Source of the DNA: an uncultured Prevotellaceae bacterium
GTDB taxonomy: Bacteria > Bacteroidota > Bacteroidia > Bacteroidales > Bacteroidaceae
Assembly: GCA_902786665.1 (NCBI GenBank)
Contig: CADADN010000013.1
Location: forward strand, 1-64,000
DNA length: 64,000 nt
Direction: 5' to 3'
Below, piece after piece: positions 1 through 64,000 of this stretch (position 1 is its first letter; each line of letters opens with the position of its first letter). The translations under genes were made by a program, and so were the position numbers. The notes under the pieces were generated by a model. The model searched no databases and was not told the origin of the DNA. It saw only the letters and a program-made list of their open reading frames with translations.

Positions 1-427
1 GATGCAAAGGTAGGCATTCCTTGCGGACCGACCAAACTTTTCAGGGGAAAATTTCAGGAAAACGCGAAAGTTTTCGCCTTTCTTGACATAAATCAACCAA
101 AAGGAGGGGAAAAGGAGGGGAAAAAGGGGATAACAACGGGAATCCGGAGGTGAAAGCAGGGGGTGGAGAGGGGGGATGCGCAGAGCGGGAGGAGTGGGCG
201 AAAAAGGAGGAATGGGGACGGAATGGGAGGAATAACCAGACTTGTTACTAAAAAATACAAAAAAAATGGCAAGGAATGATAGATTTTCCCATAAAACGGG
301 TATCTTTGCAAAAAGAAACGCTTTTTCCTATACCTTAATATATAATAATATGTTTTGGTATGGAATTTGAATGAAGACATTATGAAGCTACAATAAAAAA
401 TGTAACAACAACCAAAACGATACGATT
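1..427. other. Non-coding leader region before the BI-1 gene
   Basis: No gene with believable composition is seen here. The stretch at 100-240 is strongly purine-rich on the plus strand (runs of GGAGGGG and AAAAGG), which opens a spurious minus-strand reading frame rich in Pro, Phe and Ser. The only clear signal is the promoter box at 301-308. A gene upstream of the window may end just before position 1. Confidence 0.6.
301..308 (+). promoter_or_regulatory. Bacteroidetes -7 box (TATCTTTG) for the BI-1 gene
   Basis: TATCTTTG matches the TAnnTTTG -7 consensus of the Bacteroidetes housekeeping sigma factor. It lies 119 bp before the ATG at 428, implying a leader of roughly 110 nt. No good TTTG element is seen at the expected upstream distance. 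Confidence 0.55.
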
Positions 428-1171
428 ATGAATGAAAAAGATTTCGCCTCAATGTTAAGGCAACAAGAATCAAGCATCGACGTGCAGGAGCGCAATGGCG
501 CCGTGACAGGCATGGCTTTCGGTGTCTTGATGCGCAAGGTGTATACATGGATGACTCTCGCCCTGGCCATCACAGCCGGAGCAGCATACTATGTCGCCCA
601 TTCCGACCTTATTTTCACCATCGCCAACAATCCAGCCATACTCTGGGGACTTATCATCGGCGAACTGGTGCTTGTCATCGCACTCTCGGCAGCCATCAAC
701 AAACTGTCGCTGTCGGTAGCCACCATCATGTTTGTCATCTATTCCTTGGTCAATGGTGTTACGCTATCGTTCATCTTCCTGGTATATGATATAGGGACCA
801 TCGGCACCGTGTTCCTCATCACGGCAGCCACATTTGGCGCCATGGCCCTGTTAGGCTACACCACGAAGAAAGACTTGTCGGGGATGGGCAGGTTCCTTCT
901 TATGGCTCTCATCGGCATCATCATCGCCACGGTGGTCAACCTATTGTTCGTCAAGAGCGCAGGCTTCGACCTGCTCCTGAGCTACGCAGGTGTCCTCATC
1001 TTCGCCGGCCTTACCGCCTATGACACTCAGAAAATCAAGGAGATGTGCAACAGCTTTGACTACGCAGACGCCAGCGCACAGAAACTCGCCTTGCTCGGAG
1101 CACTCTCCCTGTATCTCGACTTCATCAACCTCTTCCTCTACCTGCTCCGCATTTTCGGAAGGAGAAGCTGA
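428..1171 (+). CDS. Bax inhibitor-1 / YccA family membrane protein
   Basis: The 247-residue protein has a soluble N-terminus of about 35 residues followed by seven hydrophobic segments, the layout of the bacterial Bax inhibitor-1 (BI-1/YccA/YbhL) family. Near the C-terminus it carries the family stretch YDTQKIKEM, followed by a last helix with LYLDFINLFLYLLR, which is very characteristic. Members are inner-membrane proteins linked to calcium leak and to modulation of FtsH proteolysis, but the role in Bacteroidales is not settled. It appears monocistronic: its own promoter box lies at 301-308 and a strong terminator follows 21 bp after the stop. The family call is secure, the physiological role is not. 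Confidence 0.92.
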   Translation: MNEKDFASMLRQQESSIDVQERNGAVTGMAFGVLMRKVYTWMTLALAITAGAAYYVAHSDLIFTIANNPAILWGLIIGELVLVIALSAAINKLSLSVATIMFVIYSLVNGVTLSFIFLVYDIGTIGTVFLITAATFGAMALLGYTTKKDLSGMGRFLLMALIGIIIATVVNLLFVKSAGFDLLLSYAGVLIFAGLTAYDTQKIKEMCNSFDYADASAQKLALLGALSLYLDFINLFLYLLRIFGRRS

Positions 1172-1192
1172 TAAACATATTCACCATCAAAG

Positions 1193-1225
1193 GGGAGGCT
1201 GGAAAACACCGGCCTCCCTTTTTTT
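1193..1225 (+). terminator. Intrinsic terminator after the BI-1 gene
   Basis: A 10-bp stem (1193-1202 with 1209-1218, one G-U pair) closes a 6-nt loop and is followed directly by seven T (1219-1225). It lies 21 bp after the BI-1 stop codon. Confidence 0.85.
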
Positions 1226-1226
1226 A

Positions 1227-1338
1227 CTACTTTCAGGAGTTAAAAGGGAGTTAAAAGGGAGTTAAAGAGGAGTTAAAGGGACATATGCTCACTTTTTTCA
1301 GGAGTTAAAAGGGGAGTTAAAGAGGAGTTAAAGGGGAT
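1227..1338. repeat. GGAGTTAAAG tandem repeat block
   Basis: Two runs of the unit GGAGTTAAA(A/G)GG, with three to four copies each, are separated by the phrase ACATATGCTCAC. The same unit and the same closing phrase (GGGACATATG) occur at 21700-21750 and 41398-41465, and a short form at 62525-62560. It is not coding. It follows a terminator and precedes the first toxin-antitoxin module. Confidence 0.85.
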
Positions 1339-1415
1339 AGGGATAATCATATGGCAATTATACGTTAGTTTGCATGTCTATCCGTATTGGTTGTCCCATA
1401 TTTTATTGCTATTAT

Positions 1416-1447
1416 TTTGCTATTTTCACTTATTTGTCTTATTTTTG
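1416..1447 (+). promoter_or_regulatory. Promoter of the first toxin-antitoxin module
   Basis: TTTG at 1416-1419, a 20-bp spacer and TATTTTTG at 1440-1447 form a full Bacteroidetes promoter. The ATG of the antitoxin follows 25 bp after the -7 box, giving a short leader. Confidence 0.75.
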
Positions 1448-1472
1448 CACCAAATCAAAAGAATAAACAGGT

Positions 1473-1709
1473 ATGACGAGTATTCAATTAAATGCAGAAT
1501 TGCTTCGAAACTTGAGCATCATTGCAGAAGATGAAAAACTGCTGAAACGAGCTGTCAAATATTTGCGAAAACTTGTTTCAGAGAAGGAAGACCCTACGCT
1601 ATTTACAAAAGAAGAGTTCTTCCAACGAGTTGATGAGGCAAAGAAAGGTCCTTTATACGAATTAAAGGAAGGGGAAACTGTCGAGAATCTTTTTGAACGA
1701 ATAGAATAA
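1473..1709 (+). CDS. Small antitoxin-like protein of a RelE/YoeB-type module
   Basis: The 78-residue acidic protein begins MTSIQLNAELLRNLS and is predicted helical, with a Glu/Lys-rich C-terminal half. It resembles the antitoxins that precede Txe/YoeB-type toxins in Bacteroidales: a short DNA-binding N-terminus, then a disordered toxin-binding tail. Its stop codon overlaps the start of the next reading frame by one base (TAATG), the tight coupling typical of these modules. That next frame encodes only the first 44 residues of the toxin, so this antitoxin may now be an orphan. The call rests on size, composition and the partner; no single motif proves it. Confidence 0.65.
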   Translation: MTSIQLNAELLRNLSIIAEDEKLLKRAVKYLRKLVSEKEDPTLFTKEEFFQRVDEAKKGPLYELKEGETVENLFERIE

Positions 1710-1843
1710 TGGCTTATAGTATCAAATATACTAAGCAGGCCATTGAGGATGCCAGGAAATTGAAAAATGAAGAGCCCAAAGCTTTTCAGAAACTTCTTAA
1801 GTTGGAACTTGAGTTGAAAGAAAAATCAGGCGGGATTTTTTAG
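1709..1843 (+). pseudogene. Truncated Txe/YoeB (RelE-fold) toxin
   Basis: The frame starts MAYSIKYTKQAIEDARKLKN, which is the usual N-terminus of YoeB/Txe-type mRNA interferases in this group. It stops after 44 residues at TAG 1841-1843, while complete toxins have about 85-90 residues. The missing half holds the catalytic core, so the product should be inactive. The last residues (KSGGIF) depart from the expected continuation, suggesting a frameshift or a deletion junction near 1825-1840. The next module starts within 65 bp, so the lost sequence may have been replaced by a rearrangement. Confidence 0.7.
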
Positions 1844-1893
1844 CGGATTTACATTTTGATGTCTAAAAGTTTTCAGATTTGAAAACTTTTGTA

Positions 1894-1901
1894 TATCTTT
1901 G
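1894..1901 (+). promoter_or_regulatory. -7 box (TATCTTTG) very close to the HigB-type toxin start
   Basis: TATCTTTG ends only 5 bp before the ATG at 1907. With the start of transcription normally a few bases after this box, the transcript would be leaderless or nearly so. No clean TTTG element lies at 19-21 bp upstream. Confidence 0.55.
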
Positions 1902-1906
1902 CACCC

Positions 1907-2173
1907 ATGAAATGTGAAAGAACCATATTGGCGTATAAGACGTACTTTAAGGATTTCATCTCATCACTCACTGATGCACAAGCTCGCAAGGTGTTCTATG
2001 TCATTGATATGTTAAAGACGCAGGAGCGAATCAATGGTAAGTTCGTCAAGTATCTTCGAGATGAAATCTATGAACTCCGTGCCGAGCATGGCGGCAACAT
2101 CTTTCGGGTTTTCTTCATCTTCGACGATGGGAACGTGGTGATGTTGTTCAATGGTTTTCAGAAAAAGACGTAG
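1907..2173 (+). CDS. HigB/RelE-family toxin (Gp49-like)
   Basis: The 88-residue protein has the signature of the phage-derived Gp49/HigB mRNA interferase family: a helical start (KTYFKDFISSL), then KFVKYLRDEIYELRAEHGGNIFRVFFIFDDGNVVMLFNGFQKKT with the ELR...FRVFF beta strands and the terminal hydrophobic strand followed by QKKT. An ATG at 1889 is in frame, but it would place the promoter box inside the coding sequence, so 1907 is preferred. It is followed after 52 bp by an XRE antitoxin, the toxin-first order of the higBA type. Such toxins cleave mRNA on the ribosome when the labile antitoxin is lost. Confidence 0.82.
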   Translation: MKCERTILAYKTYFKDFISSLTDAQARKVFYVIDMLKTQERINGKFVKYLRDEIYELRAEHGGNIFRVFFIFDDGNVVMLFNGFQKKT

Positions 2174-2225
2174 AAAACCCCTGAAAAGGAAATCAATATG
2201 GCGATTAAATTAAAGAAGGAATATT

Positions 2226-2519
2226 ATGCAGGAAAGAGATGATGTAATGAGCGTTGATGCCATAATGGATGAACGCTATGGCAAAGTAGGAACTCCCGAG
2301 CGTGAGGCTTTCCGCAAGGAGGCATACGCCTATTGTGTGGGGAAGATTATCCGTGACGGTCGCAAGAGCGAGGGGTTGACGCAGCAAGAACTGGCAGACC
2401 GTGTAGGCACGAAGAAATCGTACATTTCCCGCATAGAGACGGGGAGCGTTGATCCGAGTGCCGGTTTGTTTCTCAGCATTATCAATGCCCTTGGACTATC
2501 CATTGTAAGACCATTGTAA
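2226..2519 (+). CDS. XRE-family antitoxin (HigA-like)
   Basis: The 97-residue protein has a helix-turn-helix of the Cro/CI type in its C-terminal half: GLTQQELADRVGTKKSYISRIETG, about residues 53-76. The N-terminal half (VDAIMDERYGKVGTPEREAFRKEAYAY) matches the extension seen in antitoxins paired with Gp49-type toxins. A purine-rich ribosome site (AAGAAGGA) lies 6 bp before the ATG. It should bind and neutralise the toxin encoded just upstream and repress the shared promoter. A strong hairpin terminator follows the stop. Confidence 0.85.
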   Translation: MQERDDVMSVDAIMDERYGKVGTPEREAFRKEAYAYCVGKIIRDGRKSEGLTQQELADRVGTKKSYISRIETGSVDPSAGLFLSIINALGLSIVRPL

Positions 2520-2547
2520 ATTAACCTTTTAAGGTGAGAAGACCGTC

Positions 2548-2577
2548 AAAGGCGTGACAAAAAGTCACGCCTTTGTT
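2548..2577. terminator. Hairpin terminator after the toxin-antitoxin module
   Basis: An 11-bp perfect stem (2548-2558 with 2564-2574) closes an AAAAA loop and is flanked by A on one side and T on the other, so it could act on both strands. It lies 28 bp after the XRE gene. Confidence 0.75.
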
Positions 2578-2644
2578 GAATAGTTGATTCACGCCCCACA
2601 AGTCCCAGGTATAAGGATATTCCCGAAGCAGGGTAACTTTAGAA

Positions 2645-2666
2645 GGCGACGCTTCCCAGCGTCGCC
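2645..2666. repeat. GC-rich hairpin repeat (GGCGACGCT type)
   Basis: GGCGACGCT and AGCGTCGCC form a 9-bp perfect stem around TCCC. The same 22-bp unit, with one mismatch, is found in frame inside the adenylate ligase gene at 51731-51752. A related hairpin lies at 54696-54720. Here it sits at the 3' end of the type III res gene and may help end its transcript. Confidence 0.75.
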
Positions 2667-2709
2667 AGCGTCATTCGCCTCACCTAACAACTCCTAAGTG
2701 TAAGGAGAT

Positions 2710-5700
2710 TTACAATTGAATAATCCTTTGAAATAGTGAATCCAAATAGTCATTGTCATTGTCAAAGAGCACGTGGTTTTCTATAAATTTGGGCTTTGGT
2801 CCCCAGAATTTCACTTGTGAATAATCGGTATTTGACAATATATAACTGTCAAGCGTGATATCTGCATCCTGCAAAGTCGGCTCCACTTCATTCTTCAGTG
2901 TCTTGTAGAGCTGGATTTTGGGGTCATCCATTCCTTTCAGGTTGCGGATTCCTTTCGGGTCGATAAATGTCACATGTTGATGGCTCCCGTCGTTCACCCA
3001 CAGAATGAAGTCAGGATAAAAGCCACTGGCTTCAAAGAAGCCAATGCCTTTCCGACTCTCATTGCGAAGTAAATATACATCTTTATCCCTCAATATACCA
3101 AACTTGTTGGCTTCATAATATTCCCTTATCCGCTTTACGAAACTGGTCTCGCCGACATTCAATGCCACTGGTGAAATTTTAATTAGTGGTTCATTGGTGT
3201 TTTTATCGACCAACAGTTTCTTCCCATTAGAATCTTTGTCACGCAAACAAAGCAACGGATAGAACAAATGATGGTCAAAATGGAAAGACGTAATCCAAGA
3301 ACCATAAATGGAGAAGTCACGTTCAAGATTACCCGATAAGATTTGCTCTCTCAACTCCTTCAATTTCTCTATCCATGCAGATTGGTCGTTCCGCACTTCT
3401 ACCTTGTATTCTTCAAAGAAATTCGGATCATTAGGCGAAAGTTCAACCGTCTCCATATATTTCGACTCCCATTTGCCTTTACACATTTTATAAGCACGGT
3501 CTATATAGGCTCGGAGCAAGGCTATTGTTATTTCCTCCCACCGAGAGACATCACGTCCAAAGTCATGAGGTTTTAAGTCTTCTTCCTGTATATAGAGTTC
3601 ATACCAGTCAGTTTGATTCATTATGTGCTGAAGCATCTCACGACTAATCTCCATATTCCACCAACTCCGTTCATTCTTCATCCGCTCAATGGCAAAGAAA
3701 ACCTTGTTCCAGTCAAGCAAAGCCAAATGTTGATGATTGAGTTTTCCTTTGGGTATGATGGCACCGGCATCCACACCAGCCTTTTTGCTCCAAATAGCTT
3801 CCACCTTTGGGAGCCAATCTACTTTGACATGCACTTTGTCCAAGCATTCATCCGGATGCACCACAATCATTTTCTTGAAGTCGTAACCTGGCTTTAATCG
3901 AACCACTATCAGCTTCTTGTCGCCAAGCAGATTGACTGTTGGTATCTTCACTTCAGTATAGCTTTCTTCATTTGCAGGCAAGCCTTCATCCTCCAAATAC
4001 TTGCGGAAGGTTTCCATATAGTCTGCACGTACACCAAAGATATTCAAGGTCTCAATTTCTCGCAAACCGTTTGGCAGGTTGCCTGGATTGTAACTGGCAT
4101 CAAGCGCACTACTCCGTTTCAAGGAATATAGGAAACCTTTCAGACGCACACCGCGACCAAATAATTGGATGATTTCAGAACCCTCGCTTCGCCCTACGTT
4201 CATCAGTCCCATAACTGACACGCGCCAACTGCTCCAACCCTCGCTGAATTTTTTGGAACCTATCAAAATATTGATGGTAGAATCGTCATTGTTGATGCCA
4301 GTAAACAAAGAGTTTGTTCCAAACTCCCTTGTCTCGCAGTCCAGGCCTTGGCTTTCACAGAGTTTTATCAAAGAGTCACTGTCACCTACATTAATCACCC
4401 CGAAATAGTCGGCAGAACCTACGCGCAGGCCTATCTCTTTATCACCTCCTTTTTGTTTGTCAACGTGCAGGTGTGCATTAGGCACATGGCTGTGGAACAG
4501 TTTTTCTACGACCTTTCGATAAGTCTGTTGGGCAAAAGCATCTTCCTCTCCAGGTTTCAATTCCTTCTTTGTCAATATGAAATTGTTGGCAAACAGCGAG
4601 TAGCCGTTTGGGTTCTTGATGCCATCATCGGGATTGAGCAAGCGTTTGATATAGCCAGTAAACTCACTGTGTCTTTCGATAAATGCTTTTAGGAACAAGA
4701 GAATTTGGACCACATCACTGACATCCAACCCACGTACCTTTCTCACGGCATTGACTGATCCTCCAACGAAGATGCCTAATGGTTTGGCAATGAGAAATCG
4801 ATTCTTGATTTGGATGTCACTGTCGAAAGCCAATGTTTGCTCATACAGACAAAGTAAATAGGCTGTCATATACATATTCAACAACTCCTCGTCATCCCAC
4901 GAAGCCATATTCATAATGCGGTAGTCCTTGCCATAACCATCGTTGTAGAAATATCGGTAACTATAATCGAATAATGTGGCTTTTCCATATTCCTCCAATA
5001 AGGCTTGTCTGTTTTTACCCGTTTGTGCGGCAATGGCTTGTCCAAAGGTAGCAGAATATTCAAAGGAAAAGCCTTCCATTGTCAGCGTGTTACGATAGCC
5101 TTTCCATACTTCGCCACCACTTCCCTTGTGTCCTTCATCTACTAACACCAGGTTGTTGCCCTCAAAACTCTCTACAGCAACAGTCTTATCGCCATCTGTG
5201 TCTGCCAATTTGTTGATGTCGATGACATCTATGGTGTCACCCTTGAACAGTCCTCCTCCAGTTTGTTTGGTGAACATCTCGGCAGGCATGTTGGATAACC
5301 GCAGCTCATCCAAATGCTGTTTCGAAAGTCCCTCATTGGGTGTGAGAATCAAAATGCGGTTGAGTTTCTTGGCATTATACTTCTTTGCATAATGTAGATA
5401 TTGCTTTATGTTGACGTGCATCATCAGCGTCTTACCTGCTCCTGTTGCACACCAAAATGCCACCTTGTTTAAATCATCCTCTGTAAAAAGAGGCATGCCA
5501 TGCCAAGTTTCTTGACGGAAATTAAAATCATCTACCAAGAAGGTGTTGATGTCGATGAGCAGTTTCTGACGGTCGGTGAAATAACGGTCGAGGTATATCT
5601 CAGTGAACAACAGCGCAAGGTATTGATAATATTTCCAAGTGATTTTTTCCTCACGCCGCTCGTTGATTTCACGGGTATGGCTGACGATGTTGCGGTCATA

Positions 5701-5928
5701 CTCATAAAGCTGTTCCTCAGTGATATGGTAATCATACATGTGCATTTTTAAAGCGTAGAAAATGTGCGATGTACCTTCATCATCGACACCCTCCAACGCC
5801 GGGTCTTTCAAGTCATTGCTCAACGCTTCCAAATCCTTGCATCCCAACAGATGCAGGATGTATTTATGCAACACCAACGCCTCTTGTAAGCGTGGCGGGC
5901 GTTTTGCTGGTTGTTTTACTCTTGGCAT
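2710..5928 (-). CDS. Type III restriction enzyme, Res subunit
   Basis: The 1072-residue protein is an SF2 helicase-nuclease. Motif I ATGAGKT is at about residues 161-167, motif II is DEGH at 264-267 (the DEAH-like box usual in these enzymes), motif III lies in EYSATFGQ, and motif VI is QLFGRGVRLKG near residue 590. A C-terminal nuclease-like segment reads FYPDFILWV then TFIDPKG, a PD...D-x-K arrangement. With Mod it would recognise unmethylated head-to-head sites, translocate using ATP and cut DNA. The start lies 3 bp after the mod stop, so the two are co-transcribed. Length fits the larger Bacteroidetes Res proteins. I see no frameshift, so the system looks intact. Confidence 0.9.
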   Translation of the reverse strand: MPRVKQPAKRPPRLQEALVLHKYILHLLGCKDLEALSNDLKDPALEGVDDEGTSHIFYALKMHMYDYHITEEQLYEYDRNIVSHTREINERREEKITWKYYQYLALLFTEIYLDRYFTDRQKLLIDINTFLVDDFNFRQETWHGMPLFTEDDLNKVAFWCATGAGKTLMMHVNIKQYLHYAKKYNAKKLNRILILTPNEGLSKQHLDELRLSNMPAEMFTKQTGGGLFKGDTIDVIDINKLADTDGDKTVAVESFEGNNLVLVDEGHKGSGGEVWKGYRNTLTMEGFSFEYSATFGQAIAAQTGKNRQALLEEYGKATLFDYSYRYFYNDGYGKDYRIMNMASWDDEELLNMYMTAYLLCLYEQTLAFDSDIQIKNRFLIAKPLGIFVGGSVNAVRKVRGLDVSDVVQILLFLKAFIERHSEFTGYIKRLLNPDDGIKNPNGYSLFANNFILTKKELKPGEEDAFAQQTYRKVVEKLFHSHVPNAHLHVDKQKGGDKEIGLRVGSADYFGVINVGDSDSLIKLCESQGLDCETREFGTNSLFTGINNDDSTINILIGSKKFSEGWSSWRVSVMGLMNVGRSEGSEIIQLFGRGVRLKGFLYSLKRSSALDASYNPGNLPNGLREIETLNIFGVRADYMETFRKYLEDEGLPANEESYTEVKIPTVNLLGDKKLIVVRLKPGYDFKKMIVVHPDECLDKVHVKVDWLPKVEAIWSKKAGVDAGAIIPKGKLNHQHLALLDWNKVFFAIERMKNERSWWNMEISREMLQHIMNQTDWYELYIQEEDLKPHDFGRDVSRWEEITIALLRAYIDRAYKMCKGKWESKYMETVELSPNDPNFFEEYKVEVRNDQSAWIEKLKELREQILSGNLERDFSIYGSWITSFHFDHHLFYPLLCLRDKDSNGKKLLVDKNTNEPLIKISPVALNVGETSFVKRIREYYEANKFGILRDKDVYLLRNESRKGIGFFEASGFYPDFILWVNDGSHQHVTFIDPKGIRNLKGMDDPKIQLYKTLKNEVEPTLQDADITLDSYILSNTDYSQVKFWGPKPKFIENHVLFDNDNDYLDSLFQRIIQL

Positions 5929-5931
5929 GGC

Positions 5932-8900
5932 TCAATCCTCTTCAAACATTCGTTTTTGGAACTCCTCTTCTATCAGCACCACTTTCCAATGCTCTTCGTC
6001 ACGGCGCAGGTTGGGCAGGGTGTTGTCACCATTCACATAAATGATGTCAAACTCTGAGTCGCGGGTTCGGAAATCCATACGGTCGAAGAAATCACATAAC
6101 GCTTCGTTGTTGATTTTCTCGCAGTTGCGCCAAATGACCAAGGTTTTTAAGCCATCGCGGTGAGTCTTTCCTTGCACCACACAGATTTGGTCATCTTTAT
6201 GCCAATCTTCTGTTTCTACATTCAGTCCTATAAGATAGTTGAATGTTTCCACCATATCTACCTTCGTTTCCACCAATTCATTGTCTTTGGTGGTTTTCAG
6301 TGACATATTGAAAGGGTTGACAAACCATTTCAAACTGAGCAGGGATTCACGAGTCTCAGTGTCGAGCATATAGTTGAGCATATAACTCTCATGGAACTTG
6401 TCATCGCGCCAATCTATCTGCTGCTTCTTGATTTCAAGGTTATTCAGCGTATCTTCATACTGTTCCAAACGGATGTACTTGAAACAGTGAGAGATGCCTT
6501 TACGAGAGATGGGTTTGCCGTTGTCCCATGTTTCAGAATAGATAGCACGTTCTGTTCTTGTGCGAAGAGCAGGATTAAAATACTCTGCCATATCACAGAG
6601 AATATATTTTCTGTTCCCATTATCTTCTTTATTAAGATTAAGAACAGCATGACTTGTAGTCCCACTTCCTCCAAAATAATCCAAGACTACAGCATCTCTA
6701 TGACAGCCTGAAACACGCAAGCAATCTTCTACAGCATGAATGGATTTGGGATAATCAAAAGGTATGTCCATTTTTTTTAACAAATCAGTTCCGTGTTCTG
6801 TCGCTGAATACTTTGCGTCTCCCCATGTGGTTAAGGGTTGAACGCCTTCGTTGGGACGACGACGATAATAAACATAAGTTATTCCACTTTCTTGTATTTC
6901 GGCCTTAAGAGAGCTAACATGTTCTTTGATGTTGTCAATACCAAAATACCAGCATCCTGCACTTCCATCGTCTTTAATAGGATAGACAACGACTTCATTG
7001 GGTTGAGGTTCTTCTTTAATTTCAAAAGTTTTTGTTTCTTCAATATAATCCATTTCGGGCAAACGGAAAGTTCCAGCTGCCTTGTTCCAGTAAAAAGGAT
7101 AATACATAGTAGGGCGATTTTCTCTATGAGAGTTAGAGCCTGCTTTTCTTAACATTTCCCAAAAGAATGGCCCTTTTTCATCACGTTCTCTATATCGTGC
7201 CAATTGTTCATCTGTGCGAGCAAGCCTTGCTATAGATGTTTTCTCATTTGTCTTAGAAAACAAACCATATTCATGTGAAATTGCAAAACCATTGGGTATT
7301 GGACGGCCAGAAGGCTTTATTCGAATAGCCACAACTTCTGGTTGTTCCTCAAAAACACTTTCAAGTAAAAAGTTCAATTTGCTTTGCTCAACATCATCAA
7401 TAGTAGTACATTGTATTCCGTCTGAGGTCAGAAGTTGCTTGCCTAATGCTAAACGGCTTTCCATCAGGCTCAACCATGAGGAATTTTTATAATTATTTTT
7501 GTAAGCAATTTCACTTGCACTTGTGTTATATGGAGGGTCTGCATAAATGTTCTTTATGACTTTTTTATACTTCTCCTGCAACAACTCCAACGCCTGGAAA
7601 TTTTCGCTATTGATAAGCAATCCATTCGTCTGTTCATCAATATTCTCCATACTCTTCACTAACAGATGCTTAAACTTGGCATCGAAGAAAGCGGTGTCGA
7701 GAACAAGGAAGGGATTCTGCTTCAAGAATTCAACGGTAAGTGGTTCGCTATATCCTTCTGTGGTAAGGTCTCCCTTAATCTCGTCAATAGCAAATAGACG
7801 TACCCATTCCTTACGTTGTGCTTCGTTAGCAATAATCTCAGGATAGAGTTTCTCAGGGACACGGTCAAGCGTGATGCAATAGTCACTTTGCACCACGAAC
7901 TTCTTCTTCAGCCACAATCGGCGTTGGAAGTTTTCAAGCTGAGCCAACATACGGATAATCTTCTCGCCCACCTGCTTGATGGCTCTGACAGTGGTCAACT
8001 GATTGTTGATATACTGTGAATCCAAATCGTCGATGTGCAGCACTTCATTCTTGATAAAGAAGTCCAATTCACGATTCAAAAAGCCTCCAAGGTCTTTATG
8101 GATGAAATAGTCGAATGAGTTTTTAGCAGTATAATCTGACAAGTGTTTCTCCAACAAGGTGCGGTTAGCATTTTCCTTTGTCGGCATCTTTACTGAAAGT
8201 AGCTCCTCAAATTCAACTGGCACCAATGGCTTGATGGTTTCCAAAGCTTTCGAGAGTAAATCTTTTTGTTTCGTTGCCTTCGGCATCAATTCGTATGAAA
8301 AATAGATGCAGAGGTCACCGTCAGCGTTCAAATCCATAACAGGGTCGGATTCTCCTTTCTGCTGCCAAATGGCAAACCGCCGCTCCATATTGTTTTGAGC
8401 TTTGTTGTTGTTTTGTTCGGTTGTGGCATCACGAAGCACAAAATGCACTTTTCTCCTTGATGTAGGCAACACAAAAGTATAATTGCGGAAATACTCTGAG
8501 GTCTTGATGTAGTACTGGTCGCTGTTAGCCCAATGCAGTTTCACTTCCTCACCATTGTAAGGTATGGCGTAGGTGTTATCTTTATATCGTCGTTTTGAAA
8601 TAAAGTCGCCACCATCATAATAACGGGAGAAGAACATGACCAAATGTGAGAACACCTGTGCTTGCATAGACTCGGTATCTCCAGATTGTGCCAACTGCTC
8701 TTGCAATTTGTCGTATTCATCGCGCATGGGTGTGCCTTTGGGGAGCACTTCTATGTTGCCACCCACATTGGCTGCAATCTCAGCCATTCGCCGTTTGGCC
8801 TTGTCTGAGTCTCCAGTTCCATTGCTTTCCAACACCTGTTTCACTTGTGGTAGCAATTCCTTTTCGAGGAAGTGTTCTATGTCTTGCCTCTTTTGATTCA

Positions 8901-8994
8901 TGATGCGGTAGATGCCAAAGTCCAGTTCGGCATGATCCATCATAAAAATCTCTTTCAGTTTCTTTTTGAAACTCTCATAGTAATTCTGTGCCAT
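5932..8994 (-). CDS. Type III DNA methyltransferase, Mod subunit (N6-adenine, beta class)
   Basis: Motif IV DPPYNT lies near residue 485 and motif I, LDYFGGSGTTSHA, near residue 770. This order defines the beta class of adenine-N6 methyltransferases and is typical of type III Mod proteins. About 480 residues precede motif IV, much longer than in EcoP15I Mod, as is usual for the ~1000-residue Bacteroidetes Mod proteins; this part and the segment between the motifs likely include target recognition. The ATG at 8994 (MAQNYYESFKKKLKEIF) is chosen because it matches the family N-terminus; an in-frame TTG at 9027 would add 11 residues. Res follows after 3 bp. No good promoter is seen directly upstream, but a candidate invertible promoter segment lies at 9128-9316. 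Confidence 0.88.
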   Translation of the reverse strand: MAQNYYESFKKKLKEIFMMDHAELDFGIYRIMNQKRQDIEHFLEKELLPQVKQVLESNGTGDSDKAKRRMAEIAANVGGNIEVLPKGTPMRDEYDKLQEQLAQSGDTESMQAQVFSHLVMFFSRYYDGGDFISKRRYKDNTYAIPYNGEEVKLHWANSDQYYIKTSEYFRNYTFVLPTSRRKVHFVLRDATTEQNNNKAQNNMERRFAIWQQKGESDPVMDLNADGDLCIYFSYELMPKATKQKDLLSKALETIKPLVPVEFEELLSVKMPTKENANRTLLEKHLSDYTAKNSFDYFIHKDLGGFLNRELDFFIKNEVLHIDDLDSQYINNQLTTVRAIKQVGEKIIRMLAQLENFQRRLWLKKKFVVQSDYCITLDRVPEKLYPEIIANEAQRKEWVRLFAIDEIKGDLTTEGYSEPLTVEFLKQNPFLVLDTAFFDAKFKHLLVKSMENIDEQTNGLLINSENFQALELLQEKYKKVIKNIYADPPYNTSASEIAYKNNYKNSSWLSLMESRLALGKQLLTSDGIQCTTIDDVEQSKLNFLLESVFEEQPEVVAIRIKPSGRPIPNGFAISHEYGLFSKTNEKTSIARLARTDEQLARYRERDEKGPFFWEMLRKAGSNSHRENRPTMYYPFYWNKAAGTFRLPEMDYIEETKTFEIKEEPQPNEVVVYPIKDDGSAGCWYFGIDNIKEHVSSLKAEIQESGITYVYYRRRPNEGVQPLTTWGDAKYSATEHGTDLLKKMDIPFDYPKSIHAVEDCLRVSGCHRDAVVLDYFGGSGTTSHAVLNLNKEDNGNRKYILCDMAEYFNPALRTRTERAIYSETWDNGKPISRKGISHCFKYIRLEQYEDTLNNLEIKKQQIDWRDDKFHESYMLNYMLDTETRESLLSLKWFVNPFNMSLKTTKDNELVETKVDMVETFNYLIGLNVETEDWHKDDQICVVQGKTHRDGLKTLVIWRNCEKINNEALCDFFDRMDFRTRDSEFDIIYVNGDNTLPNLRRDEEHWKVVLIEEEFQKRMFEED

Positions 8995-9127
8995 GATATG
9001 GTTGTTTTGGGCTTTTTCATTGTTCAATTGATCGTGCCTCGACAGGCGACCATACCATTATTACACAGTGAGGAAATACAATAGATTTAGGTATTTTGCA
9101 TAGGGATGTGGTCTTCGCCGAGATACA

Positions 9128-9142
9128 TCTCTTTCTAAGAGA
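9128..9142 (+). repeat. Left inverted repeat of a candidate invertible segment
   Basis: TCTCTTTCTAAGAGA is the exact reverse complement of the sequence at 9302-9316. Each copy is itself two half-sites, TCTCTT and AAGAGA, around a 3-bp centre. The centre is TCT here and AGA in the other copy, so the pair is inverted, as expected for recombinase sites that allow inversion. It lies 133 bp upstream of the mod start. Confidence 0.7.
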
Positions 9143-9301
9143 ATGAACGAAAACGCAACCCTCTATAAGCAAGGGTCTTATGATTTTAGAACGGCACTTT
9201 TTGCCCAACAATCGTCAAAAAATAACTCCTTAATCACGTTTTTTATAAATAAATTATGGTGGAATTTGCCGAAAAAACACTATTTTTGCATCAATTATCT
9301 G
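9143..9301. other. Candidate 159-bp invertible promoter segment upstream of mod
   Basis: The segment is AT-rich, holds no gene, and is bounded by a perfect 15-bp inverted repeat. Near its right end is a plus-strand TATTTTTG (9281-9288), which as drawn points away from mod and into a hairpin terminator 33 bp on. After inversion this box would point toward mod, with the transcript starting about 110 nt before the methyltransferase start. A tyrosine recombinase gene lies 0.6 kb away. The reading as a phase switch is inference; the repeats and the box are directly visible. Confidence 0.55.
9281..9288 (+). promoter_or_regulatory. -7 box (TATTTTTG) inside the candidate invertible segment
   Basis: This matches TAnnTTTG. 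The -33 region at 19-21 bp upstream is poor (no TTG), so promoter strength is uncertain. In the present orientation it would transcribe rightward, giving only a short RNA before the hairpin at 9321-9356. Confidence 0.45.
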
Positions 9302-9316
9302 TCTCTTAGAAAGAGA
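9302..9316 (+). repeat. Right inverted repeat of the candidate invertible segment
   Basis: TCTCTTAGAAAGAGA is the exact inverse of 9128-9142, and the two bound the 159-bp segment. The flanking bases outside the 15-bp core are not conserved between the two copies. Confidence 0.7.
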
Positions 9317-9320
9317 GTTA

Positions 9321-9362
9321 GCGATTTGCTCAACAATTTATTGTCTTGCAAATCGCATTTTT
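9321..9362 (+). terminator. Hairpin terminator just right of the candidate invertible segment
   Basis: GCGATTTGC (9321-9329) pairs with GCAAATCGC (9348-9356), and the loop contains a second hairpin (ACAAT/ATTGT). ATTTTTG follows. A transcript from the box at 9281 would stop here after about 70 nt. Confidence 0.6.
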
Positions 9363-9667
9363 GTTGGCATCTTGGAAGTCACCGGGGATTCACCCCCCCG
9401 ACTATGTTATGTCACCCCTTCGGGGTTAGGACACCTCCTCTTCTTTTTCTATCGTTCCTCCACCCGAGATTGTTTAGGCATTCTTCTACAAAATTCTTTA
9501 ATACGTGATAAAAAGAGTGAATGACATCAGGGGTTCTTTGACTTCTGTGTTTACAAAACAAGCTGTATTGGTATTATGAATTGAAAGTGAAGTCAAGGAG
9601 ATTATGAAAATCGTTTATTCAGACAAGAGAAAAAGAGTTTATCCTACACACGGGCTCTCGCCAAGAC

Positions 9668-9749
9668 CATAATGGGATAAGCTTCAGGGCTGCCACTGTT
9701 GCCGTCATTTTTCTTGATGAATAATGACGGCTCATTGCAGCCCATTATG
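9668..9749. repeat. Nested inverted repeats, structured element of 82 bp
   Basis: Three stems nest: CATAATGGG (9668-9676) with CCCATTATG (9741-9749); GGGCTGC (9687-9693) with GCAGCCC (9737-9743); and GCCGTCATT (9701-9709) with AATGACGGC (9723-9731). The outer two compete for CCC. The result would be a strong cruciform or a folded RNA. Function unknown. Confidence 0.6.
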
Positions 9750-9825
9750 ACAATTGATGGTGGTTGATGTTCTACCAAAATGTCGAGGCTAAAAGTGTTT
9801 TGCATCAAAAGATCAGTATCAACAA

Positions 9826-9848
9826 GGGGTGGGTAAAAAACCCGCCCC
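9826..9848 (-). terminator. Terminator of the tyrosine recombinase gene
   Basis: On the minus strand a 9-bp GC-rich stem (9848-9840 with 9834-9826, one G-U-type pair) closes a TTTTT loop and is followed by TTGTT. It starts 33 bp after the recombinase stop. Confidence 0.65.
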
Positions 9849-9881
9849 ATTTGCATCAAAACAAGCAACGACCAATTCTTG

Positions 9882-11078
9882 TCACAAGAGTGAGAGAATC
9901 ATCTTGTTTGCCTTGTCCACCACGGAAGTTTCGAGAGAGGCGAGATAGACCTGCGTGGTGGCTTCGGAGTCGTGCCCCATGCCTTCACTGATGACCGCTA
10001 TCGGCACGTTCTTCGCCTTGGCGGCACTGGCCCAGGAGTGGCGTGCCACATACATGGTGAGCGGCCGTTGCAGTCCGAGCATCACCGAGAGCTTTTTCAG
10101 TCGGCTGTTCACCAGATGGAGGGCGTTGGTGTATTGCCGGCGCTCGTCATCTTGACGATTGATGATGGGCAGAAGGTATTCCGACCCATCCACCTTGTAT
10201 CTCTCCACGATATCCTCCATGCACCTCTCCCAGCGGATGGTCAGCTGTTGGCCGGTCTTTCTCCGCCGGTAGGTGAGGACACCGTGTTTCAGGTCGGTCT
10301 TTCTCAAGTATGCCATATCCACGAACGACATGCCGCGGGTGTAGAAACTGAAGAGGAAGAGGTCGCGTGCGTATTCCAACGATGGTTTCAGCGAGAGGTC
10401 CATGCCCTTCAACGCCCTGACGACTTTGATGGGTACGGCACGTTTCACCGTCTTGTCGATTCCCGTATATACATGGCGGAAGGGGTTGCGCTGCGGTGCA
10501 AGACGTTTCTCCACGGCGCGGTTATAGACGGCGCGGAGGATGCGCATGTAGAACGAGATGGTGTTCATCCTCACATCACGGGCTTTCAGCCACGCCTCAT
10601 AGAGGAGCATGAGGTCAGAGGTGATGCCGTCGAGCGGCATGTCCTCACCCTCGCGGAAAGCCATGAAGCTACGGAGCGTAACATGGTAGGTCTCCGAGGT
10701 GCGCACACGCCCCAACCGCTTCAACTGTGCGATGATGCCGTGCATGAACCCACACAGCGACGACTCCCGGGTCACCTTTTGGAATGCCGCGACCACATCG
10801 TCAGCCGAAAAGCGACGGCACTCGTTTTCCAAGGTTTGGATGACCTTTGTCATCCTTGCAACATCCCATTCAAGACGTTCCTTGATGTCTTCCAGCACGT
10901 TACGGCGTTCTCCTTCGCCGACGACTACAGTCGCTGCCTCGGAATCCCACTCGTCGGCATGGACCATGTAGTCGGTGTGTATCTGCCTTGCCATCCTGTT
11001 TTGTATAACTTGGAAATAAATGCAGCCAGGCCTCCCTTCCACTGTCGAAGCCCTGAACTTAACCTTTACTGATGCCAT
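9882..11078 (-). CDS. Tyrosine recombinase / phage-type integrase (Bacteroidales family)
   Basis: The 398-residue protein has the layout of Bacteroidetes tyrosine recombinases: an N-terminal arm-binding region (MASVKVKFRAS...GCIYFQVIQN), a SAM-like core-binding domain (about 110-210), and a catalytic domain. Visible catalytic residues are Arg in FYTRGMSFVDMAYL (near 249), the His-x-x-Arg-type box in YVARHSWA (near 346), a later His in GMGHDSEATTQVYLASL, and the nucleophile Tyr in QVYL (near 375). The reading frame stays open upstream to 12392, but that part is antisense to argR and the GNAT gene, so the start at 11078 is chosen. It transcribes toward the candidate invertible segment and is a plausible enzyme for it, or it is the remnant of an integrated element. 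Confidence 0.88.
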   Translation of the reverse strand: MASVKVKFRASTVEGRPGCIYFQVIQNRMARQIHTDYMVHADEWDSEAATVVVGEGERRNVLEDIKERLEWDVARMTKVIQTLENECRRFSADDVVAAFQKVTRESSLCGFMHGIIAQLKRLGRVRTSETYHVTLRSFMAFREGEDMPLDGITSDLMLLYEAWLKARDVRMNTISFYMRILRAVYNRAVEKRLAPQRNPFRHVYTGIDKTVKRAVPIKVVRALKGMDLSLKPSLEYARDLFLFSFYTRGMSFVDMAYLRKTDLKHGVLTYRRRKTGQQLTIRWERCMEDIVERYKVDGSEYLLPIINRQDDERRQYTNALHLVNSRLKKLSVMLGLQRPLTMYVARHSWASAAKAKNVPIAVISEGMGHDSEATTQVYLASLETSVVDKANKMILSLL

Positions 11079-11228
11079 GATAAAAAGAATTTGTTTATTG
11101 ATTTTCCAAAATGATTTTCGTCGGCACAATAATACGACAAAAACGGCTTTAACCCATGTCATTTTGATACAAGCAGGAATTGGAAATAACTTAACAAGCA
11201 TTTTTTGCAACAATATTCGCAAAAATGT

Positions 11229-11259
11229 TTTGTTGTTTGCATAAAAACCAATAATTTTG
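11229..11259 (+). promoter_or_regulatory. Promoter of the argR-led arginine cluster
   Basis: TTTG at 11229-11232, 19 bp, then TAATTTTG at 11252-11259 form a full Bacteroidetes promoter 26 bp before the argR ATG. The region up to the ATG is AT-rich (AATAATTAT at 11271-11279) and could hold an ArgR operator, but no convincing ARG box pair was recognised. Confidence 0.75.
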
Positions 11260-11285
11260 CAGCGCAAAAGAATAATTATACATCT

Positions 11286-11762
11286 ATGAAGGTAAAAAAC
11301 AGCAGGATGGAAGCGCTGAAGATGCTCATTTCCAGTATGGAGCTGGGCAGTCAGGAAGAAGTGCTCCAAGCATTGGAGAAGGAAGGCTTCAAGCTGACTC
11401 AAGCCACACTCAGCCGCGACCTGAAACAATTGAAGGTGGCCAAAGCCGCCAGTATGAACGGCAAATACGTCTACGTGCTTCCCAACGACACGATGTACAA
11501 ACGTGTGACCACTCCCCGCATGGCCACGGAAATGCTTCAAACCTCCGGCTTCATCTCCATCAGTTTCTCCGGCAACATGGGCGTCATCAAGACCCGCCCC
11601 GGCTATGCCAGCAGCATCGCCTACAACATAGACAACAGCAACGTTCCCAGCATCATAGGTACGATTGCCGGCGACGACACCATCTTCATCGTCATCAAGG
11701 AAGGGATGTCGAAGGAATATGTCCTCGACGACCTCACCCCCATCCTGGGGCACATCAAATAG
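11286..11762 (+). CDS. argR: Arginine repressor ArgR
   Basis: The 158-residue protein has the two ArgR domains. The N-terminal winged helix contains LTQATLSRDLKQLKVAK, the family recognition helix, at about residues 38-54. The C-terminal hexamerisation and arginine-binding domain contains SIIGTIAGDDTIFIVI near 120-136, with the conserved GTIAGDDT that contacts arginine. It heads the arginine gene cluster and would repress it when arginine is plentiful, including by autoregulation at its own promoter. An in-frame ATG at 11205 is rejected because it lies upstream of the promoter; MKVKNSRMEALK at 11286 fits the family start. Confidence 0.95.
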   Translation: MKVKNSRMEALKMLISSMELGSQEEVLQALEKEGFKLTQATLSRDLKQLKVAKAASMNGKYVYVLPNDTMYKRVTTPRMATEMLQTSGFISISFSGNMGVIKTRPGYASSIAYNIDNSNVPSIIGTIAGDDTIFIVIKEGMSKEYVLDDLTPILGHIK

Positions 11763-11804
11763 GATAACAGAACAAAAACGAACAGACAAGTTATAACCGA
11801 AAAA

Positions 11805-12395
11805 ATGGAAGATATCATCGTATTGGTGGCAGACAGTTCTCACGAGAAATATGTCGACACCATACTGGAAACCATCGCCGAGGCCGCCAAGGTGCGCGGC
11901 ACCGGCATCGCCAAGCGCACCCACGACTACCTGGTGACGAAAATCAGGGAAGCGAAGGCCGTCATCGCCCTCGACGGCGACATCTTCGCAGGGTTCAGCT
12001 ACATCGAGACATGGGGCAACAAGCACTACGTCACCACCTCCGGCCTCATCGTCCACCCCAACTACCGCGGCCGGGGAGTGGCCAGGCGCATCAAGGAGAT
12101 GACCTTCTCTCTCGCCCGCACACGCTGGCCACACGCCAAGATCTTCAGCCTCACCAGCGGAGCTGCCGTCATGGCCATGAACACCCAGTTGGGCTACCAG
12201 CCTGTGACCTTCGACGACCTCACCGACGACGAAGCCTTCTGGCGTGGCTGCGAAGGATGCGTCAACGTGGACATCCTCAAGCGCACTGAGCGCAAATACT
12301 GCATCTGCACCGCGATGCTCTACGACCCCGAGGAGCACCTTCCCGCCAAGATTCCGCAGGAGGTCATCGACCGCATCAAGCAGTTGGAGCAATAG
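11805..12395 (+). CDS. GNAT acyltransferase, probable N-acyl(succinyl)glutamate synthase
   Basis: The 196-residue protein is a GNAT-fold transferase: the acyl-CoA loop is in VHPNYRGRGVARRIKE (about residues 84-99), after the beta strand TSGLIV. No separate argA, argB or argJ is seen in the window, and this gene sits between argR and argG. In Bacteroides the equivalent gene of the arginine cluster has been assigned by genetics (from memory) as the glutamate N-acylating enzyme of a succinylated pathway. Together with the SOTCase-type argF' downstream, this suggests succinyl-CoA as the acyl donor, though acetyl-CoA cannot be excluded from sequence. The C-terminal third (CEGCVNVDILKRTERKYCICTAMLYDP) contains four Cys of unknown role. 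Confidence 0.75.
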   Translation: MEDIIVLVADSSHEKYVDTILETIAEAAKVRGTGIAKRTHDYLVTKIREAKAVIALDGDIFAGFSYIETWGNKHYVTTSGLIVHPNYRGRGVARRIKEMTFSLARTRWPHAKIFSLTSGAAVMAMNTQLGYQPVTFDDLTDDEAFWRGCEGCVNVDILKRTERKYCICTAMLYDPEEHLPAKIPQEVIDRIKQLEQ

Positions 12396-12475
12396 GCCAT
12401 GCGTTTCGCTTGTTGCTGCAATACATCAACCAAACAATACATCCCATCCACAAGACAACAAAACCACATCAAAAT

Positions 12476-13675
12476 ATGTCAAAGAAGAAAATAGTAGTCG
12501 CATTTTCCGGCGGTCTCGACACCAGCTACACGGTGATGAGACTGGCCAACGAAGGAAACGAAGTGTATGCCGCCTGCGCCAACACCGGCGGTTTCAGTCC
12601 CGAGCAACTGAAGAAGAACGAAGAAAACGCCTACCGCTTGGGCGCCAAGGCGTATGTCACCCTCGACGTGACACAAGAATATTATGAGAAGTCGCTCAAA
12701 TACATGATATTCGGCAACGTGCTGCGCAACAACTGCTACCCCATCTCCGTGTCGTCGGAGCGCATCTTCCAAGCCATCGCCATCGCACGCTATGCCCGCG
12801 AAATCGGTGCCGACGCCATCGCCCACGGCTCCACCGGCGCCGGCAACGACCAGATACGCTTCGACATGACCTTCCTCGTCATGGCCCCCGGCGTGGAAAT
12901 CATCACCCTCACCCGCGACCAAGCACTCACACGACAAGAGGAAGTGGACTACCTCAACGCCCATGGGTTCACCGCCGACTTCGCCCGCCTGAAATACTCC
13001 TACAACGTAGGCATCTGGGGCACCAGCATCTGCGGAGGCGAAATCCTCGACTCCACCCAGGGACTGCCCGAGGAAGCCTACCTCAAGCATGTCACCAAGG
13101 AAGAAGAAAGCGAGTTGCGCATCACCTTCGAGAAAGGAGAGATTGTCGCCGTGGATGGAGAGGCCTTCACCGACAAAATCACCGCCATCCAGAAAATCGA
13201 GGAGCGCGGAGCCGCCTACGGCATCGGCCGCGACTGCAACGTCGGCGACACCATCATCGGCATCAAAGGGCGCGTGGGCTTCGAGGCCGCAGCCCCCAAA
13301 CTCATCATCGAGGCCCACCGTCTGTTGGAGAAATACACCTTGAGCAAATGGCAGCAGTATTGGAAGGACCAGGTGGCCAACTGGTATGGCATGTTCCTCC
13401 ACGAGAGCCAGTACCTTGAGCCCGTCATGCCCGACATCGAAGCCATGCTCGATAGTTCGCAACGCAATGTCAACGGCACCGTCATCCTGCGCCTGAGGCC
13501 TCTAGGCTTCGAGACCGTCGGTGTGGACTCCCCCGACGACCTGCTCAAGTCGAAGCTCGGCGAATATGGAGAGATGCAGCGCGGCTGGACCGCCGACGAT
13601 GCAAAAGGCTTCATCAAGGTGCTCAGCACCCCGCTGCGCGTCTATTACGGCATCCATCCCGAAGAGAAGAGATAA
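12476..13675 (+). CDS. argG: Argininosuccinate synthase
   Basis: The 399-residue protein starts MSKKKIVVAFSGGLDTSYTV; SGGLDTS is the PP-loop that binds ATP. Further family signatures are AHGSTGAGNDQIRFD around residue 120 and NVGIWGTSICGGE near 180. It condenses citrulline with aspartate, using ATP, to argininosuccinate in the cytoplasm. Length matches the family. An upstream in-frame ATG at 12410 would add 22 residues of low-complexity sequence and is not used. argH is not in the window. Confidence 0.95.
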   Translation: MSKKKIVVAFSGGLDTSYTVMRLANEGNEVYAACANTGGFSPEQLKKNEENAYRLGAKAYVTLDVTQEYYEKSLKYMIFGNVLRNNCYPISVSSERIFQAIAIARYAREIGADAIAHGSTGAGNDQIRFDMTFLVMAPGVEIITLTRDQALTRQEEVDYLNAHGFTADFARLKYSYNVGIWGTSICGGEILDSTQGLPEEAYLKHVTKEEESELRITFEKGEIVAVDGEAFTDKITAIQKIEERGAAYGIGRDCNVGDTIIGIKGRVGFEAAAPKLIIEAHRLLEKYTLSKWQQYWKDQVANWYGMFLHESQYLEPVMPDIEAMLDSSQRNVNGTVILRLRPLGFETVGVDSPDDLLKSKLGEYGEMQRGWTADDAKGFIKVLSTPLRVYYGIHPEEKR

Positions 13676-13678
13676 CAC

Positions 13679-13873
13679 ATGGCACAAAAGCGCTTTCATT
13701 TGTCCAGCACCGACAAGAAGCTAGCCGGCGTCTGCGGAGGACTTGCCGAGCAATTCGGCATCGACTCCCTCCTGGTGAGAGCAGGATTCCTGGTGCTCTT
13801 GATTGGCTACGGCACCGGCTTGGTGCTTTACATCGTGCTATGGTTGCTGGCCCTATTAGACAACAGGATATGA
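13679..13873 (+). CDS. PspC-domain small membrane protein
   Basis: The 64-residue protein shows the PspC core: KKLAGVCGGLAEQFGIDSLLVRAGFLVLLI, then a hydrophobic helix (about 33-60). Family members are inner-membrane proteins related to phage-shock protein C. It starts 3 bp after argG and its stop overlaps the argC start (ATGA), so it is translationally locked into the arginine operon. Why a membrane-stress type protein should sit there is not clear; the same wedge may be conserved in relatives. Confidence 0.85.
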   Translation: MAQKRFHLSSTDKKLAGVCGGLAEQFGIDSLLVRAGFLVLLIGYGTGLVLYIVLWLLALLDNRI

Positions 13874-14838
13874 CAAAGATAGGTATATTAGGAGCCGCCG
13901 GTTTCACCGGTGGAGAGCTCATCAGACTTTTACTCAACCATCCCGATGCGGAAATCGTCTTCGCCAACAGCGAGAGCAACGCCGGGAACCCCCTCTCCGA
14001 CGTGCATGAGGGACTCATCGGCGACACCGACATGAGGTTCACCGACGCCATGCCCTTCAACGAGGTCGACGTCATCTTCCTCTGCTTCGGACACGGCAAG
14101 AGCGAGGCCTTCCTCAAGGAGCACCCCGTGCCCGAGGACGTGACCGTCATCGACCTCGCACAAGACTTCCGCCTGGCAGCCCCCGGCAACGACTTCGTCT
14201 ACGGGTTGCCCGAACTCAACCGCGAACTCATCGCCCGGGCGCGGCACATCGCCAACCCCGGCTGCTTCGCCACCTGCATACAACTGGGCCTGCTGCCCGC
14301 AGCACACATGGGCATCCTCAGCGGCGACATCGCTGTCAACGCCATCACGGGAAGCACCGGTGCCGGCCAGAAACCCACCGCCACCACCCATTTCTCCTGG
14401 CGCAACAACAACATCAGCATCTACAAACCCTTCCAGCACCAGCACGTGCCTGAAATCAGGCAGAGCCTGTTGCAGGAGCAGGGACATTTCGACGCCAGCA
14501 TCGATTTCATCCCCTACCGAGGCGACTTCGCCCGAGGCATCTTCGCCACCGAGGTGGTGAAGACCGACGCCGCCATCGACGACGTGGTGGAGGCCTACAA
14601 GGCCTACTATGCCGAAGCCCCCTTCACCCATTACGTGGACAAGCCCATCGACCTGAAACAGGTGGTGAACACCAACAAAGCCCTCGTGCACTGCGAGAAA
14701 TACGGCGACAAACTCCTCATCACCTCCTGCATCGACAACCTGCTCAAAGGCGCCGTGGGACAGGCCGTGCAGAACATGAACATCATGCGCGGCATCGACG
14801 AGACGGCAGGACTGCGACTCAAGCCCTCCGCATTCTGA
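13870..14838 (+). CDS. argC: N-acetyl/N-succinyl-gamma-glutamyl-phosphate reductase
   Basis: The 322-residue protein has the NADP-binding start KIGILGAAGFTGGELIRLL and the catalytic cysteine in HIANPGCFATCIQLGLLPA (near residue 137). A His in ITGSTGAGQKPTATTHFSWRNNN contributes to the active site region. It reduces the N-acylglutamyl phosphate to the semialdehyde, the third step of ornithine synthesis. The ATG overlaps the pspC-like stop by 4 bp. In the presumed succinyl variant the substrate would be N-succinylglutamyl phosphate. Confidence 0.94.
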   Translation: MTKIGILGAAGFTGGELIRLLLNHPDAEIVFANSESNAGNPLSDVHEGLIGDTDMRFTDAMPFNEVDVIFLCFGHGKSEAFLKEHPVPEDVTVIDLAQDFRLAAPGNDFVYGLPELNRELIARARHIANPGCFATCIQLGLLPAAHMGILSGDIAVNAITGSTGAGQKPTATTHFSWRNNNISIYKPFQHQHVPEIRQSLLQEQGHFDASIDFIPYRGDFARGIFATEVVKTDAAIDDVVEAYKAYYAEAPFTHYVDKPIDLKQVVNTNKALVHCEKYGDKLLITSCIDNLLKGAVGQAVQNMNIMRGIDETAGLRLKPSAF

Positions 14839-14844
14839 GACTGA

Positions 14845-14936
14845 TGGGTTTTGATGGGGCTGATGGGCCTGATGGGCTTAATGGGCCTGATGGGATTAAT
14901 GGGTCTAATGGGATTAATGGGTCTAATGGGATTATA
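14845..14936. repeat. TGATGGGCC / AATGGGTCT tandem repeat in the argC-argD gap
   Basis: About ten copies of a 9-10 bp unit, (T/A)(G/A)ATGGG followed by CCT, CTT, ATT or TCT, fill most of the 134-bp gap. No reading frame is kept and no hairpin forms. It is one of several simple tandem arrays in gaps of this cluster. Confidence 0.85.
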
Positions 14937-14972
14937 TTATAAGACTTTTGTTTTCAGACTTTAGAAGAAATA

Positions 14973-16109
14973 ATGAAATTATACGACGTTTACCCCCTCT
15001 TGAATGTCAACATCGTGCGCGGCGAGGGATGCACGGTGTGGGACGAGAAAGGCACACCCTATCTCGACTTCTACGGCGGCCATGCCGTCATCAGCGTAGG
15101 ACACGGCCATCCCGACTACGTGAAAGCCATCCACCAGCAACTGGCCAACATCGGCTTCTACTCCAACTCTGTCATCAACACCCTGCAGCAAGAGTTGGCC
15201 GAACGCCTGGGCAAGGCCAGCGGCTACGACGATTACCAACTGTTCCTGGTGAACAGCGGCGCGGAAGCCAATGAGAACGCGCTGAAACTCGCATCGTTCC
15301 ACAACGGGCGCACAAGGGTCCTTGCTGCACAGAAAGCCTTCCACGGCCGCACATCCCTCGCCGTGGAAGCCACCGACAACCCCAAGATCATAGCACCCAT
15401 CAACGCCAACGGCCATGTCACCTACCTCCCCCTCAACGACATCGAGGCATGGGAGGCAGAACTGTCGAAAGGCGACGTCTGCGCCTGCATCCTGGAATGC
15501 ATCCAGGGTGTGGGAGGCATCCGGATGGTGGAGAAGGACTTCGCCCGGCGCCTTGCCAAGGCATGCCGCGACAATGGCACGGTGCTCATCTGCGACGAGA
15601 TACAATGCGGCTACGGCCGCAGCGGGAAATTCTTCGCCCACCAGTGGCTCGACATCCGGCCCGACCTCATCACCGTGGCGAAAGGCATCGCCAACGGCTT
15701 CCCCATGTCGGCCCTCCTCATCTCACCGCAGTTCACTCCCGTCTACGGCCAACTCGGCACCACTTTCGGAGGCAACCACCTGGCATGCGCCGCCGCCATC
15801 GCCGTGCTCGACATCATGGAGAGAGAGCAGCTGGTGGAGAATGCCCGTCAGACGGGCGACTACCTGATAGAGCGTCTGCGCGAGCTTCAGAAGACCCAGC
15901 CACACATCACCGACGTGCGCGGCCGCGGCCTCATGATAGGCATCGAACTCGACATCCCCCAGAAAGAGGTGCGCAGCAAGCTAGTCTATGAACAGCACTG
16001 CTTCACCGGCTGCTCCGGCACCCACACGCTGAGACTCCTTCCCCCGCTCTGCATCACCCGGCAAGACGCCGGCCTCTTCATCGAAAAACTCAACAACGCA
16101 TTGATATGA
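14973..16109 (+). CDS. argD: Acetyl/succinylornithine aminotransferase
   Basis: The 378-residue class-III aminotransferase carries NSGAEANENALKLA (phosphate-binding region), DEIQCGYGRSGKFFAHQ with the Asp that pairs with the PLP pyridine N, and the Schiff-base lysine in ITVAKGIANGFPMSA (near residue 236). It converts N-acylglutamate semialdehyde to N-acylornithine with glutamate as amino donor. Its TGA overlaps the ATG of proC (ATGA). Length is a little short for ArgD but within the Bacteroidetes range. Confidence 0.93.
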   Translation: MKLYDVYPLLNVNIVRGEGCTVWDEKGTPYLDFYGGHAVISVGHGHPDYVKAIHQQLANIGFYSNSVINTLQQELAERLGKASGYDDYQLFLVNSGAEANENALKLASFHNGRTRVLAAQKAFHGRTSLAVEATDNPKIIAPINANGHVTYLPLNDIEAWEAELSKGDVCACILECIQGVGGIRMVEKDFARRLAKACRDNGTVLICDEIQCGYGRSGKFFAHQWLDIRPDLITVAKGIANGFPMSALLISPQFTPVYGQLGTTFGGNHLACAAAIAVLDIMEREQLVENARQTGDYLIERLRELQKTQPHITDVRGRGLMIGIELDIPQKEVRSKLVYEQHCFTGCSGTHTLRLLPPLCITRQDAGLFIEKLNNALI

Positions 16110-16897
16110 AAACGACCATCATCGGAGTAGGCGCCATGGGAGGCGCACTCGTGGAAGGCATGCTGAAATGCCCCGACACCAACCCGTCAGACATCACCGT
16201 CGCCGACCCCAGCGAGGCGGCCATCAACCGTTTCATCGACACCGGCGTCAGCCAGACCACCGACAACACCGCGGCAGTAAAAGGCGCCGACATCGTCTTC
16301 GTCGTGGTGAAGCCCTGGCTCGTGGAAAAAGTGCTCGGCGGCATCAAGGAAGCCCTCGACCTCGAAAAGCAAATCATCGTGGTGGTGGCAGCGGGAGTGC
16401 CATCAGAAAGCATCAAGCTGTGGCTTGACAAAGGCGACGGCAACACCCCCCGCCTCTTGCTCGCCATCCCCAACACCGCCATCGCAGTAAGGGAGTCGAT
16501 GACCTTCCTCGTCCCCGCCGGAGCATCCGACGAAGACATCCGGCTCATTGCGTTGCTGTTCGGCCAACTCGGCCAATGCATCGTCACCGAAGAACGACTG
16601 CTCGCCGCCGGCACCACCCTCGCCTCCTGCGGCATCGCCTACGCCATGCGCTACGTGCGTGCCGCCGTGGAAGGCGGAGTGGAAATCGGCTTCAGAGCCT
16701 CCGATGCAGAGCACATCGTGTTGCAGACGGTGAAAGGCGCCGTCTCTCTCCTCCAAGCCACGGGAGAGCACCCGGAAGCCGCCATCGACAAGGTGACGAC
16801 CCCGGGAGGCGTCACCATCAAGGGCCTCAACGAGATGGAGCACGCCGGCTTCACCTCCGCCGTCATCAGAGGCCTCAAGGCCGGCATGGGGAAATAG
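16106..16897 (+). CDS. proC: Pyrroline-5-carboxylate reductase
   Basis: The 263-residue protein opens with the NADP motif IIGVGAMGGALVEGM and contains the C-terminal family signature TPGGVTIKGLNEMEHAGF (GGvT...GL.ml...g). It reduces pyrroline-5-carboxylate to proline. The start overlaps the argD stop by 4 bp. Its place directly behind argD, with proB and proA further down, joins proline and arginine synthesis in one cluster; both draw on glutamate. Confidence 0.94.
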   Translation: MKTTIIGVGAMGGALVEGMLKCPDTNPSDITVADPSEAAINRFIDTGVSQTTDNTAAVKGADIVFVVVKPWLVEKVLGGIKEALDLEKQIIVVVAAGVPSESIKLWLDKGDGNTPRLLLAIPNTAIAVRESMTFLVPAGASDEDIRLIALLFGQLGQCIVTEERLLAAGTTLASCGIAYAMRYVRAAVEGGVEIGFRASDAEHIVLQTVKGAVSLLQATGEHPEAAIDKVTTPGGVTIKGLNEMEHAGFTSAVIRGLKAGMGK

Positions 16898-16907
16898 AGA
16901 GTTTTTA

Positions 16908-17010
16908 GATTTGAGATTTGAGATTTGAGATTTGAGATTTGAGATTTGAGAGGCTTTAGATGCCTTAAGGACCTTAAAGACCTTAAAGACCCTAAAGACT
17001 TTAATGACCC
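16908..17010. repeat. GATTTGA and CCTTAAAGA tandem repeats in the proC-XRE gap
   Basis: Six copies of the 7-bp unit GATTTGA (about 16909-16950) are followed by four to five copies of the 9-bp unit CCTTAAAGA (about 16962-17005). The second unit is the same as the one found in frame inside the adenylate ligase gene at 50680-50735, where it encodes repeated Leu-Lys-Thr. Confidence 0.88.
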
Positions 17011-17028
17011 ACCATAACACCTATCAAC

Positions 17029-17583
17029 ATGGACGAACAACTCAAGCAAATAGGCGAGCGCCTGCGCGGACTGCGCGACGTGCTCGACATCACCACCGAA
17101 GAGGTGGCCGCCCTCTGCGGCATCACCGTGGAACACTATGAGCAGATGGAGAACGGCGAGAGCGAACTCTCCGTTGCCAACCTGCAAAAAATCGCCAAGC
17201 AATACGGCGTGTCACTCGACGTACTCATGTTTGGCGAAGAGCCCAAGATGAGCAGTTATTTCCTCACCCGCAAAGGCCATGGGATGAACGTGGAGCGCCG
17301 CAGCGCCTACAAATACGAGAGTCTGGCCAGCGGCTTCAGAGGCCGGAAGGCCGACCCCTTCATCGTCACCGTGGAACCCAAGCCCATCGACGCACCCAAA
17401 GAGATGAACTCACACAGCGGACAGGAGTTCAACATGGTGCTTGAAGGAACCATGGAACTGACCATCGGCACCAAGGTGCTCACCCTCGACGAAGGCGACT
17501 CCGTCTATTTCGACGCCACACAGCCACACGGCATGCGCACCCTCAACGGGCGGCCCGTGAAATTCCTGGCCATCATCTTCTAA
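17029..17583 (+). CDS. XRE-family regulator with C-terminal cupin domain
   Basis: The 184-residue protein has a Cro/CI helix-turn-helix (about residues 9-63, with ITTEEVAALCGITVEHYEQMENG) and a cupin domain (about 105-184) with SHSGQEFNMVLEGTMEL and GDSVYFDATQPHGMRT. HTH-cupin proteins usually sense a small molecule in the cupin pocket and regulate the adjacent gene. The next gene is an acyl-CoA ligase, and the two form a pair often seen together in Bacteroidales. The ligand is unknown; an acyl-CoA, a short acid or an amino acid intermediate are all possible. Confidence 0.88.
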   Translation: MDEQLKQIGERLRGLRDVLDITTEEVAALCGITVEHYEQMENGESELSVANLQKIAKQYGVSLDVLMFGEEPKMSSYFLTRKGHGMNVERRSAYKYESLASGFRGRKADPFIVTVEPKPIDAPKEMNSHSGQEFNMVLEGTMELTIGTKVLTLDEGDSVYFDATQPHGMRTLNGRPVKFLAIIF

Positions 17584-17587
17584 AAAG

Positions 17588-17637
17588 ATAATCTAGATAT
17601 ACTAGATATACTAGATGTACTAGAAATTCTAGGAAAA
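17588..17637. repeat. CTAGATATA tandem repeat
   Basis: Five or so copies of a 9-bp unit (CTAGATATA, CTAGATGTA, CTAGAAATT, CTAGGAAAA) lie between the XRE-cupin gene and the ligase. Related CTAG-based arrays occur at 43010-43100, 45520-45610 and 48058-48140. Confidence 0.8.
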
Positions 17638-17652
17638 AGACAAAGAACAAAA

Positions 17653-19305
17653 ATGGTAGAAAGATTTTTGACGCAGACCTCCTTCACTTCGGTGGAAGAC
17701 TTCAAGGAGCACCTGCATTTCATCATCAAGGAGAACTTCAACTTCGCCTATGACGTGATGGACGAATGGGCGGCCACCGACCCCGACAAGACCGCCTTGT
17801 TGTGGACCAACGACGAGGGTATGGAGATACGCCTCTCCTTCAGCGACCTGAAGGCACGCAGCGACCAAGCCGCCGCCTATCTGGCATCACTGGGCATCAG
17901 CCGTGGCGACATGGTGATGCTCATCCTGAAACGACGTCTGGAATGGTGGGTCATCATGCTCGCCCTGTGCAAACTGGGCGCCGTAGCCATCCCCGCCACC
18001 CACATGCTGACGAAGAAGGACATCGTCTATCGCAACTCCAGGGCGACAGTGAAAGGCATCATCTGCGTGGGTGAGGAGTACGTGCTCGGACAGGTGCAAG
18101 CCGCCATGCCCGACAGCCCCTCCGTCGACGTGCTGGTGAGCGTGGGGCCGCTCGTACCCGAAGGCTTCCACGACTGGCAGGCCGAAATAGGCAACGCCCC
18201 GCAGTTCATTCGTCCCAAGCACGTGAACACCAACAGCGACACCATGCTGATGTATTTCACCAGTGGCACCAGCGGCGAACCCAAGATGGTGACCCACGAC
18301 TACCTCTACGCCCTCGGGCACCTCACCACCGGCGTGTTCTGGCACAACCTCTCACCCGACAGCATCCACCTCACCGTGGCCGACACCGGATGGGGGAAGG
18401 CCGTGTGGGGCAAATTCTACGGACAATGGTTCGCCGGAGCCACCGTCTTCGTCTTCGACCACGAGAAATTCGACGCCGGGCGGATGCTCAAGCAGATGGA
18501 GAAATACCATGTCACCTCCTTCTGCGCCCCGCCCACCGTCTACCGTTTCATGATACGCGAGGACATCTCCAAATACGACCTCAGCGCACTGAGATACTGC
18601 TGCACCGCCGGCGAAGCCCTCAACCCCGCCGTATTTGACAAATTCAAAGAGGCCACCGGCATACAGTTGATGGAAGGTTTCGGACAGACGGAAACCACCA
18701 TGACCCTCGGCACCATGCCCTGGATGACCCCCAAGCCCGGCAGCATGGGAATGCCCAACCCGCAATACGACATCGACCTCATCAAACCCGACGGCACACG
18801 CTGCGAGGATGGCGAGAAAGGCGAGATTGTCATACACGTCGGCGACCGCAAGCCCATCGGACTCTTCAAGGAATACTACCGCGACGAGGAACTCACCCGC
18901 GAGGCCTGGCACGACGGCCTCTACCACACCGGCGACGTGGCCTGGCGCGACGAAGACGGCTACTACTGGTTTGAGGGACGCATCGACGACGTCATCAAGA
19001 GCAGTGGCTACCGCATTGGCCCCTTCGAGGTGGAGAGTGCGTTGATGACCCACCCCGCCGTCGTGGAATGCGCCATCACCGGCGTGCCCGACGACATCCG
19101 CGGCATGGTGGTGAAAGCCACCGTGGTGCTGGGCAAGGAATGGAAGGACAAGGCAGGCCCCGACCTGGTAAAAGAGTTGCAAACCCACGTGAAACGCGTC
19201 ACCGCACCCTACAAATACCCCCGCATCATCGACTTTGTCGATGAACTGCCCAAGACCATCAGCGGAAAAATCAGAAGGGTGGAAATCAGGCAAAAAGACC
19301 AATGA
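17653..19305 (+). CDS. AMP-dependent acyl-CoA synthetase (MACS type)
   Basis: The 550-residue protein is an ANL-superfamily adenylating enzyme. The P-loop reads YFTSGTSGEPKM (near residue 203), the aromatic motif EGFGQTETT is near 343, YHTGDVAWRDEDGYYWFEGRIDDVIKSSGYRIGP covers the hinge (near 425-455), and the catalytic lysine lies in ISGKIRRVEIR near the C-terminus. Similarity in layout is greatest to medium-chain acyl-CoA synthetases. It follows the XRE-cupin regulator and its stop overlaps proB by 4 bp (ATGA), so it is co-translated with proline synthesis. The acid it activates cannot be read from sequence; a link to acyl-CoA supply for the N-acyl arginine route is possible but speculative. 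Confidence 0.88.
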   Translation: MVERFLTQTSFTSVEDFKEHLHFIIKENFNFAYDVMDEWAATDPDKTALLWTNDEGMEIRLSFSDLKARSDQAAAYLASLGISRGDMVMLILKRRLEWWVIMLALCKLGAVAIPATHMLTKKDIVYRNSRATVKGIICVGEEYVLGQVQAAMPDSPSVDVLVSVGPLVPEGFHDWQAEIGNAPQFIRPKHVNTNSDTMLMYFTSGTSGEPKMVTHDYLYALGHLTTGVFWHNLSPDSIHLTVADTGWGKAVWGKFYGQWFAGATVFVFDHEKFDAGRMLKQMEKYHVTSFCAPPTVYRFMIREDISKYDLSALRYCCTAGEALNPAVFDKFKEATGIQLMEGFGQTETTMTLGTMPWMTPKPGSMGMPNPQYDIDLIKPDGTRCEDGEKGEIVIHVGDRKPIGLFKEYYRDEELTREAWHDGLYHTGDVAWRDEDGYYWFEGRIDDVIKSSGYRIGPFEVESALMTHPAVVECAITGVPDDIRGMVVKATVVLGKEWKDKAGPDLVKELQTHVKRVTAPYKYPRIIDFVDELPKTISGKIRRVEIRQKDQ

Positions 19306-20378
19306 GCAAGAAACGCATCGTGGTGAAGGTGGGCAGCAACGTGCTCACACGCGAGGACGGCAAACTCGACATCACACGCATGTCGGCACTCGTCGACCAG
19401 GTGGCGTGGCTGCACGCCTTGGACTACGAGGTCATCCTCGTCTCCAGCGGCGCCATGGCCAGCGGACGCGGCGAAATCAGCGTGGCGCGGCGACTCGACA
19501 GCGTGGCGCAACGACAACTCTATTCCGCCCTAGGCCAGGCCAAACTCATCAACCACTACTACAATCTCTTCAGGGAATACCGCCTGCCCGTGGGCCAGGT
19601 GCTCACCATGAAGGAGAACTTCAACTCCCGACGAGCCTACCTCAACCAACGGGCCTGCATGGAGGTGATGCTCGACAACGGCGTCATACCCATCGTCAAT
19701 GAAAACGACACCGTCAGCGTCACCGAACTGATGTTCACCGACAACGACGAACTCTCGGGCCTCATCGCCTCGATGATGGACGCCGACGCCCTTATCATCC
19801 TGAGCAACATCGACGGCATCTATGACGGTCCTCCCGACGACCCCGCCTCACACCTCATCGGACACGTGGAACCTGGCAGCGACCTCAGCGCCTACATCCA
19901 GAGCGGCCGCAGCGGCTTCGGCAGAGGCGGCATGGTCACCAAATACAACATCGCGAAGAAAGTGGCGGAGGAAGGCATCCGCGTCATCATCGCCAACGGC
20001 AAGCGCGACAACATCCTCGTCGACATCGTGGAACACCCCGACGACACCCCCCACACCGAGTTCGAACCCACGGCGGAAGGCGTCAGCGGCATCAAGAAAT
20101 GGATTGCCCACAGCGACAGTTTCGCCAAGGGACGCATCATCATCAACGAGCGTGCCAGCGAGGCCCTTTGCGGTCGCCAGGCCGTCAGCCTGCTCCTCGT
20201 CGGCGTCGTCGAAGTGGAAGGCGACTTCGAGGAAGGCGACCTCGTGGGCATCTACGATGAGGACGGACGGAAACTGGCCATCGGCCGCACCGCCTACGAC
20301 AGCGAGAGCGCCCGGCGTCTCACGGGATGCCACGACCAGAAACCCATCGTACACTACGATTACCTTTATCTGGAGTGA
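19302..20378 (+). CDS. proB: Glutamate 5-kinase
   Basis: The 358-residue protein has the amino-acid kinase domain ([13 protein letters not shown] start; [54 protein letters not shown] around residues 130-168; [12 protein letters not shown] near 208) and a C-terminal PUA domain (about 275-358). It phosphorylates glutamate for proline synthesis and is usually feedback-inhibited by proline. Start overlaps the ligase stop; proA follows after 28 bp. Confidence 0.95.
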
Positions 20379-20406
20379 CCACACTCCCCAACAACAATAT
20401 GTGAAA

Positions 20407-21660
20407 ATGGAACCACAACTCACAGCAACATTCAAGCGCGCCAAGGCCGCCAGCCGCGAACTGGCCCTCATCGACGAGCAACGGAAGAACGACGTGCTCA
20501 ACGCCGTGGCCGACGCCATCGCCACACACAGTGCATCACTACTTGAAGCCAACGCACGAGACCTCGCGCGCATGGACCCCGCCAACCCCCTCTACGACCG
20601 CCTGCTGCTCGACGAGAAACGCCTCGACGGCATCGCCAGCGACATACGCCACGTGGCAGCCCTGCCCTCACCATTGGGAAGGACATTGGTGGAGAGGACA
20701 CTCGACAACGGCCTGCACCTGCGACGCGTCAGCGTGCCCTTCGGTGTCATCGGCATGATCTACGAAGCCCGCCCCAACGTGAGTTTCGATGTCTTCTCCC
20801 TGTGCTTCAAATGCGGCAACGCCTGCGTGCTCAAGGGAGGCCGCGATGCCGATGATTCCAACAAGGCCATCGTGGCACTGATACAGGAGGTGCTGCGAAA
20901 GCACGACATCACCCCGTCGGCCGTGGAACTCCTTCCCGCCACACACGAGGCGACAGCCGAGATGCTGAACGCGGTGGACTACATCGACTTGTGCATTCCA
21001 CGCGGTGGCAAGCGCCTCATCGAATTCGTGCGCGACAATGCCCGCGTGCCTGTCATCGAGACAGGCGCAGGCGTGGTGAACACCTATTTCGACGCCGAGG
21101 GAGACCTGAAAATCGGACGCCTCATCATCAACAATGCCAAGACGCGCCGCGTCAGCGTGTGCAACGCCCTCGACTGCCTCATCATCCATCAGTCGAGACT
21201 GCGCGACCTGGGCGAACTCTGCGCACCCCTCATCATCAGCAACGTGGTGATACACGCCGACGAGCAAGCCTACGACGCCCTCGCAGGGAAATATCCCAAC
21301 GAACTGCTCCGCCACGCCACGCCCGACAGCTTCGGAACGGAGTTCATGGACTATGCCATGGCCATCCGCACCGTGCCATCCGTTGAGGCCGCCATCAAGC
21401 ACATCAGCCAATATGGCAGCGGACACAGCGAGTGCATCATCACCGAGAACCGCCAGACTGCAGAGGCCTTCGAAGCACAAGTCGACGCCGCCTGCGTGTA
21501 TGTCAACGCACCAACGAGCTTCACCGATGGAGCACAGTTCGGGATGGGTGCGGAAATAGGCATCAGTACGCAGAAACTGGGTCCGCGCGGCCCCATGGCC
21601 CTTGAGGAAATCACCACCTACAAATGGCTTATCGAAGGCCACGGACAGGTGAGGAAATGA
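20407..21660 (+). CDS. proA: Gamma-glutamyl phosphate reductase
   Basis: The 417-residue aldehyde-dehydrogenase-fold protein carries family motifs [19 protein letters not shown] (near 116-134), [25 protein letters not shown] and the catalytic cysteine in [13 protein letters not shown] (near 252). It reduces gamma-glutamyl phosphate to the semialdehyde, which cyclises to P5C for ProC. The ATG at 20407 gives the usual family start; the frame is open far upstream inside proB but that part is not coding in this frame. Confidence 0.95.
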
Positions 21661-21671
21661 AAATTGCACTA

Positions 21672-21858
21672 GTTTCGCATTCGCTCAACTTTTTAGGAGT
21701 TAAAGAGGAGTTAAAAAGAAGTTAAAAAGGAGTTAAAGGGACATATGCTCACCATTGAAAATTGAAAATTGAAAATTGAAGATTGAAGATTGAAAATTGA
21801 AAATTGAAAATTGAAGATTGAAGATTGAAAATTGAAGATTGAAGATTGAAGATTGAAA
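21672..21858. repeat. Composite repeat: GGAGTTAAAG block then GATTGAAAATT array
   Basis: The gap between proA and argF' holds, in order: the phrase GTTTCGCATTCGCTCAACTT (also present at 62514-62533); four GGAGTTAAA units closing with GGGACATATGCTCAC as in the block at 1227; and about 13 copies of 7-bp units GAAAATT or GAAGATT. The array runs up to the base before the argF' start. It thus forms the whole leader of argF' unless a promoter lies inside it. Confidence 0.88.
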
Positions 21859-21860
21859 AT

Positions 21861-22823
21861 ATGAAGACATTCTTTAACGTGGAAGACCTCGGCGACCTGC
21901 AAGCCGCTCTCGCCGAGGCACAGGAAGTGAAGAAAAACAGATATGCCTTCCAGGATTTAGGCAAAAACAAGACGCTGCTGATGATTTTCTTCAACAACAG
22001 CCTGCGCACACGCCTCTCCACCCAGAAGGCAGCCACCAACCTGGGCATGAACGTCATCGTGCTCGATGTCAACGCCGGGGCGTGGAAACTGGAAACCGAA
22101 CGTGGCGTCATCATGGACGGCGACAAGAGCGAGCACCTGCTCGAGGCCATCCCCGTGATGGGCAGCTACTGCGACATCATCGCCGTGCGCTCCTTCGCGG
22201 GCCTCACCGACAGGGAGTTTGACTATGCCGAGACCATCGTGGGGCAGTTCGTGCGCTACAGCGGACGACCCGTCATCGCCATGGAGACCGCCACCGTACA
22301 TCCCCTGCAGGCCTTCGCCGACCTCATCACCATCGAGGAATACAAGCCTGTGGCACGCCCCAAGGTGGTGCTCACCTGGGCACCGCACTGCCGCGCCCTG
22401 CCGCAAGCTGTGCCCAACTCCTTCGCACAGTGGATGAACGCCGCCGACGTCGACCTCGTGGTCACACATCCGGAGGGGTATGAACTCGACCCGAAATTCG
22501 TGGGAAACGCCCGTGTGGAATACGACCAGCGCAAAGCCCTTGAGGGCGCCCATTTCGTCTATGCAAAGAACTGGAGCTGCCCCGGCGTCACACGACCTGA
22601 AGACTATGGGAAAATCATCAGCCGCGACATGGGATGGACCATCGACAGTGAACACATGTCATGGACCGACAACGGCTATTTCATGCACTGCCTCCCCGTC
22701 AGACGCGGCCTCATCGTCACCGACGACGTGATAGAAAGCGACCACTCCATCGTCATCCCCGAAGCCGCCAACCGCGAGATTTCCGCAGAGACCGTCATCA
22801 AGCGGGTGCTGGAAGGGTTATAG
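21861..22823 (+). CDS. argF': N-succinylornithine carbamoyltransferase-type enzyme
   Basis: The 320-residue protein follows the Bacteroides SOTCase pattern: the carbamoyl-phosphate loop reads FFNNSLRTRLSTQKAATNLGMNV (SLRTR replaces the STRTR of ordinary OTCases), ATVHPLQAFADL gives the His-Pro-x-Gln motif, and FMHCLPVRRGLIVTDDVI is the C-terminal signature. It carbamoylates N-acylornithine rather than free ornithine. In the B. fragilis enzyme Pro90 sets preference for the succinyl over the acetyl substrate (literature, from memory); the aligned residue here is Ser90 (DKSEHLLEAIP), so specificity should be tested. The start at 21861 is chosen; an ATG at 21846 lies within the repeat array. Confidence 0.9.
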   Translation: MKTFFNVEDLGDLQAALAEAQEVKKNRYAFQDLGKNKTLLMIFFNNSLRTRLSTQKAATNLGMNVIVLDVNAGAWKLETERGVIMDGDKSEHLLEAIPVMGSYCDIIAVRSFAGLTDREFDYAETIVGQFVRYSGRPVIAMETATVHPLQAFADLITIEEYKPVARPKVVLTWAPHCRALPQAVPNSFAQWMNAADVDLVVTHPEGYELDPKFVGNARVEYDQRKALEGAHFVYAKNWSCPGVTRPEDYGKIISRDMGWTIDSEHMSWTDNGYFMHCLPVRRGLIVTDDVIESDHSIVIPEAANREISAETVIKRVLEGL

Positions 22824-22892
22824 GAATAATGTCTTAGGAGAAACCAGGAGGTCTTAGGAGCAAGTGTAGAAAGTTTTAGGAGCTTTTTTGCG

Positions 22893-23008
22893 GTAGAGAC
22901 GGGATTCTTCCCGTCTCCGTGCGCACGGAGGGTGTGCACTGCTTTTTTGCACTTGAGACGGGAAGAATCGCCGTCTCTACATTTTGCGCACGGAGGGGTG
23001 TGCACTGC
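22893..23008. repeat. Compound inverted and direct repeat (GAGACGGGA type)
   Basis: A hairpin at 22896-22917 (GAGACGGGA/TCCCGTCTC) is followed by a 23-bp sequence starting TGCGCACGGAGG. Then comes an inverted, slightly altered copy of the hairpin (22955-22980), and then a 24-bp direct copy of the TGCGCACGGAGG sequence (22985-23008). It lies between the convergent argF' and glutamine synthetase genes and can serve as their shared terminator. The whole looks like a duplicated, partly inverted mobile-type repeat. Confidence 0.8.
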
Positions 23009-23070
23009 AAGTAGGAGGTCCCAAGACCTCTTACTTGCTCCTATTATCTCCTATCTCCTCCTATTTGCTC

Positions 23071-25260
23071 CTATCTGATAAACAGCAGCTCCCTGTATTT
23101 CGGCAGCGTCCAGCACTCGTCGCTCACGATGAGTTCCAGCTTGTCTATCTGATATCTGATTTTTTCGATGATGGGCTCCACCGTGTCGTGGTAGGCGATG
23201 GCCTTCTCGCGCTCGCACTCCAGGACATTGGCCACCTTCCTGGCATTGACAAGGTCCTCCACGCCTTTCTCGATGGCTTGCGAGCGCTCCGCGATTTCCT
23301 TGATGATTTCCTTGTTGCGGGCTGTGAGTGCCTCGGCTTCCTCTCGCGAAAACACCTCGTAGAGGTTGAGCACGTTCTTTGCCAACTGGCTCTGGTATTG
23401 TGTGGCGATGGGGATGATGTGGTTCATGCTCAGGTCGCCCATCACACGAGCCTCAATCTGTATCTTCTTCGTATAGGTTTCCCATTTCACCTCGTTGCGC
23501 GCCGCCAGTTCCTTGGCATTCATCACACCCATCCGCTCGAACATGCGGATGGTGTCCTCACGCAGGTAGTTGTCGAAAATGAGCGGGCAACTCTTCTCCA
23601 CGTCGAGACCGCGTCTTGTGGCCTCTTCCACCCATTCGTCGCTGTAGCCGTTGCCATCGAAATGGATGGGTTTGCAGGTACGTATGTCCTCACGCACCAC
23701 GTCGATGATGGCGCTTGCCTGGTCCTCTCCGCCGGCGATGAGCGCATCCACCCGTTCCTTGAAGTCGGCCAATGCCTCCGCCACCGCCGTGTTGAGGGCT
23801 ATCATCGCCGAGGCGCAGTTGGCCTCGCTGCCCACGGCGCGGAACTCGAAGCGGTTTCCTGTGAAGGCGAAGGGCGAGGTGCGGTTGCGGTCGGTGTTGT
23901 CGATGAGCAATTCCGGTATTTCAGGGATGTCCAGCTGCATGCCTTGCTTCCCCTCCATGGTGAAGAGGTTTTTCTTGTCAGCCCGCTCGATATGGTCGAG
24001 CAACTCTGTCAGTTGCTTGCCCAGGAATGACGAGATGATGGCCGGCGGTGCCTCGTTGGCACCCAGTCGATGGGCGTTGGTGGCGCTCATGATGGAAGCC
24101 TTGAGCAATCCGTTGTGCTTGTAAACGCCCATGAGTGTCTCCACGATGAAGACGACGAATCGTAGCGTGTCCTCCGGTGTCTTCCCCGGGCTATGGAGCA
24201 GCACCCCGGTGTCGGTGGAGAGGCTCCAGTTGTTGTGCTTGCCCGAACCATTGATGCCGGCGAAGGGTTTCTCATGCAACAGCACGCGGAAGCCGTGTTT
24301 TCTTGCTACGCGTTTCATCAGCGACATCAGCAGCATGTTATGGTCCACCGCGAGGTTGGTTTCCTCATAGATGGGAGCCAACTCAAACTGGTTGGGTGCC
24401 ACCTCGTTGTGCCGTGTCTTCAAGGGTATGGAGAGTTCGAGAGCTTGCACCTCGAGGTCTTTCATGAATGCCTGCACACGGTCGGGTATGGTGCCGAAGT
24501 AATGGTCGTCCATCTGCTGGTTCTTGGCAGAGTCGTGGCCCATGAGGGTGCGGCCGGTGAGCATGAGGTCGGGACGTGCACTGTAAAGTCCCTCGTCCAC
24601 GAGGAAATACTCCTGCTCCCATCCCAGATTGCAAGTCACCTTCTTCACTTCAGGATAGAAATAATGGCAGACGTCGGTGGCGGCGTTTCCCACGGCGCGC
24701 AGTGCACGCAGCAGGGGAGCCTTGTAATCGAGCGCCTCGCCGGTATAGGAGATGAAGACAGTGGGGATGCAGAGGGTGTCGTCCATGATGAAGACGGGCG
24801 ACGTGGGGTCCCAAGCCGAATAGCCCCTTGCCTCGAAGGTGTTGCGGATGCCTCCGCTGGGGAACGAGGAAGCGTCGGGCTCCTGCTGGACGAGCAGTTT
24901 GCCACTGAACTCCTCCATCATGCCGCCTTTGCCGTCATGCTCGATGAAGGCGTCGTGTTTCTCGGCTGTGCCTTCCGTGAGGGGTTGGAACCAATGGGTG
25001 TAGTGGGTGACGCCATTCTCGTCGGCCCACTGCTTGATGCCCTTGGCCACCGCGTCGGCGATGGAGCGGTCGAGACGCGCACCATTGTCGATGACATCGA
25101 CCATCTTCATATAGACATCGCGGGGAAGATACTTGAACATCTTCTCTCGCGTGAACACATATTTTCCGAAAAACTCCGACGGGCGCTCCTTGGGGGAAGC
25201 CACCTCCAGCGGCTTCTTCTTGAACGCCTCCTCCACTACCTGGAATCTCAAATTGGCCAT
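23071..25260 (-). CDS. glnN: Glutamine synthetase type III
   Basis: The 729-residue protein matches GSIII (dodecameric, about 725-730 residues, common in Bacteroidales). Visible signatures include EQEYFLVDE (metal ligands), PLKTRHNEVAPNQFELAPIYEETNLAVDHN, HEKPFAGINGSGKHNNWSL (ATP site loop) and NRTSPFAFTGNRFEFRAVGS. It makes glutamine from glutamate and ammonia in the cytoplasm. It is convergent with the arginine/proline cluster. A complete promoter lies directly upstream. Glutamate and glutamine supply links it to the neighbouring pathways in function, not in transcription. Confidence 0.95.
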   Translation of the reverse strand: MANLRFQVVEEAFKKKPLEVASPKERPSEFFGKYVFTREKMFKYLPRDVYMKMVDVIDNGARLDRSIADAVAKGIKQWADENGVTHYTHWFQPLTEGTAEKHDAFIEHDGKGGMMEEFSGKLLVQQEPDASSFPSGGIRNTFEARGYSAWDPTSPVFIMDDTLCIPTVFISYTGEALDYKAPLLRALRAVGNAATDVCHYFYPEVKKVTCNLGWEQEYFLVDEGLYSARPDLMLTGRTLMGHDSAKNQQMDDHYFGTIPDRVQAFMKDLEVQALELSIPLKTRHNEVAPNQFELAPIYEETNLAVDHNMLLMSLMKRVARKHGFRVLLHEKPFAGINGSGKHNNWSLSTDTGVLLHSPGKTPEDTLRFVVFIVETLMGVYKHNGLLKASIMSATNAHRLGANEAPPAIISSFLGKQLTELLDHIERADKKNLFTMEGKQGMQLDIPEIPELLIDNTDRNRTSPFAFTGNRFEFRAVGSEANCASAMIALNTAVAEALADFKERVDALIAGGEDQASAIIDVVREDIRTCKPIHFDGNGYSDEWVEEATRRGLDVEKSCPLIFDNYLREDTIRMFERMGVMNAKELAARNEVKWETYTKKIQIEARVMGDLSMNHIIPIATQYQSQLAKNVLNLYEVFSREEAEALTARNKEIIKEIAERSQAIEKGVEDLVNARKVANVLECEREKAIAYHDTVEPIIEKIRYQIDKLELIVSDECWTLPKYRELLFIR

Positions 25261-25291
25261 CTATATTTCCTTACTTTTGCAAATCAAGGCA

Positions 25292-25322
25292 CAAAGGTAG
25301 TGAGAATCATGCGCTTCACAAA
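25292..25322 (-). promoter_or_regulatory. Promoter of the glutamine synthetase gene
   Basis: On the minus strand TTTG (25322-25319), 19 bp, then TACCTTTG (25299-25292) form a full Bacteroidetes promoter, 31 bp before the ATG at 25260. Confidence 0.78.
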
Positions 25323-25421
25323 GCGTAAGATGCGTTTTTTCGAAAAAAGTAAAAAAACAAAATGGGAAATTACTTCTAAGAAACATAAGTAACATTCAGA
25401 TTTGCTTTTTACTATCAAAAA

Positions 25422-25453
25422 TTTGGTTGTTTGAGATTTATCCCCTATTTTTG
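25422..25453 (+). promoter_or_regulatory. Promoter of the SH3/zinc-motif secreted protein
   Basis: TTTG (25422-25425), 20 bp, then TATTTTTG (25446-25453); the gene starts 30 bp on. Confidence 0.75.
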
Positions 25454-25483
25454 TCGCACTATTAATCACCAAACTTAATGACT

Positions 25484-25924
25484 ATGAAAAAAATGCTATT
25501 ATTAAGCATCCTGATGATGCTTGTTTGTGTGAATGCAAGTGCCCAGCAATATGTTTATTACAAATCTACGGGTACTCACGTAAACGTCCGCGAAGGACCA
25601 GGAAAGAATTACGGCATCGTGGAATATTCTGGTGCTTACGGGAGTGAAGGAATCGTCCAGCTTGATAAAGGCGTAATTGTGGCCAGTGACGGTATAGTAA
25701 GGAACGGCTTTAGACATGTTTTCTATGCAGGCACTTACAATTTGTGGGAAGATGGTTGGGTGTCTCAACAATACCTGAAGCGCTGTGTAAGATGTAGCGT
25801 ATGCAAAGGAAAAGGCTATTTCAACCGCAAATGCCCTGAATGTAATGGCACAGGAGTCCATTCATGTTGCGACTACACGGGCAAGGCCCGTTGTAATAGT
25901 TGCTATGGGGTGGGGTATAAATAG
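25484..25924 (+). CDS. Secreted protein with bacterial SH3 domain and DnaJ-like Cys repeats
   Basis: About 146 residues. A signal peptide (MKKMLLLSILMMLVCVNASA) is followed by an SH3-like domain (THVNVREGPGKNYGIVEYSG...WVSQQYL) and a Cys-rich tail with CSVCKGKGYF, CPECNGTGVHSC and CNSCYGVGYK. The CxxCxGxG pattern is that of the DnaJ zinc-binding domain. SH3 domains of this kind often bind peptidoglycan. An ATG 6 bp upstream (25478) is an equal alternative. Monocistronic with its own promoter. The combination of exported SH3 with a DnaJ-type zinc module is found in Bacteroidales but its role is unknown. Confidence 0.8.
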   Translation: MKKMLLLSILMMLVCVNASAQQYVYYKSTGTHVNVREGPGKNYGIVEYSGAYGSEGIVQLDKGVIVASDGIVRNGFRHVFYAGTYNLWEDGWVSQQYLKRCVRCSVCKGKGYFNRKCPECNGTGVHSCCDYTGKARCNSCYGVGYK

Positions 25925-26273
25925 ATGAGAGATTCTTGTGGGGCTTCCAACACAAAGGACTTGACCAGTGGGGCGAACCACGACGACTCAGTACAGCAAA
26001 AATGCCAAGAATCCTTATGCGGATAGCAAATCCGCATAAAGCAAATATAGTTGTAATCCTATTAAAGAATTACTGACTCAAAAAAAACTCCGCCTCTTTT
26101 ATGTATCACGAATCCTGATATTCAATGCAGTGAACACTCCCTACTCAACCATCATCATCATTATTTAACGGTTTTCTTTTTGTTGAAGGTGAAGTTTCCG
26201 AAAACCATTCTGACGAAAAGCAACTTCTTGGCATAGGCTTGGACAATCTGTTGGGCATGGATGCCATCGGAGT
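25925..26273. other. Non-coding region before the repeated promoter block
   Basis: No gene is recognised. A hairpin with arms ATGCGGAT and ATCCGCAT lies near 26020-26036. On the minus strand a frame ending at 26161 has a basic tail (KLLFVRMVFGNFTFNKKK) that might be a gene remnant, but nothing else supports it. Confidence 0.5.
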
Positions 26274-26285
26274 TGCTTTTCGCTC

Positions 26286-26477
26286 GCCTTGCACTACTCT
26301 GCCCTGCGGGCGAAGATAGGCGGCGGCTCAACAATAAAAACAAAAAAATGGTTTTTTGTTTTGTATTGTCTTCGCCTTGCACTACTCTGCCGAAGGCGAA
26401 GATAGGCGGCGGCTCGGAAAAGAAAATAAAAACTTTGTTATTTATTTTGCTTTTCGCTCGCCTTGCACTATCTTTGC
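26286..26477. repeat. Three tandem copies of a promoter-containing unit
   Basis: The 18-bp core starting GCCTTGCACTA occurs at 26286, 26374 and 26460, spaced 88 and 86 bp. The first two copies read CTCTGCC after it and are followed by an identical 20-bp sequence (26310-26329 and 26396-26415). The third reads TCTTTGC and so completes a real -7 box. In copy two, CTTCGCCTT (26370-26378) and AAGGCGAAG (26393-26401) form a 9-bp stem. Confidence 0.8.
26446..26476 (+). promoter_or_regulatory. Promoter of the sugar-phosphate transferase gene
   Basis: TTTG (26446-26449), 19 bp, then TATCTTTG (26469-26476). This is the third copy of the repeated unit and the only one with a good -7 box. Confidence 0.75.
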
Positions 26478-26552
26478 AAGTTGGAAGGAAATGTATAATC
26501 ATTGGATGCCATGGGATGGCTCTGCCATCCGCACAAAAACCAGCACCACACC

Positions 26553-28010
26553 ATGGACACGAAGAAATATTCAATGGGAAACGAACTGATCAAGGGCGGC
26601 GTCGTCATCATCGATTTCGTCATCCTCAACGTGCTTCTTCTTTTGTGCAAGAAGTACCTTGACACCGTTTACCCCCTCTATTTCAGCAAAGAGCCACGCA
26701 TCACGTTCATCATCGCCAACGTGGCGATGGTCATCGCTCATTTCTGCATAGGCACCATCATCCACCGCCGTAGGACACAAATAGACGAGGTGTTCCTAAG
26801 CGTGCTCAAACTGTGCCTTGTCCATATCACCATCATGTTTTTCTGTCTACGCCTTCTTGGCGGCAGGGGCAGTGTGCGCATGTTCAAGTTCATGGTCATC
26901 TTCCTTGCAGCGGAGTTGGTCGTCATCTTCGTCTGTCGCTTGTTGGAGAAACTGTTCATCAGGTTTTTCAGGCAGTCGGGCCGCAACACTCGCAGCGTGC
27001 TCTTCGTGGGTAGCGACCCCGCCTTGCTCATGCTGTATCGCAACCTCATCTCCGACTCCTCCACCGGTTATAAGATAAGGGGTTACTTTGCCAACGAACT
27101 TATGGAGAATTGCCCCAAGGAAATCATCCACCACGGCACCCTCGGCACCCTCAACCAACTCATCGGCTTTGAACCATCAGAGGGTGCGACTCCCCCTTCG
27201 TGCACCTTGACCGACATCGCCCGCACCGATGAGTTGTTCTGCTGCCTCTCCCACGACGAGAACGAGCAAATCATGCGGCTGATCAAATACTGTGACAAAA
27301 ACCTCATCCATTTCTATTATGTCCCCAGGATGTCGGGCAACTTCCTGTTGAACCTGCAACCCGAGCAATTGGGTGAGACGATGGTGTTCACCAACCATCA
27401 CGAACCCCTCTCCCACCCTCTCAACAAGTTCATCAAACGGACGTTCGACATCGTGGTGAGTGCGGTTGTCTGCCTGGTCATGCTTCCCTTCATTCCCCTC
27501 ATCGCCTACCTCATCAAGAGGCAAAGCCCCGGCCCCATCTTCTTCAAGCAGCAACGCACGGGCTTCAACGGCAAGACATTCACCTGTTACAAATTCAGGT
27601 CGATGCACGTCAACAAGGACGCCGACAAGGTGCAGGCCACCAAGGACGACCCGAGGAAATTCCCCTTCGGCGACTTCATACGAAAGACCAACATCGACGA
27701 GTTCCCGCAGTTCTTCAACGTGCTCAAGGGCGATATGAGCATCGTAGGCCCCCGTCCTCACATGCTGGCACACACCAAAGAGTATGGTGAAATCATCGAC
27801 AAGTACATGGTGAGGCACTTCAGCCTCCCCGGCATCACCGGATGGGCCCAGGTGAGCGGCAGTCGCGGAGAGACGAAAGAGGTATGGGAGATGGAGGAAC
27901 GCATACAAAAGGACATCTGGTATATCGAAAACTGGACGTTCTGGCTCGACATCAGAATCATCCTTCGCACTTTCGTCACACTTTTCGTGCCCGACAAGAA
28001 GGCGTATTGA
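26553..28010 (+). CDS. Undecaprenyl-phosphate sugar phosphotransferase (WbaP/CpsE-like)
   Basis: The 485-residue protein has about four N-terminal membrane helices, a Rossmann-like middle region (SVLFVGSDPALLMLYRNLI), then a fifth hydrophobic segment leading into the bacterial sugar transferase domain (about 285-485). Signatures are KRTFDIVVSAVVCLVMLPFIPLIAYLIKRQSPGPIFFKQQRTGFNGK, KFRSMH, IDEFPQFFNVLKGDMSIVGPRP and LPGITGWAQVSG. It starts capsule or exopolysaccharide repeat units by moving a sugar-1-phosphate from a nucleotide sugar to undecaprenyl phosphate. The ATG at 26553 (MDTKKYS) is preferred over 26502. No other glycan-assembly genes lie nearby, so it may serve a distant locus. Confidence 0.9.
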   Translation: MDTKKYSMGNELIKGGVVIIDFVILNVLLLLCKKYLDTVYPLYFSKEPRITFIIANVAMVIAHFCIGTIIHRRRTQIDEVFLSVLKLCLVHITIMFFCLRLLGGRGSVRMFKFMVIFLAAELVVIFVCRLLEKLFIRFFRQSGRNTRSVLFVGSDPALLMLYRNLISDSSTGYKIRGYFANELMENCPKEIIHHGTLGTLNQLIGFEPSEGATPPSCTLTDIARTDELFCCLSHDENEQIMRLIKYCDKNLIHFYYVPRMSGNFLLNLQPEQLGETMVFTNHHEPLSHPLNKFIKRTFDIVVSAVVCLVMLPFIPLIAYLIKRQSPGPIFFKQQRTGFNGKTFTCYKFRSMHVNKDADKVQATKDDPRKFPFGDFIRKTNIDEFPQFFNVLKGDMSIVGPRPHMLAHTKEYGEIIDKYMVRHFSLPGITGWAQVSGSRGETKEVWEMEERIQKDIWYIENWTFWLDIRIILRTFVTLFVPDKKAY

Positions 28011-28205
28011 AGATTGAAAATTGAAAATTGAAAATTGAAGATTGAAGATTGAAAATTGAAAATTGAAGATTGAGTTGTGCCGGAGGCACAACCTACGGAG
28101 AACGGAGCATACAGGCACTTTTTTTAGCGGTAAAGCCCATAGCCCATAAGGCTGGCCCATAAAGCCCATAAAGCCCACAACCCCCATAAAGCCCATAAGG
28201 CTGGC
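28011..28205. repeat. GATTGAAAATT array, hairpin, and GCCCATAAA repeats
   Basis: Directly after the sugar transferase stop there are about nine 7-bp GAAAATT/GAAGATT units (28012-28070). A perfect hairpin GTTGTGCC/GGCACAAC (28074-28092) follows, then two copies of a unit built on AAAGCCCATAAGGCTGGCCC (28132-28160 and 28185-28212). The hairpin may act as a terminator. Confidence 0.82.
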
Positions 28206-28286
28206 CCATTAAGACCCTTTTCATACCGATTGCCGGCACAAGTATTCCAGATGTTAACAATCTATAAATACGTTTCAAAAAAATTT

Positions 28287-28294
28287 TACTTTTG
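28287..28294 (+). promoter_or_regulatory. -7 box (TACTTTTG) before the oxidoreductase-GH9 operon
   Basis: TACTTTTG lies 90 bp before the ATG at 28385. The -33 region is not clear. Confidence 0.5.
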
Positions 28295-28384
28295 CTATGG
28301 AAAAACGTCATAATAGTAGTTTTTAGAATGATATCATCAACCTTTTTTTGATTTGAGGCCTACAGCCCCAAACCATTTCCTATT

Positions 28385-29386
28385 ATGAATAATGACAAGA
28401 TATTACGCATCGGCATAGTTGGTGCGGGATGGATTGCCGAGAAGGCAGCCATCACATTGAACGGACTCGAAACGTGTGAGTGCCACGCCATTGCCTCACG
28501 CTCACTGGAAAAAGCCACTGCATTCGCCAAGCAATGGAATGTGAAAAAAGCATACGGTTCGTATGGTGAAATATATACGGATCCCGACATCGACCTCGTA
28601 TATGTCGCCACCCCTCATTCCCATCATTACGAAGTGACCCGCGACGCCCTGCTCGCCGGCAAGCCCTGCCTGGTGGAGAAGGCGTTCATGGCCAATCATG
28701 CACAGTCGCTCGCCATTGTGCAACTTGCCCGCGAGCGAGGACTGTTCCTTGCCGAAGCCATCTGGACACGCTACCAGCCCGTCGTCAAGACGGTGCGCGA
28801 CCTGATAGCCAGCGGCCGCATCGGCACTCCCCGGCTCGTCACCGCCACATTGGGCTACAGCATGGGCGAGAAGCCACGCATCATGCGCCCCGACCTCTGC
28901 GGCGGCGCCCTTCTCGACCTTGGTGTCTACGCCCTCAACTTCGTCCGCATGTTCTTCCCCTCCGACATCGTCAGCATCGAGAGCCAATGCGTGAAGAGCG
29001 CCACCGGCATGGACCTCACCAACGCCATCAGCCTGGTGCTGGCCGACGGCATGCTCTGCAACCTGCAGTCGAGCGCCGCCTGCGTGGGCGACAACATCGG
29101 CGTCATCGCCGGTACCGACGGCAACCTCATCATCGACAACATCAACAATCCCCAGAAAGTCACGGTGAACACCCACGATCGCGAATTTGTGGAGGACATC
29201 CACGTGCCCCGGCAAATCACCGGCTACGAATACCAGTTCCTCGCCTGCCGCGACGCCCTCATCGAAGGTTTGCTCGAACCCCGCGAAATGCCCTATGAGG
29301 AAACCCTATACATCATGCAACTCATGGACGATTTCCGCCAAAAATGGGGCGTGCATTACCCCATGGATGATGTGCAATGGTCTTAA
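28385..29386 (+). CDS. Gfo/Idh/MocA-family oxidoreductase
   Basis: The 333-residue protein has the N-terminal NAD(P) fold (RIGIVGAGWIAEKAAITL), the family signature DIDLVYVATPHSHHYEVTRDALLAGKPCLVEKAFM with the catalytic-region Lys in EKAF (about residue 98), and a C-terminal alpha/beta dimer domain. Such enzymes oxidise or reduce sugars or cyclitols; trans-dihydrodiol dehydrogenase-like members look most similar in length and motif. It leads an apparent operon with a GH9 glycosidase 21 bp downstream, so a role in sugar conversion from plant polysaccharide is reasonable. Confidence 0.88.
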   Translation: MNNDKILRIGIVGAGWIAEKAAITLNGLETCECHAIASRSLEKATAFAKQWNVKKAYGSYGEIYTDPDIDLVYVATPHSHHYEVTRDALLAGKPCLVEKAFMANHAQSLAIVQLARERGLFLAEAIWTRYQPVVKTVRDLIASGRIGTPRLVTATLGYSMGEKPRIMRPDLCGGALLDLGVYALNFVRMFFPSDIVSIESQCVKSATGMDLTNAISLVLADGMLCNLQSSAACVGDNIGVIAGTDGNLIIDNINNPQKVTVNTHDREFVEDIHVPRQITGYEYQFLACRDALIEGLLEPREMPYEETLYIMQLMDDFRQKWGVHYPMDDVQWS

Positions 29387-29407
29387 CAACAACACCGTTT
29401 TGAAGAG

Positions 29408-32020
29408 ATGAAAAAGATGAGAACAACCATGATCGTGGCAGGACTGTTGGCTGCCATGTCAATATACGCCGACGACCTGCACCTGAACGACCTTGGCTAT
29501 TTCGAGCGCCAAGGAGTCAACGTGCTCGTGTTCAGCAACAATTTCAACGGCGGTTTCAACGACGAGAAGAACTCCGGCATAGAAATCATCCACCATGGCG
29601 TGCGCACGGTGCAAGGCGGCGCCGTCAGGCTCAACAACACCCCAGAGCAATGGGACCTCGTGCCGAAGACGACCAACCGCACCGTGGACCGCGAGAAAGG
29701 CTGCATCGAGGTGACGATGCGCTATGACGACTACGACTTCGACAGCCGTGTCGTGGTGACGGCGAAAGGACAGGCCGTGGAGATTGCCGTATGGCTCGAC
29801 AAGCCCGTCCCCGACGCCCTTGCCGGAGAGGCAGGTTTCAACATCGAGTTCCTCCCATCCCAATACTGGTTGAAGACCTTCTCCGTAGACGGACGACTGG
29901 GGCGCCTACCTCGCTACGCCACCAGCCAGACCATCACCCGACCCAACACGGAGAAACCCCGTCAGTTCAAGGGCTTCAAGACCTATGACGACCGCGGCAC
30001 CGGGCGTTTCATCGACCCACTGCCCATGGAGAGCGGCCACGTCTTCACATTGGCCACCGACGACCCGGAACGCATGGTGCGCATCAGCAGCGATGACTCC
30101 GAACTCAAACTCTACGACGGGAGGATTCTCGCTCAGAACGGCTGGTTCGTCCTGCGCAGCGTGCTGCCAAAGGGCAAGACGGGCAAGGTGGTGACATGGC
30201 TCGTGGAGCCCCATGCCATCCCCGGTTGGAAGCGCCAGCCCAACATCGGCTTCTCTCAAATCGGCTACATCCCCAACCAACCGAAAGTGTCAGTCATCGA
30301 ACTCGACAAGACCGACACCCCCCTCGCCAACGCCACACTGATGCGCATCAACGGCGACGGCACGACGACGGAAGCCTATCGTGGCGACATCAAGTCGTGG
30401 GGAGCATACTACAAATACAATTACGTGAAGTTCGACTTCTCAGAGGTGAAGCAGCCCGGCGTCTACTTCATCCAGTATGGCGACACCCGCACCAACGACT
30501 TCCTCATCGACGACCACGTCTATGACAAGATCACCGACGCCACCACCGACGTGTGGGTGCCCATCCACATGAACCACATGTATGTGAACGAAGGCTACCG
30601 CACGTGGCATGGCGAACCTTTCAAGGAAGGCTACCTGCAAGCCCCTCCCAGCGACCATTTCGACCTCCACTCGCAAGGTGCAACCACCGACACGAAATAC
30701 AAGCCCTATGAACTCATCCCCGGTCTGAACATCGGCGGGTTCTTCGACGCCGGAGACTTCGACATCGAAACAGGCTCCAACATCAACGTCGTGCAGAACC
30801 TCATACGCACATGGGAGTTGTTCAAACCTCAGCGTGACGAGACATTCGTCAGTCAGGAACAACGCTATGTGGACCTCCACCGGCCCGACGGCGTGCCCGA
30901 CATCCTGCAATTCATCGAGCACGGCACGCTGAACCTCGTGGCACAAGCCGAACAAATCGGGCACATGGCCTCCACGCTCTCCAATTCCGTCCTCGACAAC
31001 TACCACCACCTCGGCGACGCCGCCAGCATCACCGACGGCAAGCACTACGACCCCAGCCTCAAACCCTACGAGGTCTCCGCCGACGGCAAGCGCAGCGGCA
31101 CCCCCGACGACATGTGGGCCTTCACCACGCGCAACCCCCAGCTCGACTTCCGTGCCGCCACCATGTTCGCCGCCGCCAGCCGCGCCCTTGAAGGCTACAA
31201 CGACCAACTGGCACAGCGTGCGCTCACACAGTCGAAACGCTTGATGCAGGAGGCCACCGACATCGTCAAGCAACGCTCCGAACAGGCTAACGCCGCACAA
31301 GACGACTACAGTTGGCTCGACGGCAACGACAATGCCAACAACAACCAGCAACAGGCCAACAGAAACCGCAGGAACCGCCAGCAACTGGGCAACATGGCCA
31401 CCAACCTCCAACTCTACGGCGCCACCAGGGAAAAGACATATCTTGACAGTTTCCTGAAACAAATATGGGAGGCCCTCGACCGCAATGTCGCCAACAACAT
31501 GCAGACGGCCCTCGACGCCATACCCTACATGGATGAAGCCTACAAGAAGCGCCTGCGTCCATACGTGGAGCAATATGAAACCTACATCAAACGCTTCGAC
31601 GAGCAGAACCCCTACGGCGTACCCATCGGACTGGGCAACTGGGCCGGCGGCAATGCCGTCCTCAATTTCGGCACCACCGTCTGCTTCGCACACATCTACT
31701 ATCCCGACATCGTGCCAAAGGATGAGGTCTACCGCGTGGCCAACTGGCTCTATGGCTGCCATCCCTACCACAACTACTCGTTCGTGGCCGTCGTCGGAGC
31801 AGCACGCCCGAAGGCCGTCTTCTACGGCAACAACCGCGCCGACTTCTCCTTCATCCCCGGCAACGTGGCACCAGGACTGCTCTTCCGCCAGCCCGACCAT
31901 TTCGAGAATTTCGACGACTGGCCCTTCCTCTGGGGACAGAACGAAGGCACCATCGCCGGCAACACCCAATACATCATCTTCAGTTCAGCACTGAGGGGCA
32001 TCATCAACCAAAAACAATAA
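29408..32020 (+). CDS. Secreted glycoside hydrolase family 9 (endoglucanase-like)
   Basis: The 870-residue protein begins with a signal peptide ending near AMSIYA. Residues 22-285 form a beta-rich region without an obvious family, 290-380 a CelD-type Ig domain (FSQIGYIPNQPKVSVIELDK...YFIQYGDTRTNDFLI), and 390-870 the (alpha/alpha)6 GH9 domain. The nucleophile-side motif is GGFFDAGDFDIETG (near 443-457, two Asp) and the acid is the Glu of WGQNEGTIAGNTQYI (near 844). An Asn/Gln/Arg-rich loop (NDNANNNQQQANRNRRNRQQ) is inserted near 638-658. It probably cleaves beta-1,4-glucans or related glycans at the cell surface. The next gene, an outer-membrane barrel, starts 13 bp on. Confidence 0.88.
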   Translation: MKKMRTTMIVAGLLAAMSIYADDLHLNDLGYFERQGVNVLVFSNNFNGGFNDEKNSGIEIIHHGVRTVQGGAVRLNNTPEQWDLVPKTTNRTVDREKGCIEVTMRYDDYDFDSRVVVTAKGQAVEIAVWLDKPVPDALAGEAGFNIEFLPSQYWLKTFSVDGRLGRLPRYATSQTITRPNTEKPRQFKGFKTYDDRGTGRFIDPLPMESGHVFTLATDDPERMVRISSDDSELKLYDGRILAQNGWFVLRSVLPKGKTGKVVTWLVEPHAIPGWKRQPNIGFSQIGYIPNQPKVSVIELDKTDTPLANATLMRINGDGTTTEAYRGDIKSWGAYYKYNYVKFDFSEVKQPGVYFIQYGDTRTNDFLIDDHVYDKITDATTDVWVPIHMNHMYVNEGYRTWHGEPFKEGYLQAPPSDHFDLHSQGATTDTKYKPYELIPGLNIGGFFDAGDFDIETGSNINVVQNLIRTWELFKPQRDETFVSQEQRYVDLHRPDGVPDILQFIEHGTLNLVAQAEQIGHMASTLSNSVLDNYHHLGDAASITDGKHYDPSLKPYEVSADGKRSGTPDDMWAFTTRNPQLDFRAATMFAAASRALEGYNDQLAQRALTQSKRLMQEATDIVKQRSEQANAAQDDYSWLDGNDNANNNQQQANRNRRNRQQLGNMATNLQLYGATREKTYLDSFLKQIWEALDRNVANNMQTALDAIPYMDEAYKKRLRPYVEQYETYIKRFDEQNPYGVPIGLGNWAGGNAVLNFGTTVCFAHIYYPDIVPKDEVYRVANWLYGCHPYHNYSFVAVVGAARPKAVFYGNNRADFSFIPGNVAPGLLFRQPDHFENFDDWPFLWGQNEGTIAGNTQYIIFSSALRGIINQKQ

Positions 32021-32033
32021 CCACCGACACGAA

Positions 32034-34916
32034 ATGAGACGTCTCATTTTCCTCATGCTGCTTCTGGCAGCCATCACCGGCGTCAACGCCCAGTCAAGCC
32101 AGAACCTGACCATCAGCGGGCACCTCACCGACGTGGATGCCAAAGAACCCATCGAACTGGCCACCGTCCAACTGTTCCGTGTCAAGGACAGCACATTCGT
32201 AGGAGGGACGCTGACCGACATGAAGGGCAACTTCTCCGTGGAAGCGCCATCCAACGGCACCTACCGCCTGAGAATCTCATCCGTCGCCTACAAGACCTTG
32301 GAGCAAGAGGTGACACTGCGGCGCGACCAAAGCCAAGACCTGGGCACCCTGCTGATGTCGCCAGAGAGCATCACGCTTGGAGAAGCCGTGGTCATCGGGC
32401 GGGTGCCGCAAGTCGTCGTCAGGAAAGACACGCTGGTCTACAACCCCGACGCCTACCGTACACCGGAAGGCTCCGCCATAGAGGAGCTCATCAAACGCAT
32501 CCCCGGAGCGGAAGTCGACGAAGACGGGAAAATCACCATCAATGGAAAGGAGGTGAAGAAAATCCTGCTCGACGGCAAAGAATTCATGCTCGGTGACATA
32601 GAGACGGCATTGAAGAACCTTCCCGTCTCCATCATCCAGGACATGAAATTCTATGACCAGCAGAGCGACCAGTCGCGCATCACCGGCATCGACGACGGCA
32701 ACAAGGAGACCGTGCTCGACTTCACCATCAAGAAAGGCATGAACCGTGGCTACATGACCAACCTCGACCTTGGCGCCGGCACCCACCACCGCTACGCCTC
32801 ACGCGGCATGGGCAGCAGTTTCACCGACAACACCCGCTTCGTGGTGCTGGGCAACGTCAACAACAAGGAAGAGAATGCCGGCTGGTGGAACCGCCGTGGC
32901 CTGAACACCCGCAAGATGCTGGGCACCAATTTCAACTATGACAACGGCGAAAAGCTGAAAATCGACTTCAACGTGCGCTGGAACCACCGCAACGGTGACA
33001 ACCAGACGAAGAACACCAGCGAGAACTTCTACAGCGAGACCTCGCGCACCTTCTCCAACAATGAGTCGAAAAACTTCACCCGCAGCGACAACTGGAACGG
33101 CAACCTCCGTGTGGAATGGAAGCCCGACAGCCTGACCAACATCCTCCTGCGCGCCAATGGCAGCTACGGCTCGAACGACGGCACCACCACCTCTGCCGCC
33201 GCCACCTTCAACGCCGACCCCTATCTTTACGTAGCCGACCCATTGGACGCAATAGCCTCGCTCGACCCCGCCAACCGGCTATACCCCTATCTGGTGAACC
33301 ACAACAAGAACGCCAACCTGAGCTATGGCCGCAACAAGAACGCCTGGGGCATGCTGCAACTCTACCGCCGCCTGAACCCGCACGGGCGTAACATCACCCT
33401 AAGGGCGGAACTCAGCGGGGGCGACAGCCAGAACAAGAACGCCTCCAACAACGACGTGCACCTCTTCCTCGTGAAGGACCAGGCCGGGCGTGACTCCACC
33501 TACTACACCGCCCGCTACAACACCACCCCTTCAGACAACAGCGGATACGTGTTGAGCGCCAACTACAGCGAACCCCTGTGGAAAGGCGCCCACCTGCAGG
33601 CCAACTACGAGTTGCGCTACAACCAGAACAAGAGCGACCGCCAGACCTACGACTTCAGCCATCAGCCAGAGAACATCTTCGCCGGCCTCATTCCGCATTA
33701 CCGGGAATGGGACAAGTGGATCGGTCCCGTGGAAGACCATATGGATGACTTCTTCGACCGCAACCTGAGCCGCTTCTCCGAATACAAGAACTACACCCAC
33801 AACATACGCCTGACACTGCGTCACAAAGTGGAGAAATACGACTACAACCTGGGCTTCCTCATGCAGCCGCAGCGCTCCAACTTCATCCAGGACTACCGTG
33901 GCGTCTATGTGGACACGGTGCGCACCGTCACCAACTTCACACCCACCTTCGACTTCCACTACAAGTTCAACGACCAGAGCAACCTCTGGGTCCATTACCG
34001 TGGCGACACCCGCCAGCCGGAGATGACGCAGCTGCTCGACATCACCGACGACTCCAACCCCCTATACATCACACAGGGAAACCCCGGACTAAAACCGCAG
34101 TTCACCAATTCGTTGAACATCTATTTCAACAACTACACCTCGAAGCACAAACGCTCCATCGTGACCTATGCCAACTACCGGCACACCCGCAACAGCATCT
34201 CCAACCTCGTGCGCTACAACCCGGAGACGGGCGGAAGCCTCTCGCGGCCGGAAAACATCAACGGCAACTGGAACATGGATGGCGGATTCACCTTCAACAC
34301 CGCCATAGACTCTGCCGCCCACTGGAACGTGGGCACCGAAACCCGCGCCCGCTACAACAACTACGTGAGTTATGTGGCAAGGCATCAAGCCGATGCACAA
34401 AAGAACACCACACGCTGCATCAACCTCAACGAGCGCCTTACCGCCAGTTACCGCAACCAATGGCTTGAAGTGACCCTTGACGGCAACGTCAACTACCAAC
34501 ACTCACGCAACAAGCTGCAACCCAATGCCGACCTCGACACCTGGCAGTTCAATTATGGCGGCCAGTTCCTCCTACGCCTGCCTTATGAAATCGAAGTGAG
34601 CAGCAATCTCCACCAGCACAGCCGCCGCGGCTACAACGACCCATCGATGAACACCAACGAACTCATCTGGAACGGTCAGATATCCAAAACTTTCCTCAAG
34701 GACAAGACCCTCACCGTCGCCCTCAACTTCTACGACCTCCTTGGCCAACAGAGCAACTACGAGCGATGGATCAATGCCACCAGCCGAAGCGACACGGAAT
34801 ACAACAGCATCAACTCATATGCCATGCTGCATGTGCGCTACCGCCTCAACATATTCGGAGGCAAGAAGGACTCGGAAAGACGCTATGAGAAGAAGTGGGG
34901 CAACAGAGACCGCTAA
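32034..34916 (+). CDS. Outer-membrane beta-barrel protein with CarboxypepD-like and plug domains
   Basis: The 960-residue protein has a signal peptide (MRRLIFLMLLLAAITGVNAQ), a CarboxypepD_reg-like domain (about 25-110: ISGHLTDVDAKEPIELATVQLFR...FSVEAPSNGTYRLRISSVAY), a plug-like segment (about 115-235: EGSAIEELIKRIPGAEVDEDGKITINGKEVKKILLDGK) and a long C-terminal barrel rich in Asn and Tyr. This layout is that of the OMP_b-brl_3 group related to TonB-dependent receptors. It is not a standard SusC and no SusD follows. It shares an operon with the GH9 enzyme and may export or bind products. Confidence 0.87.
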   Translation: MRRLIFLMLLLAAITGVNAQSSQNLTISGHLTDVDAKEPIELATVQLFRVKDSTFVGGTLTDMKGNFSVEAPSNGTYRLRISSVAYKTLEQEVTLRRDQSQDLGTLLMSPESITLGEAVVIGRVPQVVVRKDTLVYNPDAYRTPEGSAIEELIKRIPGAEVDEDGKITINGKEVKKILLDGKEFMLGDIETALKNLPVSIIQDMKFYDQQSDQSRITGIDDGNKETVLDFTIKKGMNRGYMTNLDLGAGTHHRYASRGMGSSFTDNTRFVVLGNVNNKEENAGWWNRRGLNTRKMLGTNFNYDNGEKLKIDFNVRWNHRNGDNQTKNTSENFYSETSRTFSNNESKNFTRSDNWNGNLRVEWKPDSLTNILLRANGSYGSNDGTTTSAAATFNADPYLYVADPLDAIASLDPANRLYPYLVNHNKNANLSYGRNKNAWGMLQLYRRLNPHGRNITLRAELSGGDSQNKNASNNDVHLFLVKDQAGRDSTYYTARYNTTPSDNSGYVLSANYSEPLWKGAHLQANYELRYNQNKSDRQTYDFSHQPENIFAGLIPHYREWDKWIGPVEDHMDDFFDRNLSRFSEYKNYTHNIRLTLRHKVEKYDYNLGFLMQPQRSNFIQDYRGVYVDTVRTVTNFTPTFDFHYKFNDQSNLWVHYRGDTRQPEMTQLLDITDDSNPLYITQGNPGLKPQFTNSLNIYFNNYTSKHKRSIVTYANYRHTRNSISNLVRYNPETGGSLSRPENINGNWNMDGGFTFNTAIDSAAHWNVGTETRARYNNYVSYVARHQADAQKNTTRCINLNERLTASYRNQWLEVTLDGNVNYQHSRNKLQPNADLDTWQFNYGGQFLLRLPYEIEVSSNLHQHSRRGYNDPSMNTNELIWNGQISKTFLKDKTLTVALNFYDLLGQQSNYERWINATSRSDTEYNSINSYAMLHVRYRLNIFGGKKDSERRYEKKWGNRDR

Positions 34917-34957
34917 GCATCAATCACCAAGATTTACAACCAACTAAAAAATACGAA

Positions 34958-36142
34958 ATGAAAGACTTTGTTTATTACGCACCAACGGAAGTGGTGTTTG
35001 GAGAACATTCAGAGGAGCGAGTGGCCTCTCTGACAAAGAAATACGGTGGCACGAAAGTGCTTGTACACTACGGCGGAAAGAGTGCCGTGCGCTCAGGACT
35101 GCTTGACAAGATATGCGGACTGCTCAGCGAAGGTGGCATCGACCATGTGACCCTGGGCGGCGTCGTACCCAATCCCCGGCTGTCAAAGGTTTATGAAGGC
35201 ATCGAGTTGTGCAGGAAAGAGGGCGTGGACTTCATCCTCGCCGTCGGTGGCGGAAGCGTCATCGACTCCGCCAAGGCCATCGCCTACGGCGTGTGCCATG
35301 AAGGCGACGTGTGGGACTTTTACCTTGGCAAGGCAGAGCCTCGGCAGATGCTGCCTGTAGCCACCGTGCTGACCATCCCCGCGGCGGGCAGCGAGATGAG
35401 TGAGGCGAGTGTCATCACCAACGAGGATGGCGACATCAAACTCGGCTATTCCAACGACATGTCACGTCCGAAATTCGCCATCATGAACCCACGCCGCACC
35501 TTCACCCTTCCTCCTTACCAGACAGCAGCAGGCGTCACCGACATGATGATGCACACGATGGAGCGTTATTTCAGCAAGGACGACGACATGGACCTCACCA
35601 CCGACTTGGCAGAAGCGGTGCTGCGCCGTATGAAGACCGCCGTCTTCGCCGTGTTGAAAGACCCTGAGGACTACCGCAACCGCGCCCAGGTCATGTGGGG
35701 TGGCAGCGTGGCACACAACGGGTTGACAGGCTGCGGCATCAGCGACGACTGGGCCACCCACCAACTGGAACACGAATTGAGCGGGATGTTCGACGTGACC
35801 CATGGTGCCGGCCTTGCCGCCATCTGGCCCAGTTGGGCACGCTATGTGATGCACGAGAACCTCAGCCGCTTCGTGCGCTTCGCCGTCAACGTGATGGACG
35901 TCCCCAACGACTTCACCGACCCCGAGGGAACGGCATTGAAAGGCATCGAGGCCATGGAGCGTTTCTACCATGACATCGGGATGCCCGTCAACATCAAGGA
36001 ATTGATCGGCCGCGACATCACCGACGACGAAATCAAGGAGATGACCCGCAAATGCAGTCGCGACAACACTGCCACCTGCGGCTGCTTGAAGGTGCTGCAT
36101 GCAGAAGATATGGAAAAAATCTATAAAATGGCACGAGGATGA
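34958..36142 (+). CDS. Iron-containing alcohol dehydrogenase (BdhA-like)
   Basis: The 394-residue protein is a group III Fe-dependent alcohol dehydrogenase: VGGGSVIDSAKAIAYG (NAD(P) site, near 96-111), TIPAAGSEMSEASVITNE, and the metal-binding segment AGVTDMMMHTMERYF with HQLEHELSGMFDVTHGAGLAAIWPSWARYVM (three His). It resembles NADPH-dependent butanol dehydrogenases. The gene begins 41 bp after the barrel protein and overlaps the next gene by 4 bp. The upstream in-frame ATG at 34895 lies in the barrel gene and is not used. Confidence 0.92.
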   Translation: MKDFVYYAPTEVVFGEHSEERVASLTKKYGGTKVLVHYGGKSAVRSGLLDKICGLLSEGGIDHVTLGGVVPNPRLSKVYEGIELCRKEGVDFILAVGGGSVIDSAKAIAYGVCHEGDVWDFYLGKAEPRQMLPVATVLTIPAAGSEMSEASVITNEDGDIKLGYSNDMSRPKFAIMNPRRTFTLPPYQTAAGVTDMMMHTMERYFSKDDDMDLTTDLAEAVLRRMKTAVFAVLKDPEDYRNRAQVMWGGSVAHNGLTGCGISDDWATHQLEHELSGMFDVTHGAGLAAIWPSWARYVMHENLSRFVRFAVNVMDVPNDFTDPEGTALKGIEAMERFYHDIGMPVNIKELIGRDITDDEIKEMTRKCSRDNTATCGCLKVLHAEDMEKIYKMARG

Positions 36143-37161
36143 GGATTTTGATGATTGGTGGCACCGGCACCATCAGCAGCGCCATCACCAGGCAGTTGGC
36201 AGCCGCCGGCCACGACTTATGGCTGCTCAACCGTGGCACTCGCAAAGACGAAGTGCCAGGAAATGTGAAACAAGTCATCGCGGACATCAACGACGAGGCA
36301 AACGTCCTCCAACAACTTGGCGATGCCACGTTCGACGCCGTCTGTGAGTTCATCGGCTTCGTCCCTTCGCAGGTGGAGCGCGACATGCGGCTGTTCTCCG
36401 GCCGCACCCGCCAATACGTATACATCAGTTCGGCTTCCGCCTACAACAAACCCGCCCGCAGTCACGTCATCACCGAAGGCACCACGCTTGCCAATCCTTA
36501 TTGGGAGTATTCACGCAACAAGATCTGTTGCGAGGAATTGCTGATGAAGGCGTATCGCGAGGACGGCTTTCCCGTGACCATCGTACGCCCCAGCCACACC
36601 TATTGCGAGCGTGGCGTCCCCGTGAGCGTGCATGGGCCGAAAGGCAGCTGGCAGGTGCTGAAGCGGATGATGGAGGGAAAGCCCGTCTTGGTGCACGGCG
36701 ATGGCAGTTCGCTATGGACCTTGACATGGAACGAGGACTTCGCACGCGGCTTCATCGGCTTGCTGGGCAATCCGAAAGCCATCGGGGAAGCCTTCCAAAT
36801 CATGTCGGACGAGCAACTGACATGGAATCAGGTTTATGAGAGCGTCGCCCAAGCCCTTGGCGTGGAATGTCATCCCTACCATGTCTCATCATCGTTCCTT
36901 GCAGCCGTATGCCCGGAAGAATACGACCTCACGGGCAACCTGTTGGGCGACAAGGCCGTGAGCGTGGCTTTCGACTGTACGAAACTGAAGCGTGCCGTCC
37001 CAGGGTTCTGCGCCACCACCCGTTTCGACGAAGGGGTGCGCCGTTGTGTCTCCTACCTGCTTGCACACCCTGAGCTACAGGTGGAGGACCCTGAATTCGA
37101 TGCATGGTGCGACCGTGTCATCGAGGCTCAGGAAAATGCCAAAAAAGCTTTCTGTCAGTAG
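36139..37161 (+). CDS. NAD-dependent epimerase/dehydratase family protein
   Basis: The 340-residue protein starts with the Rossmann motif MRILMIGGTGTISSAITRQLA. It keeps a short-chain dehydrogenase type Tyr-x-x-x-Lys (YSRNKICCEELL, near residue 122) after the serine stretch VYISSASAYNKP. It belongs to the extended SDR group near the CSP41/mRNA-binding-like and isoflavone-reductase-like epimerases. Substrate unknown; sugar nucleotides are usual. Start overlaps the alcohol dehydrogenase stop (ATGA). Confidence 0.88.
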   Translation: MRILMIGGTGTISSAITRQLAAAGHDLWLLNRGTRKDEVPGNVKQVIADINDEANVLQQLGDATFDAVCEFIGFVPSQVERDMRLFSGRTRQYVYISSASAYNKPARSHVITEGTTLANPYWEYSRNKICCEELLMKAYREDGFPVTIVRPSHTYCERGVPVSVHGPKGSWQVLKRMMEGKPVLVHGDGSSLWTLTWNEDFARGFIGLLGNPKAIGEAFQIMSDEQLTWNQVYESVAQALGVECHPYHVSSSFLAAVCPEEYDLTGNLLGDKAVSVAFDCTKLKRAVPGFCATTRFDEGVRRCVSYLLAHPELQVEDPEFDAWCDRVIEAQENAKKAFCQ

Positions 37162-37594
37162 GAAGAGCGGTTGGAAATCCTTGAGCATCCAGAGTTGATG
37201 GATTCATAGGATTTCCAACCCACTCTCTCAGTCTTCCTTTTGAAGGCCGGCCTAAGGCTCAAAATGATAAAAAAACAAGACAAACGCAGCTTTGACAATC
37301 ATCAAAAGTTCGAGTTACGTTGCAAAACGCCATAGTTAATTTTCATTAAATAATCCCTATTTTTACAAATTGCCAAAGGCTTGAAGTCAAAAATCAATCT
37401 TTTCACTTGGTAAATTTTCAATATATTTGTAATTTTGCAGCGAATTATGTAAAATGCCATCATTATTGGTGGTTATGTACTTGTTATGCAACAAGGAAAG
37501 GCACTCTCGCCATTCTGTATAAAGCAAAGCAATATCAAAGGAACAGGTCACTATCACAGTCATTCAGTTAAAGTAAACAGTACCAAGGCAAAAT
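37162..37594. other. Intergenic region with terminator-like hairpin and double promoter
   Basis: GGTTGGAAATCC (37169-37180) and GGATTTCCAACC (37209-37220) form a 12-bp stem with a 28-nt loop, a likely end for the upstream operon. The rest is AT-rich leader of the peptidase gene. No small gene is seen. Confidence 0.65.
37408..37437 (+). promoter_or_regulatory. Promoter of the C10 peptidase gene
   Basis: TTG at 37408-37410, then TAATTTTG at 37430-37437; a second box TATATTTG (37422-37429) directly abuts it. The leader would be about 150 nt. Confidence 0.6.
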
Positions 37595-40500
37595 ATGTTG
37601 AAAAAGATTTCAAACTTAGCGTTGCTCCTTGCATTCACGGCAAGTCTTCACGCTGCCCCCATTGACAAGCATACCGCATTGTCGAGAGCACAATCTTTTG
37701 TTCTGGAAAAAGGATTCGATCTGGAATTGAGAGAGAGCCAACAGGCCAGGACAAGAGCCGGTATGGAAAATGAAGCTCCTTGCTATTACATTTTCAACTC
37801 TGCCGACGGAGAGGGTTTCGTCATCGTGGCAGGCGACGACCTACTCTATCCCATCCTCGGGTATTCCGACAAAGGAAGTATCGATTTAGACAACATTCCC
37901 GACGGTTTGGCGTCGCTTCTCGGTCATTACGAGGAAGTGACACTCGACCTTAGGGCTCAAGAGCAGGCCGGACAGATTGCAACGACCACCGACAACCCCA
38001 GGAGGGCCATGACGCTCACCAAGAATCCCATCAAGCCTTTCCTTTTCAACAATTACGGGCATTATGGGCCTTACAATAACCAGAACCCGTATTACAATTC
38101 GAAAAAGCACTCGTCTTGTGCATGCAGCACCGTGGCCGTGGCAGAAGTCATGTGTTATTACAAATACCCTGCGGTCATTCCCAAGGCTGCTGGATACATC
38201 ACAGAGACCCTTGGCCTCGAATTGAGTGACCTTCCGGCCTATGAAATCGATTGGGACAACATCCTGCCCAATTATGCTGATGTGGAATACTCTCAGGTTG
38301 AAATGGACGAGATAGCCCATTTCATGTTTCATCTGGGTCAATACATGCACACAGACTTCCAGGAAGACAGTGCCTCTCCAACCAAAGACATCTACACGAC
38401 ACTTAAGAATTTTGGCTACCGCTCTACGGAAGCCAGGTCCTTTTCATTATACCTGATGCCCGACTTGGAAGACATTTTCTATGACAACTTGTCGAAAGGC
38501 ATGCCTGTCATCGTCTCTGGATGCAACATTCGAATCGGCGGCGCACGTCACGTGTTCATTCTCGACGGATACGACCAAGATGCCAGATTCCACATCGATT
38601 GGGGATGGGACGGATGCTGCCAAGGCTACTACAGTTTCACCAACATCAGCCCCTACGACAACACATCGAGTTATGCATATTTCAAGGACTTGTGGTGCAT
38701 CTTCAACATTGAGCCCAAGCAGAACTCCACAGCCGTCGAGGAAGAAAACCCTCACGTATGTCTCGACCTCACAGCCCTCAGCCTGAGCAATGGCAAAGTC
38801 GTCACCAGCAGACGCAACTACAGCGGCGTCCCCGGCATCTATGTCGAAGCCCTCGGACTGGTGGATGAGACCAACAGAATCGTAAAGATACTGGGTGAGG
38901 ACAGCATCTATCTGAAGAACAACTCCGAGGTAAGCACCAGGACATGGGCCATCGACAACCTTGGAGATGTCAAAAATGGAGAATACTACATCTATGCCAT
39001 CAGCCGTCTGTCCAATGGCGACGGCCTCTGGCATTTCGACAAGGTGAGGAGCACGGTGAAAAACGGCCTTGTAAAGGCATCCATAGAAAACGGAAGTGCA
39101 AGCCTGACCCTATTGCCCCCTGTCCAATACAACAGCTTGGAATTGTACGATGCCACGACATGCTACAAGGGAGCTGCAAGAAAATTCAAGCTCAACCTGA
39201 CCAACAACACGATGGACATGGTCAACCGCATGCTATATGTCTATGAAGACAGCATCACGCCCATGCACTTCGCCAACATCAACATTCCCGCCCGTTGCAA
39301 CATGGACTACGACATCATCTACATCCCTCAAGAAACGGGTACGCACCAATTATTGGTTTGCACGGACACTTTGCGCAGCAACATTCTTTTCCAAAAGACC
39401 ATCAACGTGAAGAATTCGGTGAAATACAGCCTCAACCTTGACTCCATCATCATAGACAACTACAACAGCACCCAGAAGAACCTCTATGGCAACGAGTTGA
39501 GGATCAGGGTGAAGATCACCAACAACGGCACTTACGACTACAACGACTATTTCCGCTTCTTGGTGAAGAAAAGCTGGGGGAACGATAGAAACACGTGGTA
39601 TAACACGAAGAAACCGTTGTTGCACCTCCTCGCGGGAGAGTCGATGTGGCTGGACTTTGAGACCAAAGACATGGCCTACTACCAGAAATTCACCCTCTAT
39701 GTCTATTACAAGACCAACAGTAGCAACGACCCGAATGTGTTCACCACTCACTTGTACAGCAGAGACTTCGTGCCACGCCCCGCAATAAGGATGTGGAAGG
39801 AAGACGGAAAGATGTATGCAAAAGAGCCGACGACCAAGAAATTGGTGGTGCCTAGCGATGTCATAGCTCTCGACCTGACACCCCCCAACATCGACTTGCC
39901 TTCAAGCATCGTGCCCAACGGCAACCCCAACGCCCTCTACTATGTCCCCAAATCATACGACGAACTCTCCTCTTACAACCAGATTGTGAACGGCTCGGCC
40001 GAGAGCATCACACTTGTCGACAGCATACCTTGCTACGTCCCAATTGATTTCACCGCCGAGCATGCGGAATACACCCGCACCTTCGAGAAAGGATTCATGG
40101 GAAAAATCAACGAGAACAACTGGACCACCATCGTGCTTCCCTTCGACGTGGACAAGGTCTACAACACGGTAGACCACACCAAGGTCAAATGGAACAAGCC
40201 AGGAGAGGATGACGGGCAGTTCTGGTTGAGGGAATTCTATGGCGAGGACGGCTTCTACACCTATTTCACCGACGCGGAAGAGATGCGTGCCAACGAGCCT
40301 TACATCATCACCGTGCCTGGCGCCACGTTTGGCGAGGAAGCCTGCCTGGTGGGCAAGCCGCTGGTGTTCAGTGGTGACGACACCCGTTTCCCCAGCTCCA
40401 AGGTGGTGGCCGACGGACGAAGCTTCGACTTCCAAGGCTCCTATTACAAGACGAGCACATACGGCAACAACATCTACAAGCTTGACGAGGAAAACAGGGG

Positions 40501-40816
40501 CAACTACTTCGCCTACGTGTCAGGAGAGGGCGTGGTATACCCGTTCCGTGCCTACTTCACCTCCATGGTCAAGCCCCAATCCGGCAGCAGGCTGCATGTG
40601 GCATCCTACATCAAGCCGAGCACCAATATCGCAACGGGCATCCATGACATCGTGGAGACCACCGAGAATGGAAGCGCCGTGCGCATGACGCTTCCCGGCG
40701 TTTACACCATCACCGGTAGAATGGTGTCCACCACATCCGACGCTTCGGCAAGGGAAATCCTCAACACCCTTCCAAAGGGCGTCTACATCATCAACGGAAA
40801 GAAATACGTGAAATAA
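37595..40816 (+). CDS. C10-family (streptopain-like) cysteine peptidase with C-terminal sorting-type tail
   Basis: The 1073-residue protein has a signal peptide (MLKKISNLALLLAFTASLHA), an inhibitory-type propeptide (about 22-140) and a C10 peptidase domain (about 140-370). The catalytic Cys is Cys177 in CACSTVAVAEVMCYYKYP and the His is His319 in GARHVFILDGYD, followed by FHIDWGWDG, where Asn is more often seen in place of Asp. About 600 residues of beta-rich repeats follow. The C-terminus (ITGRMVSTT...LPKGVYIINGKKYVK) resembles the type IX secretion sorting domain of Prevotella, suggesting surface or secreted location. It may be a nutritional or host-directed protease. Confidence 0.88.
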   Translation: MLKKISNLALLLAFTASLHAAPIDKHTALSRAQSFVLEKGFDLELRESQQARTRAGMENEAPCYYIFNSADGEGFVIVAGDDLLYPILGYSDKGSIDLDNIPDGLASLLGHYEEVTLDLRAQEQAGQIATTTDNPRRAMTLTKNPIKPFLFNNYGHYGPYNNQNPYYNSKKHSSCACSTVAVAEVMCYYKYPAVIPKAAGYITETLGLELSDLPAYEIDWDNILPNYADVEYSQVEMDEIAHFMFHLGQYMHTDFQEDSASPTKDIYTTLKNFGYRSTEARSFSLYLMPDLEDIFYDNLSKGMPVIVSGCNIRIGGARHVFILDGYDQDARFHIDWGWDGCCQGYYSFTNISPYDNTSSYAYFKDLWCIFNIEPKQNSTAVEEENPHVCLDLTALSLSNGKVVTSRRNYSGVPGIYVEALGLVDETNRIVKILGEDSIYLKNNSEVSTRTWAIDNLGDVKNGEYYIYAISRLSNGDGLWHFDKVRSTVKNGLVKASIENGSASLTLLPPVQYNSLELYDATTCYKGAARKFKLNLTNNTMDMVNRMLYVYEDSITPMHFANINIPARCNMDYDIIYIPQETGTHQLLVCTDTLRSNILFQKTINVKNSVKYSLNLDSIIIDNYNSTQKNLYGNELRIRVKITNNGTYDYNDYFRFLVKKSWGNDRNTWYNTKKPLLHLLAGESMWLDFETKDMAYYQKFTLYVYYKTNSSNDPNVFTTHLYSRDFVPRPAIRMWKEDGKMYAKEPTTKKLVVPSDVIALDLTPPNIDLPSSIVPNGNPNALYYVPKSYDELSSYNQIVNGSAESITLVDSIPCYVPIDFTAEHAEYTRTFEKGFMGKINENNWTTIVLPFDVDKVYNTVDHTKVKWNKPGEDDGQFWLREFYGEDGFYTYFTDAEEMRANEPYIITVPGATFGEEACLVGKPLVFSGDDTRFPSSKVVADGRSFDFQGSYYKTSTYGNNIYKLDEENRGNYFAYVSGEGVVYPFRAYFTSMVKPQSGSRLHVASYIKPSTNIATGIHDIVETTENGSAVRMTLPGVYTITGRMVSTTSDASAREILNTLPKGVYIINGKKYVK

Positions 40817-40818
40817 GA

Positions 40819-40836
40819 ACGCCCCGCCGGCGTTTC
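40819..40836 (+). terminator. Short GC hairpin after the C10 peptidase gene
   Basis: AACGCC and GGCGTT pair around CCGCC and are followed by TCTC. It lies 3 bp after the stop. Confidence 0.5.
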
Positions 40837-40842
40837 TCACAA

Positions 40843-40874
40843 GCGAGGGGATGAGTCGTTACTCATCCCCTCGC
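40843..40874. terminator. Long hairpin shared by two convergent genes
   Basis: A perfect 14-bp stem (40843-40856 with 40861-40874) closes a CGTT tetraloop. The right arm covers the last four codons and stop of the Nudix gene, so the terminator is built into coding sequence. Confidence 0.75.
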
Positions 40875-41390
40875 TGCATTGAGTAGCCTTTCCACTCCCT
40901 GCCTGATGGAACGAAGGCCAAAGTCGGAAGGGCTCACCTCATGAAGTGGAACCCAAAAACACTCGGCGGCATCGTCACCGGCTCGTAGCGCCGAGGTATC
41001 GTCCACCTCGCAGCGGAAGAAGAGGTCGAGCGTGGGAACCTGAAAACCAGAAAAGAGGTATTCGTTGGGCATGCTGAACAAATATTCCGCCCTCGCCACA
41101 CGGAGCCCCGTCTCTTCCAACACTTCTCGCGCCAGTCCCTCCTCTGCCGTCTCCCCGATGTCGGCGAATCCTCCCGGAAGGTCGAGCGTGCCAAATGCTG
41201 GTTCACGCCCGCGTCGCTCCACGAGCAAACGTCCTTGTTCATCGACGATGACGGCCACGTATGCACTGCTGGGATTCAAGTAATATACAAACGAGCATTG
41301 GGCGCAACGCCGACTCTTCTCGTCATTGTCGGTGAAAGACGCACTGCCGCACACCGGGCAGTGAGTGAACTTTTTCAAGGGGTGTTCCAT
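40863..41390 (-). CDS. Nudix hydrolase with N-terminal zinc ribbon
   Basis: The 175-residue protein has a zinc ribbon (CPVCGS at 11-16 and CAQC at 29-32) and a full Nudix box GGFADIGETAEEGLAREVLEETGL (73-96; G-x5-E-x7-RE-x-x-EE-x-G). Family members with such ribbons, of the NudC/NADH-pyrophosphatase-like group, cleave nucleoside diphosphates linked to another moiety. The substrate is not clear. Its end overlaps the bidirectional terminator hairpin. Confidence 0.9.
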   Translation of the reverse strand: MEHPLKKFTHCPVCGSASFTDNDEKSRRCAQCSFVYYLNPSSAYVAVIVDEQGRLLVERRGREPAFGTLDLPGGFADIGETAEEGLAREVLEETGLRVARAEYLFSMPNEYLFSGFQVPTLDLFFRCEVDDTSALRAGDDAAECFWVPLHEVSPSDFGLRSIRQGVERLLNAARG

Positions 41391-41397
41391 GGAAGTG

Positions 41398-41465
41398 AAG
41401 GGGAGTTAAAGGGGAGTTAAAGGGGAGTTAAAGGGGAGTTAAAGGGGAGTTAAAGGGACATATGT
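41398..41465. repeat. GGGGAGTTAAA tandem repeat, five copies
   Basis: Five perfect 11-bp units GGGGAGTTAAA end with the phrase GGGACATATG, as at 1227-1338 and 21700-21750. It lies between two minus-strand genes, upstream of the Nudix gene. Confidence 0.9.
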
Positions 41466-41526
41466 TTACTTTTAACGCCATTCTGTCTTGATGATGTTTG
41501 CCATGACTTGGAAGGGAGAAATCACC

Positions 41527-42975
41527 TTACCAATTGTCTGTCCGGAAGGGGAACAACGGCAGTCCGGCGCCATTCTTGAGATTGCCCAACTGGAAATTCT
41601 TGAAACAGTAGCGGATGGCCACCGGATGCTCCACCTCGGGGCATGTGATCTTGATGGTTTCGTCCCACTCTCCACCCCCTGGTTGCCAGAAATGGACGGC
41701 CTTGGCAGGATGGAACACACGGTCGGCCCCAGCCACCTCGAAGCCTTGGATGTCCTCAAACCTGTTGATGCTCCCATAGTCGTCTTTCAAATGAATGTGG
41801 ACGGTGCTGCCGTCAATCTTCATATCCTTGAACGACGGACTCTTGCACCACACGTTTCCCATCCCGTAGGTCTGGTTGAGCGCAAGCAAGGCGAGTCGCC
41901 AGCCCACCGGTTTCTTCTGCGCCGGGTGTATCTGCGTGGTTTCATAAGGATAGGCCAGGTCGTTGGTGCAGACGAGTCCGCTGTTGGGGATTTTCGTTGA
42001 TGCGAGATATTGTTGCTCGCGCAACCTCGCCCCGTTGTCGCCATCCACATTGTCGTAGTGATAAGGTGCTATTTCCACGAAATAGAATGGAATCTCCCCC
42101 AATCCGAATTGCTCCCTCCATTGCTGCACAAGCAGTTGCAGACGTTCGGAGTATTGGTTGCCCGGGTCTCCCACATTGGAGCATCCCTGATAGAAGATGA
42201 TGCCCTTGACGGTGTATTTGAGGATGGGGTTGAAAGTACCGTTCCCCCACACCAGTTGGCGATGGTAGTCCCATTCATGGCCATTGACGATGCCCATGGT
42301 GTCGAGCGGTTCCGTGGTGTGCTTCTGGAGGTTTTCCCGTGTCAGCCAACTTTCCACGCGCGTACCGCCTTTGTTGGCTATCACCAGTCCTACAGGCACG
42401 TCGAGACTACTGTTCAGCGCCTGTGCGAAGAAATAGCCAGTGGCAGATGCTTCACCCACCGTCTCCGGGCCTATCTCTCGCCACTCGCAGTCGGCATCCT
42501 CCAAGGGTGTCATGCTCATCACGCTTGGCACCTTCACATAGTGTATGCCCTTGTAACGCCGGGCTTGCAACACCTCCTCGTTGTAACCTTCGACGGGACA
42601 GTTGCCGAAACCTTTCACCGGCATCTCCATGTTGCTTTGTCCGGCACACACCCACACCTCTCCAGAGAGCACGCCATTGATGATGACGGTTTCGCCATCG
42701 TCGAAAGCAATGGACAACGGTGTGTAGCTGGCAGCCGGAGTGGAGACCTTCACCAACCACTTTCCGTCCTTCCCGGTCTTGGCCTTGTAGGTCTTTGTAC
42801 TCCACGAGACGCTGACGGTGACGTCTTTGCCTGGCTCGTCCCACCCCCATAGCCGTGCTTCCGTATTCTGCTGAAGCACCATATTGTCACCTATGAGGTG
42901 TGGAAGTCTCACTTTGGCCTGTGCGCATGCCATCACTAACATGGCTACAAATAGGCAATAGTTTCTTTTTCGCAT
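41527..42975 (-). CDS. Sialate O-acetylesterase-like SGNH hydrolase
   Basis: The 482-residue protein has a signal peptide (MRKRNYCLFVAMLVMACAQA), an N-terminal beta domain (LPHLIGDNMVLQQNTEARLWGW) and the SASA esterase domain. The nucleophile is Ser114 in AGQSNMEMP; further blocks are VIANKGGTRVESWL and GIIFYQGCSNVG, and the catalytic His is in QIHPAQKKPVG. Such enzymes remove acetyl groups from sialic acid or from plant glycans (xylan, pectin). With GH35 and an esterase nearby, polysaccharide breakdown is the likely setting. Confidence 0.9.
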   Translation of the reverse strand: MRKRNYCLFVAMLVMACAQAKVRLPHLIGDNMVLQQNTEARLWGWDEPGKDVTVSVSWSTKTYKAKTGKDGKWLVKVSTPAASYTPLSIAFDDGETVIINGVLSGEVWVCAGQSNMEMPVKGFGNCPVEGYNEEVLQARRYKGIHYVKVPSVMSMTPLEDADCEWREIGPETVGEASATGYFFAQALNSSLDVPVGLVIANKGGTRVESWLTRENLQKHTTEPLDTMGIVNGHEWDYHRQLVWGNGTFNPILKYTVKGIIFYQGCSNVGDPGNQYSERLQLLVQQWREQFGLGEIPFYFVEIAPYHYDNVDGDNGARLREQQYLASTKIPNSGLVCTNDLAYPYETTQIHPAQKKPVGWRLALLALNQTYGMGNVWCKSPSFKDMKIDGSTVHIHLKDDYGSINRFEDIQGFEVAGADRVFHPAKAVHFWQPGGGEWDETIKITCPEVEHPVAIRYCFKNFQLGNLKNGAGLPLFPFRTDNW

Positions 42976-43007
42976 TTTGATGATTGATTTAAGTTTGTAT
43001 GGTATGG

Positions 43008-43100
43008 CCTAGATATACTAGAAGCCCTAGGAATACTAGAAGCCCTAGGAATACTAGAGACCCTAGAAATACGAATACTAGGAATACTAGAGGACCTAGC
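43008..43100. repeat. CTAGGAATA / CTAGAAGCC tandem repeat
   Basis: About eight copies of a 9-bp unit starting CTAG (CTAGATATA, CTAGAAGCC, CTAGGAATA, CTAGAGACC) fill the gap between the ATP-grasp gene and the esterase gene. The array reaches into the last codons of the ATP-grasp gene region. Confidence 0.82.
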
Positions 43101-44238
43101 TGATATATTCAAGGAATTCCTTTCTCACTCCTCTTCGTGCTCCTCTCTGTAGCAGCACCATCTGCCCCCAGTTGCCCTCCACCAGCACCCATCCTTGTTG
43201 GGTGTGTGCCATATCGAAGGCCACGTATCGATGGTAAGGAGGCAGCGAACGGTGAATTTCCTCTATGAGGTGCATCAACGCGTCCCATTCAGGCAGCTGC
43301 CACCCCATGTAGCGCATGCCGGAGTCGGGATGTGTCTCGAAATGGTGCCCATGTTCGTCGAACCCCTCTGTGGCGACACGTCCGGTTTCTACATCAATGC
43401 CGGCACCAATGCCGCCGCTGACCCCATTGTCCACAATGGAGCCAAGACGTCCGACTCGGAACAATGGTGTAAGGTTGTGGTGCACGCCTTCTTTTGTGAG
43501 AAACGAAGCCACACGTACGGTATTGACCGAGGTGGGGTTCCAAGAGGCCATTTCCTTCGACTGTATGATAGGTTCCTCCAGTATCCATGAACCATTTTCA
43601 TACAGTTTTTTGTAAACGGCCTCTGCTTCGGCCTTGTCCTTGGGTTCCAGCATATAGGCGTTTCTCCCGAAACAGCCGGTGAGTTCTTTGACGAAGAATC
43701 GCGGATGTCGTGAGAAGAAAGCCATGAAATCCTCCTTTGTTGCATCAGGTCCCACCTTGCAAGCCTCACGATGGAAGTACGGCTTCATCAAATTGTAAAA
43801 GCGCCATTTGTCGGCATGGTCGTTGCGCACTTCCGCCCCGAAAACCTCATGGAGCACACGCCAACGTTCCGCATCTGAAAGATATTCCGTGCGCTCTTTG
43901 TAAGACAAGTGTGGGAAGTCGAATATGAAATATTCCAAAGGAGTGATTTCCAAAGCCAACATACTCTGTATCATATCCTTCTCCAATCTTTTCCTTTCCT
44001 CAGGTTGGATATTTTCTGGTATGTTCTCACTGATGGCTATGTCGATGAGTTTCTTGAGATGGGGGAACACTTTCCGGCCAAAATAAAAGTTATTCCAGCG
44101 CAGGAAGGCACCTTCCTTTGGCAATATCTTGTTGGGATAAAGCCCTTCGGTTCCATCGTTTCTGCTGAAAGTACGATGCAAGAAATGGTCGGTTTTTAGA
44201 ATTGTTTTTTCTATAAAGCAGATAATCTGGTCTGTCAT
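43096..44238 (-). CDS. Sugar-transfer-associated ATP-grasp family protein
   Basis: The 380-residue protein shows the features of the ATPgrasp_ST group found in polysaccharide loci: FFVKELTGCFGRNAYML (nucleotide-binding Lys region), GSWILEEPIIQSKEMASWNPTSVNTVRVASF (about residues 210-240) and a metal-binding end, HRYVAFDMAHTQQGWVLVEGNWGQM (Asp...Glu-Gly-Asn). The start at 44238 is chosen because the promoter -7 box sits at 44280-44273 and an ATG at 44271 would overlap the transcription start. The molecule it ligates is unknown. Confidence 0.82.
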   Translation of the reverse strand: MTDQIICFIEKTILKTDHFLHRTFSRNDGTEGLYPNKILPKEGAFLRWNNFYFGRKVFPHLKKLIDIAISENIPENIQPEERKRLEKDMIQSMLALEITPLEYFIFDFPHLSYKERTEYLSDAERWRVLHEVFGAEVRNDHADKWRFYNLMKPYFHREACKVGPDATKEDFMAFFSRHPRFFVKELTGCFGRNAYMLEPKDKAEAEAVYKKLYENGSWILEEPIIQSKEMASWNPTSVNTVRVASFLTKEGVHHNLTPLFRVGRLGSIVDNGVSGGIGAGIDVETGRVATEGFDEHGHHFETHPDSGMRYMGWQLPEWDALMHLIEEIHRSLPPYHRYVAFDMAHTQQGWVLVEGNWGQMVLLQRGARRGVRKEFLEYIS

Positions 44239-44272
44239 CGGGTGTTTAGTTTGTATTACTTCTTTTTGCATG

Positions 44273-44303
44273 CAAAGGTAATGCAAGCCATATACAAAAC
44301 AAA
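44273..44303 (-). promoter_or_regulatory. Promoter of the ATP-grasp gene
   Basis: On the minus strand TTTG (44303-44300), 19 bp, then TACCTTTG (44280-44273). It lies 34 bp before the chosen ATG. Confidence 0.75.
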
Positions 44304-44557
44304 ACAAAAGGACATTTTTTTGTTTTTTGTCTTGCTCATCTTCACCAAATCATTTCCACATCACCCTATGCCACAAACTCTTCAGCGAATTGGAATACGG
44401 GGACGGCATCCCGGCGTAACCAACGCTGGTCGACGGTCGAAATGACTTGCGAAAAATGGTTAAATATAAGTAAAATGTGCAAACACACCTTGTCTTAGCA
44501 CATTTCACTAGTATTATCAAATTGAATGTCAGACACTTTCAAAAGCAAGTTTCAAAC
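44304..44557. other. Divergent intergenic region, no gene seen
   Basis: The stretch between the two divergent promoters is AT-rich in its left part and holds no reading frame of note. No clear hairpin was found. Confidence 0.55.
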
Positions 44558-44588
44558 TTGGGATATTTCAAAAAAAACACTACCTTTG
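44558..44588 (+). promoter_or_regulatory. Promoter of the esterase gene
   Basis: TTG (44558-44560), 20 bp, then TACCTTTG (44581-44588), 89 bp before the ATG. Confidence 0.7.
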
Positions 44589-44677
44589 CAAAAAATTTGC
44601 GTGATGATTTCGGCACACTACATGAAAACAAGGTTGATGTGCCTATTGATTGACGCGAGGTAAAAAAGATTGCAACC

Positions 44678-45499
44678 ATGACAAGAAAAATCCTATTGCT
44701 GACAGCCTTGCTGGCTGTTGCGGCCATACTTCCGGCCCAGAAAATCCAAGTAATCAACCTATGGCCCAAGGGAGCTCCCAACCGTAGCGGAATAGCCAAC
44801 GACACTGCCAAGGTGTGGGCATACCATCCCGCGGAAAAGAAAGCCACGGGGCGTGCCATCGTCATCTGCCCGGGTGGTGGATACTCCGGTCTCGCCATGG
44901 ACCACGAAGGGCATGAATGGGCCAAGTTCTTCCAAAACATGGGCATCTCGGCCTTCGTGCTCAAATACCGCATGCCCAACGGCAATCCCGAAGTGCCCAT
45001 CTCTGATGCGGAAGAAACCATCAAGATGGTGCGACGCAACGCCATGCAATGGCATATCAAATCCAATGAGGTGGGCATCATGGGTTCCTCGGCAGGAGGC
45101 CATCTTGCCTCCATCGTGGCCACACTTTCCGAGAGGAACGCCAAACCGAATTTCCAAATCCTCTTCTATCCCGTCATCACCATGATGCAAGGCTTCTGCC
45201 ACCAAGGCTCCCACGACAATTTCCTGGGCAAGGGCAACCAGAAGCGCAAGGAGAAGAATTACAGCAGCGACCTGCTTGTCACACGCACCACGCCGCGCGC
45301 CTGGATTGCACTCAGCGACGACGACAACGTGGTAGAGCCTTCCAACGGCACCAACTACTACCTGGAGCTTTACCGCCACGACGTGCCGGCTTCGCTGCAC
45401 GTCTACCCCGACGGCGGACACGGCTGGGGCAGTCGCCTGAGCTTCAAATACCACATCGAGATGATTATGGAGCTGAAGGCCTGGCTCGACAGCTTCTAA
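44678..45499 (+). CDS. Secreted alpha/beta hydrolase, esterase/xylanase-like
   Basis: The 273-residue protein has a signal peptide (MTRKILLLTALLAVAAILPAQ) and an alpha/beta hydrolase fold. VICPGGGYSGLAMDHEG forms the oxyanion region, GSSAGGHLAS holds the nucleophile Ser138, and HVYPDGGHGWG holds the catalytic His. It resembles the acetylxylan or feruloyl esterases (BD-FAE group) common in Bacteroidetes. It precedes a GH35 gene in the same direction, separated by a 170-bp repeat-rich gap. Confidence 0.88.
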   Translation: MTRKILLLTALLAVAAILPAQKIQVINLWPKGAPNRSGIANDTAKVWAYHPAEKKATGRAIVICPGGGYSGLAMDHEGHEWAKFFQNMGISAFVLKYRMPNGNPEVPISDAEETIKMVRRNAMQWHIKSNEVGIMGSSAGGHLASIVATLSERNAKPNFQILFYPVITMMQGFCHQGSHDNFLGKGNQKRKEKNYSSDLLVTRTTPRAWIALSDDDNVVEPSNGTNYYLELYRHDVPASLHVYPDGGHGWGSRLSFKYHIEMIMELKAWLDSF

Positions 45500-45655
45500 G
45501 AGACTTGGTTTCCCAGGAGAGCGGGTCTTTCCTAGGGGCGCTAGTTTTCCTAGAGATACTAGTTTTCCTAGGGGCACTAGTCTTCCTAGAATTTCCTAGT
45601 CTCTCCTAAAACCTCCTATTATCTCCTATTTCCTCTTATTTCCTCCTAAAAACAA
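45500..45655. repeat. TTTCCTAG-based and CTCCTATT-based repeats
   Basis: The gap holds about eight CTAG-centred units (for example TTTCCTAGGGGCACTAG), followed by a run of TCTCCTATT/TTCCTCTTA units. This is the same CTAG family as at 43008 and 48058, here in the opposite sense. Confidence 0.75.
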
Positions 45656-45669
45656 AAAAACTGTCCACC

Positions 45670-48051
45670 ATGAAAACCCTTAGACTATTGCTGACGGCCA
45701 CCCTTCTCATGGCCCTCACCGTCGCTGCCACGGCACAGAAAAGAGAGACGTTCGCCATTGGCGACAAAACCTTCCTGCTCAATGGGAAACCCTTTGTCAT
45801 CAAAGCCGCCGAGGTGCACTATCCCCGCATCCCACAGCCTTATTGGGAGCATCGCATCAAGATGTGCAAGGCCTTGGGTATGAACACACTGTGCCTCTAT
45901 GTGTTTTGGAACATCCACGAGCAGCAAGAAGGCCAATTCGACTTCATCGGCAACAATGACGTCGCCGCTTTCTGCCGTTTGGCCCAGAAAAACGGCATGT
46001 ATGTGATTGTCAGACCCGGCCCATACGTCTGCGCCGAATGGGAGATGGGCGGACTACCTTGGTGGCTGCTCAAGAAGAAAGACATCAAACTGCGTGAGCG
46101 TGACCCTTACTTCATGGAACGCGTGAAAATCTTCGAGCAAGAGGTGGGCAAGCAACTGGCTCCGCTCACCATCGCCAACGGAGGCCCCATCATCATGATA
46201 CAGGTGGAGAATGAATATGGTTCATACGGCGAGGACAAGCCCTATGTGTCGGAAATACGCGACTGCCTGAGAGGCATCTATGGCAACGACGTGGCACTCT
46301 TCCAATGCGACTGGTCGAGCAACTTCACCAAGAACGGCCTCGACGACCTCATCTGGACGATGAACTTCGGCACCGGCGCCAACATCGACGACCAGTTCCG
46401 CCGTCTCGGCGAACTGCGCCCCAACTCCCCGAAGATGTGCTCGGAATTCTGGAGCGGATGGTTTGACAAATGGGGGGCACGGCATGAGACACGCCCTGCC
46501 AAGGACATGGTGGCCGGCATGGACGAGATGCTCTCCAAAGGCATCAGCTTCTCACTCTACATGACCCATGGCGGAACATCCTTCGGCCATTGGGCGGGAG
46601 CCAACAGCCCCGGCTTCGCACCCGACGTCACCTCCTACGACTACGACGCACCCATCAACGAATGGGGTCTCGCCACGCCCAAGTTCTGGGAACTGCGCGA
46701 GATGATGGCGAAATACAACGATGGCAAGAAGATGCCCGCCGTGCCCAAGGCACCCATGGGCATCATCACCGTGCCAAAATTTGAGTTGAAGGAGTTCTCA
46801 TCCATATTCAACGCCACCGGCTATATCGCGAAAGAAGGTGGTCTGAAGACTTTTGAGGAAATGGACATGGGCTGGGGTGCCATGTGCTATATCACCACTC
46901 TGCCGGCCATCAGCGAACCAAGCGTGCTCACCGCCGACTTCCACGACTTCGCACAAGTGTTTGTCAATGGCAAGTACATTGGGAAAATCGACCGTGTGAA
47001 GAATGAGAAGACCCTCACCCTGCCGCCGGTGAAGCAAGGCGACGAACTGGAAATCCTTGTGGAGGCCATGGGGCGCATCAACTTCGGCAGGGCCATCAAG
47101 GATTTCAAGGGCATCACAAGCGAAGTGACCATCACTTCGGAGATTGCCGGCATCGAGACCACTTGGAAACCACTACAATGGACAAAAATCACATTGCCCG
47201 ACACATACGAGAAAGCCACAGAAGCATTCTTGCACAACAACGACTACACCCAACCAGACAATGCCGTGCGCCTTGGAGGGAAGGTGATGTGGAACCGCGA
47301 CGGCCTCGACCTGGTGAGCAAGCGCGGCTACTATCGCGGCTACTTCAACCTCTCGAAGGTGGGCGACACCTTCCTCAACTTCGAGACCTGGGGCAAAGGA
47401 CAGGTTTGGGTGAACGGCCACGCCATGGGGCGCATCTGGAGCATCGGCCCGCAGCAGACGCTCTACATACCTGGCTGCTGGCTGAAGAAGGGGAAGAACG
47501 AAGTCATCGTGCTCGACGTAGCGGGTCCCCGCGAGGCCGTTGTCTGGGGCCAGGCCGAACCCGAACTGAACAAGTTGCAGTTGGAGAAGAGCAACAAGCA
47601 CAACAACATCGGCGACAAGCCCGACCTCAACTCCGCCACACCGGTGTCGACAGGTGCCTTCAAGGCTGGCAACGGATGGCAGACTGTCAAGTTCGACGGG
47701 CAGAAGAAAGGCCGCTACCTTGCCATAGAGTGCCTCTCGGCGCAAGATGGCAAGAGCCAAGTGGCCATAGCCGAACTCTACCTGCAAGGCGCCGACGGCA
47801 AACGGCTCAGTCGCGAACCATGGACGACCAAATACGCCACGTCGGAAGAGGAGAACGGCAATCACACCGGCGACAAGGTCTACGACCTGCAGGAGTCCAC
47901 CTTCTGGCAGACGGAGAAAGGCACCTCCCTACCCCATCTCCTCGTCATCGACCTTGGTGCGGTGCAGACCATCTCCGCCATCGAATATCTCCCCCGCGCT
48001 GAGCAGGGAGCACCCGCAAGCGTGAAAGATTTCAAGATTTATCTTTATTGA
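45670..48051 (+). CDS. Secreted beta-galactosidase, glycoside hydrolase family 35
   Basis: The 793-residue protein has a signal peptide (ending ATAQK) and a GH35 catalytic barrel (about 30-350). The acid/base is Glu182 in QVENEYGSYG and the nucleophile Glu259 in CSEFWSGWFD. The family opening FVIKAAEVHYPRIP and the motif VRPGPYVCAEWEMGGLPWWL are present. Beta domains follow (about 370-630, with KGQVWVNGHAMGRIWSIGPQQTLYIP). A C-terminal discoidin-type domain (about 650-793) may bind sugar. It releases terminal beta-galactose from oligo- or polysaccharides, probably in the periplasm or on the surface. Confidence 0.94.
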   Translation: MKTLRLLLTATLLMALTVAATAQKRETFAIGDKTFLLNGKPFVIKAAEVHYPRIPQPYWEHRIKMCKALGMNTLCLYVFWNIHEQQEGQFDFIGNNDVAAFCRLAQKNGMYVIVRPGPYVCAEWEMGGLPWWLLKKKDIKLRERDPYFMERVKIFEQEVGKQLAPLTIANGGPIIMIQVENEYGSYGEDKPYVSEIRDCLRGIYGNDVALFQCDWSSNFTKNGLDDLIWTMNFGTGANIDDQFRRLGELRPNSPKMCSEFWSGWFDKWGARHETRPAKDMVAGMDEMLSKGISFSLYMTHGGTSFGHWAGANSPGFAPDVTSYDYDAPINEWGLATPKFWELREMMAKYNDGKKMPAVPKAPMGIITVPKFELKEFSSIFNATGYIAKEGGLKTFEEMDMGWGAMCYITTLPAISEPSVLTADFHDFAQVFVNGKYIGKIDRVKNEKTLTLPPVKQGDELEILVEAMGRINFGRAIKDFKGITSEVTITSEIAGIETTWKPLQWTKITLPDTYEKATEAFLHNNDYTQPDNAVRLGGKVMWNRDGLDLVSKRGYYRGYFNLSKVGDTFLNFETWGKGQVWVNGHAMGRIWSIGPQQTLYIPGCWLKKGKNEVIVLDVAGPREAVVWGQAEPELNKLQLEKSNKHNNIGDKPDLNSATPVSTGAFKAGNGWQTVKFDGQKKGRYLAIECLSAQDGKSQVAIAELYLQGADGKRLSREPWTTKYATSEEENGNHTGDKVYDLQESTFWQTEKGTSLPHLLVIDLGAVQTISAIEYLPRAEQGAPASVKDFKIYLY

Positions 48052-48054
48052 GAA

Positions 48055-48148
48055 TAGGAAATTTTAGGAAGTTATAGGAAGTTCTAGGAAAACTAGGACT
48101 ACTAGGAAAACTAGGACTACTAGACACCCTGGAAACCCTGGAAAAAAC
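48055..48148. repeat. CTAGGAAAA / CTAGGACTA tandem repeat
   Basis: About nine 9-bp units (TTAGGAAGT, CTAGGAAAA, CTAGGACTA, CCTGGAAAC) follow the GH35 stop. It belongs to the CTAG repeat family. Confidence 0.8.
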
Positions 48149-48165
48149 CAACAGAGAGCAGCACC

Positions 48166-48798
48166 ATGCCACGGCATTACCTCCAACGACTCATCGACGA
48201 AGGCGAGCATCAGCAGCAAGACTTCAAATACAAAGTCACCGATGCTTGCAAACTCGCCAAGTCGGTGTCGGCATTCGCCAACACCGATGGTGGCCGCCTG
48301 CTTGTCGGCGTGCGCGACGACGGCCACCTCTCCGGCGTCAGGTCCGAGGAGGAGAAATACATGCTTCAGGAAGCCGCCACCCACTACTGCCACCCCGCCG
48401 CCGACATCACCTTTGAGACCTTCGTGGCAGAGGGACGCACCATCGTGGTGGCCACCGTGCCGGAAGCCAAGCACAAACCCATCAAGGCCCTTGGCGACGA
48501 CGGTAGATGGAAGGCCTACATCCGTGTGGCCGACGAGAACATCGTCGCCTCGCCCGTGCACCTGCGCATCTGGCGCGACGAACAAACGGCAAAAGGACTG
48601 TTGGTGAACATCGGCGAGGAGGAACGGCAGGTGATGCGCGCACTCGACGGACCGCCGGGCATCACCCTCCGGCAGGTGGAGCGCACCTCCGGCGTGGGAC
48701 ACCACCGCACCGTGAACATACTGGCAAGACTGGTGAGGTTCGGACTGGCAAAATGCCAGTTCAACGAGCACCACTTCGCATTTTATACCGACATATAA
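48166..48798 (+). CDS. AlbA_2/Schlafen-type ATP-binding domain protein with winged helix
   Basis: The 210-residue protein begins with an AlbA_2 (AAA_4) domain: HQQQDFKYKVTDACKLAKSVSAFANTDGGRLLVGVRDDGHLSGV, the typical E/Q-x-x-D-F-K...AFANT-x-GG block. It runs to about residue 130. The C-terminal part (about 150-205: EERQVMRALDGPPGITLRQVERTSGVGHHRTVNILARLVRFGL) looks like a winged helix. Such proteins are thought to bind nucleic acid and to act as regulators; no target is evident. The DUF4105 gene starts 14 bp downstream. Confidence 0.85.
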   Translation: MPRHYLQRLIDEGEHQQQDFKYKVTDACKLAKSVSAFANTDGGRLLVGVRDDGHLSGVRSEEEKYMLQEAATHYCHPAADITFETFVAEGRTIVVATVPEAKHKPIKALGDDGRWKAYIRVADENIVASPVHLRIWRDEQTAKGLLVNIGEEERQVMRALDGPPGITLRQVERTSGVGHHRTVNILARLVRFGLAKCQFNEHHFAFYTDI

Positions 48799-48812
48799 GA
48801 CTTGACTCTCTT

Positions 48813-50192
48813 ATGATGAAAAGCAAACAGCCTTTGCACCCGGGCGTTCGGGCGGATTTGCAATCCGCCCGAACTGAATATCAGGATTTGCAATCAGATA
48901 ATCGCAAACAGTATCTGCGTTTGGCAGCCATCATCCTGGCACTTGCCTGCCTGGCAACGCCCTTCGTGTCCATGGCTCAAGACAACACGGAAACTCTCTC
49001 CGGAACAACCACGCCCAAGGAGACACCAGTCGACACCGCCAAGGTGGAACTGCTGCCCGACAGCAGCAACCTGGCCATTGTCAGCCTGCTCATCGCCTCA
49101 CCCGGCGAGGAAGGCTTTTACGCCTTGGGGCACAGCGCACTACGATTGAAAAGTCCCGTTCACAACCTCGACTATTGCTATTCCTACAACACCATCGAAG
49201 AGCCGGGACCGCTCTTCAACGTGTTGCTGCTCGCCGGACAGATGAGAGCCGCCTACGAACCGGTGCCCTACGAGACCTATATGGAGCGTTACCGCAACGA
49301 GCAACGGGGAGTGACGGAATACATGCTCAACCTCACCCTGCACGAGAAACAGGAACTGTGGCGGCTGATGGACAACCAGGTGAAGAAAGGTTACACGCTG
49401 CCTTTCGACTTCATGTTCAACAACTGCACCTCCACCATCTTCCGCAGTGTCAGTTCGGTGATGGAAAAAGAGAACTTCGACTATCCGCAGATGGAGCCCC
49501 TCACCCTCAGCACCCGCGACTGCTTCGCTCACATCTACCGACAGACGCCATGGCTCGACTTCATGGGAATGACCTTCCTCACCGCCTATGCCCGTGAGCA
49601 ACAACCCATCGACATCATGATCAATCCCGCGCTGTGGGCTCAACTCCTGCCAAAGACCGACATCGTGGGACTGGACGGCGCTCGTCGTCCGGCACTGTCG
49701 GAAGCACCCCGCACTCTGCTGCAAAACCAACTGCAGGTCAAGCCATCGACATGGACGCCCACGCTGGTCTTCGCCATACTCCTGCTGGTGGCCTTGCTGG
49801 TCACTGCCGCGCAATGGCTCCTGCACTGGAGAAGACTGCCCCGTGCGCTCGACGCCATCCTCTTCATCGCCCACGCCCTTGTCTCGGCCTATCTGCTCTA
49901 CGCCTCGTGCACATCGATGTTCGGCACCTTTTGGAACTGGATGCTCCTTGTGTTCAACCTCGTCCCGCTGCTGTTGTGGCTTGTCGGCAGGAAAAAGCCT
50001 TGGCACCGTCGCGTATGGCTTCCCTATGCCGCCGTCATCCTCGTCACGATGTTCCTCCTGCCCATCTTGACAGGCAATCCGGAAATCCCCCACCAACTCA
50101 TCTTCGCCACCCTGCTCACCCGGTGTGTCAGCAAGCATTTCGAACCGAGGTTGATGCCAGCACAACAGCCTAAAGCCACCAAGAAGCCATGA
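48813..50192 (+). CDS. DUF4105 / Lnb-type periplasmic domain protein with membrane anchor
   Basis: The 459-residue protein has, after an unusual N-terminus, a signal-anchor helix (about 33-53), the DUF4105 domain (about 90-290, with GEEGFYALGHSALRL and the typical FMFNNCTSTIFR) and four C-terminal membrane helices (about 305-445). Residues 9-28 (PGVRADLQSARTEYQDLQSD) are translated from an intergenic-type repeat (48838-48905), so the real signal sequence seems displaced from its start codon. No Met lies between the repeat and the hydrophobic helix. It overlaps the next gene by 4 bp. Function is not established for the family. Confidence 0.82.
   Translation: MMKSKQPLHPGVRADLQSARTEYQDLQSDNRKQYLRLAAIILALACLATPFVSMAQDNTETLSGTTTPKETPVDTAKVELLPDSSNLAIVSLLIASPGEEGFYALGHSALRLKSPVHNLDYCYSYNTIEEPGPLFNVLLLAGQMRAAYEPVPYETYMERYRNEQRGVTEYMLNLTLHEKQELWRLMDNQVKKGYTLPFDFMFNNCTSTIFRSVSSVMEKENFDYPQMEPLTLSTRDCFAHIYRQTPWLDFMGMTFLTAYAREQQPIDIMINPALWAQLLPKTDIVGLDGARRPALSEAPRTLLQNQLQVKPSTWTPTLVFAILLLVALLVTAAQWLLHWRRLPRALDAILFIAHALVSAYLLYASCTSMFGTFWNWMLLVFNLVPLLLWLVGRKKPWHRRVWLPYAAVILVTMFLLPILTGNPEIPHQLIFATLLTRCVSKHFEPRLMPAQQPKATKKP
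48838..48905. repeat. RADLQSA-type hairpin repeat inside the DUF4105 coding sequence
   Basis: TTCGGGCGGATTTGCAATCC and its near inverse form a strong hairpin (arms TTCGGGCGGATT at 48849-48860 and AATCCGCCCGAA at 48865-48876). A second copy of GATTTGCAATC follows at 48892-48902. Translated, such elements give RADLQSA and related strings, which I recall as common false N-terminal extensions in Bacteroidales annotation. Here it lies in frame between a start codon and the signal helix. Confidence 0.75.
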
Positions 50193-51955
50193 ACCATGCA
50201 GTGAGACTGCCTTCCATGGAACGCCCCTGGCTGAAATACCACCAGCAAGCCGACATCGACGCTCCCATTCCCGACAGCACGGTATACGAATTCCTGGTGG
50301 AAAACAACCACGACCACCCTTCCGACACCGCCATCCTCTATCTCGACACCGCCATCACCTACGGCGAACTTTTCGAGCGCATCGACCAATGCGCGAAGGC
50401 ATTGCTGGCACTTGGTGTCGGGCGCGACGACATCGTGACGGTGGCCCTTCCCTGCATCCCCGAGGCCGTCGTGGCCTTCTATGCCATCAACCGCATCGGC
50501 GCCATCGCCAACATGACACACCCCCTCGCCAACGCGGAAGACACTTGCCGATACCTCAACGAAACCCACAGCCGCGTTTTGCTGATGTTTGCAGGAAACC
50601 TTGCCGTGACAAGCCAGGTGCTCGAAAACACCAAGGTGGAGGCTATCGTGGCGACAGGGGCGCCCCCAAAGTCCGACGAGTCCTTAAAAACCCTAAAGAC
50701 CTTAAAGACCTTAAAGACCTTAAAGACTCTAAAGTCTTGGGAGGACTTCATCCTGCAAGGCGGCGCCACCCACCTGCCGGCTCCTGCCAGGGCCACCAAC
50801 GACTTCGCGCTCATCTCCCACACCAGCGGCACCACGGGGACGCAGAAAGGGGTGGTCTGCACCAACCTCAACCTGCAGGCAGAGATTTTCCAAGGGCTGG
50901 CGGGCATCGACTATCAGCGCCAGGAATGCCTTCTGGCCACCCTGCCGCCTTTCATCAACTACAGCCTGGTGAGCACCATCCTCAGACATCTTTCCCATGG
51001 GCTCAAAGTGGCGCTCATCCCACACTACCAACCAGAAAAATTCGTGGAGTATGTCCAACGATACCACGTCGACCACATCCTCACCATCCCGACCTACTGG
51101 AATGCCATCCTGCACATCCCCCACATCGAACAAACCGACCTCTCACAACTCAAGTTTCTCGCTTCGGGGGGCGAACACATGGATATCAAGACGGAAAAGA
51201 AAATCAACAGCCTGCTGAAACGCTGCGGGGCGAAAGGAGGACTCATCAAAGGCACCGGAATGACGGAGATGACCTGTGCCACCACCTATTCGCTCCCATG
51301 GCGCAACCCGCCCGGCAGCGTGGGCAGTCCGCTGGTGAAGACCAACTGCAAAATCGTGGACACCAACACAGGCGAGGAACTCACCTACGGCCAAGAGGGA
51401 GAGGTGTGCTTCTCCGGCCCCACCCTCATGGCGGGCTACTACAACAACCCTGAGGCCACGCGACAGGTCATTCACACCGATGCGGACGGCACGCGATGGC
51501 TGCACACTGGCGACCTGGGATTCCTCGACGAGGACGGCATCCTCTTCATCACCGGGAGGATGAAACGACTCATCCTCACACGCGACGACAATGGCTTGGT
51601 AACCAAAATCTCCCCGTATCGCATCGAACAAGTCATCATGGCATTGCCCGAAGTGGAGGATTGTTGCGTGGTGGGGGTAGCCGAAGAGCAGCACATTGCA
51701 CACCTGCAAGCGTTTGTGCAACCCGTAGGGGGCGACGCTTCCCAGCGTTGCCAAGCCACCCGCGATTTCATCATCAAGAATGACGACATCAAACAGCAAT
51801 CGTTAAAAGAAAGCATCCTGCAAGTCTGCCGGCAACACCTACCCGCCTACATGATGCCCCAGGAGGTGGTGCTCCTTGCGCAACTCCCAAAAACGGGAAG
51901 GGGAAAGACCGACTACAGGGCTTTGGAACAGATGGCAAAGCAGGTCAACGGCTGA
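50189..51955 (+). CDS. Adenylate-forming ligase (AMP-dependent synthetase) with in-frame repeat inserts
   Basis: The 588-residue protein is an ANL-superfamily enzyme: ISHTSGTTGTQKGVVCT (P-loop, near 213-229), GTGMTEMTCATTYSLPW (near 353), WLHTGDLGFLDEDGILFITGRMKRLIL (hinge, near 436-462) and a C-terminal Lys in KTGRGKTDYRAL. Two segments do not belong to the family fold: residues about 163-181, a run of Leu-Lys-Thr, and about 512-523, PVGGDASQRCQA. Both are translations of repeats found in intergenic DNA of this window. They fall in surface regions, so activity may survive. The start overlaps the DUF4105 stop. The acid activated is unknown. Confidence 0.88.
   Translation: MNHAVRLPSMERPWLKYHQQADIDAPIPDSTVYEFLVENNHDHPSDTAILYLDTAITYGELFERIDQCAKALLALGVGRDDIVTVALPCIPEAVVAFYAINRIGAIANMTHPLANAEDTCRYLNETHSRVLLMFAGNLAVTSQVLENTKVEAIVATGAPPKSDESLKTLKTLKTLKTLKTLKSWEDFILQGGATHLPAPARATNDFALISHTSGTTGTQKGVVCTNLNLQAEIFQGLAGIDYQRQECLLATLPPFINYSLVSTILRHLSHGLKVALIPHYQPEKFVEYVQRYHVDHILTIPTYWNAILHIPHIEQTDLSQLKFLASGGEHMDIKTEKKINSLLKRCGAKGGLIKGTGMTEMTCATTYSLPWRNPPGSVGSPLVKTNCKIVDTNTGEELTYGQEGEVCFSGPTLMAGYYNNPEATRQVIHTDADGTRWLHTGDLGFLDEDGILFITGRMKRLILTRDDNGLVTKISPYRIEQVIMALPEVEDCCVVGVAEEQHIAHLQAFVQPVGGDASQRCQATRDFIIKNDDIKQQSLKESILQVCRQHLPAYMMPQEVVLLAQLPKTGRGKTDYRALEQMAKQVNG
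50676..50736. repeat. CCTTAAAGA repeat in frame within the ligase gene
   Basis: About six 9-bp units (CCTTAAAGA with variants) encode Leu-Lys-Thr repeats. The same unit forms the non-coding array at 16962-17005. A 9-bp period keeps the frame whatever the copy number. Confidence 0.85.
51722..51753. repeat. GGCGACGCT hairpin repeat in frame within the ligase gene
   Basis: GGCGACGCT at 51731-51739 and AGCGTTGCC at 51744-51752 repeat the intergenic hairpin of 2645-2666 with one base changed. It is preceded by CCCGTAGGG. It encodes GGDASQRCQ. Confidence 0.8.
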
Positions 51956-52030
51956 GTCGTAGGGGCGGGTCTTGTGCCCGCCCGAAAACAAATTGTCGCT
52001 ACTATCGATGCGGGCGGGAACGCCCGCGCA
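51956..52030. repeat. Two GC-rich hairpins after the ligase gene
   Basis: The first, GGGCGGG/CCCGCCC (51963-51983), is part of a 29-bp sequence repeated exactly at 58231-58259. The second, GCGGGCG/CGCCCGC (about 52010-52027), follows. Either can act as terminator. The 29-bp unit begins one base after the ligase stop. Confidence 0.85.
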
Positions 52031-52125
52031 TGTTCATTTTTTTCATTGATTGTTTACCTTTTTGACTTTTCGGTAATAAATGGTTAGAGAGCAAGAAATG
52101 TATGTTGGATTAAAAAAAGTATTTT

Positions 52126-52566
52126 ATGAAAAATTATTTGTTCATTTTAGCCATTGTTGTTTGCAGTTGCATAGCTTACTGGAGCGGTCAATCCACAGGA
52201 AACGTGAAGTATGGTGACAATAGTGCAAAAAGCGAAATCGCCAAACAAGCAGACGGACTTCTGGCCTATGAACACTACTATGAGTGTGCCGAGGAACTTT
52301 TGAAGGATGTCAAAATCGATACCATGAGCGAGAAAGGAAAAGAATTCGCATTAGCAAAAAAGGAAATTGGTGACTATTTCAATAATGTTGTCATGGAATG
52401 GCCTGAGGTTTGTGACCAAAGAGACAAACTATCTGACGCCATTCGCGCATTTGCCGACAATCACCCGGAATTTTTAGGCAACAAGGATCACGACATCTTT
52501 GCTTATGTGGCAAGGACTGGCTTGAACCCGGACTACTTGTCCCATTGGGTTTATGCCTACCAATAA
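52126..52566 (+). CDS. Small exported or membrane-anchored protein of unknown function
   Basis: The 146-residue protein starts MKNYLFILAIVVCSCIAYWSG, a signal peptide or lipoprotein-like start with Cys at 13 and 15. The remainder is soluble, helical and acidic (EHYYECAEELLKDVKIDTMSEKGKEFALAKKEIGDYFNNVV). I do not recognise the family. Base composition is lower in G+C than the upstream operon, which fits the change to an accessory stretch. It ends before a long terminator hairpin. Confidence 0.7.
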   Translation: MKNYLFILAIVVCSCIAYWSGQSTGNVKYGDNSAKSEIAKQADGLLAYEHYYECAEELLKDVKIDTMSEKGKEFALAKKEIGDYFNNVVMEWPEVCDQRDKLSDAIRAFADNHPEFLGNKDHDIFAYVARTGLNPDYLSHWVYAYQ

Positions 52567-52583
52567 AACGGCATCATACTGAT

Positions 52584-52627
52584 GATGGCTTGGGAAACAA
52601 CCTTTTGGTTTCCCAAGCCATCAATCT
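52584..52627. terminator. Terminator hairpin after the small exported protein
   Basis: A perfect 15-bp stem (52584-52598 with 52608-52622) is followed by AATCTTTT. It lies 17 bp after the stop. Confidence 0.8.
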
Positions 52628-52700
52628 TTTGGTGGACAAGCCATGACCAAAGAGCATTGGTGTTGACATCCACCGAATGGAGCAAGCTTACCATCCACGC

Positions 52701-53168
52701 CTACAAGAGCAGTGAGATGATGACAGGCGGGATTGGCCCGTCGGCGGTATAGGTGATGTTGCCCACATAGGTGGAGTTGCCCTGATAAAGATGCTTGCCA
52801 TCCCACGTGCAGAGGATTTCGCCGACGTAGGTGGTGTTGCCTCGAAACATGTTTTTGCCGTTCCACGTGTAGAGGATGTTGCCCACGTAGGTGGAGTTGC
52901 CTTGGTAGATGCACTTGCCGTCCCACGTGTAGAGGATGTTGCCCACGTAGGTGGAGTTGCCTTGATAGAGGTGCTTGCCGTCCCACGTGTAGAGGATGTT
53001 GCCCACGTAGGTGGAGTTGCCTTGATAGAGGTGCTTGCCATCCCATGCATAGACCACATTCCCGACATAGGTGCTGTTGCCACGGTAAATCTTGATGGCG
53101 TTTGCAGCGCTGATTGTTGCGACCATTGCCAGCATCGCAAGAATAATGGAAAGTTTTTTCATCATCAT
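52701..53168 (-). CDS. Secreted protein of six 20-residue tandem repeats
   Basis: The 155-residue protein has a signal peptide (KKLSIILAMLAMVATISAANA) followed by six repeats of the pattern GNSTYVGN-(I/V)-x-YTWDGKH-LYQ, then a short hydrophobic tail. At DNA level the repeats are 60 bp long and the central four are nearly identical, so they expanded recently. The motif alternates polar beta strands and Gly/Asn turns, like a beta-solenoid or a small antigen-type repeat. I do not recognise the family. Three consecutive ATG codons (53168, 53165, 53162) could start it. A -7 box lies at 53278-53271. Confidence 0.78.
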   Translation of the reverse strand: MMMKKLSIILAMLAMVATISAANAIKIYRGNSTYVGNVVYAWDGKHLYQGNSTYVGNILYTWDGKHLYQGNSTYVGNILYTWDGKCIYQGNSTYVGNILYTWNGKNMFRGNTTYVGEILCTWDGKHLYQGNSTYVGNITYTADGPIPPVIISLLL

Positions 53169-53270
53169 GATTCAAATTTTTGAGTTGTTGTTGTTCCGCT
53201 TTGCATCGGTGTGCAGTTGTCTCACCCACGCCTTCCGCAAGTGAGGCATCTACTTGTCCAAAGGACATTG

Positions 53271-53278
53271 CAAAGATA
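53271..53278 (-). promoter_or_regulatory. -7 box (TATCTTTG) for the tandem-repeat protein
   Basis: TATCTTTG on the minus strand, about 103 bp before the start codon. No clear -33 element. Confidence 0.5.
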
Positions 53279-53342
53279 ATGAAAAAAATGGATGATTATT
53301 CATTTTTCCTCTTTTTATCCTATCCTATGTGAAAAAAATGAT

Positions 53343-53350
53343 TATCTTTG
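53343..53350 (+). promoter_or_regulatory. -7 box (TATCTTTG) for the double zinc-ribbon gene
   Basis: TATCTTTG on the plus strand, 117 bp before the ATG at 53468. It is divergent from the box at 53271-53278, 65 bp away. Confidence 0.5.
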
Positions 53351-53467
53351 CAAAACGATGGCCGACGAACCTTCTTGGGGTGCCCCCCGGCTGCCAGAAC
53401 ATACGCAGCAATTGCCATCAAGCCAGAATGATTGAAAAACAAATGAACCATTTAATCATAAGATATT

Positions 53468-54415
53468 ATGAATAAACTCATTAAAATCAAATGCCCTAGT
53501 TGTGGATCTACGTTAGCGGCAAAGAACATACCTGGTCTCGAAAAGAAAGTTGTCACTTGTCCGGTGTGCAAGCAGAAAAATCCTTTCAATAACTTTATCC
53601 CCAACTCCTTTCCTCAAAAAGAGGAAAAGGAGGAAGAAAGGGAAATCATGGAAAAGATAAAAATCAAATGCCCTGCTTGTAACACGGTGTTGGAAGAAAG
53701 GATGAGACCTGGCTTATCAGTGGCAACCATCACTTGTCCGGTGTGTAGAAACAAAGCTCCCTTCCATAAATATAATGATATTGAAACCAGAGGCATCACC
53801 ATCTCTCCTGAGACGGGAATGGTGGAAATCACATTCATACCTCAATATGATGAAAGTGACACATTTCCTTACACAGGCACATATAGGTCTTTTATCACAC
53901 CGAAAAGCATCATTCCTAACATCATACCAAAAGCATCTGTATTACCAATGGTAGATTATCCAAGATTCTTGGAAAAACTGGCTCACTTGCTTAATCTATA
54001 TGTAAGGAAAGTTCCTCACTATTATGATGTTGACACTGCGTATATACACCCGGCTTCTTTGGAAATAGCATTGTATGACAAGGATTTAAACGTTTATGAA
54101 ATACTATATAAAGCAGATTACTACAAGGGAAACATTCGCTGCGATGTCGATGGCATTGAGGATTATAAATTCTCCGAGTTTCTTGAAAAGGAGATAAGAC
54201 GGCTCATACCTCAGATTGACAAATTTATCATAGGTCCCGACTTCGTCTCACCAGACGACAGTTTCGACACGTATTCTTTTTTCGACATAAAACCTCTTGA
54301 AGTAAAAAAGATGATAGACCAATATGTTGAAGAGCAAGAATCTCTTTCCCGTGAGCCTACAATATACGGCCCGCCACCTATCGACAACAACAATGGCTAT
54401 GGCGAATGGACATAG
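53468..54415 (+). CDS. Protein with two zinc ribbons and a C-terminal YGPPP motif
   Basis: The 315-residue protein starts with two similar modules: IKIKCPSCGS...VTCPVCKQKNPF (about 6-42) and IKIKCPACNT...ITCPVCRNKAPF (about 65-100). Each is a four-Cys ribbon. They are joined by a charged linker and the second begins at an internal Met (53649), as if the module including its start had been duplicated. Residues 105-300 form a soluble domain I do not recognise (IDKFIIGPDFVSPDDSFDTYSFFDIKPLEV). The C-terminus reads EPTIYGPPPIDNNNGYGEWT. The same YGPPP motif occurs three times in the small membrane protein at 54798. Base composition is AT-richer than the arginine region. Confidence 0.75.
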   Translation: MNKLIKIKCPSCGSTLAAKNIPGLEKKVVTCPVCKQKNPFNNFIPNSFPQKEEKEEEREIMEKIKIKCPACNTVLEERMRPGLSVATITCPVCRNKAPFHKYNDIETRGITISPETGMVEITFIPQYDESDTFPYTGTYRSFITPKSIIPNIIPKASVLPMVDYPRFLEKLAHLLNLYVRKVPHYYDVDTAYIHPASLEIALYDKDLNVYEILYKADYYKGNIRCDVDGIEDYKFSEFLEKEIRRLIPQIDKFIIGPDFVSPDDSFDTYSFFDIKPLEVKKMIDQYVEEQESLSREPTIYGPPPIDNNNGYGEWT

Positions 54416-54468
54416 GACAAGACTTTTGCCTTAAGATGAATGTTGGAAGCATAGTCACTTTATCATAA

Positions 54469-54675
54469 GATAGCGGCACACTTTTCAAGATGCTCACCGG
54501 CAAGCGCCCGCCAGAGGCTCCGGAAATACTCAACGAGGGTTTCCCCGATGACATATTGAAAAACGCCGGAGTCAATGACGCCCTGACGAAATGCATCACC
54601 AAGGCCATGGAGCCGATGAAGAGGCAGCGCTACCAGACGGTGATGGAATTCTTGGACGCACTCTCAAACATATAG
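54469..54675 (+). pseudogene. C-terminal fragment of a Ser/Thr protein kinase
   Basis: The frame reads GTLFKMLTGKRPPEAPEILNEGFPDD...LTKCITKAMEPMKRQRYQTVMEFLDALSNI. The order of TLFKMLTGKRPPEA, a helix, then KAM-P-x-x-R-x-Q-T-V-x-E-F-L-x-A-L is the last part (subdomains X-XI) of a Hanks-type kinase domain. There is a stop just before the fragment (54466-54468) and none of the catalytic motifs are present within 300 bp. It is a relic of a kinase gene lost from this spot. Confidence 0.7.
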
Positions 54676-54689
54676 GCTCCATGGGCTTC

Positions 54690-54770
54690 CGGAGGTTGCG
54701 ACGCTCGGAGGCGTCGACCCTTAGGTGTGCTCAAGGGAGGCTCCATGGTTTCCATTGTTTCCATGATAAT
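54690..54770. repeat. Hairpin repeats after the kinase fragment
   Basis: GACGC/GCGTC around TCGGAG (near 54699-54714) belongs to the GGCGACGCT hairpin family. TTTCCATTGTTTCCATG follows as a short repeat. No gene. Confidence 0.6.
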
Positions 54771-54797
54771 TGCAAATTGAACTGAAATACCTTTTTT

Positions 54798-55094
54798 ATG
54801 AGCGACAGAGAAAACAAACAACAACCCAAAGACAAACTCGGGGAACCACCAAGACAGCCGCCTCTTTATGGGCCTCCACCTGTTCAGCCGACTGTTTATG
54901 GACCTCCACCCATAGCACGGATGCAGAGATGCTCATGTCTTGTCATTGCCATCATCATCGGCATAATGATTGTCGGCGCCTTCATATGGTTGTTTGGGAG
55001 TTATTTCAAATCTCAATCTTGTGTGTATGGACCTCCCCCGATAGAAGACAGCCTGCAAACCCCTTTGTCACCAGACCATGGTCAAGTCAAATAA
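54798..55094 (+). CDS. Small single-span membrane protein with three YGPPP motifs
   Basis: The 98-residue protein has a polar, proline-rich N-terminus with LYGPPPVQ and VYGPPPIA (about 27-42), one membrane helix (about 47-68: CLVIAIIIGIMIVGAFIWLFG) and a C-terminal part with CVYGPPPIEDS. The motif YGPPP is thus repeated on both sides of the membrane span, and it ends the double zinc-ribbon protein upstream. I do not recognise the family. Such repeats could be binding sites for a common partner (polyproline-type ligand) or sites of processing. Confidence 0.68.
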   Translation: MSDRENKQQPKDKLGEPPRQPPLYGPPPVQPTVYGPPPIARMQRCSCLVIAIIIGIMIVGAFIWLFGSYFKSQSCVYGPPPIEDSLQTPLSPDHGQVK

Positions 55095-55232
55095 CTCACT
55101 TCCATCGGCTGGGGGCTTCATAGATACAAAGGAGTGTTCACCAATTACCGGGGTGGCAAGGTGAATTTCGACCTTGAGCAACAGGCTCACGACTGACGAG
55201 GCGACACGGACGAGGTCGTATACAATTATCAA

Positions 55233-55270
55233 GGGGGTGTGTCATTTCATTTTGACACACCCCCTCTTGT
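55233..55270. terminator. Terminator with 12-bp stem
   Basis: GGGGGTGTGTCA (55233-55244) and its exact inverse (55253-55264) with an 8-nt loop, then TCTTGTGTTTT. It closes the region of the YGPPP genes; on the other strand it follows the EF-hand-like gene by about 70 bp. Confidence 0.78.
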
Positions 55271-55342
55271 GTTTTACAATGGTGATTATCTATCGTATTT
55301 GTATATTTTTCTTTTGGTTATGCCTTTATCCTTTTTGAGCGG

Positions 55343-55840
55343 TTACTCATCATCTCCAAGCCATTCACCTACGGTGGCTACAGTACCGTTGTTGTAATCC
55401 ATCACGACGTCATTCCCTGACAAGGTGCGGGATTCGTCGGCATCGATGATTGAGAGGTCAATCTCACCGTCGCCGTTCAAGTCAAGGTTGGCCACTTCAA
55501 GTCCGTCGACTTGGTCATAGCATACCACCGTTTGCCCCTCGAAGAAATGCTCATTCACTTGCTCTTCTTCATCCTCTTCCATACAATCGCCAACGGTGAT
55601 GTAAGCTCCGTCTTCGCAATTCACGATGATGTCGGCCTTGGACAAGTCATTGGAGTCGTCCACATCAATAATCAAGATATCCTCTTCACCGTCGTCGTCC
55701 ATGTCAAGGAGCGCTGTCACGTGCCCACCAATTTCAATGTAAGACATGACGCCAAGCTCTTCAGCAAACTTTTCTTGTGCAGAAACCGTTGTTGCCATCA
55801 TGATGGCTGCAATAACCGTAAGGAAAAATCTCGTTTTCAT
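55343..55840 (-). CDS. Secreted acidic protein with duplicated EF-hand-like repeats
   Basis: The 165-residue protein has a signal peptide (MKTRFFLTVIAAIMMATTVSAQ) and two copies of a module of about 45 residues with spacing between them. Each holds a calcium-type loop (DMDDDGEEDILIID; DLNGDGEIDLSIID), a segment L-S-x-x-D-(I/V)-(I/V), and a closing (Y)-(I/V)-(A)-T-VG-(D/E). The DxDxDG loops resemble dockerin or calcium-binding EF-hand motifs. No cellulosome-like partner is seen. It might bind calcium at the cell surface. Family not recognised beyond the motif. Confidence 0.75.
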   Translation of the reverse strand: MKTRFFLTVIAAIMMATTVSAQEKFAEELGVMSYIEIGGHVTALLDMDDDGEEDILIIDVDDSNDLSKADIIVNCEDGAYITVGDCMEEDEEEQVNEHFFEGQTVVCYDQVDGLEVANLDLNGDGEIDLSIIDADESRTLSGNDVVMDYNNGTVATVGEWLGDDE

Positions 55841-56282
55841 AATCTTATGTTTTTTAAAATTGTTTTTGATTTTTTTGCTTATTTGTCTTTATAGAGCACC
55901 TTCGCGTGCAGAATCTATTACCGGAATTAAAAAAAATTAACCAGCATGGCCAACAACGCCACTTTTCAGCTAATATCATTGAAACATATGATTCTTAGCG
56001 GCCATACAAGACCACGAAAATTCCTAAAAACCGAGTGTCACGTTTCAGTTGGATAAAAAAGTTTGCTTATTATTTTGAACTATCCTATTTTTTCTTTACT
56101 TTTGCATAATATATTCATCGTCAACGTGGTTATATAGCCCAAAGGTCGTGTTAACAAATCACCCATAATGAACAAACACCAATCAATAGTCAGGCTATCA
56201 CAACCCTAATACTCTAACGCCGTTGCCTATATTTACCAATCAATGGCAATTGCAAACGCTTAAATACGAAACGACACATCAT
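55841..56282. other. AT-rich intergenic region, promoter at its right part
   Basis: No gene is seen. It contains the leader of the EF-hand-like gene on one side and the promoter at 56074-56104 on the other. Confidence 0.6.
56074..56104 (+). promoter_or_regulatory. Promoter upstream of the small frame and the chimeric membrane protein
   Basis: TTTG (56074-56077), 19 bp, then TACTTTTG (56097-56104). The leader to the 56283 frame would be about 170 nt. Confidence 0.7.
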
Positions 56283-56387
56283 ATGAATAAACATACTGCC
56301 AACAGTTTGATTGCCAATTCAGGTATTCATTTCAAGACGGTTCAGATTGACATCAATCCCGAAGAGCAATTGATGCTACCCAGCTAA
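56283..56387 (+). pseudogene. 34-residue frame, probable N-terminal gene fragment
   Basis: The frame reads MNKHTANSLIANSGIHFKTV and continues with an acidic, proline-containing tail (INPEEQLMLPS) before TAA. It looks like the first part of a longer protein cut short, since the last residues lead into what would be a beta strand. It could also be a genuine small peptide. It lies behind a full promoter and 75 bp before the next gene. Confidence 0.45.
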
Positions 56388-56462
56388 GGTACATGAGTAC
56401 TTCCTACACTGCAGTATGACACCCCTTCTCTTCCACAATAAAACCAAAGTCTAAAATATCAT

Positions 56463-58064
56463 ATGCCATTCAGCAGCATTTCATTACGTGTATATGGCGG
56501 AAGCCTTGAGGGTGGTCTCAACCCCACCCCCATTGTTTCCGTGGGCGAAGCATCTGGGAAATTCACCCCTTTCACCCCTGCCTTGGTAACAGAGGACCGT
56601 TCATGGAGCATCACCCATGGCCAGGATTACACCGCATACACATTGCATACCAAGGAGTATCCCTTTTCCGACGGCCATCCCGGGCAGTTGCTGGTATGCC
56701 TGCTTCTGCCTCCCACCCATCTCCTTGCCAACGGAGCGAGTCCCCTTGAGATTCTCAACGCCGCCCTGGATCTTTTCCATGGGACGGTACCTATCTCACC
56801 TATTGACGACGGCGAGTTTTCCATACTGTTGGACCGGTATATACCATTGGTGGAGCGCGCCTCCCTTCTGCCGGTAATGAATGGCTTGAGTGTAGCCGCC
56901 TTCATACCCAAGGATATGAACCAGTTGAGCGCCTTGATGCGTTACAGTCGCTATCCCGTGCTGGAAGCGGTGAAACGTCTGGAGTTGGGTATGAATTGTG
57001 AACCCACCATAGCCCTCCCTATCCCCTCCGGCAAGCCAAAGGCTTCACAGGCAACACAAGCGCCGCCCTCCCCTGCCCCACAAAAGACAATAAACAAGAC
57101 GAAAGTCATCAAAAGGAAAAACTATGATGATGACGCAGCACAAACGGAGGGTCGCGACACCAAACCCATGTATACAACCGATGGCAAAAGGACTCCTGTC
57201 AATACCACGGGAACGAAAAAGAATGGATTTATGAAAGCTGCTCTTATCACCGGTGCGGCTGCCGTGGCTGCAGCCCTGCTGTTTTTCCTATGGCCAAAAG
57301 ACAAGGAGACCAGAGAAGACAAACCTCTCACTGAGCAAACGAGTCCAAAGGAAAACATAGAGCAACCCAACCAAGAGGTGGTGAGCGAAGAGACGACCAT
57401 GGAAGAAGAAGAAGAAGTGATAGACACCCCTTCTGAGGAGATTGTCAACGAGGAAAAGCCTAAGAGCAATGCTGTCAATCTGCCGGAAAATCAAACGGCC
57501 AAAGAAAAAGAAACGCCCAAAAGGAATGAAGGAGGCAAAACAACGGACGTGAATGAAGCTCCTCCCAAAACCACCCCTCAGATGTCCAAGGCCACCGCTA
57601 TCGGCATCCTACTTGATGGACGAGGGGATATGACCGCTGCACGAAATGCATTGTCTCGACAAGAAAGAAACGACATTGAGGTTATCAGAACTTTGAACAA
57701 CCAAATAGGTCAAGCCAAAAGGACACAAGCAAACCAAGTCTTTAGTCAACTAAAATCAGGGAAAATATCAATAGCTAATGCAAAATCCCAATTAGAAAAA
57801 ATAGCTAAAGATACAACTCCTCGAATGAGTAGAAAAGACGCTCTTGAAATCGTACTCGGTGACAAAAAAGGTGATATAAATGCTGCATATAATGTTTTTA
57901 CTACCCAAGAAAGAAGTGACATTCAAGCTATCAATTCTTTACGTGCTAAGGCCTCCAAGAGAAAACAAAGAAATAGGATACAAAAAATCATCGATAGCAT
58001 AATGTCGGGCGGATCTATTTCTGTAGCAAGAGAGCAAATTGAAAAAATAATAAATGAAAAATAA
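56463..58064 (+). CDS. Membrane protein with soluble N-domain and duplicated C-terminal domain
   Basis: The 533-residue protein has an N-terminal domain of about 190 residues, probably cytoplasmic (no signal peptide), a Pro/Lys linker (190-255), one membrane helix (about 262-280: AALITGAAAVAAALLFFLWP), a Glu-rich stalk (285-370) and two tandem C-terminal modules starting at Met374 and Met455. Each module has the pattern MS(K/R)...DGRGD or GDKKGD...A-x-N-(A/V)-(L/F)-(S/T)-x-QER-(N/S)-DI, then a basic helix and a final helix. The C-terminal coding part is far more AT-rich than the N-terminal part, suggesting fusion of sequences from different sources. Family not recognised. Neighbouring fragments of a kinase suggest a former signalling locus. 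Confidence 0.72.
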   Translation: MPFSSISLRVYGGSLEGGLNPTPIVSVGEASGKFTPFTPALVTEDRSWSITHGQDYTAYTLHTKEYPFSDGHPGQLLVCLLLPPTHLLANGASPLEILNAALDLFHGTVPISPIDDGEFSILLDRYIPLVERASLLPVMNGLSVAAFIPKDMNQLSALMRYSRYPVLEAVKRLELGMNCEPTIALPIPSGKPKASQATQAPPSPAPQKTINKTKVIKRKNYDDDAAQTEGRDTKPMYTTDGKRTPVNTTGTKKNGFMKAALITGAAAVAAALLFFLWPKDKETREDKPLTEQTSPKENIEQPNQEVVSEETTMEEEEEVIDTPSEEIVNEEKPKSNAVNLPENQTAKEKETPKRNEGGKTTDVNEAPPKTTPQMSKATAIGILLDGRGDMTAARNALSRQERNDIEVIRTLNNQIGQAKRTQANQVFSQLKSGKISIANAKSQLEKIAKDTTPRMSRKDALEIVLGDKKGDINAAYNVFTTQERSDIQAINSLRAKASKRKQRNRIQKIIDSIMSGGSISVAREQIEKIINEK

Positions 58065-58230
58065 AAGACGGGATGCAAACAAGATAATTATATGAGAAAT
58101 TACACGGTAATTATATGTGGAAGAGCCTATTGTATATAAATGGCCTTAATTAACCATTCATTTTCTGTAATGTGGAAGAAGAAAGAATAAATGCCATACG
58201 GCTGAAAACCATGTCAAGCATGCCCCCGAA

Positions 58231-58259
58231 GTCGTAGGGGCGGGTCTTGTGCCCGCCCG
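58231..58259. repeat. 29-bp GC hairpin repeat, second copy
   Basis: An exact copy of 51956-51984, with arms GGGCGGG and CCCGCCC around TCTTGTG. The rest of the 58065-58474 gap has no gene. Confidence 0.88.
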
Positions 58260-58444
58260 TCGCCAAGAAGATACAACTATATAAAAAAATGGCTTCGCTT
58301 AGGAAAGAGAGTTTGGGAATTTGGTGTAGAAATAAAAAGAAAAAATATGAAGTTACATCGTGAACATCGTTGTGAAGACTTTCTCCCCTTTTGACTCCAG
58401 ATAGTTAAGCAATTAAACTTGAGGTAAATGTTGCAAAAATGTTG

Positions 58445-58452
58445 TATCTTTG
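58445..58452 (+). promoter_or_regulatory. -7 box (TATCTTTG) for the secreted hydrolase
   Basis: TATCTTTG, 22 bp before the ATG at 58475. Confidence 0.55.
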
Positions 58453-58474
58453 CGCTCGTGAGAAGAAACGATAA

Positions 58475-59662
58475 ATGAAAAAAGTGATGGATGCAAAGCA
58501 AGTGACCAATAACAAGACACTGATTCTTGCATGGATGATGATGATGGTGTGTGCCGGCAGCGCCATCGCCCAAAAACGCGAGAAATACGAATTCAAGCGC
58601 AACCTACCCGTCTATGCCGACTCCCTGATTGCGGATTTCGACTTTCCGCTGGCATGGGGCAACAGCGACATCAAGGATTTCGACGAGTGGCGGCGCGTGG
58701 CCCGTCAAAAGGTGTTCGACTGCATGCTTGCCCCCCCGCCCGCACCCTCCAAGGGCTACGACGTGAAAGTGCTCTGCGAGGAGCAGCGCGAGGGTTACAA
58801 GGCGCGCAAGATAGAGATTCGTCTCAGCCGCTACTACACCGTGCCCGCCTATGTGCTCATCCCCGACGGCAAGGGGCCTTTCCCCGCCGTCAACGCCCTG
58901 CACGACCATGGCGCCCATCTCTTCATAGGCAAGGAGAAGATGATACGTCCGCTGGCCTGCGAGGACTCCCTGGTTGTAAAGGATGCCGAGGAATGGGCGG
59001 CCAACCTCTACGAAGGACAGTTCTTCGGCGACTTCCTGGCACGCAACGGCTATGTGGTGTTCTCCGCCGATGCTCCGATGTGGGGTGAGCGCGGACAGAT
59101 GGAAGGTCCCAACCGCGACCGGTATGACATGATAGCCGGCAACATGATGATGTATGGCATCGACCTGTCGGCCTACATGACCTACGACGACATCGCCGGC
59201 ACGGAGTATCTTGCCACGATGCCCGAGGTGGATGCATCGAGAATAGGTTGCACCGGCTGTTCCATGGGTGCTTACCGTGCATGGATGCTGTCGGCCCTCT
59301 CCGACCGCATCAAGGTGGGGACGGCCGTCTGCTGGATGGTGACGACCGACGAGCAGATGAGTTTCAATTACAAGCGGACGGAGAACGGAGGCTTCGCCAA
59401 CTGTTTCCCGGGCTTGCGCCGCTGGATGGACTATCCCCATGTCGCCAGCCTGGCGTGCCCGAAGGCGATGCTGTTCATCAACGGCTCCCAAGACAAGCTC
59501 TTCCCCGTGCCCGGTGTGGAAAAGGCTTTCGCCACCATGCACGAGACGTGGAAGTCGCAAGGGGCCGACGACCGTCTGGAGACGGAGATATGGGACATCC
59601 CCCACAGCTGTCCACTAAAGGCCCAGCAGCGGGTGCTGGAGTTCTTCAGGAAGCATTTATAG
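58475..59662 (+). CDS. Secreted alpha/beta hydrolase (acetyl-xylan esterase / dienelactone hydrolase-like)
   Basis: The 395-residue protein has a signal peptide (about 15-33: TLILAWMMMMVCAGSAIAQ) and a hydrolase core. The nucleophile is Ser263 in GCTGCSMGAYRAWM (G-C-S-M-G). An acidic residue follows in LFINGSQDKLFPVPG, and the His is in DIPHSCP. It is similar in layout to the abhydrolase_7/AXE1-type esterases of Bacteroidetes polysaccharide loci. HDHGAH near residue 147 forms the oxyanion region. Substrate unknown. Confidence 0.85.
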   Translation: MKKVMDAKQVTNNKTLILAWMMMMVCAGSAIAQKREKYEFKRNLPVYADSLIADFDFPLAWGNSDIKDFDEWRRVARQKVFDCMLAPPPAPSKGYDVKVLCEEQREGYKARKIEIRLSRYYTVPAYVLIPDGKGPFPAVNALHDHGAHLFIGKEKMIRPLACEDSLVVKDAEEWAANLYEGQFFGDFLARNGYVVFSADAPMWGERGQMEGPNRDRYDMIAGNMMMYGIDLSAYMTYDDIAGTEYLATMPEVDASRIGCTGCSMGAYRAWMLSALSDRIKVGTAVCWMVTTDEQMSFNYKRTENGGFANCFPGLRRWMDYPHVASLACPKAMLFINGSQDKLFPVPGVEKAFATMHETWKSQGADDRLETEIWDIPHSCPLKAQQRVLEFFRKHL

Positions 59663-59846
59663 GATTGAAAAAGCTTGATTGGGCATGCCACCAATTCAAC
59701 GCAGCCATTCTGCGAACAGAGTCAAAGCATATCATTCCTGGACGAGCCAAGCGATAAAGCCGAGCGCGTGTCAAAAACAATATTCTCTGAAGAGTTGCCA
59801 AACAAAAAAAGTTCGCCAAAAAATCAAAAATAACGCGGAAAAAGCT

Positions 59847-59854
59847 TATTTTTG
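59847..59854 (+). promoter_or_regulatory. -7 box (TATTTTTG) for the PQQ-propeller lipoprotein
   Basis: TATTTTTG, 48 bp before the ATG at 59903. A frame starting at 59852 overlaps this box and is not used. Confidence 0.55.
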
Positions 59855-59902
59855 CATCCACATTTGATATCAAAAACAAGTGCCCCAAAAAGCAAGCAAA
59901 AG

Positions 59903-61432
59903 ATGAAGACATACACCTCCCACCACCTCATGCCATTTGCAGCAGTCGTGTTTCTCACCCTGTCCTTCCTGTCGGGATGCAAAGGGAAATCATCCTCCAA
60001 AGACCAGGCCGCAGCAAAGGACACCGTATATACCGACTTGTTCCTGCCAGACACGACCTACGCCTCGGCAGAAGCCATCCAATACAAAATAGACCAGGCC
60101 GACTCCTTGGACCATCCGCTCACCGACCTCGACGACCGCTATGCCGGCGAGGATGTATGCACCTTTCGCAAGAACATGTCTCGCAATGGTTCTTTCGGCG
60201 GACGCGTGCAAGGCACTCCCACCGACATCGAAGTGGCATGGGAATTCCGCACAGGAGAAGATTACAAAAGGACTTGGCAGAACACGCAATGGGGCGGTGG
60301 TTCGGGCTGGACGGGCCAGCCGCTGTATCTGAAGAAGAGCAACGAGATTGTGGCTGGGTCTTTGTGCAGCCACATCTATTTCATCAATTTCGACACAGGC
60401 GACAGCACCCGCACCTCGCTTTACTCCCACAACGCCATCAAGGGAACCATGTGCTACGATGCCGAATACAACAACCTATACGTTGGCCAAGGCCTCCCCT
60501 TTGAACAGCCCTTTGGCATCATGGTCTTCGACCTTGACAAGCACAGCGAGAGCCAGGCGCGCGGCATCGACCCGAAGGCCCGTCGCAACTGGGGGGCTTA
60601 CGACTCCTCACCCGTGGTCGTCGGAGGCTTCCTCTTCTGGTGCGGCGAGAATGGCAGCGTCTACAAATACCAACGCTCGAAAGGGCAGCTTACCGAGGTC
60701 AGCGTGCTGCGATATACGGTCAACGGTGCCGCCCCGGGCATAGAGAACAGCATCTGCGCCTATCGTAATTATGGCTTTTTTGGCGACAACCATGGCAACA
60801 TCATCTGCATCAACCTCAACACGATGAAGCCGGTGTGGTATTATTCCAACCACGATGACACCGACGCCAGCATCGTATGCCAGGTGGAAAACGGCATCCC
60901 CTACCTGTATACCGGCTGCGAAGTGGACAAACAGGGGGAGACGGGGAATTGCCATTTCATCAAACTCAACGGCCTCAACGGCCAGTTGGTGTGGGAGAAG
61001 GAGATTCCATGTGGTCGTTTCCACCATGGGAAAAGCGTCGACGACGGTGGCTTGTATGGCACGCCCCTGCTGGGCAGCGGCGATGCCAAGGGTATGATTT
61101 TTGCCAGCATCTCCCGCAACGGTGCCGATGGCAAGGGCGACGCCTCCGGCCAATTCCATGCCTTTGACACCGCCACGGGTGAAGAGCGCTACATGGTGCA
61201 ACTCGACCGCTACGCCTGGGCGTCGCCGGTGGCATTCCTGAACGAAAACAACGAGATGTTCATCCTGCAATGCGACTGTGGTGGCAAGATGTATCTGATA
61301 CGCGCCACCACCGGCGAAGTGTTGGCCAAAAAACAAGTGGGTATGAATTTTGAGTCTTCTCCAGTGGTGGTGGGCAATGCTGCGGTGATAGGCTCACGCG
61401 GCAACACCATCTACAAGGTGGTGGTGAAATAG
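59903..61432 (+). CDS. PQQ-type beta-propeller lipoprotein
   Basis: The 509-residue protein has a lipoprotein signal with lipobox LSGC (VVFLTLSFLSGCKGKSSS). The body carries repeated beta-propeller blades: VAWEFRTGEDYKRTWQ, GSGWTGQPLYLKKSNEIVAGSLCSHIYFINFDTGD, GSVYKYQRSKGQLTE, IICINLNTMKPVWYYSN, LNGLNGQLVWEKEIP and MYLIRATTGEVLAKKQV. The alternation of interior Trp and Asp/Gly turns is that of PQQ-like or BamB-like propellers. It ends 5 bp from the convergent gene. A role in outer-membrane or surface binding is likely; substrate unknown. Confidence 0.85.
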   Translation: MKTYTSHHLMPFAAVVFLTLSFLSGCKGKSSSKDQAAAKDTVYTDLFLPDTTYASAEAIQYKIDQADSLDHPLTDLDDRYAGEDVCTFRKNMSRNGSFGGRVQGTPTDIEVAWEFRTGEDYKRTWQNTQWGGGSGWTGQPLYLKKSNEIVAGSLCSHIYFINFDTGDSTRTSLYSHNAIKGTMCYDAEYNNLYVGQGLPFEQPFGIMVFDLDKHSESQARGIDPKARRNWGAYDSSPVVVGGFLFWCGENGSVYKYQRSKGQLTEVSVLRYTVNGAAPGIENSICAYRNYGFFGDNHGNIICINLNTMKPVWYYSNHDDTDASIVCQVENGIPYLYTGCEVDKQGETGNCHFIKLNGLNGQLVWEKEIPCGRFHHGKSVDDGGLYGTPLLGSGDAKGMIFASISRNGADGKGDASGQFHAFDTATGEERYMVQLDRYAWASPVAFLNENNEMFILQCDCGGKMYLIRATTGEVLAKKQVGMNFESSPVVVGNAAVIGSRGNTIYKVVVK

Positions 61433-61437
61433 CATGG

Positions 61438-62478
61438 TCACAAATTTCTTGCGGCCGCCAGTCGCAGGTTTTTCGATTTGTCAAGCTGGTCTTGTATTTG
61501 GCCGTTCATCATCCTGCCGACGATGATTTTTGCAACAAACCAGACGGCCAGGCATCCTACAGCCGCGGTCATGTTGACCAACGCTGCAACCACCAATGCC
61601 GGCACCCACAACCATTTGACAATCTTCTTGACCCTTTCCTTGTCATCGACAAACTTTGCCTCCTTCTCATCCACCGGGTGGCTGTAGCAGGTGCGCTGCC
61701 CGATGCCGTCCATCAGGAAATGATACTGCTTGCCATTGTAGTTGTAATATACGAACCAGAACGGCACAAGCACGTATTCACCCCTTGTTGTCAACTGATG
61801 GTTTGAAGAGACGCGGAAATTGCGTATGTCCTGGTTGCCAACCTGTACGATGGCGGCTTTTTGTGCCAGCTCCTCCACCAGTCCCTTTCCATATTTCTGC
61901 CAGACGATGGTGGCATCCGTGTTTCGCTCGAGTGTCATGAGATTGTTGTCGTTATAGTCGATCATGTCGGGATTGAACTCTTTCGACATCATCACGTCGT
62001 AGGGGAAGAGTCGTGTGAAGTCACGCAATTCCTCGGGGATTTCCTCACCCTCGTTGGCAAGGCAAAGGAAGGCGAAGTTTCCCGTCTCTATACCATTGCG
62101 CGACCGCCATTTCGTCTGCTTGTCCTCCGTGTATGCCGACTCACAATTCCAAGTGGCATTGTAGGTCCCTTCAAAGAGGTACATCGGGAGGTAGGCCTGA
62201 ATGACGCTGCCGGTGTGTATGGCTTCGAAGATGTCCGTCGGCACGAAATCCTGGTTGGCAAGGGCATCGACCAGTGCTTTTTCAAAGTCTTGCTCAGTGG
62301 TTGTAAACGGGATGATCCTGTTGGGCATTGTCACGTTTTTGGGCTTGACGAGCGGGTTGACAAGCTTGCTGTGGCAATAGGGGCATTCAGCCATCAGTTT
62401 GTTGGGGTTGAAGGTGTTGATGGGTCGCTTGCAAGAGGGACATGTCACCTGTTGAAGCTGCAATGTTGTTCTTTCCAT
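61438..62478 (-). CDS. Zinc-ribbon protein with C-terminal membrane helices
   Basis: The 346-residue protein has an N-terminal ribbon (VTCPSCKRPI and AECPYCHSKLV, about residues 12-40), a large soluble domain (about 50-285, with YLPMYLFEGTYNATWNCESAY and YVLVPFWFVYYNYNGKQYHFLMDG) and two hydrophobic segments near 287-322. The layout is that of the TFIIB-like ribbon proteins found beside SPFH/virion-core-like proteins. It is the last gene of a three-gene minus-strand operon. It probably sits in the inner membrane with the ribbon in the cytoplasm. Confidence 0.78.
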   Translation of the reverse strand: MERTTLQLQQVTCPSCKRPINTFNPNKLMAECPYCHSKLVNPLVKPKNVTMPNRIIPFTTTEQDFEKALVDALANQDFVPTDIFEAIHTGSVIQAYLPMYLFEGTYNATWNCESAYTEDKQTKWRSRNGIETGNFAFLCLANEGEEIPEELRDFTRLFPYDVMMSKEFNPDMIDYNDNNLMTLERNTDATIVWQKYGKGLVEELAQKAAIVQVGNQDIRNFRVSSNHQLTTRGEYVLVPFWFVYYNYNGKQYHFLMDGIGQRTCYSHPVDEKEAKFVDDKERVKKIVKWLWVPALVVAALVNMTAAVGCLAVWFVAKIIVGRMMNGQIQDQLDKSKNLRLAAARNL

Positions 62479-62504
62479 AATGATATTGTTTTTAAAAGTG
62501 AATA

Positions 62505-62566
62505 ACTCAAGTTTCGCATTCGCTCAACTTTCTGAAGTCAAAGGGGAGTTAAAGGGACGAAAGTTG
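62505..62566. repeat. GTTTCGCATTCGCTC repeat with GGAGTTAAAG unit
   Basis: The phrase GTTTCGCATTCGCTCAACTT (62514-62533) recurs from 21674-21693 and is followed by one GGGGAGTTAAAGGGAC unit, then ends in GAAAGTTGAATG. It is a short version of the composite element. Confidence 0.82.
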
Positions 62567-62618
62567 AATGATTAATAAATGTCTTTTTTTGGGGAAAATA
62601 GAGATGTTAACGACAAGT

Positions 62619-63299
62619 CTACGCTCTTGCCATTCTGATGGTATGGTTGCGGTGTTTGATGGCCACGAACACCCTCTGGATGTGCTGGTCTGTCAGGTTG
62701 GCGTTGTCTTGACCGACGGAGCCACACAAGTTGTTGACGGCATTTTCCAACTCCTGTTCGGCGTCCACAGCCTCCGGGAAACTTTCGAGTGAGCAGCAGG
62801 TGAGCGACTCGTAACAGACAATCATCTGATTGCGCAGGGAGGGGTCGTCCACCTCTCGCATCGCCTCTCTCAGTTTTTCTGCCAGCGATTGGATGTGCAC
62901 TCTTTCCCTGCGTTGCTTGGCGAGTGAGGCCTTTGTGTCATCATTGGCAAGGATGCCCATCATTTGGAAAACCAAGAAAAAGACCAACAAGACGGATTGC
63001 ACGACCACAGGCCAGAAGAGTGACACTGGATTGTACCACAAGAACCCGATGCCTGTTGCCAACTCGACGAAGAAATATGCGATGGCCCAGAGATGAAGGC
63101 TTGCAGTAAGGACTGTCTCGCCCTTGCGTGCGTGGAAGGACAGGTGAGTGAATGCCAGGCAGAAAAAGGCGATATGTATGAATCCGTAGCACACCCACTC
63201 TGTTGTAGAGCGCTGGGTTCCTCCCAAGAGGAAGAACAAGACGTTGAACACCGTCAGGACAAGGAGTCCGATGACGACTTTGATGATATTTGCTTTCAT
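62619..63299 (-). CDS. Four-helix membrane protein of unknown function
   Basis: The 226-residue protein has four hydrophobic segments in its first 120 residues (IIKVVIGLLVLTVFNVLFFLLG, WVCYGFIHIAFFCLAF, LHLWAIAYFFVELATGIGFLW, FWPVVVQSVLLVFFLVFQMM) and a cytoplasmic helical tail of about 100 residues with HIQSLAEKLREAMREVDDPSLRNQMIVCYESL. I do not recognise a family. It lies between the SPFH-type gene (22 bp upstream) and the zinc-ribbon gene, so the three probably act together. Confidence 0.78.
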   Translation of the reverse strand: MKANIIKVVIGLLVLTVFNVLFFLLGGTQRSTTEWVCYGFIHIAFFCLAFTHLSFHARKGETVLTASLHLWAIAYFFVELATGIGFLWYNPVSLFWPVVVQSVLLVFFLVFQMMGILANDDTKASLAKQRRERVHIQSLAEKLREAMREVDDPSLRNQMIVCYESLTCCSLESFPEAVDAEQELENAVNNLCGSVGQDNANLTDQHIQRVFVAIKHRNHTIRMARA

Positions 63300-63321
63300 G
63301 ATTTAATAATTTTAATGATGG

Positions 63322-64000
63322 TTATAATCTGCTCAATATTTCATCGACCTTGGCATCATATTGCTCTTGCCTGATAAGTCCGCGGTCGAGAAGTTGCTTC
63401 ATCTTGGACAAGACCTCCGTGGGGTCGGGGTGTGATGTCGCAGGCTGCTGTGTGTTGCCAAAAGCCGTGGCGGACATCTGTGCGAAGGCGCTGCCTGCTG
63501 CTATTCCCGCTCCTATGCCGGCTCCCACTCCTGACATTCCTTCCGACAGGGTCACATTGCCAAGGAGTTCCTGCTGCACGGCGGTGTCGTAGCTTCCCGT
63601 ATGGGCCGCAGCTGTCAAGCGGTCGATATATTTCTTACGCAGCTCTGTCATTTCGATGTTCAGGTTGTAGAACGAGAAGTCCACCAGTTCCAGGCCATAG
63701 GTGGCAAACACCTCGTCGAACCTGGGTTTCAGTATGATGGCGAAATCCTCCAACTGGCTTGAGATGGCATTGATGGACTGCTGCCTTGATATTCCCTCCA
63801 GGGTCTTGCCCACCACGGCACATACCTTCTGACTGATTTCCGCATCAAATATGTTTTCCAAGTCGGCGACGGTGTAGGAGGTCTTGTCACCCATCAGCCT
63901 CTTGAAAGTTTTCTTGCAGGCGTCATCATCTTCGTTGATGTTGAAACGTACGCGGAAAGCGGCGGCCCCACGAAGCAAGGTGGGCACTCCAATCCTCCCG
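63322..64000 (-). CDS. SPFH-domain protein with C-terminal SHOCT motif (partial, cut at right edge)
   Basis: The visible 226 residues begin at the window edge within RIGVPTLLRGAAAFRVRFNIN, so the N-terminus lies outside. The middle part (VADLENIFDAEISQKVCAVVGKTL...YGLELVDFSFYNLNIEMTELRKKYIDRL) matches SPFH/band-7 proteins of the YdjI/virion-core-like type. A Gly/Ala-rich stretch (GVGAGIGAGIAAGSAFAQ) follows, and the last 35 residues (PTEVLSKMKQLLDRGLIRQEQYDAKVDEIL) form a SHOCT motif. Such proteins assemble at membranes. It leads the operon with the two membrane proteins. Confidence 0.82.
   Translation of the reverse strand, partial: GRIGVPTLLRGAAAFRVRFNINEDDDACKKTFKRLMGDKTSYTVADLENIFDAEISQKVCAVVGKTLEGISRQQSINAISSQLEDFAIILKPRFDEVFATYGLELVDFSFYNLNIEMTELRKKYIDRLTAAAHTGSYDTAVQQELLGNVTLSEGMSGVGAGIGAGIAAGSAFAQMSATAFGNTQQPATSHPDPTEVLSKMKQLLDRGLIRQEQYDAKVDEILSRL

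Follow-up and report, generated by a model that had tools for sequence, protein, structure and literature searches.

The window analysed here, a stretch of 64,000 nucleotides from an uncultured Prevotellaceae bacterium, carries adjacent Mod and Res genes, which the first-pass annotation had taken for a type III restriction-modification system. PADLOC agrees, matching mod to MTase_III (1.9e-215) and res to REase_III (1.8e-201), while NCBIfam gave no family for either gene. Both reading frames are open over their full length, and the ATG at 8994 that starts mod agrees with relatives. As judged by eye, the relatives of mod in genomes G055, G042 and G045 lie closely behind an upstream gene; in the window, mod is the first gene. 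A gene pair for a Gp49-like toxin and an HTH antitoxin-like protein (1889-2519) lies beside the restriction system. Upstream of mod are found a leader RNA, a pair of inverted arms that enclose a promoter, a hairpin, and the gene for a tyrosine recombinase (Table 1).

Table 1. Features of the window between res and the recombinase gene
Feature	Coordinates	Strand	Basis
res, type III restriction subunit	2710..5928	-	PADLOC, Pfam
mod, type III DNA methyltransferase	5932..8994	-	PADLOC, Pfam
Leader RNA of the pseudoknotted family that precedes defence genes; keeps the pseudoknot strands but not outer stem P1	9013..9124	-	
Left (gene-side) arm, TCTCTT-TCT-AAGAGA	9128..9142	no strand	repeat search, arm family
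Probable invertible promoter segment, drawn OFF: promoter rightward, away from mod	9143..9301	+	box position, relatives
-7 box TATTTTTG (TAnnTTTG), 21 bp inside right arm	9281..9288	+	
Right (recombinase-side) arm, TCTCTT-AGA-AAGAGA	9302..9316	no strand	repeat search, arm family
Hairpin then T run, faced by promoter as drawn; likely terminator	9321..9356	+	termination inferred
Tyrosine recombinase, likely cognate invertase	9882..11084	-	start inferred from relatives' N-termini

The two arms, 15 nt each and 100% complementary around 159 nt, are the perfect inverted repeat that had been annotated, and each consists, as described, of TCTCTT and AAGAGA half-sites around a 3-bp centre that differs in orientation (TCT on the left, AGA on the right). 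The -7 box points right, away from mod, in keeping with the annotation, and faces the hairpin. The arms of this hairpin (9321-9337 and 9340-9356) are 17 nt long and 82% complementary, with ATTTTTG directly after them on the plus strand. The hairpin and T run of the terminator proposed at this position are therefore present, and termination itself remains a likely consequence of them. The -33 element is weak, as had been noted: no clear one exists in the window, and a search for a clear -33 motif across the family of such switches found none. Nor was any TAnnTTTG box that points towards mod, as drawn, found in the 400 nt upstream of the leader, which fits the earlier statement that no other good minus-strand promoter was found before mod. 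When the segment is turned round in silico, exactly one such box faces mod, namely the segment's own. The assembly shows a single orientation of the segment. Between hairpin and recombinase lies about 0.5 kb (9357-9881) that is missing in most close relatives, where 28 bp are found, and a second hairpin (9701-9731) lies inside this interval.

The pattern TCTCTT-NNN-AAGAGA occurs five times in the 5.73-Mb genome to which the window belongs, against about 0.3 occurrences expected by arithmetic and none for the reversed control. Four of the five form two inverted pairs, one in the window (centre TCT) and one on contig C15 (centre CGT). When genomes were scanned for pairs with 145-175 bp between the arms, the paired pattern was detected in 14 of 298, the window's own included, with no control pair among the matches listed, and paired arms occur in at least 118 stretches of a species-genome collection. 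Over all the loci gathered, there were 135 distinct arm pairs with 45 different 3-bp centres. The centres match in inverted orientation in 127 pairs, directly in three and neither way in five, where the chance of a matching centre is about 1/64. Because the half-sites are palindromic, the centre alone tells direction and makes two arms an inverted pair; an inverted match is thus what inversion between partners demands, although eight of the 135 pairs lack it. An odd-length centre flanked by TT and AA would also suit the 7-bp crossover of a tyrosine recombinase. By their letters and their pairing, the window arms are members of a Bacteroidales family of putative invertible promoters.

Promoter position is similarly regular across this family. 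A TAnnTTTG box lying 15-45 bp inside an arm and pointing outward is present in 114 of the 127 inverted-centre pairs, compared with 5% of shuffled segments. It is found at the right arm in 56 switches, at the left arm in 55, at both in three and at neither in 13. The distance from box to arm peaks at 20-24 bp, and the window box, at 21 bp, falls within this peak.

The tyrosine recombinase that had been placed 0.6 kb away does lie there, its stop being 565-566 bp from the right arm. Relatives of this protein (the searches used 9882-11000) are encoded within 700 bp of 40 of the 127 switches, in all 40 cases with the 3' end of the gene towards the switch; the promoter at these switches points to the recombinase in 28, away from it in eight, and is ambiguous in four. 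The catalytic residues R222, K248, R320, H343 and Y352 (positions on the 372-aa stretch that was compared) are the same in all 51 aligned recombinases, so that an enzyme that is catalytically intact, as judged by its residues, appears to be linked to the window sites. All NCBIfam matches to the recombinase were below cut-off. Contigs L226, L231 and L235, from other genomes, end 45, 148 and 137 bases past the recombinase stop; ends at or near the expected switch may reflect assemblers that met mixed orientations. Plasmids H2-H15 from Bacteroides and Parabacteroides, most of them ~98-103 kb, carry a 53% relative of the recombinase.

Comparison of relatives indicates that segments of this kind do invert. 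Eighteen leader-linked switches have a clear state. Between segments in opposite states, the flipped alignment is the better one in 55 of 56 pairs, and between segments in the same state the unflipped one in 90 of 97, a test that is partly circular because state is read from the box inside the segment. The full-length comparison of L087, whose promoter points away from its genes, with L282, whose promoter points towards them, escapes this circularity: the two are 94.9% identical flipped and 52.9% unflipped. L282, in genome G468, is also the closest sister of the window system found behind such a switch (mod 63%, res 82%), a type III system in the ON orientation that is preceded by a gene for a DrmD-like helicase. 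The same kind of segment is thus found among relatives in both orientations, though at loci different from the window's. Genome G468 has two leader RNAs behind two switches, L225 before BREX (OFF) and L282 before the type III sister (ON).

Matched centres, the fixed position of the box, the linked recombinase and the flipped relatives together support the annotated reading of the segment as an invertible promoter, with mod-res predicted to be OFF as drawn. The window copy probably still flips, and its inversion would turn expression of mod-res ON and OFF. A methylome that varies with orientation, and with it the phasevarion suggested in the annotation, would be a possible consequence. A reading of the arms as operator sites for a dimeric regulator, without inversion, might be suggested by each arm being itself a near-palindrome, but it was rejected on the flipped relatives and on centres that come in 45 kinds between loci yet match within 127 of 135 pairs, and with tyrosine recombinases adjoining the arms it is scarcely credible.

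The leader RNA between switch and mod was absent from the first-pass annotation. Its shared element combines a 5' strand (CUCGACA..GACC) with a small GCC/GGC hairpin and with a long stem-loop made up of P1, P2 and P3. A pseudoknot forms where the loop and the 3' side of this stem-loop pair with the 5' strand. Among the first 16 copies, two-sided changes occur at 14 of 33 base pairs, a number that none of 500 shuffles reached. Of the 112 cells of the 7-bp pseudoknot helix, 109 are paired, more than in any of 5000 shuffles of the partners. Since related sequences can exceed shuffles without any structure, the variety of compensated pairs is the stronger point. A model built from these 16 brought the alignment to 38 copies, which are not mutually independent, some loci being near relatives. 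In these, two-sided changes affect 24 of the 33 pairs (again unequalled in 500 shuffles), with 79 two-sided cells against 19.9 (sd 5.0) when shuffled, and sliding the partners lowers pairing from 88.6% to 36-42%. The two pseudoknot helices are 92% and 96% paired in an alignment that was fitted to the nested stems and not to the pseudoknot. By nested energy, four of five leaders from relatives fall well below their shuffles (z -3.1 to -4.6), with L298 at z -1.7; the window leader, from which P1 is gone, is no better than its shuffles (z -0.62).

The end of the stem lies 8-17 nt before the start codon in 27 of the 37 copies for which a start was found, and the T runs behind P1 are short. The structure thus covaries, lies on the same strand as the gene and stands just upstream of it, and covariation argues that in relatives the leader is a conserved pseudoknotted element. 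A known Rfam family was rejected as its identity: none of the Rfam 15 covariance models matches the leader at gathering scores, and the L132 leader has no match up to E 1. A leader peptide gene in place of a structured RNA was likewise considered, as 10 of 28 leaders, all 10 among the 13 that bear the RNA, have a frame that spells WSPVE or WSPIE. However, all three frames were scanned, so the peptide is simply the conserved core as one frame happens to translate it; by eye, the copies share neither start codon nor frame, L056, L229 and L234 have neither peptide, and the letters covary as base pairs, pseudoknot included. This alternative was rejected and is very improbable.

The loss of P1 bears on another possibility, namely that the window switch is a locked relic, once invertible and now fixed OFF, with mod-res silent or read from elsewhere. 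The window recombinase lies 566 bp from the arm, compared with 28 bp in most of its nearest relatives (~70% identity), and no second promoter box points towards mod. Other recombinase-linked switches nevertheless have spacings of 193-601 bp, the window arms are perfect with matched centres, the catalytic residues are intact, and mod and res are both open. A locked relic is therefore unlikely, and a switch that still inverts is preferred.

A covariance model detected the leader RNA at 31 places in 29 of 398 genomes of the window's genus, and a second, applied across the order, in three of 393 genomes, the window's own included. Consequently, the RNA is almost confined to this genus in the sample. 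A complete arm pair stands before 20 of the 38 copies (14 OFF, four ON and two ambiguous) and a single arm before four; the remaining 14 have none, so that confinement of the RNA to the invertase module was rejected. Twelve of the 14 armless copies have a TAnnTTTG box in the upstream sequence examined, nine of them 42-50 nt before the RNA; L291, counted as armless, has one arm-like site with one mismatch at -156. The 13 RNA-linked recombinases complete enough for a tree all fall in one clade of 23 (support 100/98), which also holds seven rows without RNA and three of undecided RNA status, and no RNA row lies outside it. Against a strict linkage, therefore, seven of the 20 classified members of this invertase clade lack the RNA.

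Some copies appear to be mobile. Six viral-collection contigs carry the leader core, and a search for the leader RNA on plasmids gave no match. Both L055 and L056 are flanked by genes for a relaxase and for MobC/NikA, and L167 by one for a relaxase, which points to mobile elements. On the viral-collection contigs L304, L305 and L306, the leader RNA and restriction genes are found, by eye, beside terminase-like genes, and they are perhaps defence cargo of prophages.

The genes that follow the leader are mostly those of defence systems, with defence genes among the first four downstream ORFs in 33 of the 38 copies (representatives were scanned by PADLOC and the remainder assigned to them by BLAST). 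They include BREX genes (BrxC, PglX and BrxHI), DndC with PbeC and PbeA (Dnd/Pbe), DpdF (Dpd), a DrmD-like helicase with type III, HsdR, HsdM, cytosine methylases, type IIG, PDC-S02 and the HKD-Snf2 helicase C3a139, which represents a candidate class and at several loci accompanies mod-like genes. The systems behind the leader thus comprise BREX, Dnd/Pbe, Dpd and restriction systems of types I, II, IIG and III. Later loci outside the training sets of both models have defence genes in seven of seven cases, with L307, which is truncated and followed by the same genes as L306, left out of the count. As a control, none of 264 flanking ORFs at 104 RNA-less switches matches the same proteins (L155 fell out of this control because its gene starts inside an arm), and at RNA-less, recombinase-linked switches at most two of 40 proteins match PADLOC at 1e-8 (40 of 43 proteins were scanned, and three partial ones left out). 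The association is not absolute, however. L228/L155 and L227 have defence genes without the RNA, and no recognised defence gene was found behind five of the 38 copies (L279, L169, L299, L281 and L295).

At L279:1087-7717, L299:8048-11968 and L100:1049-4119 lies an operon that encodes a protein weakly resembling tubulin, with scores below the Pfam cut-offs. The operon stands behind a leader RNA at L279 and L299 and behind a switch at L100 and L299, has no PADLOC match, and is a candidate for a new defence system.

The RNA might also do no more than attenuate or insulate transcription, carried along with mobile cargo and sensing nothing. This would account for the long stem followed by T-rich stretches, for the mobilisation genes beside L055, L056 and L167, and for the copies in viral-collection contigs. 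A plain terminator, however, needs no conserved pseudoknot, the T runs are short, and the distance to the start codon is conserved, which leaves an attenuator without sensing somewhat improbable. Many unrelated defence systems have this leader before them, whether or not an invertible promoter is present, and a shared cis-regulator is therefore its most likely role.

Taken jointly, these comparisons make it very probable that 9128-9316 is an invertible promoter and the leader RNA a shared cis-regulator of defence, forming two gates in series. This reading draws on the arm family and its pairing rule, the promoter position, the linked recombinase, the flipped relatives, the covariation of the RNA and its association with defence genes, all seen at the level of sequence. 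The recombinase would bind the TCTCTT/AAGAGA half-sites and exchange strands across each arm centre. As drawn, the promoter fires away from mod into the hairpin, so that mod-res would be off; after inversion, it would fire through the leader RNA into mod-res. Gate one would then be the invertible promoter, switching at random, and gate two the leader. As P1 ends near the ribosome landing zone, with a short T-rich stretch after it, the leader may block translation or end transcription, and such a block would hold until a signal opens it. Because unrelated systems share the leader, that signal would be common to the cell or to infection rather than the product of one system. In the window copy, where P1 is missing, the promoter may be the sole gate.

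Invertible promoters with a local invertase, regulators of resistance genes included, were reportedly described in Bacteroidales by Jiang et al. in 2019. Bacteroidales invertible promoters with invertases, mobile ones included, are well known (PMC8748976, PMC11892184), and some of those with a local invertase regulate resistance genes (PMC8748976). Those switches resemble the present ones in their inverted repeats, the TAnnTTTG inside, the adjoining invertase and their location on mobile elements. The present switches differ in having a complete operon for restriction or defence as their cargo, and in the structured RNA that separates this operon from the promoter. In the phase-variable capsule promoters of Bacteroides, a segment of similar size (183-186 bp) is flipped before an operon, but the arms (GTTCGTTTAA / ARACGTTCGTN) and the class of recombinase (the serine invertase Mpi) are other than those in the window (PMC8375218).

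Phase-variable restriction-modification, partly by DNA inversion, is also established. Restriction systems varied by inversion in hsdS are known (PMC11892184, PMC5608340), and phasevarions are defined by type I and III systems whose switching has another basis (PMC11868660). In these sources, variation comes from reading-frame repeats or from exchange of hsdS coding sequence (PMC11868660, PMC11892184, PMC5608340), in contrast to the promoter switch proposed here for a type III system. Invertible promoters are mentioned as a possible methylase switch in a further paper (PMC10333322). The abiF RNA motif (RF03085) likewise is a structured RNA before a defence gene, which it controls; it has one protein, which it neutralises (PMC12373285), whereas the present leader precedes many unrelated systems and has no Rfam match. 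In the open-access literature searched, no paper was found that describes type III, BREX or other complete defence operons under the control of an inverting promoter, or the leader RNA, and a search by the arm letters gave no lead. The leader RNA is apparently undescribed, and what appears new here is its place between switch and mod and its sharing by many defence systems.

A broader proposal, held tentatively, is that of a defence riboregulon in Prevotella-like bacteria, in which one horizontally spread leader couples many systems to one infection or host signal, and a dedicated invertase clade adds a bet-hedging flip upstream of this leader. Immunity would then have to pass two gates, a DNA switch that acts at random and an RNA that senses, and operons without assigned function behind the leader, such as the tubulin-like one, would be new defence systems. 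Promoter-inverted defence would itself explain how costly restriction systems are carried silently and released in a subpopulation. Should the leader prove to be a common regulator, a single RNA would govern many immune systems together; it would then offer a way of asking which signal switches on bacterial immunity, and finding it in a genome would flag new defence operons.

Beyond the window, the pairing rule by 3-bp centre offers a simple way to list such switches in Bacteroidales genomes. Genome G087 has seven switches of the arm family, in five centre classes after reverse complements are merged; these centres might serve as addresses that keep loci apart. The second switch in the window's own genome (L053:12435-12621; contig C15:55434-55620; centre CGT) has a left-pointing box, TAATTTTA, one letter off the consensus, and adjoins an operon that encodes a protein kinase, a PP2C phosphatase and an FtsW/transpeptidase fusion.
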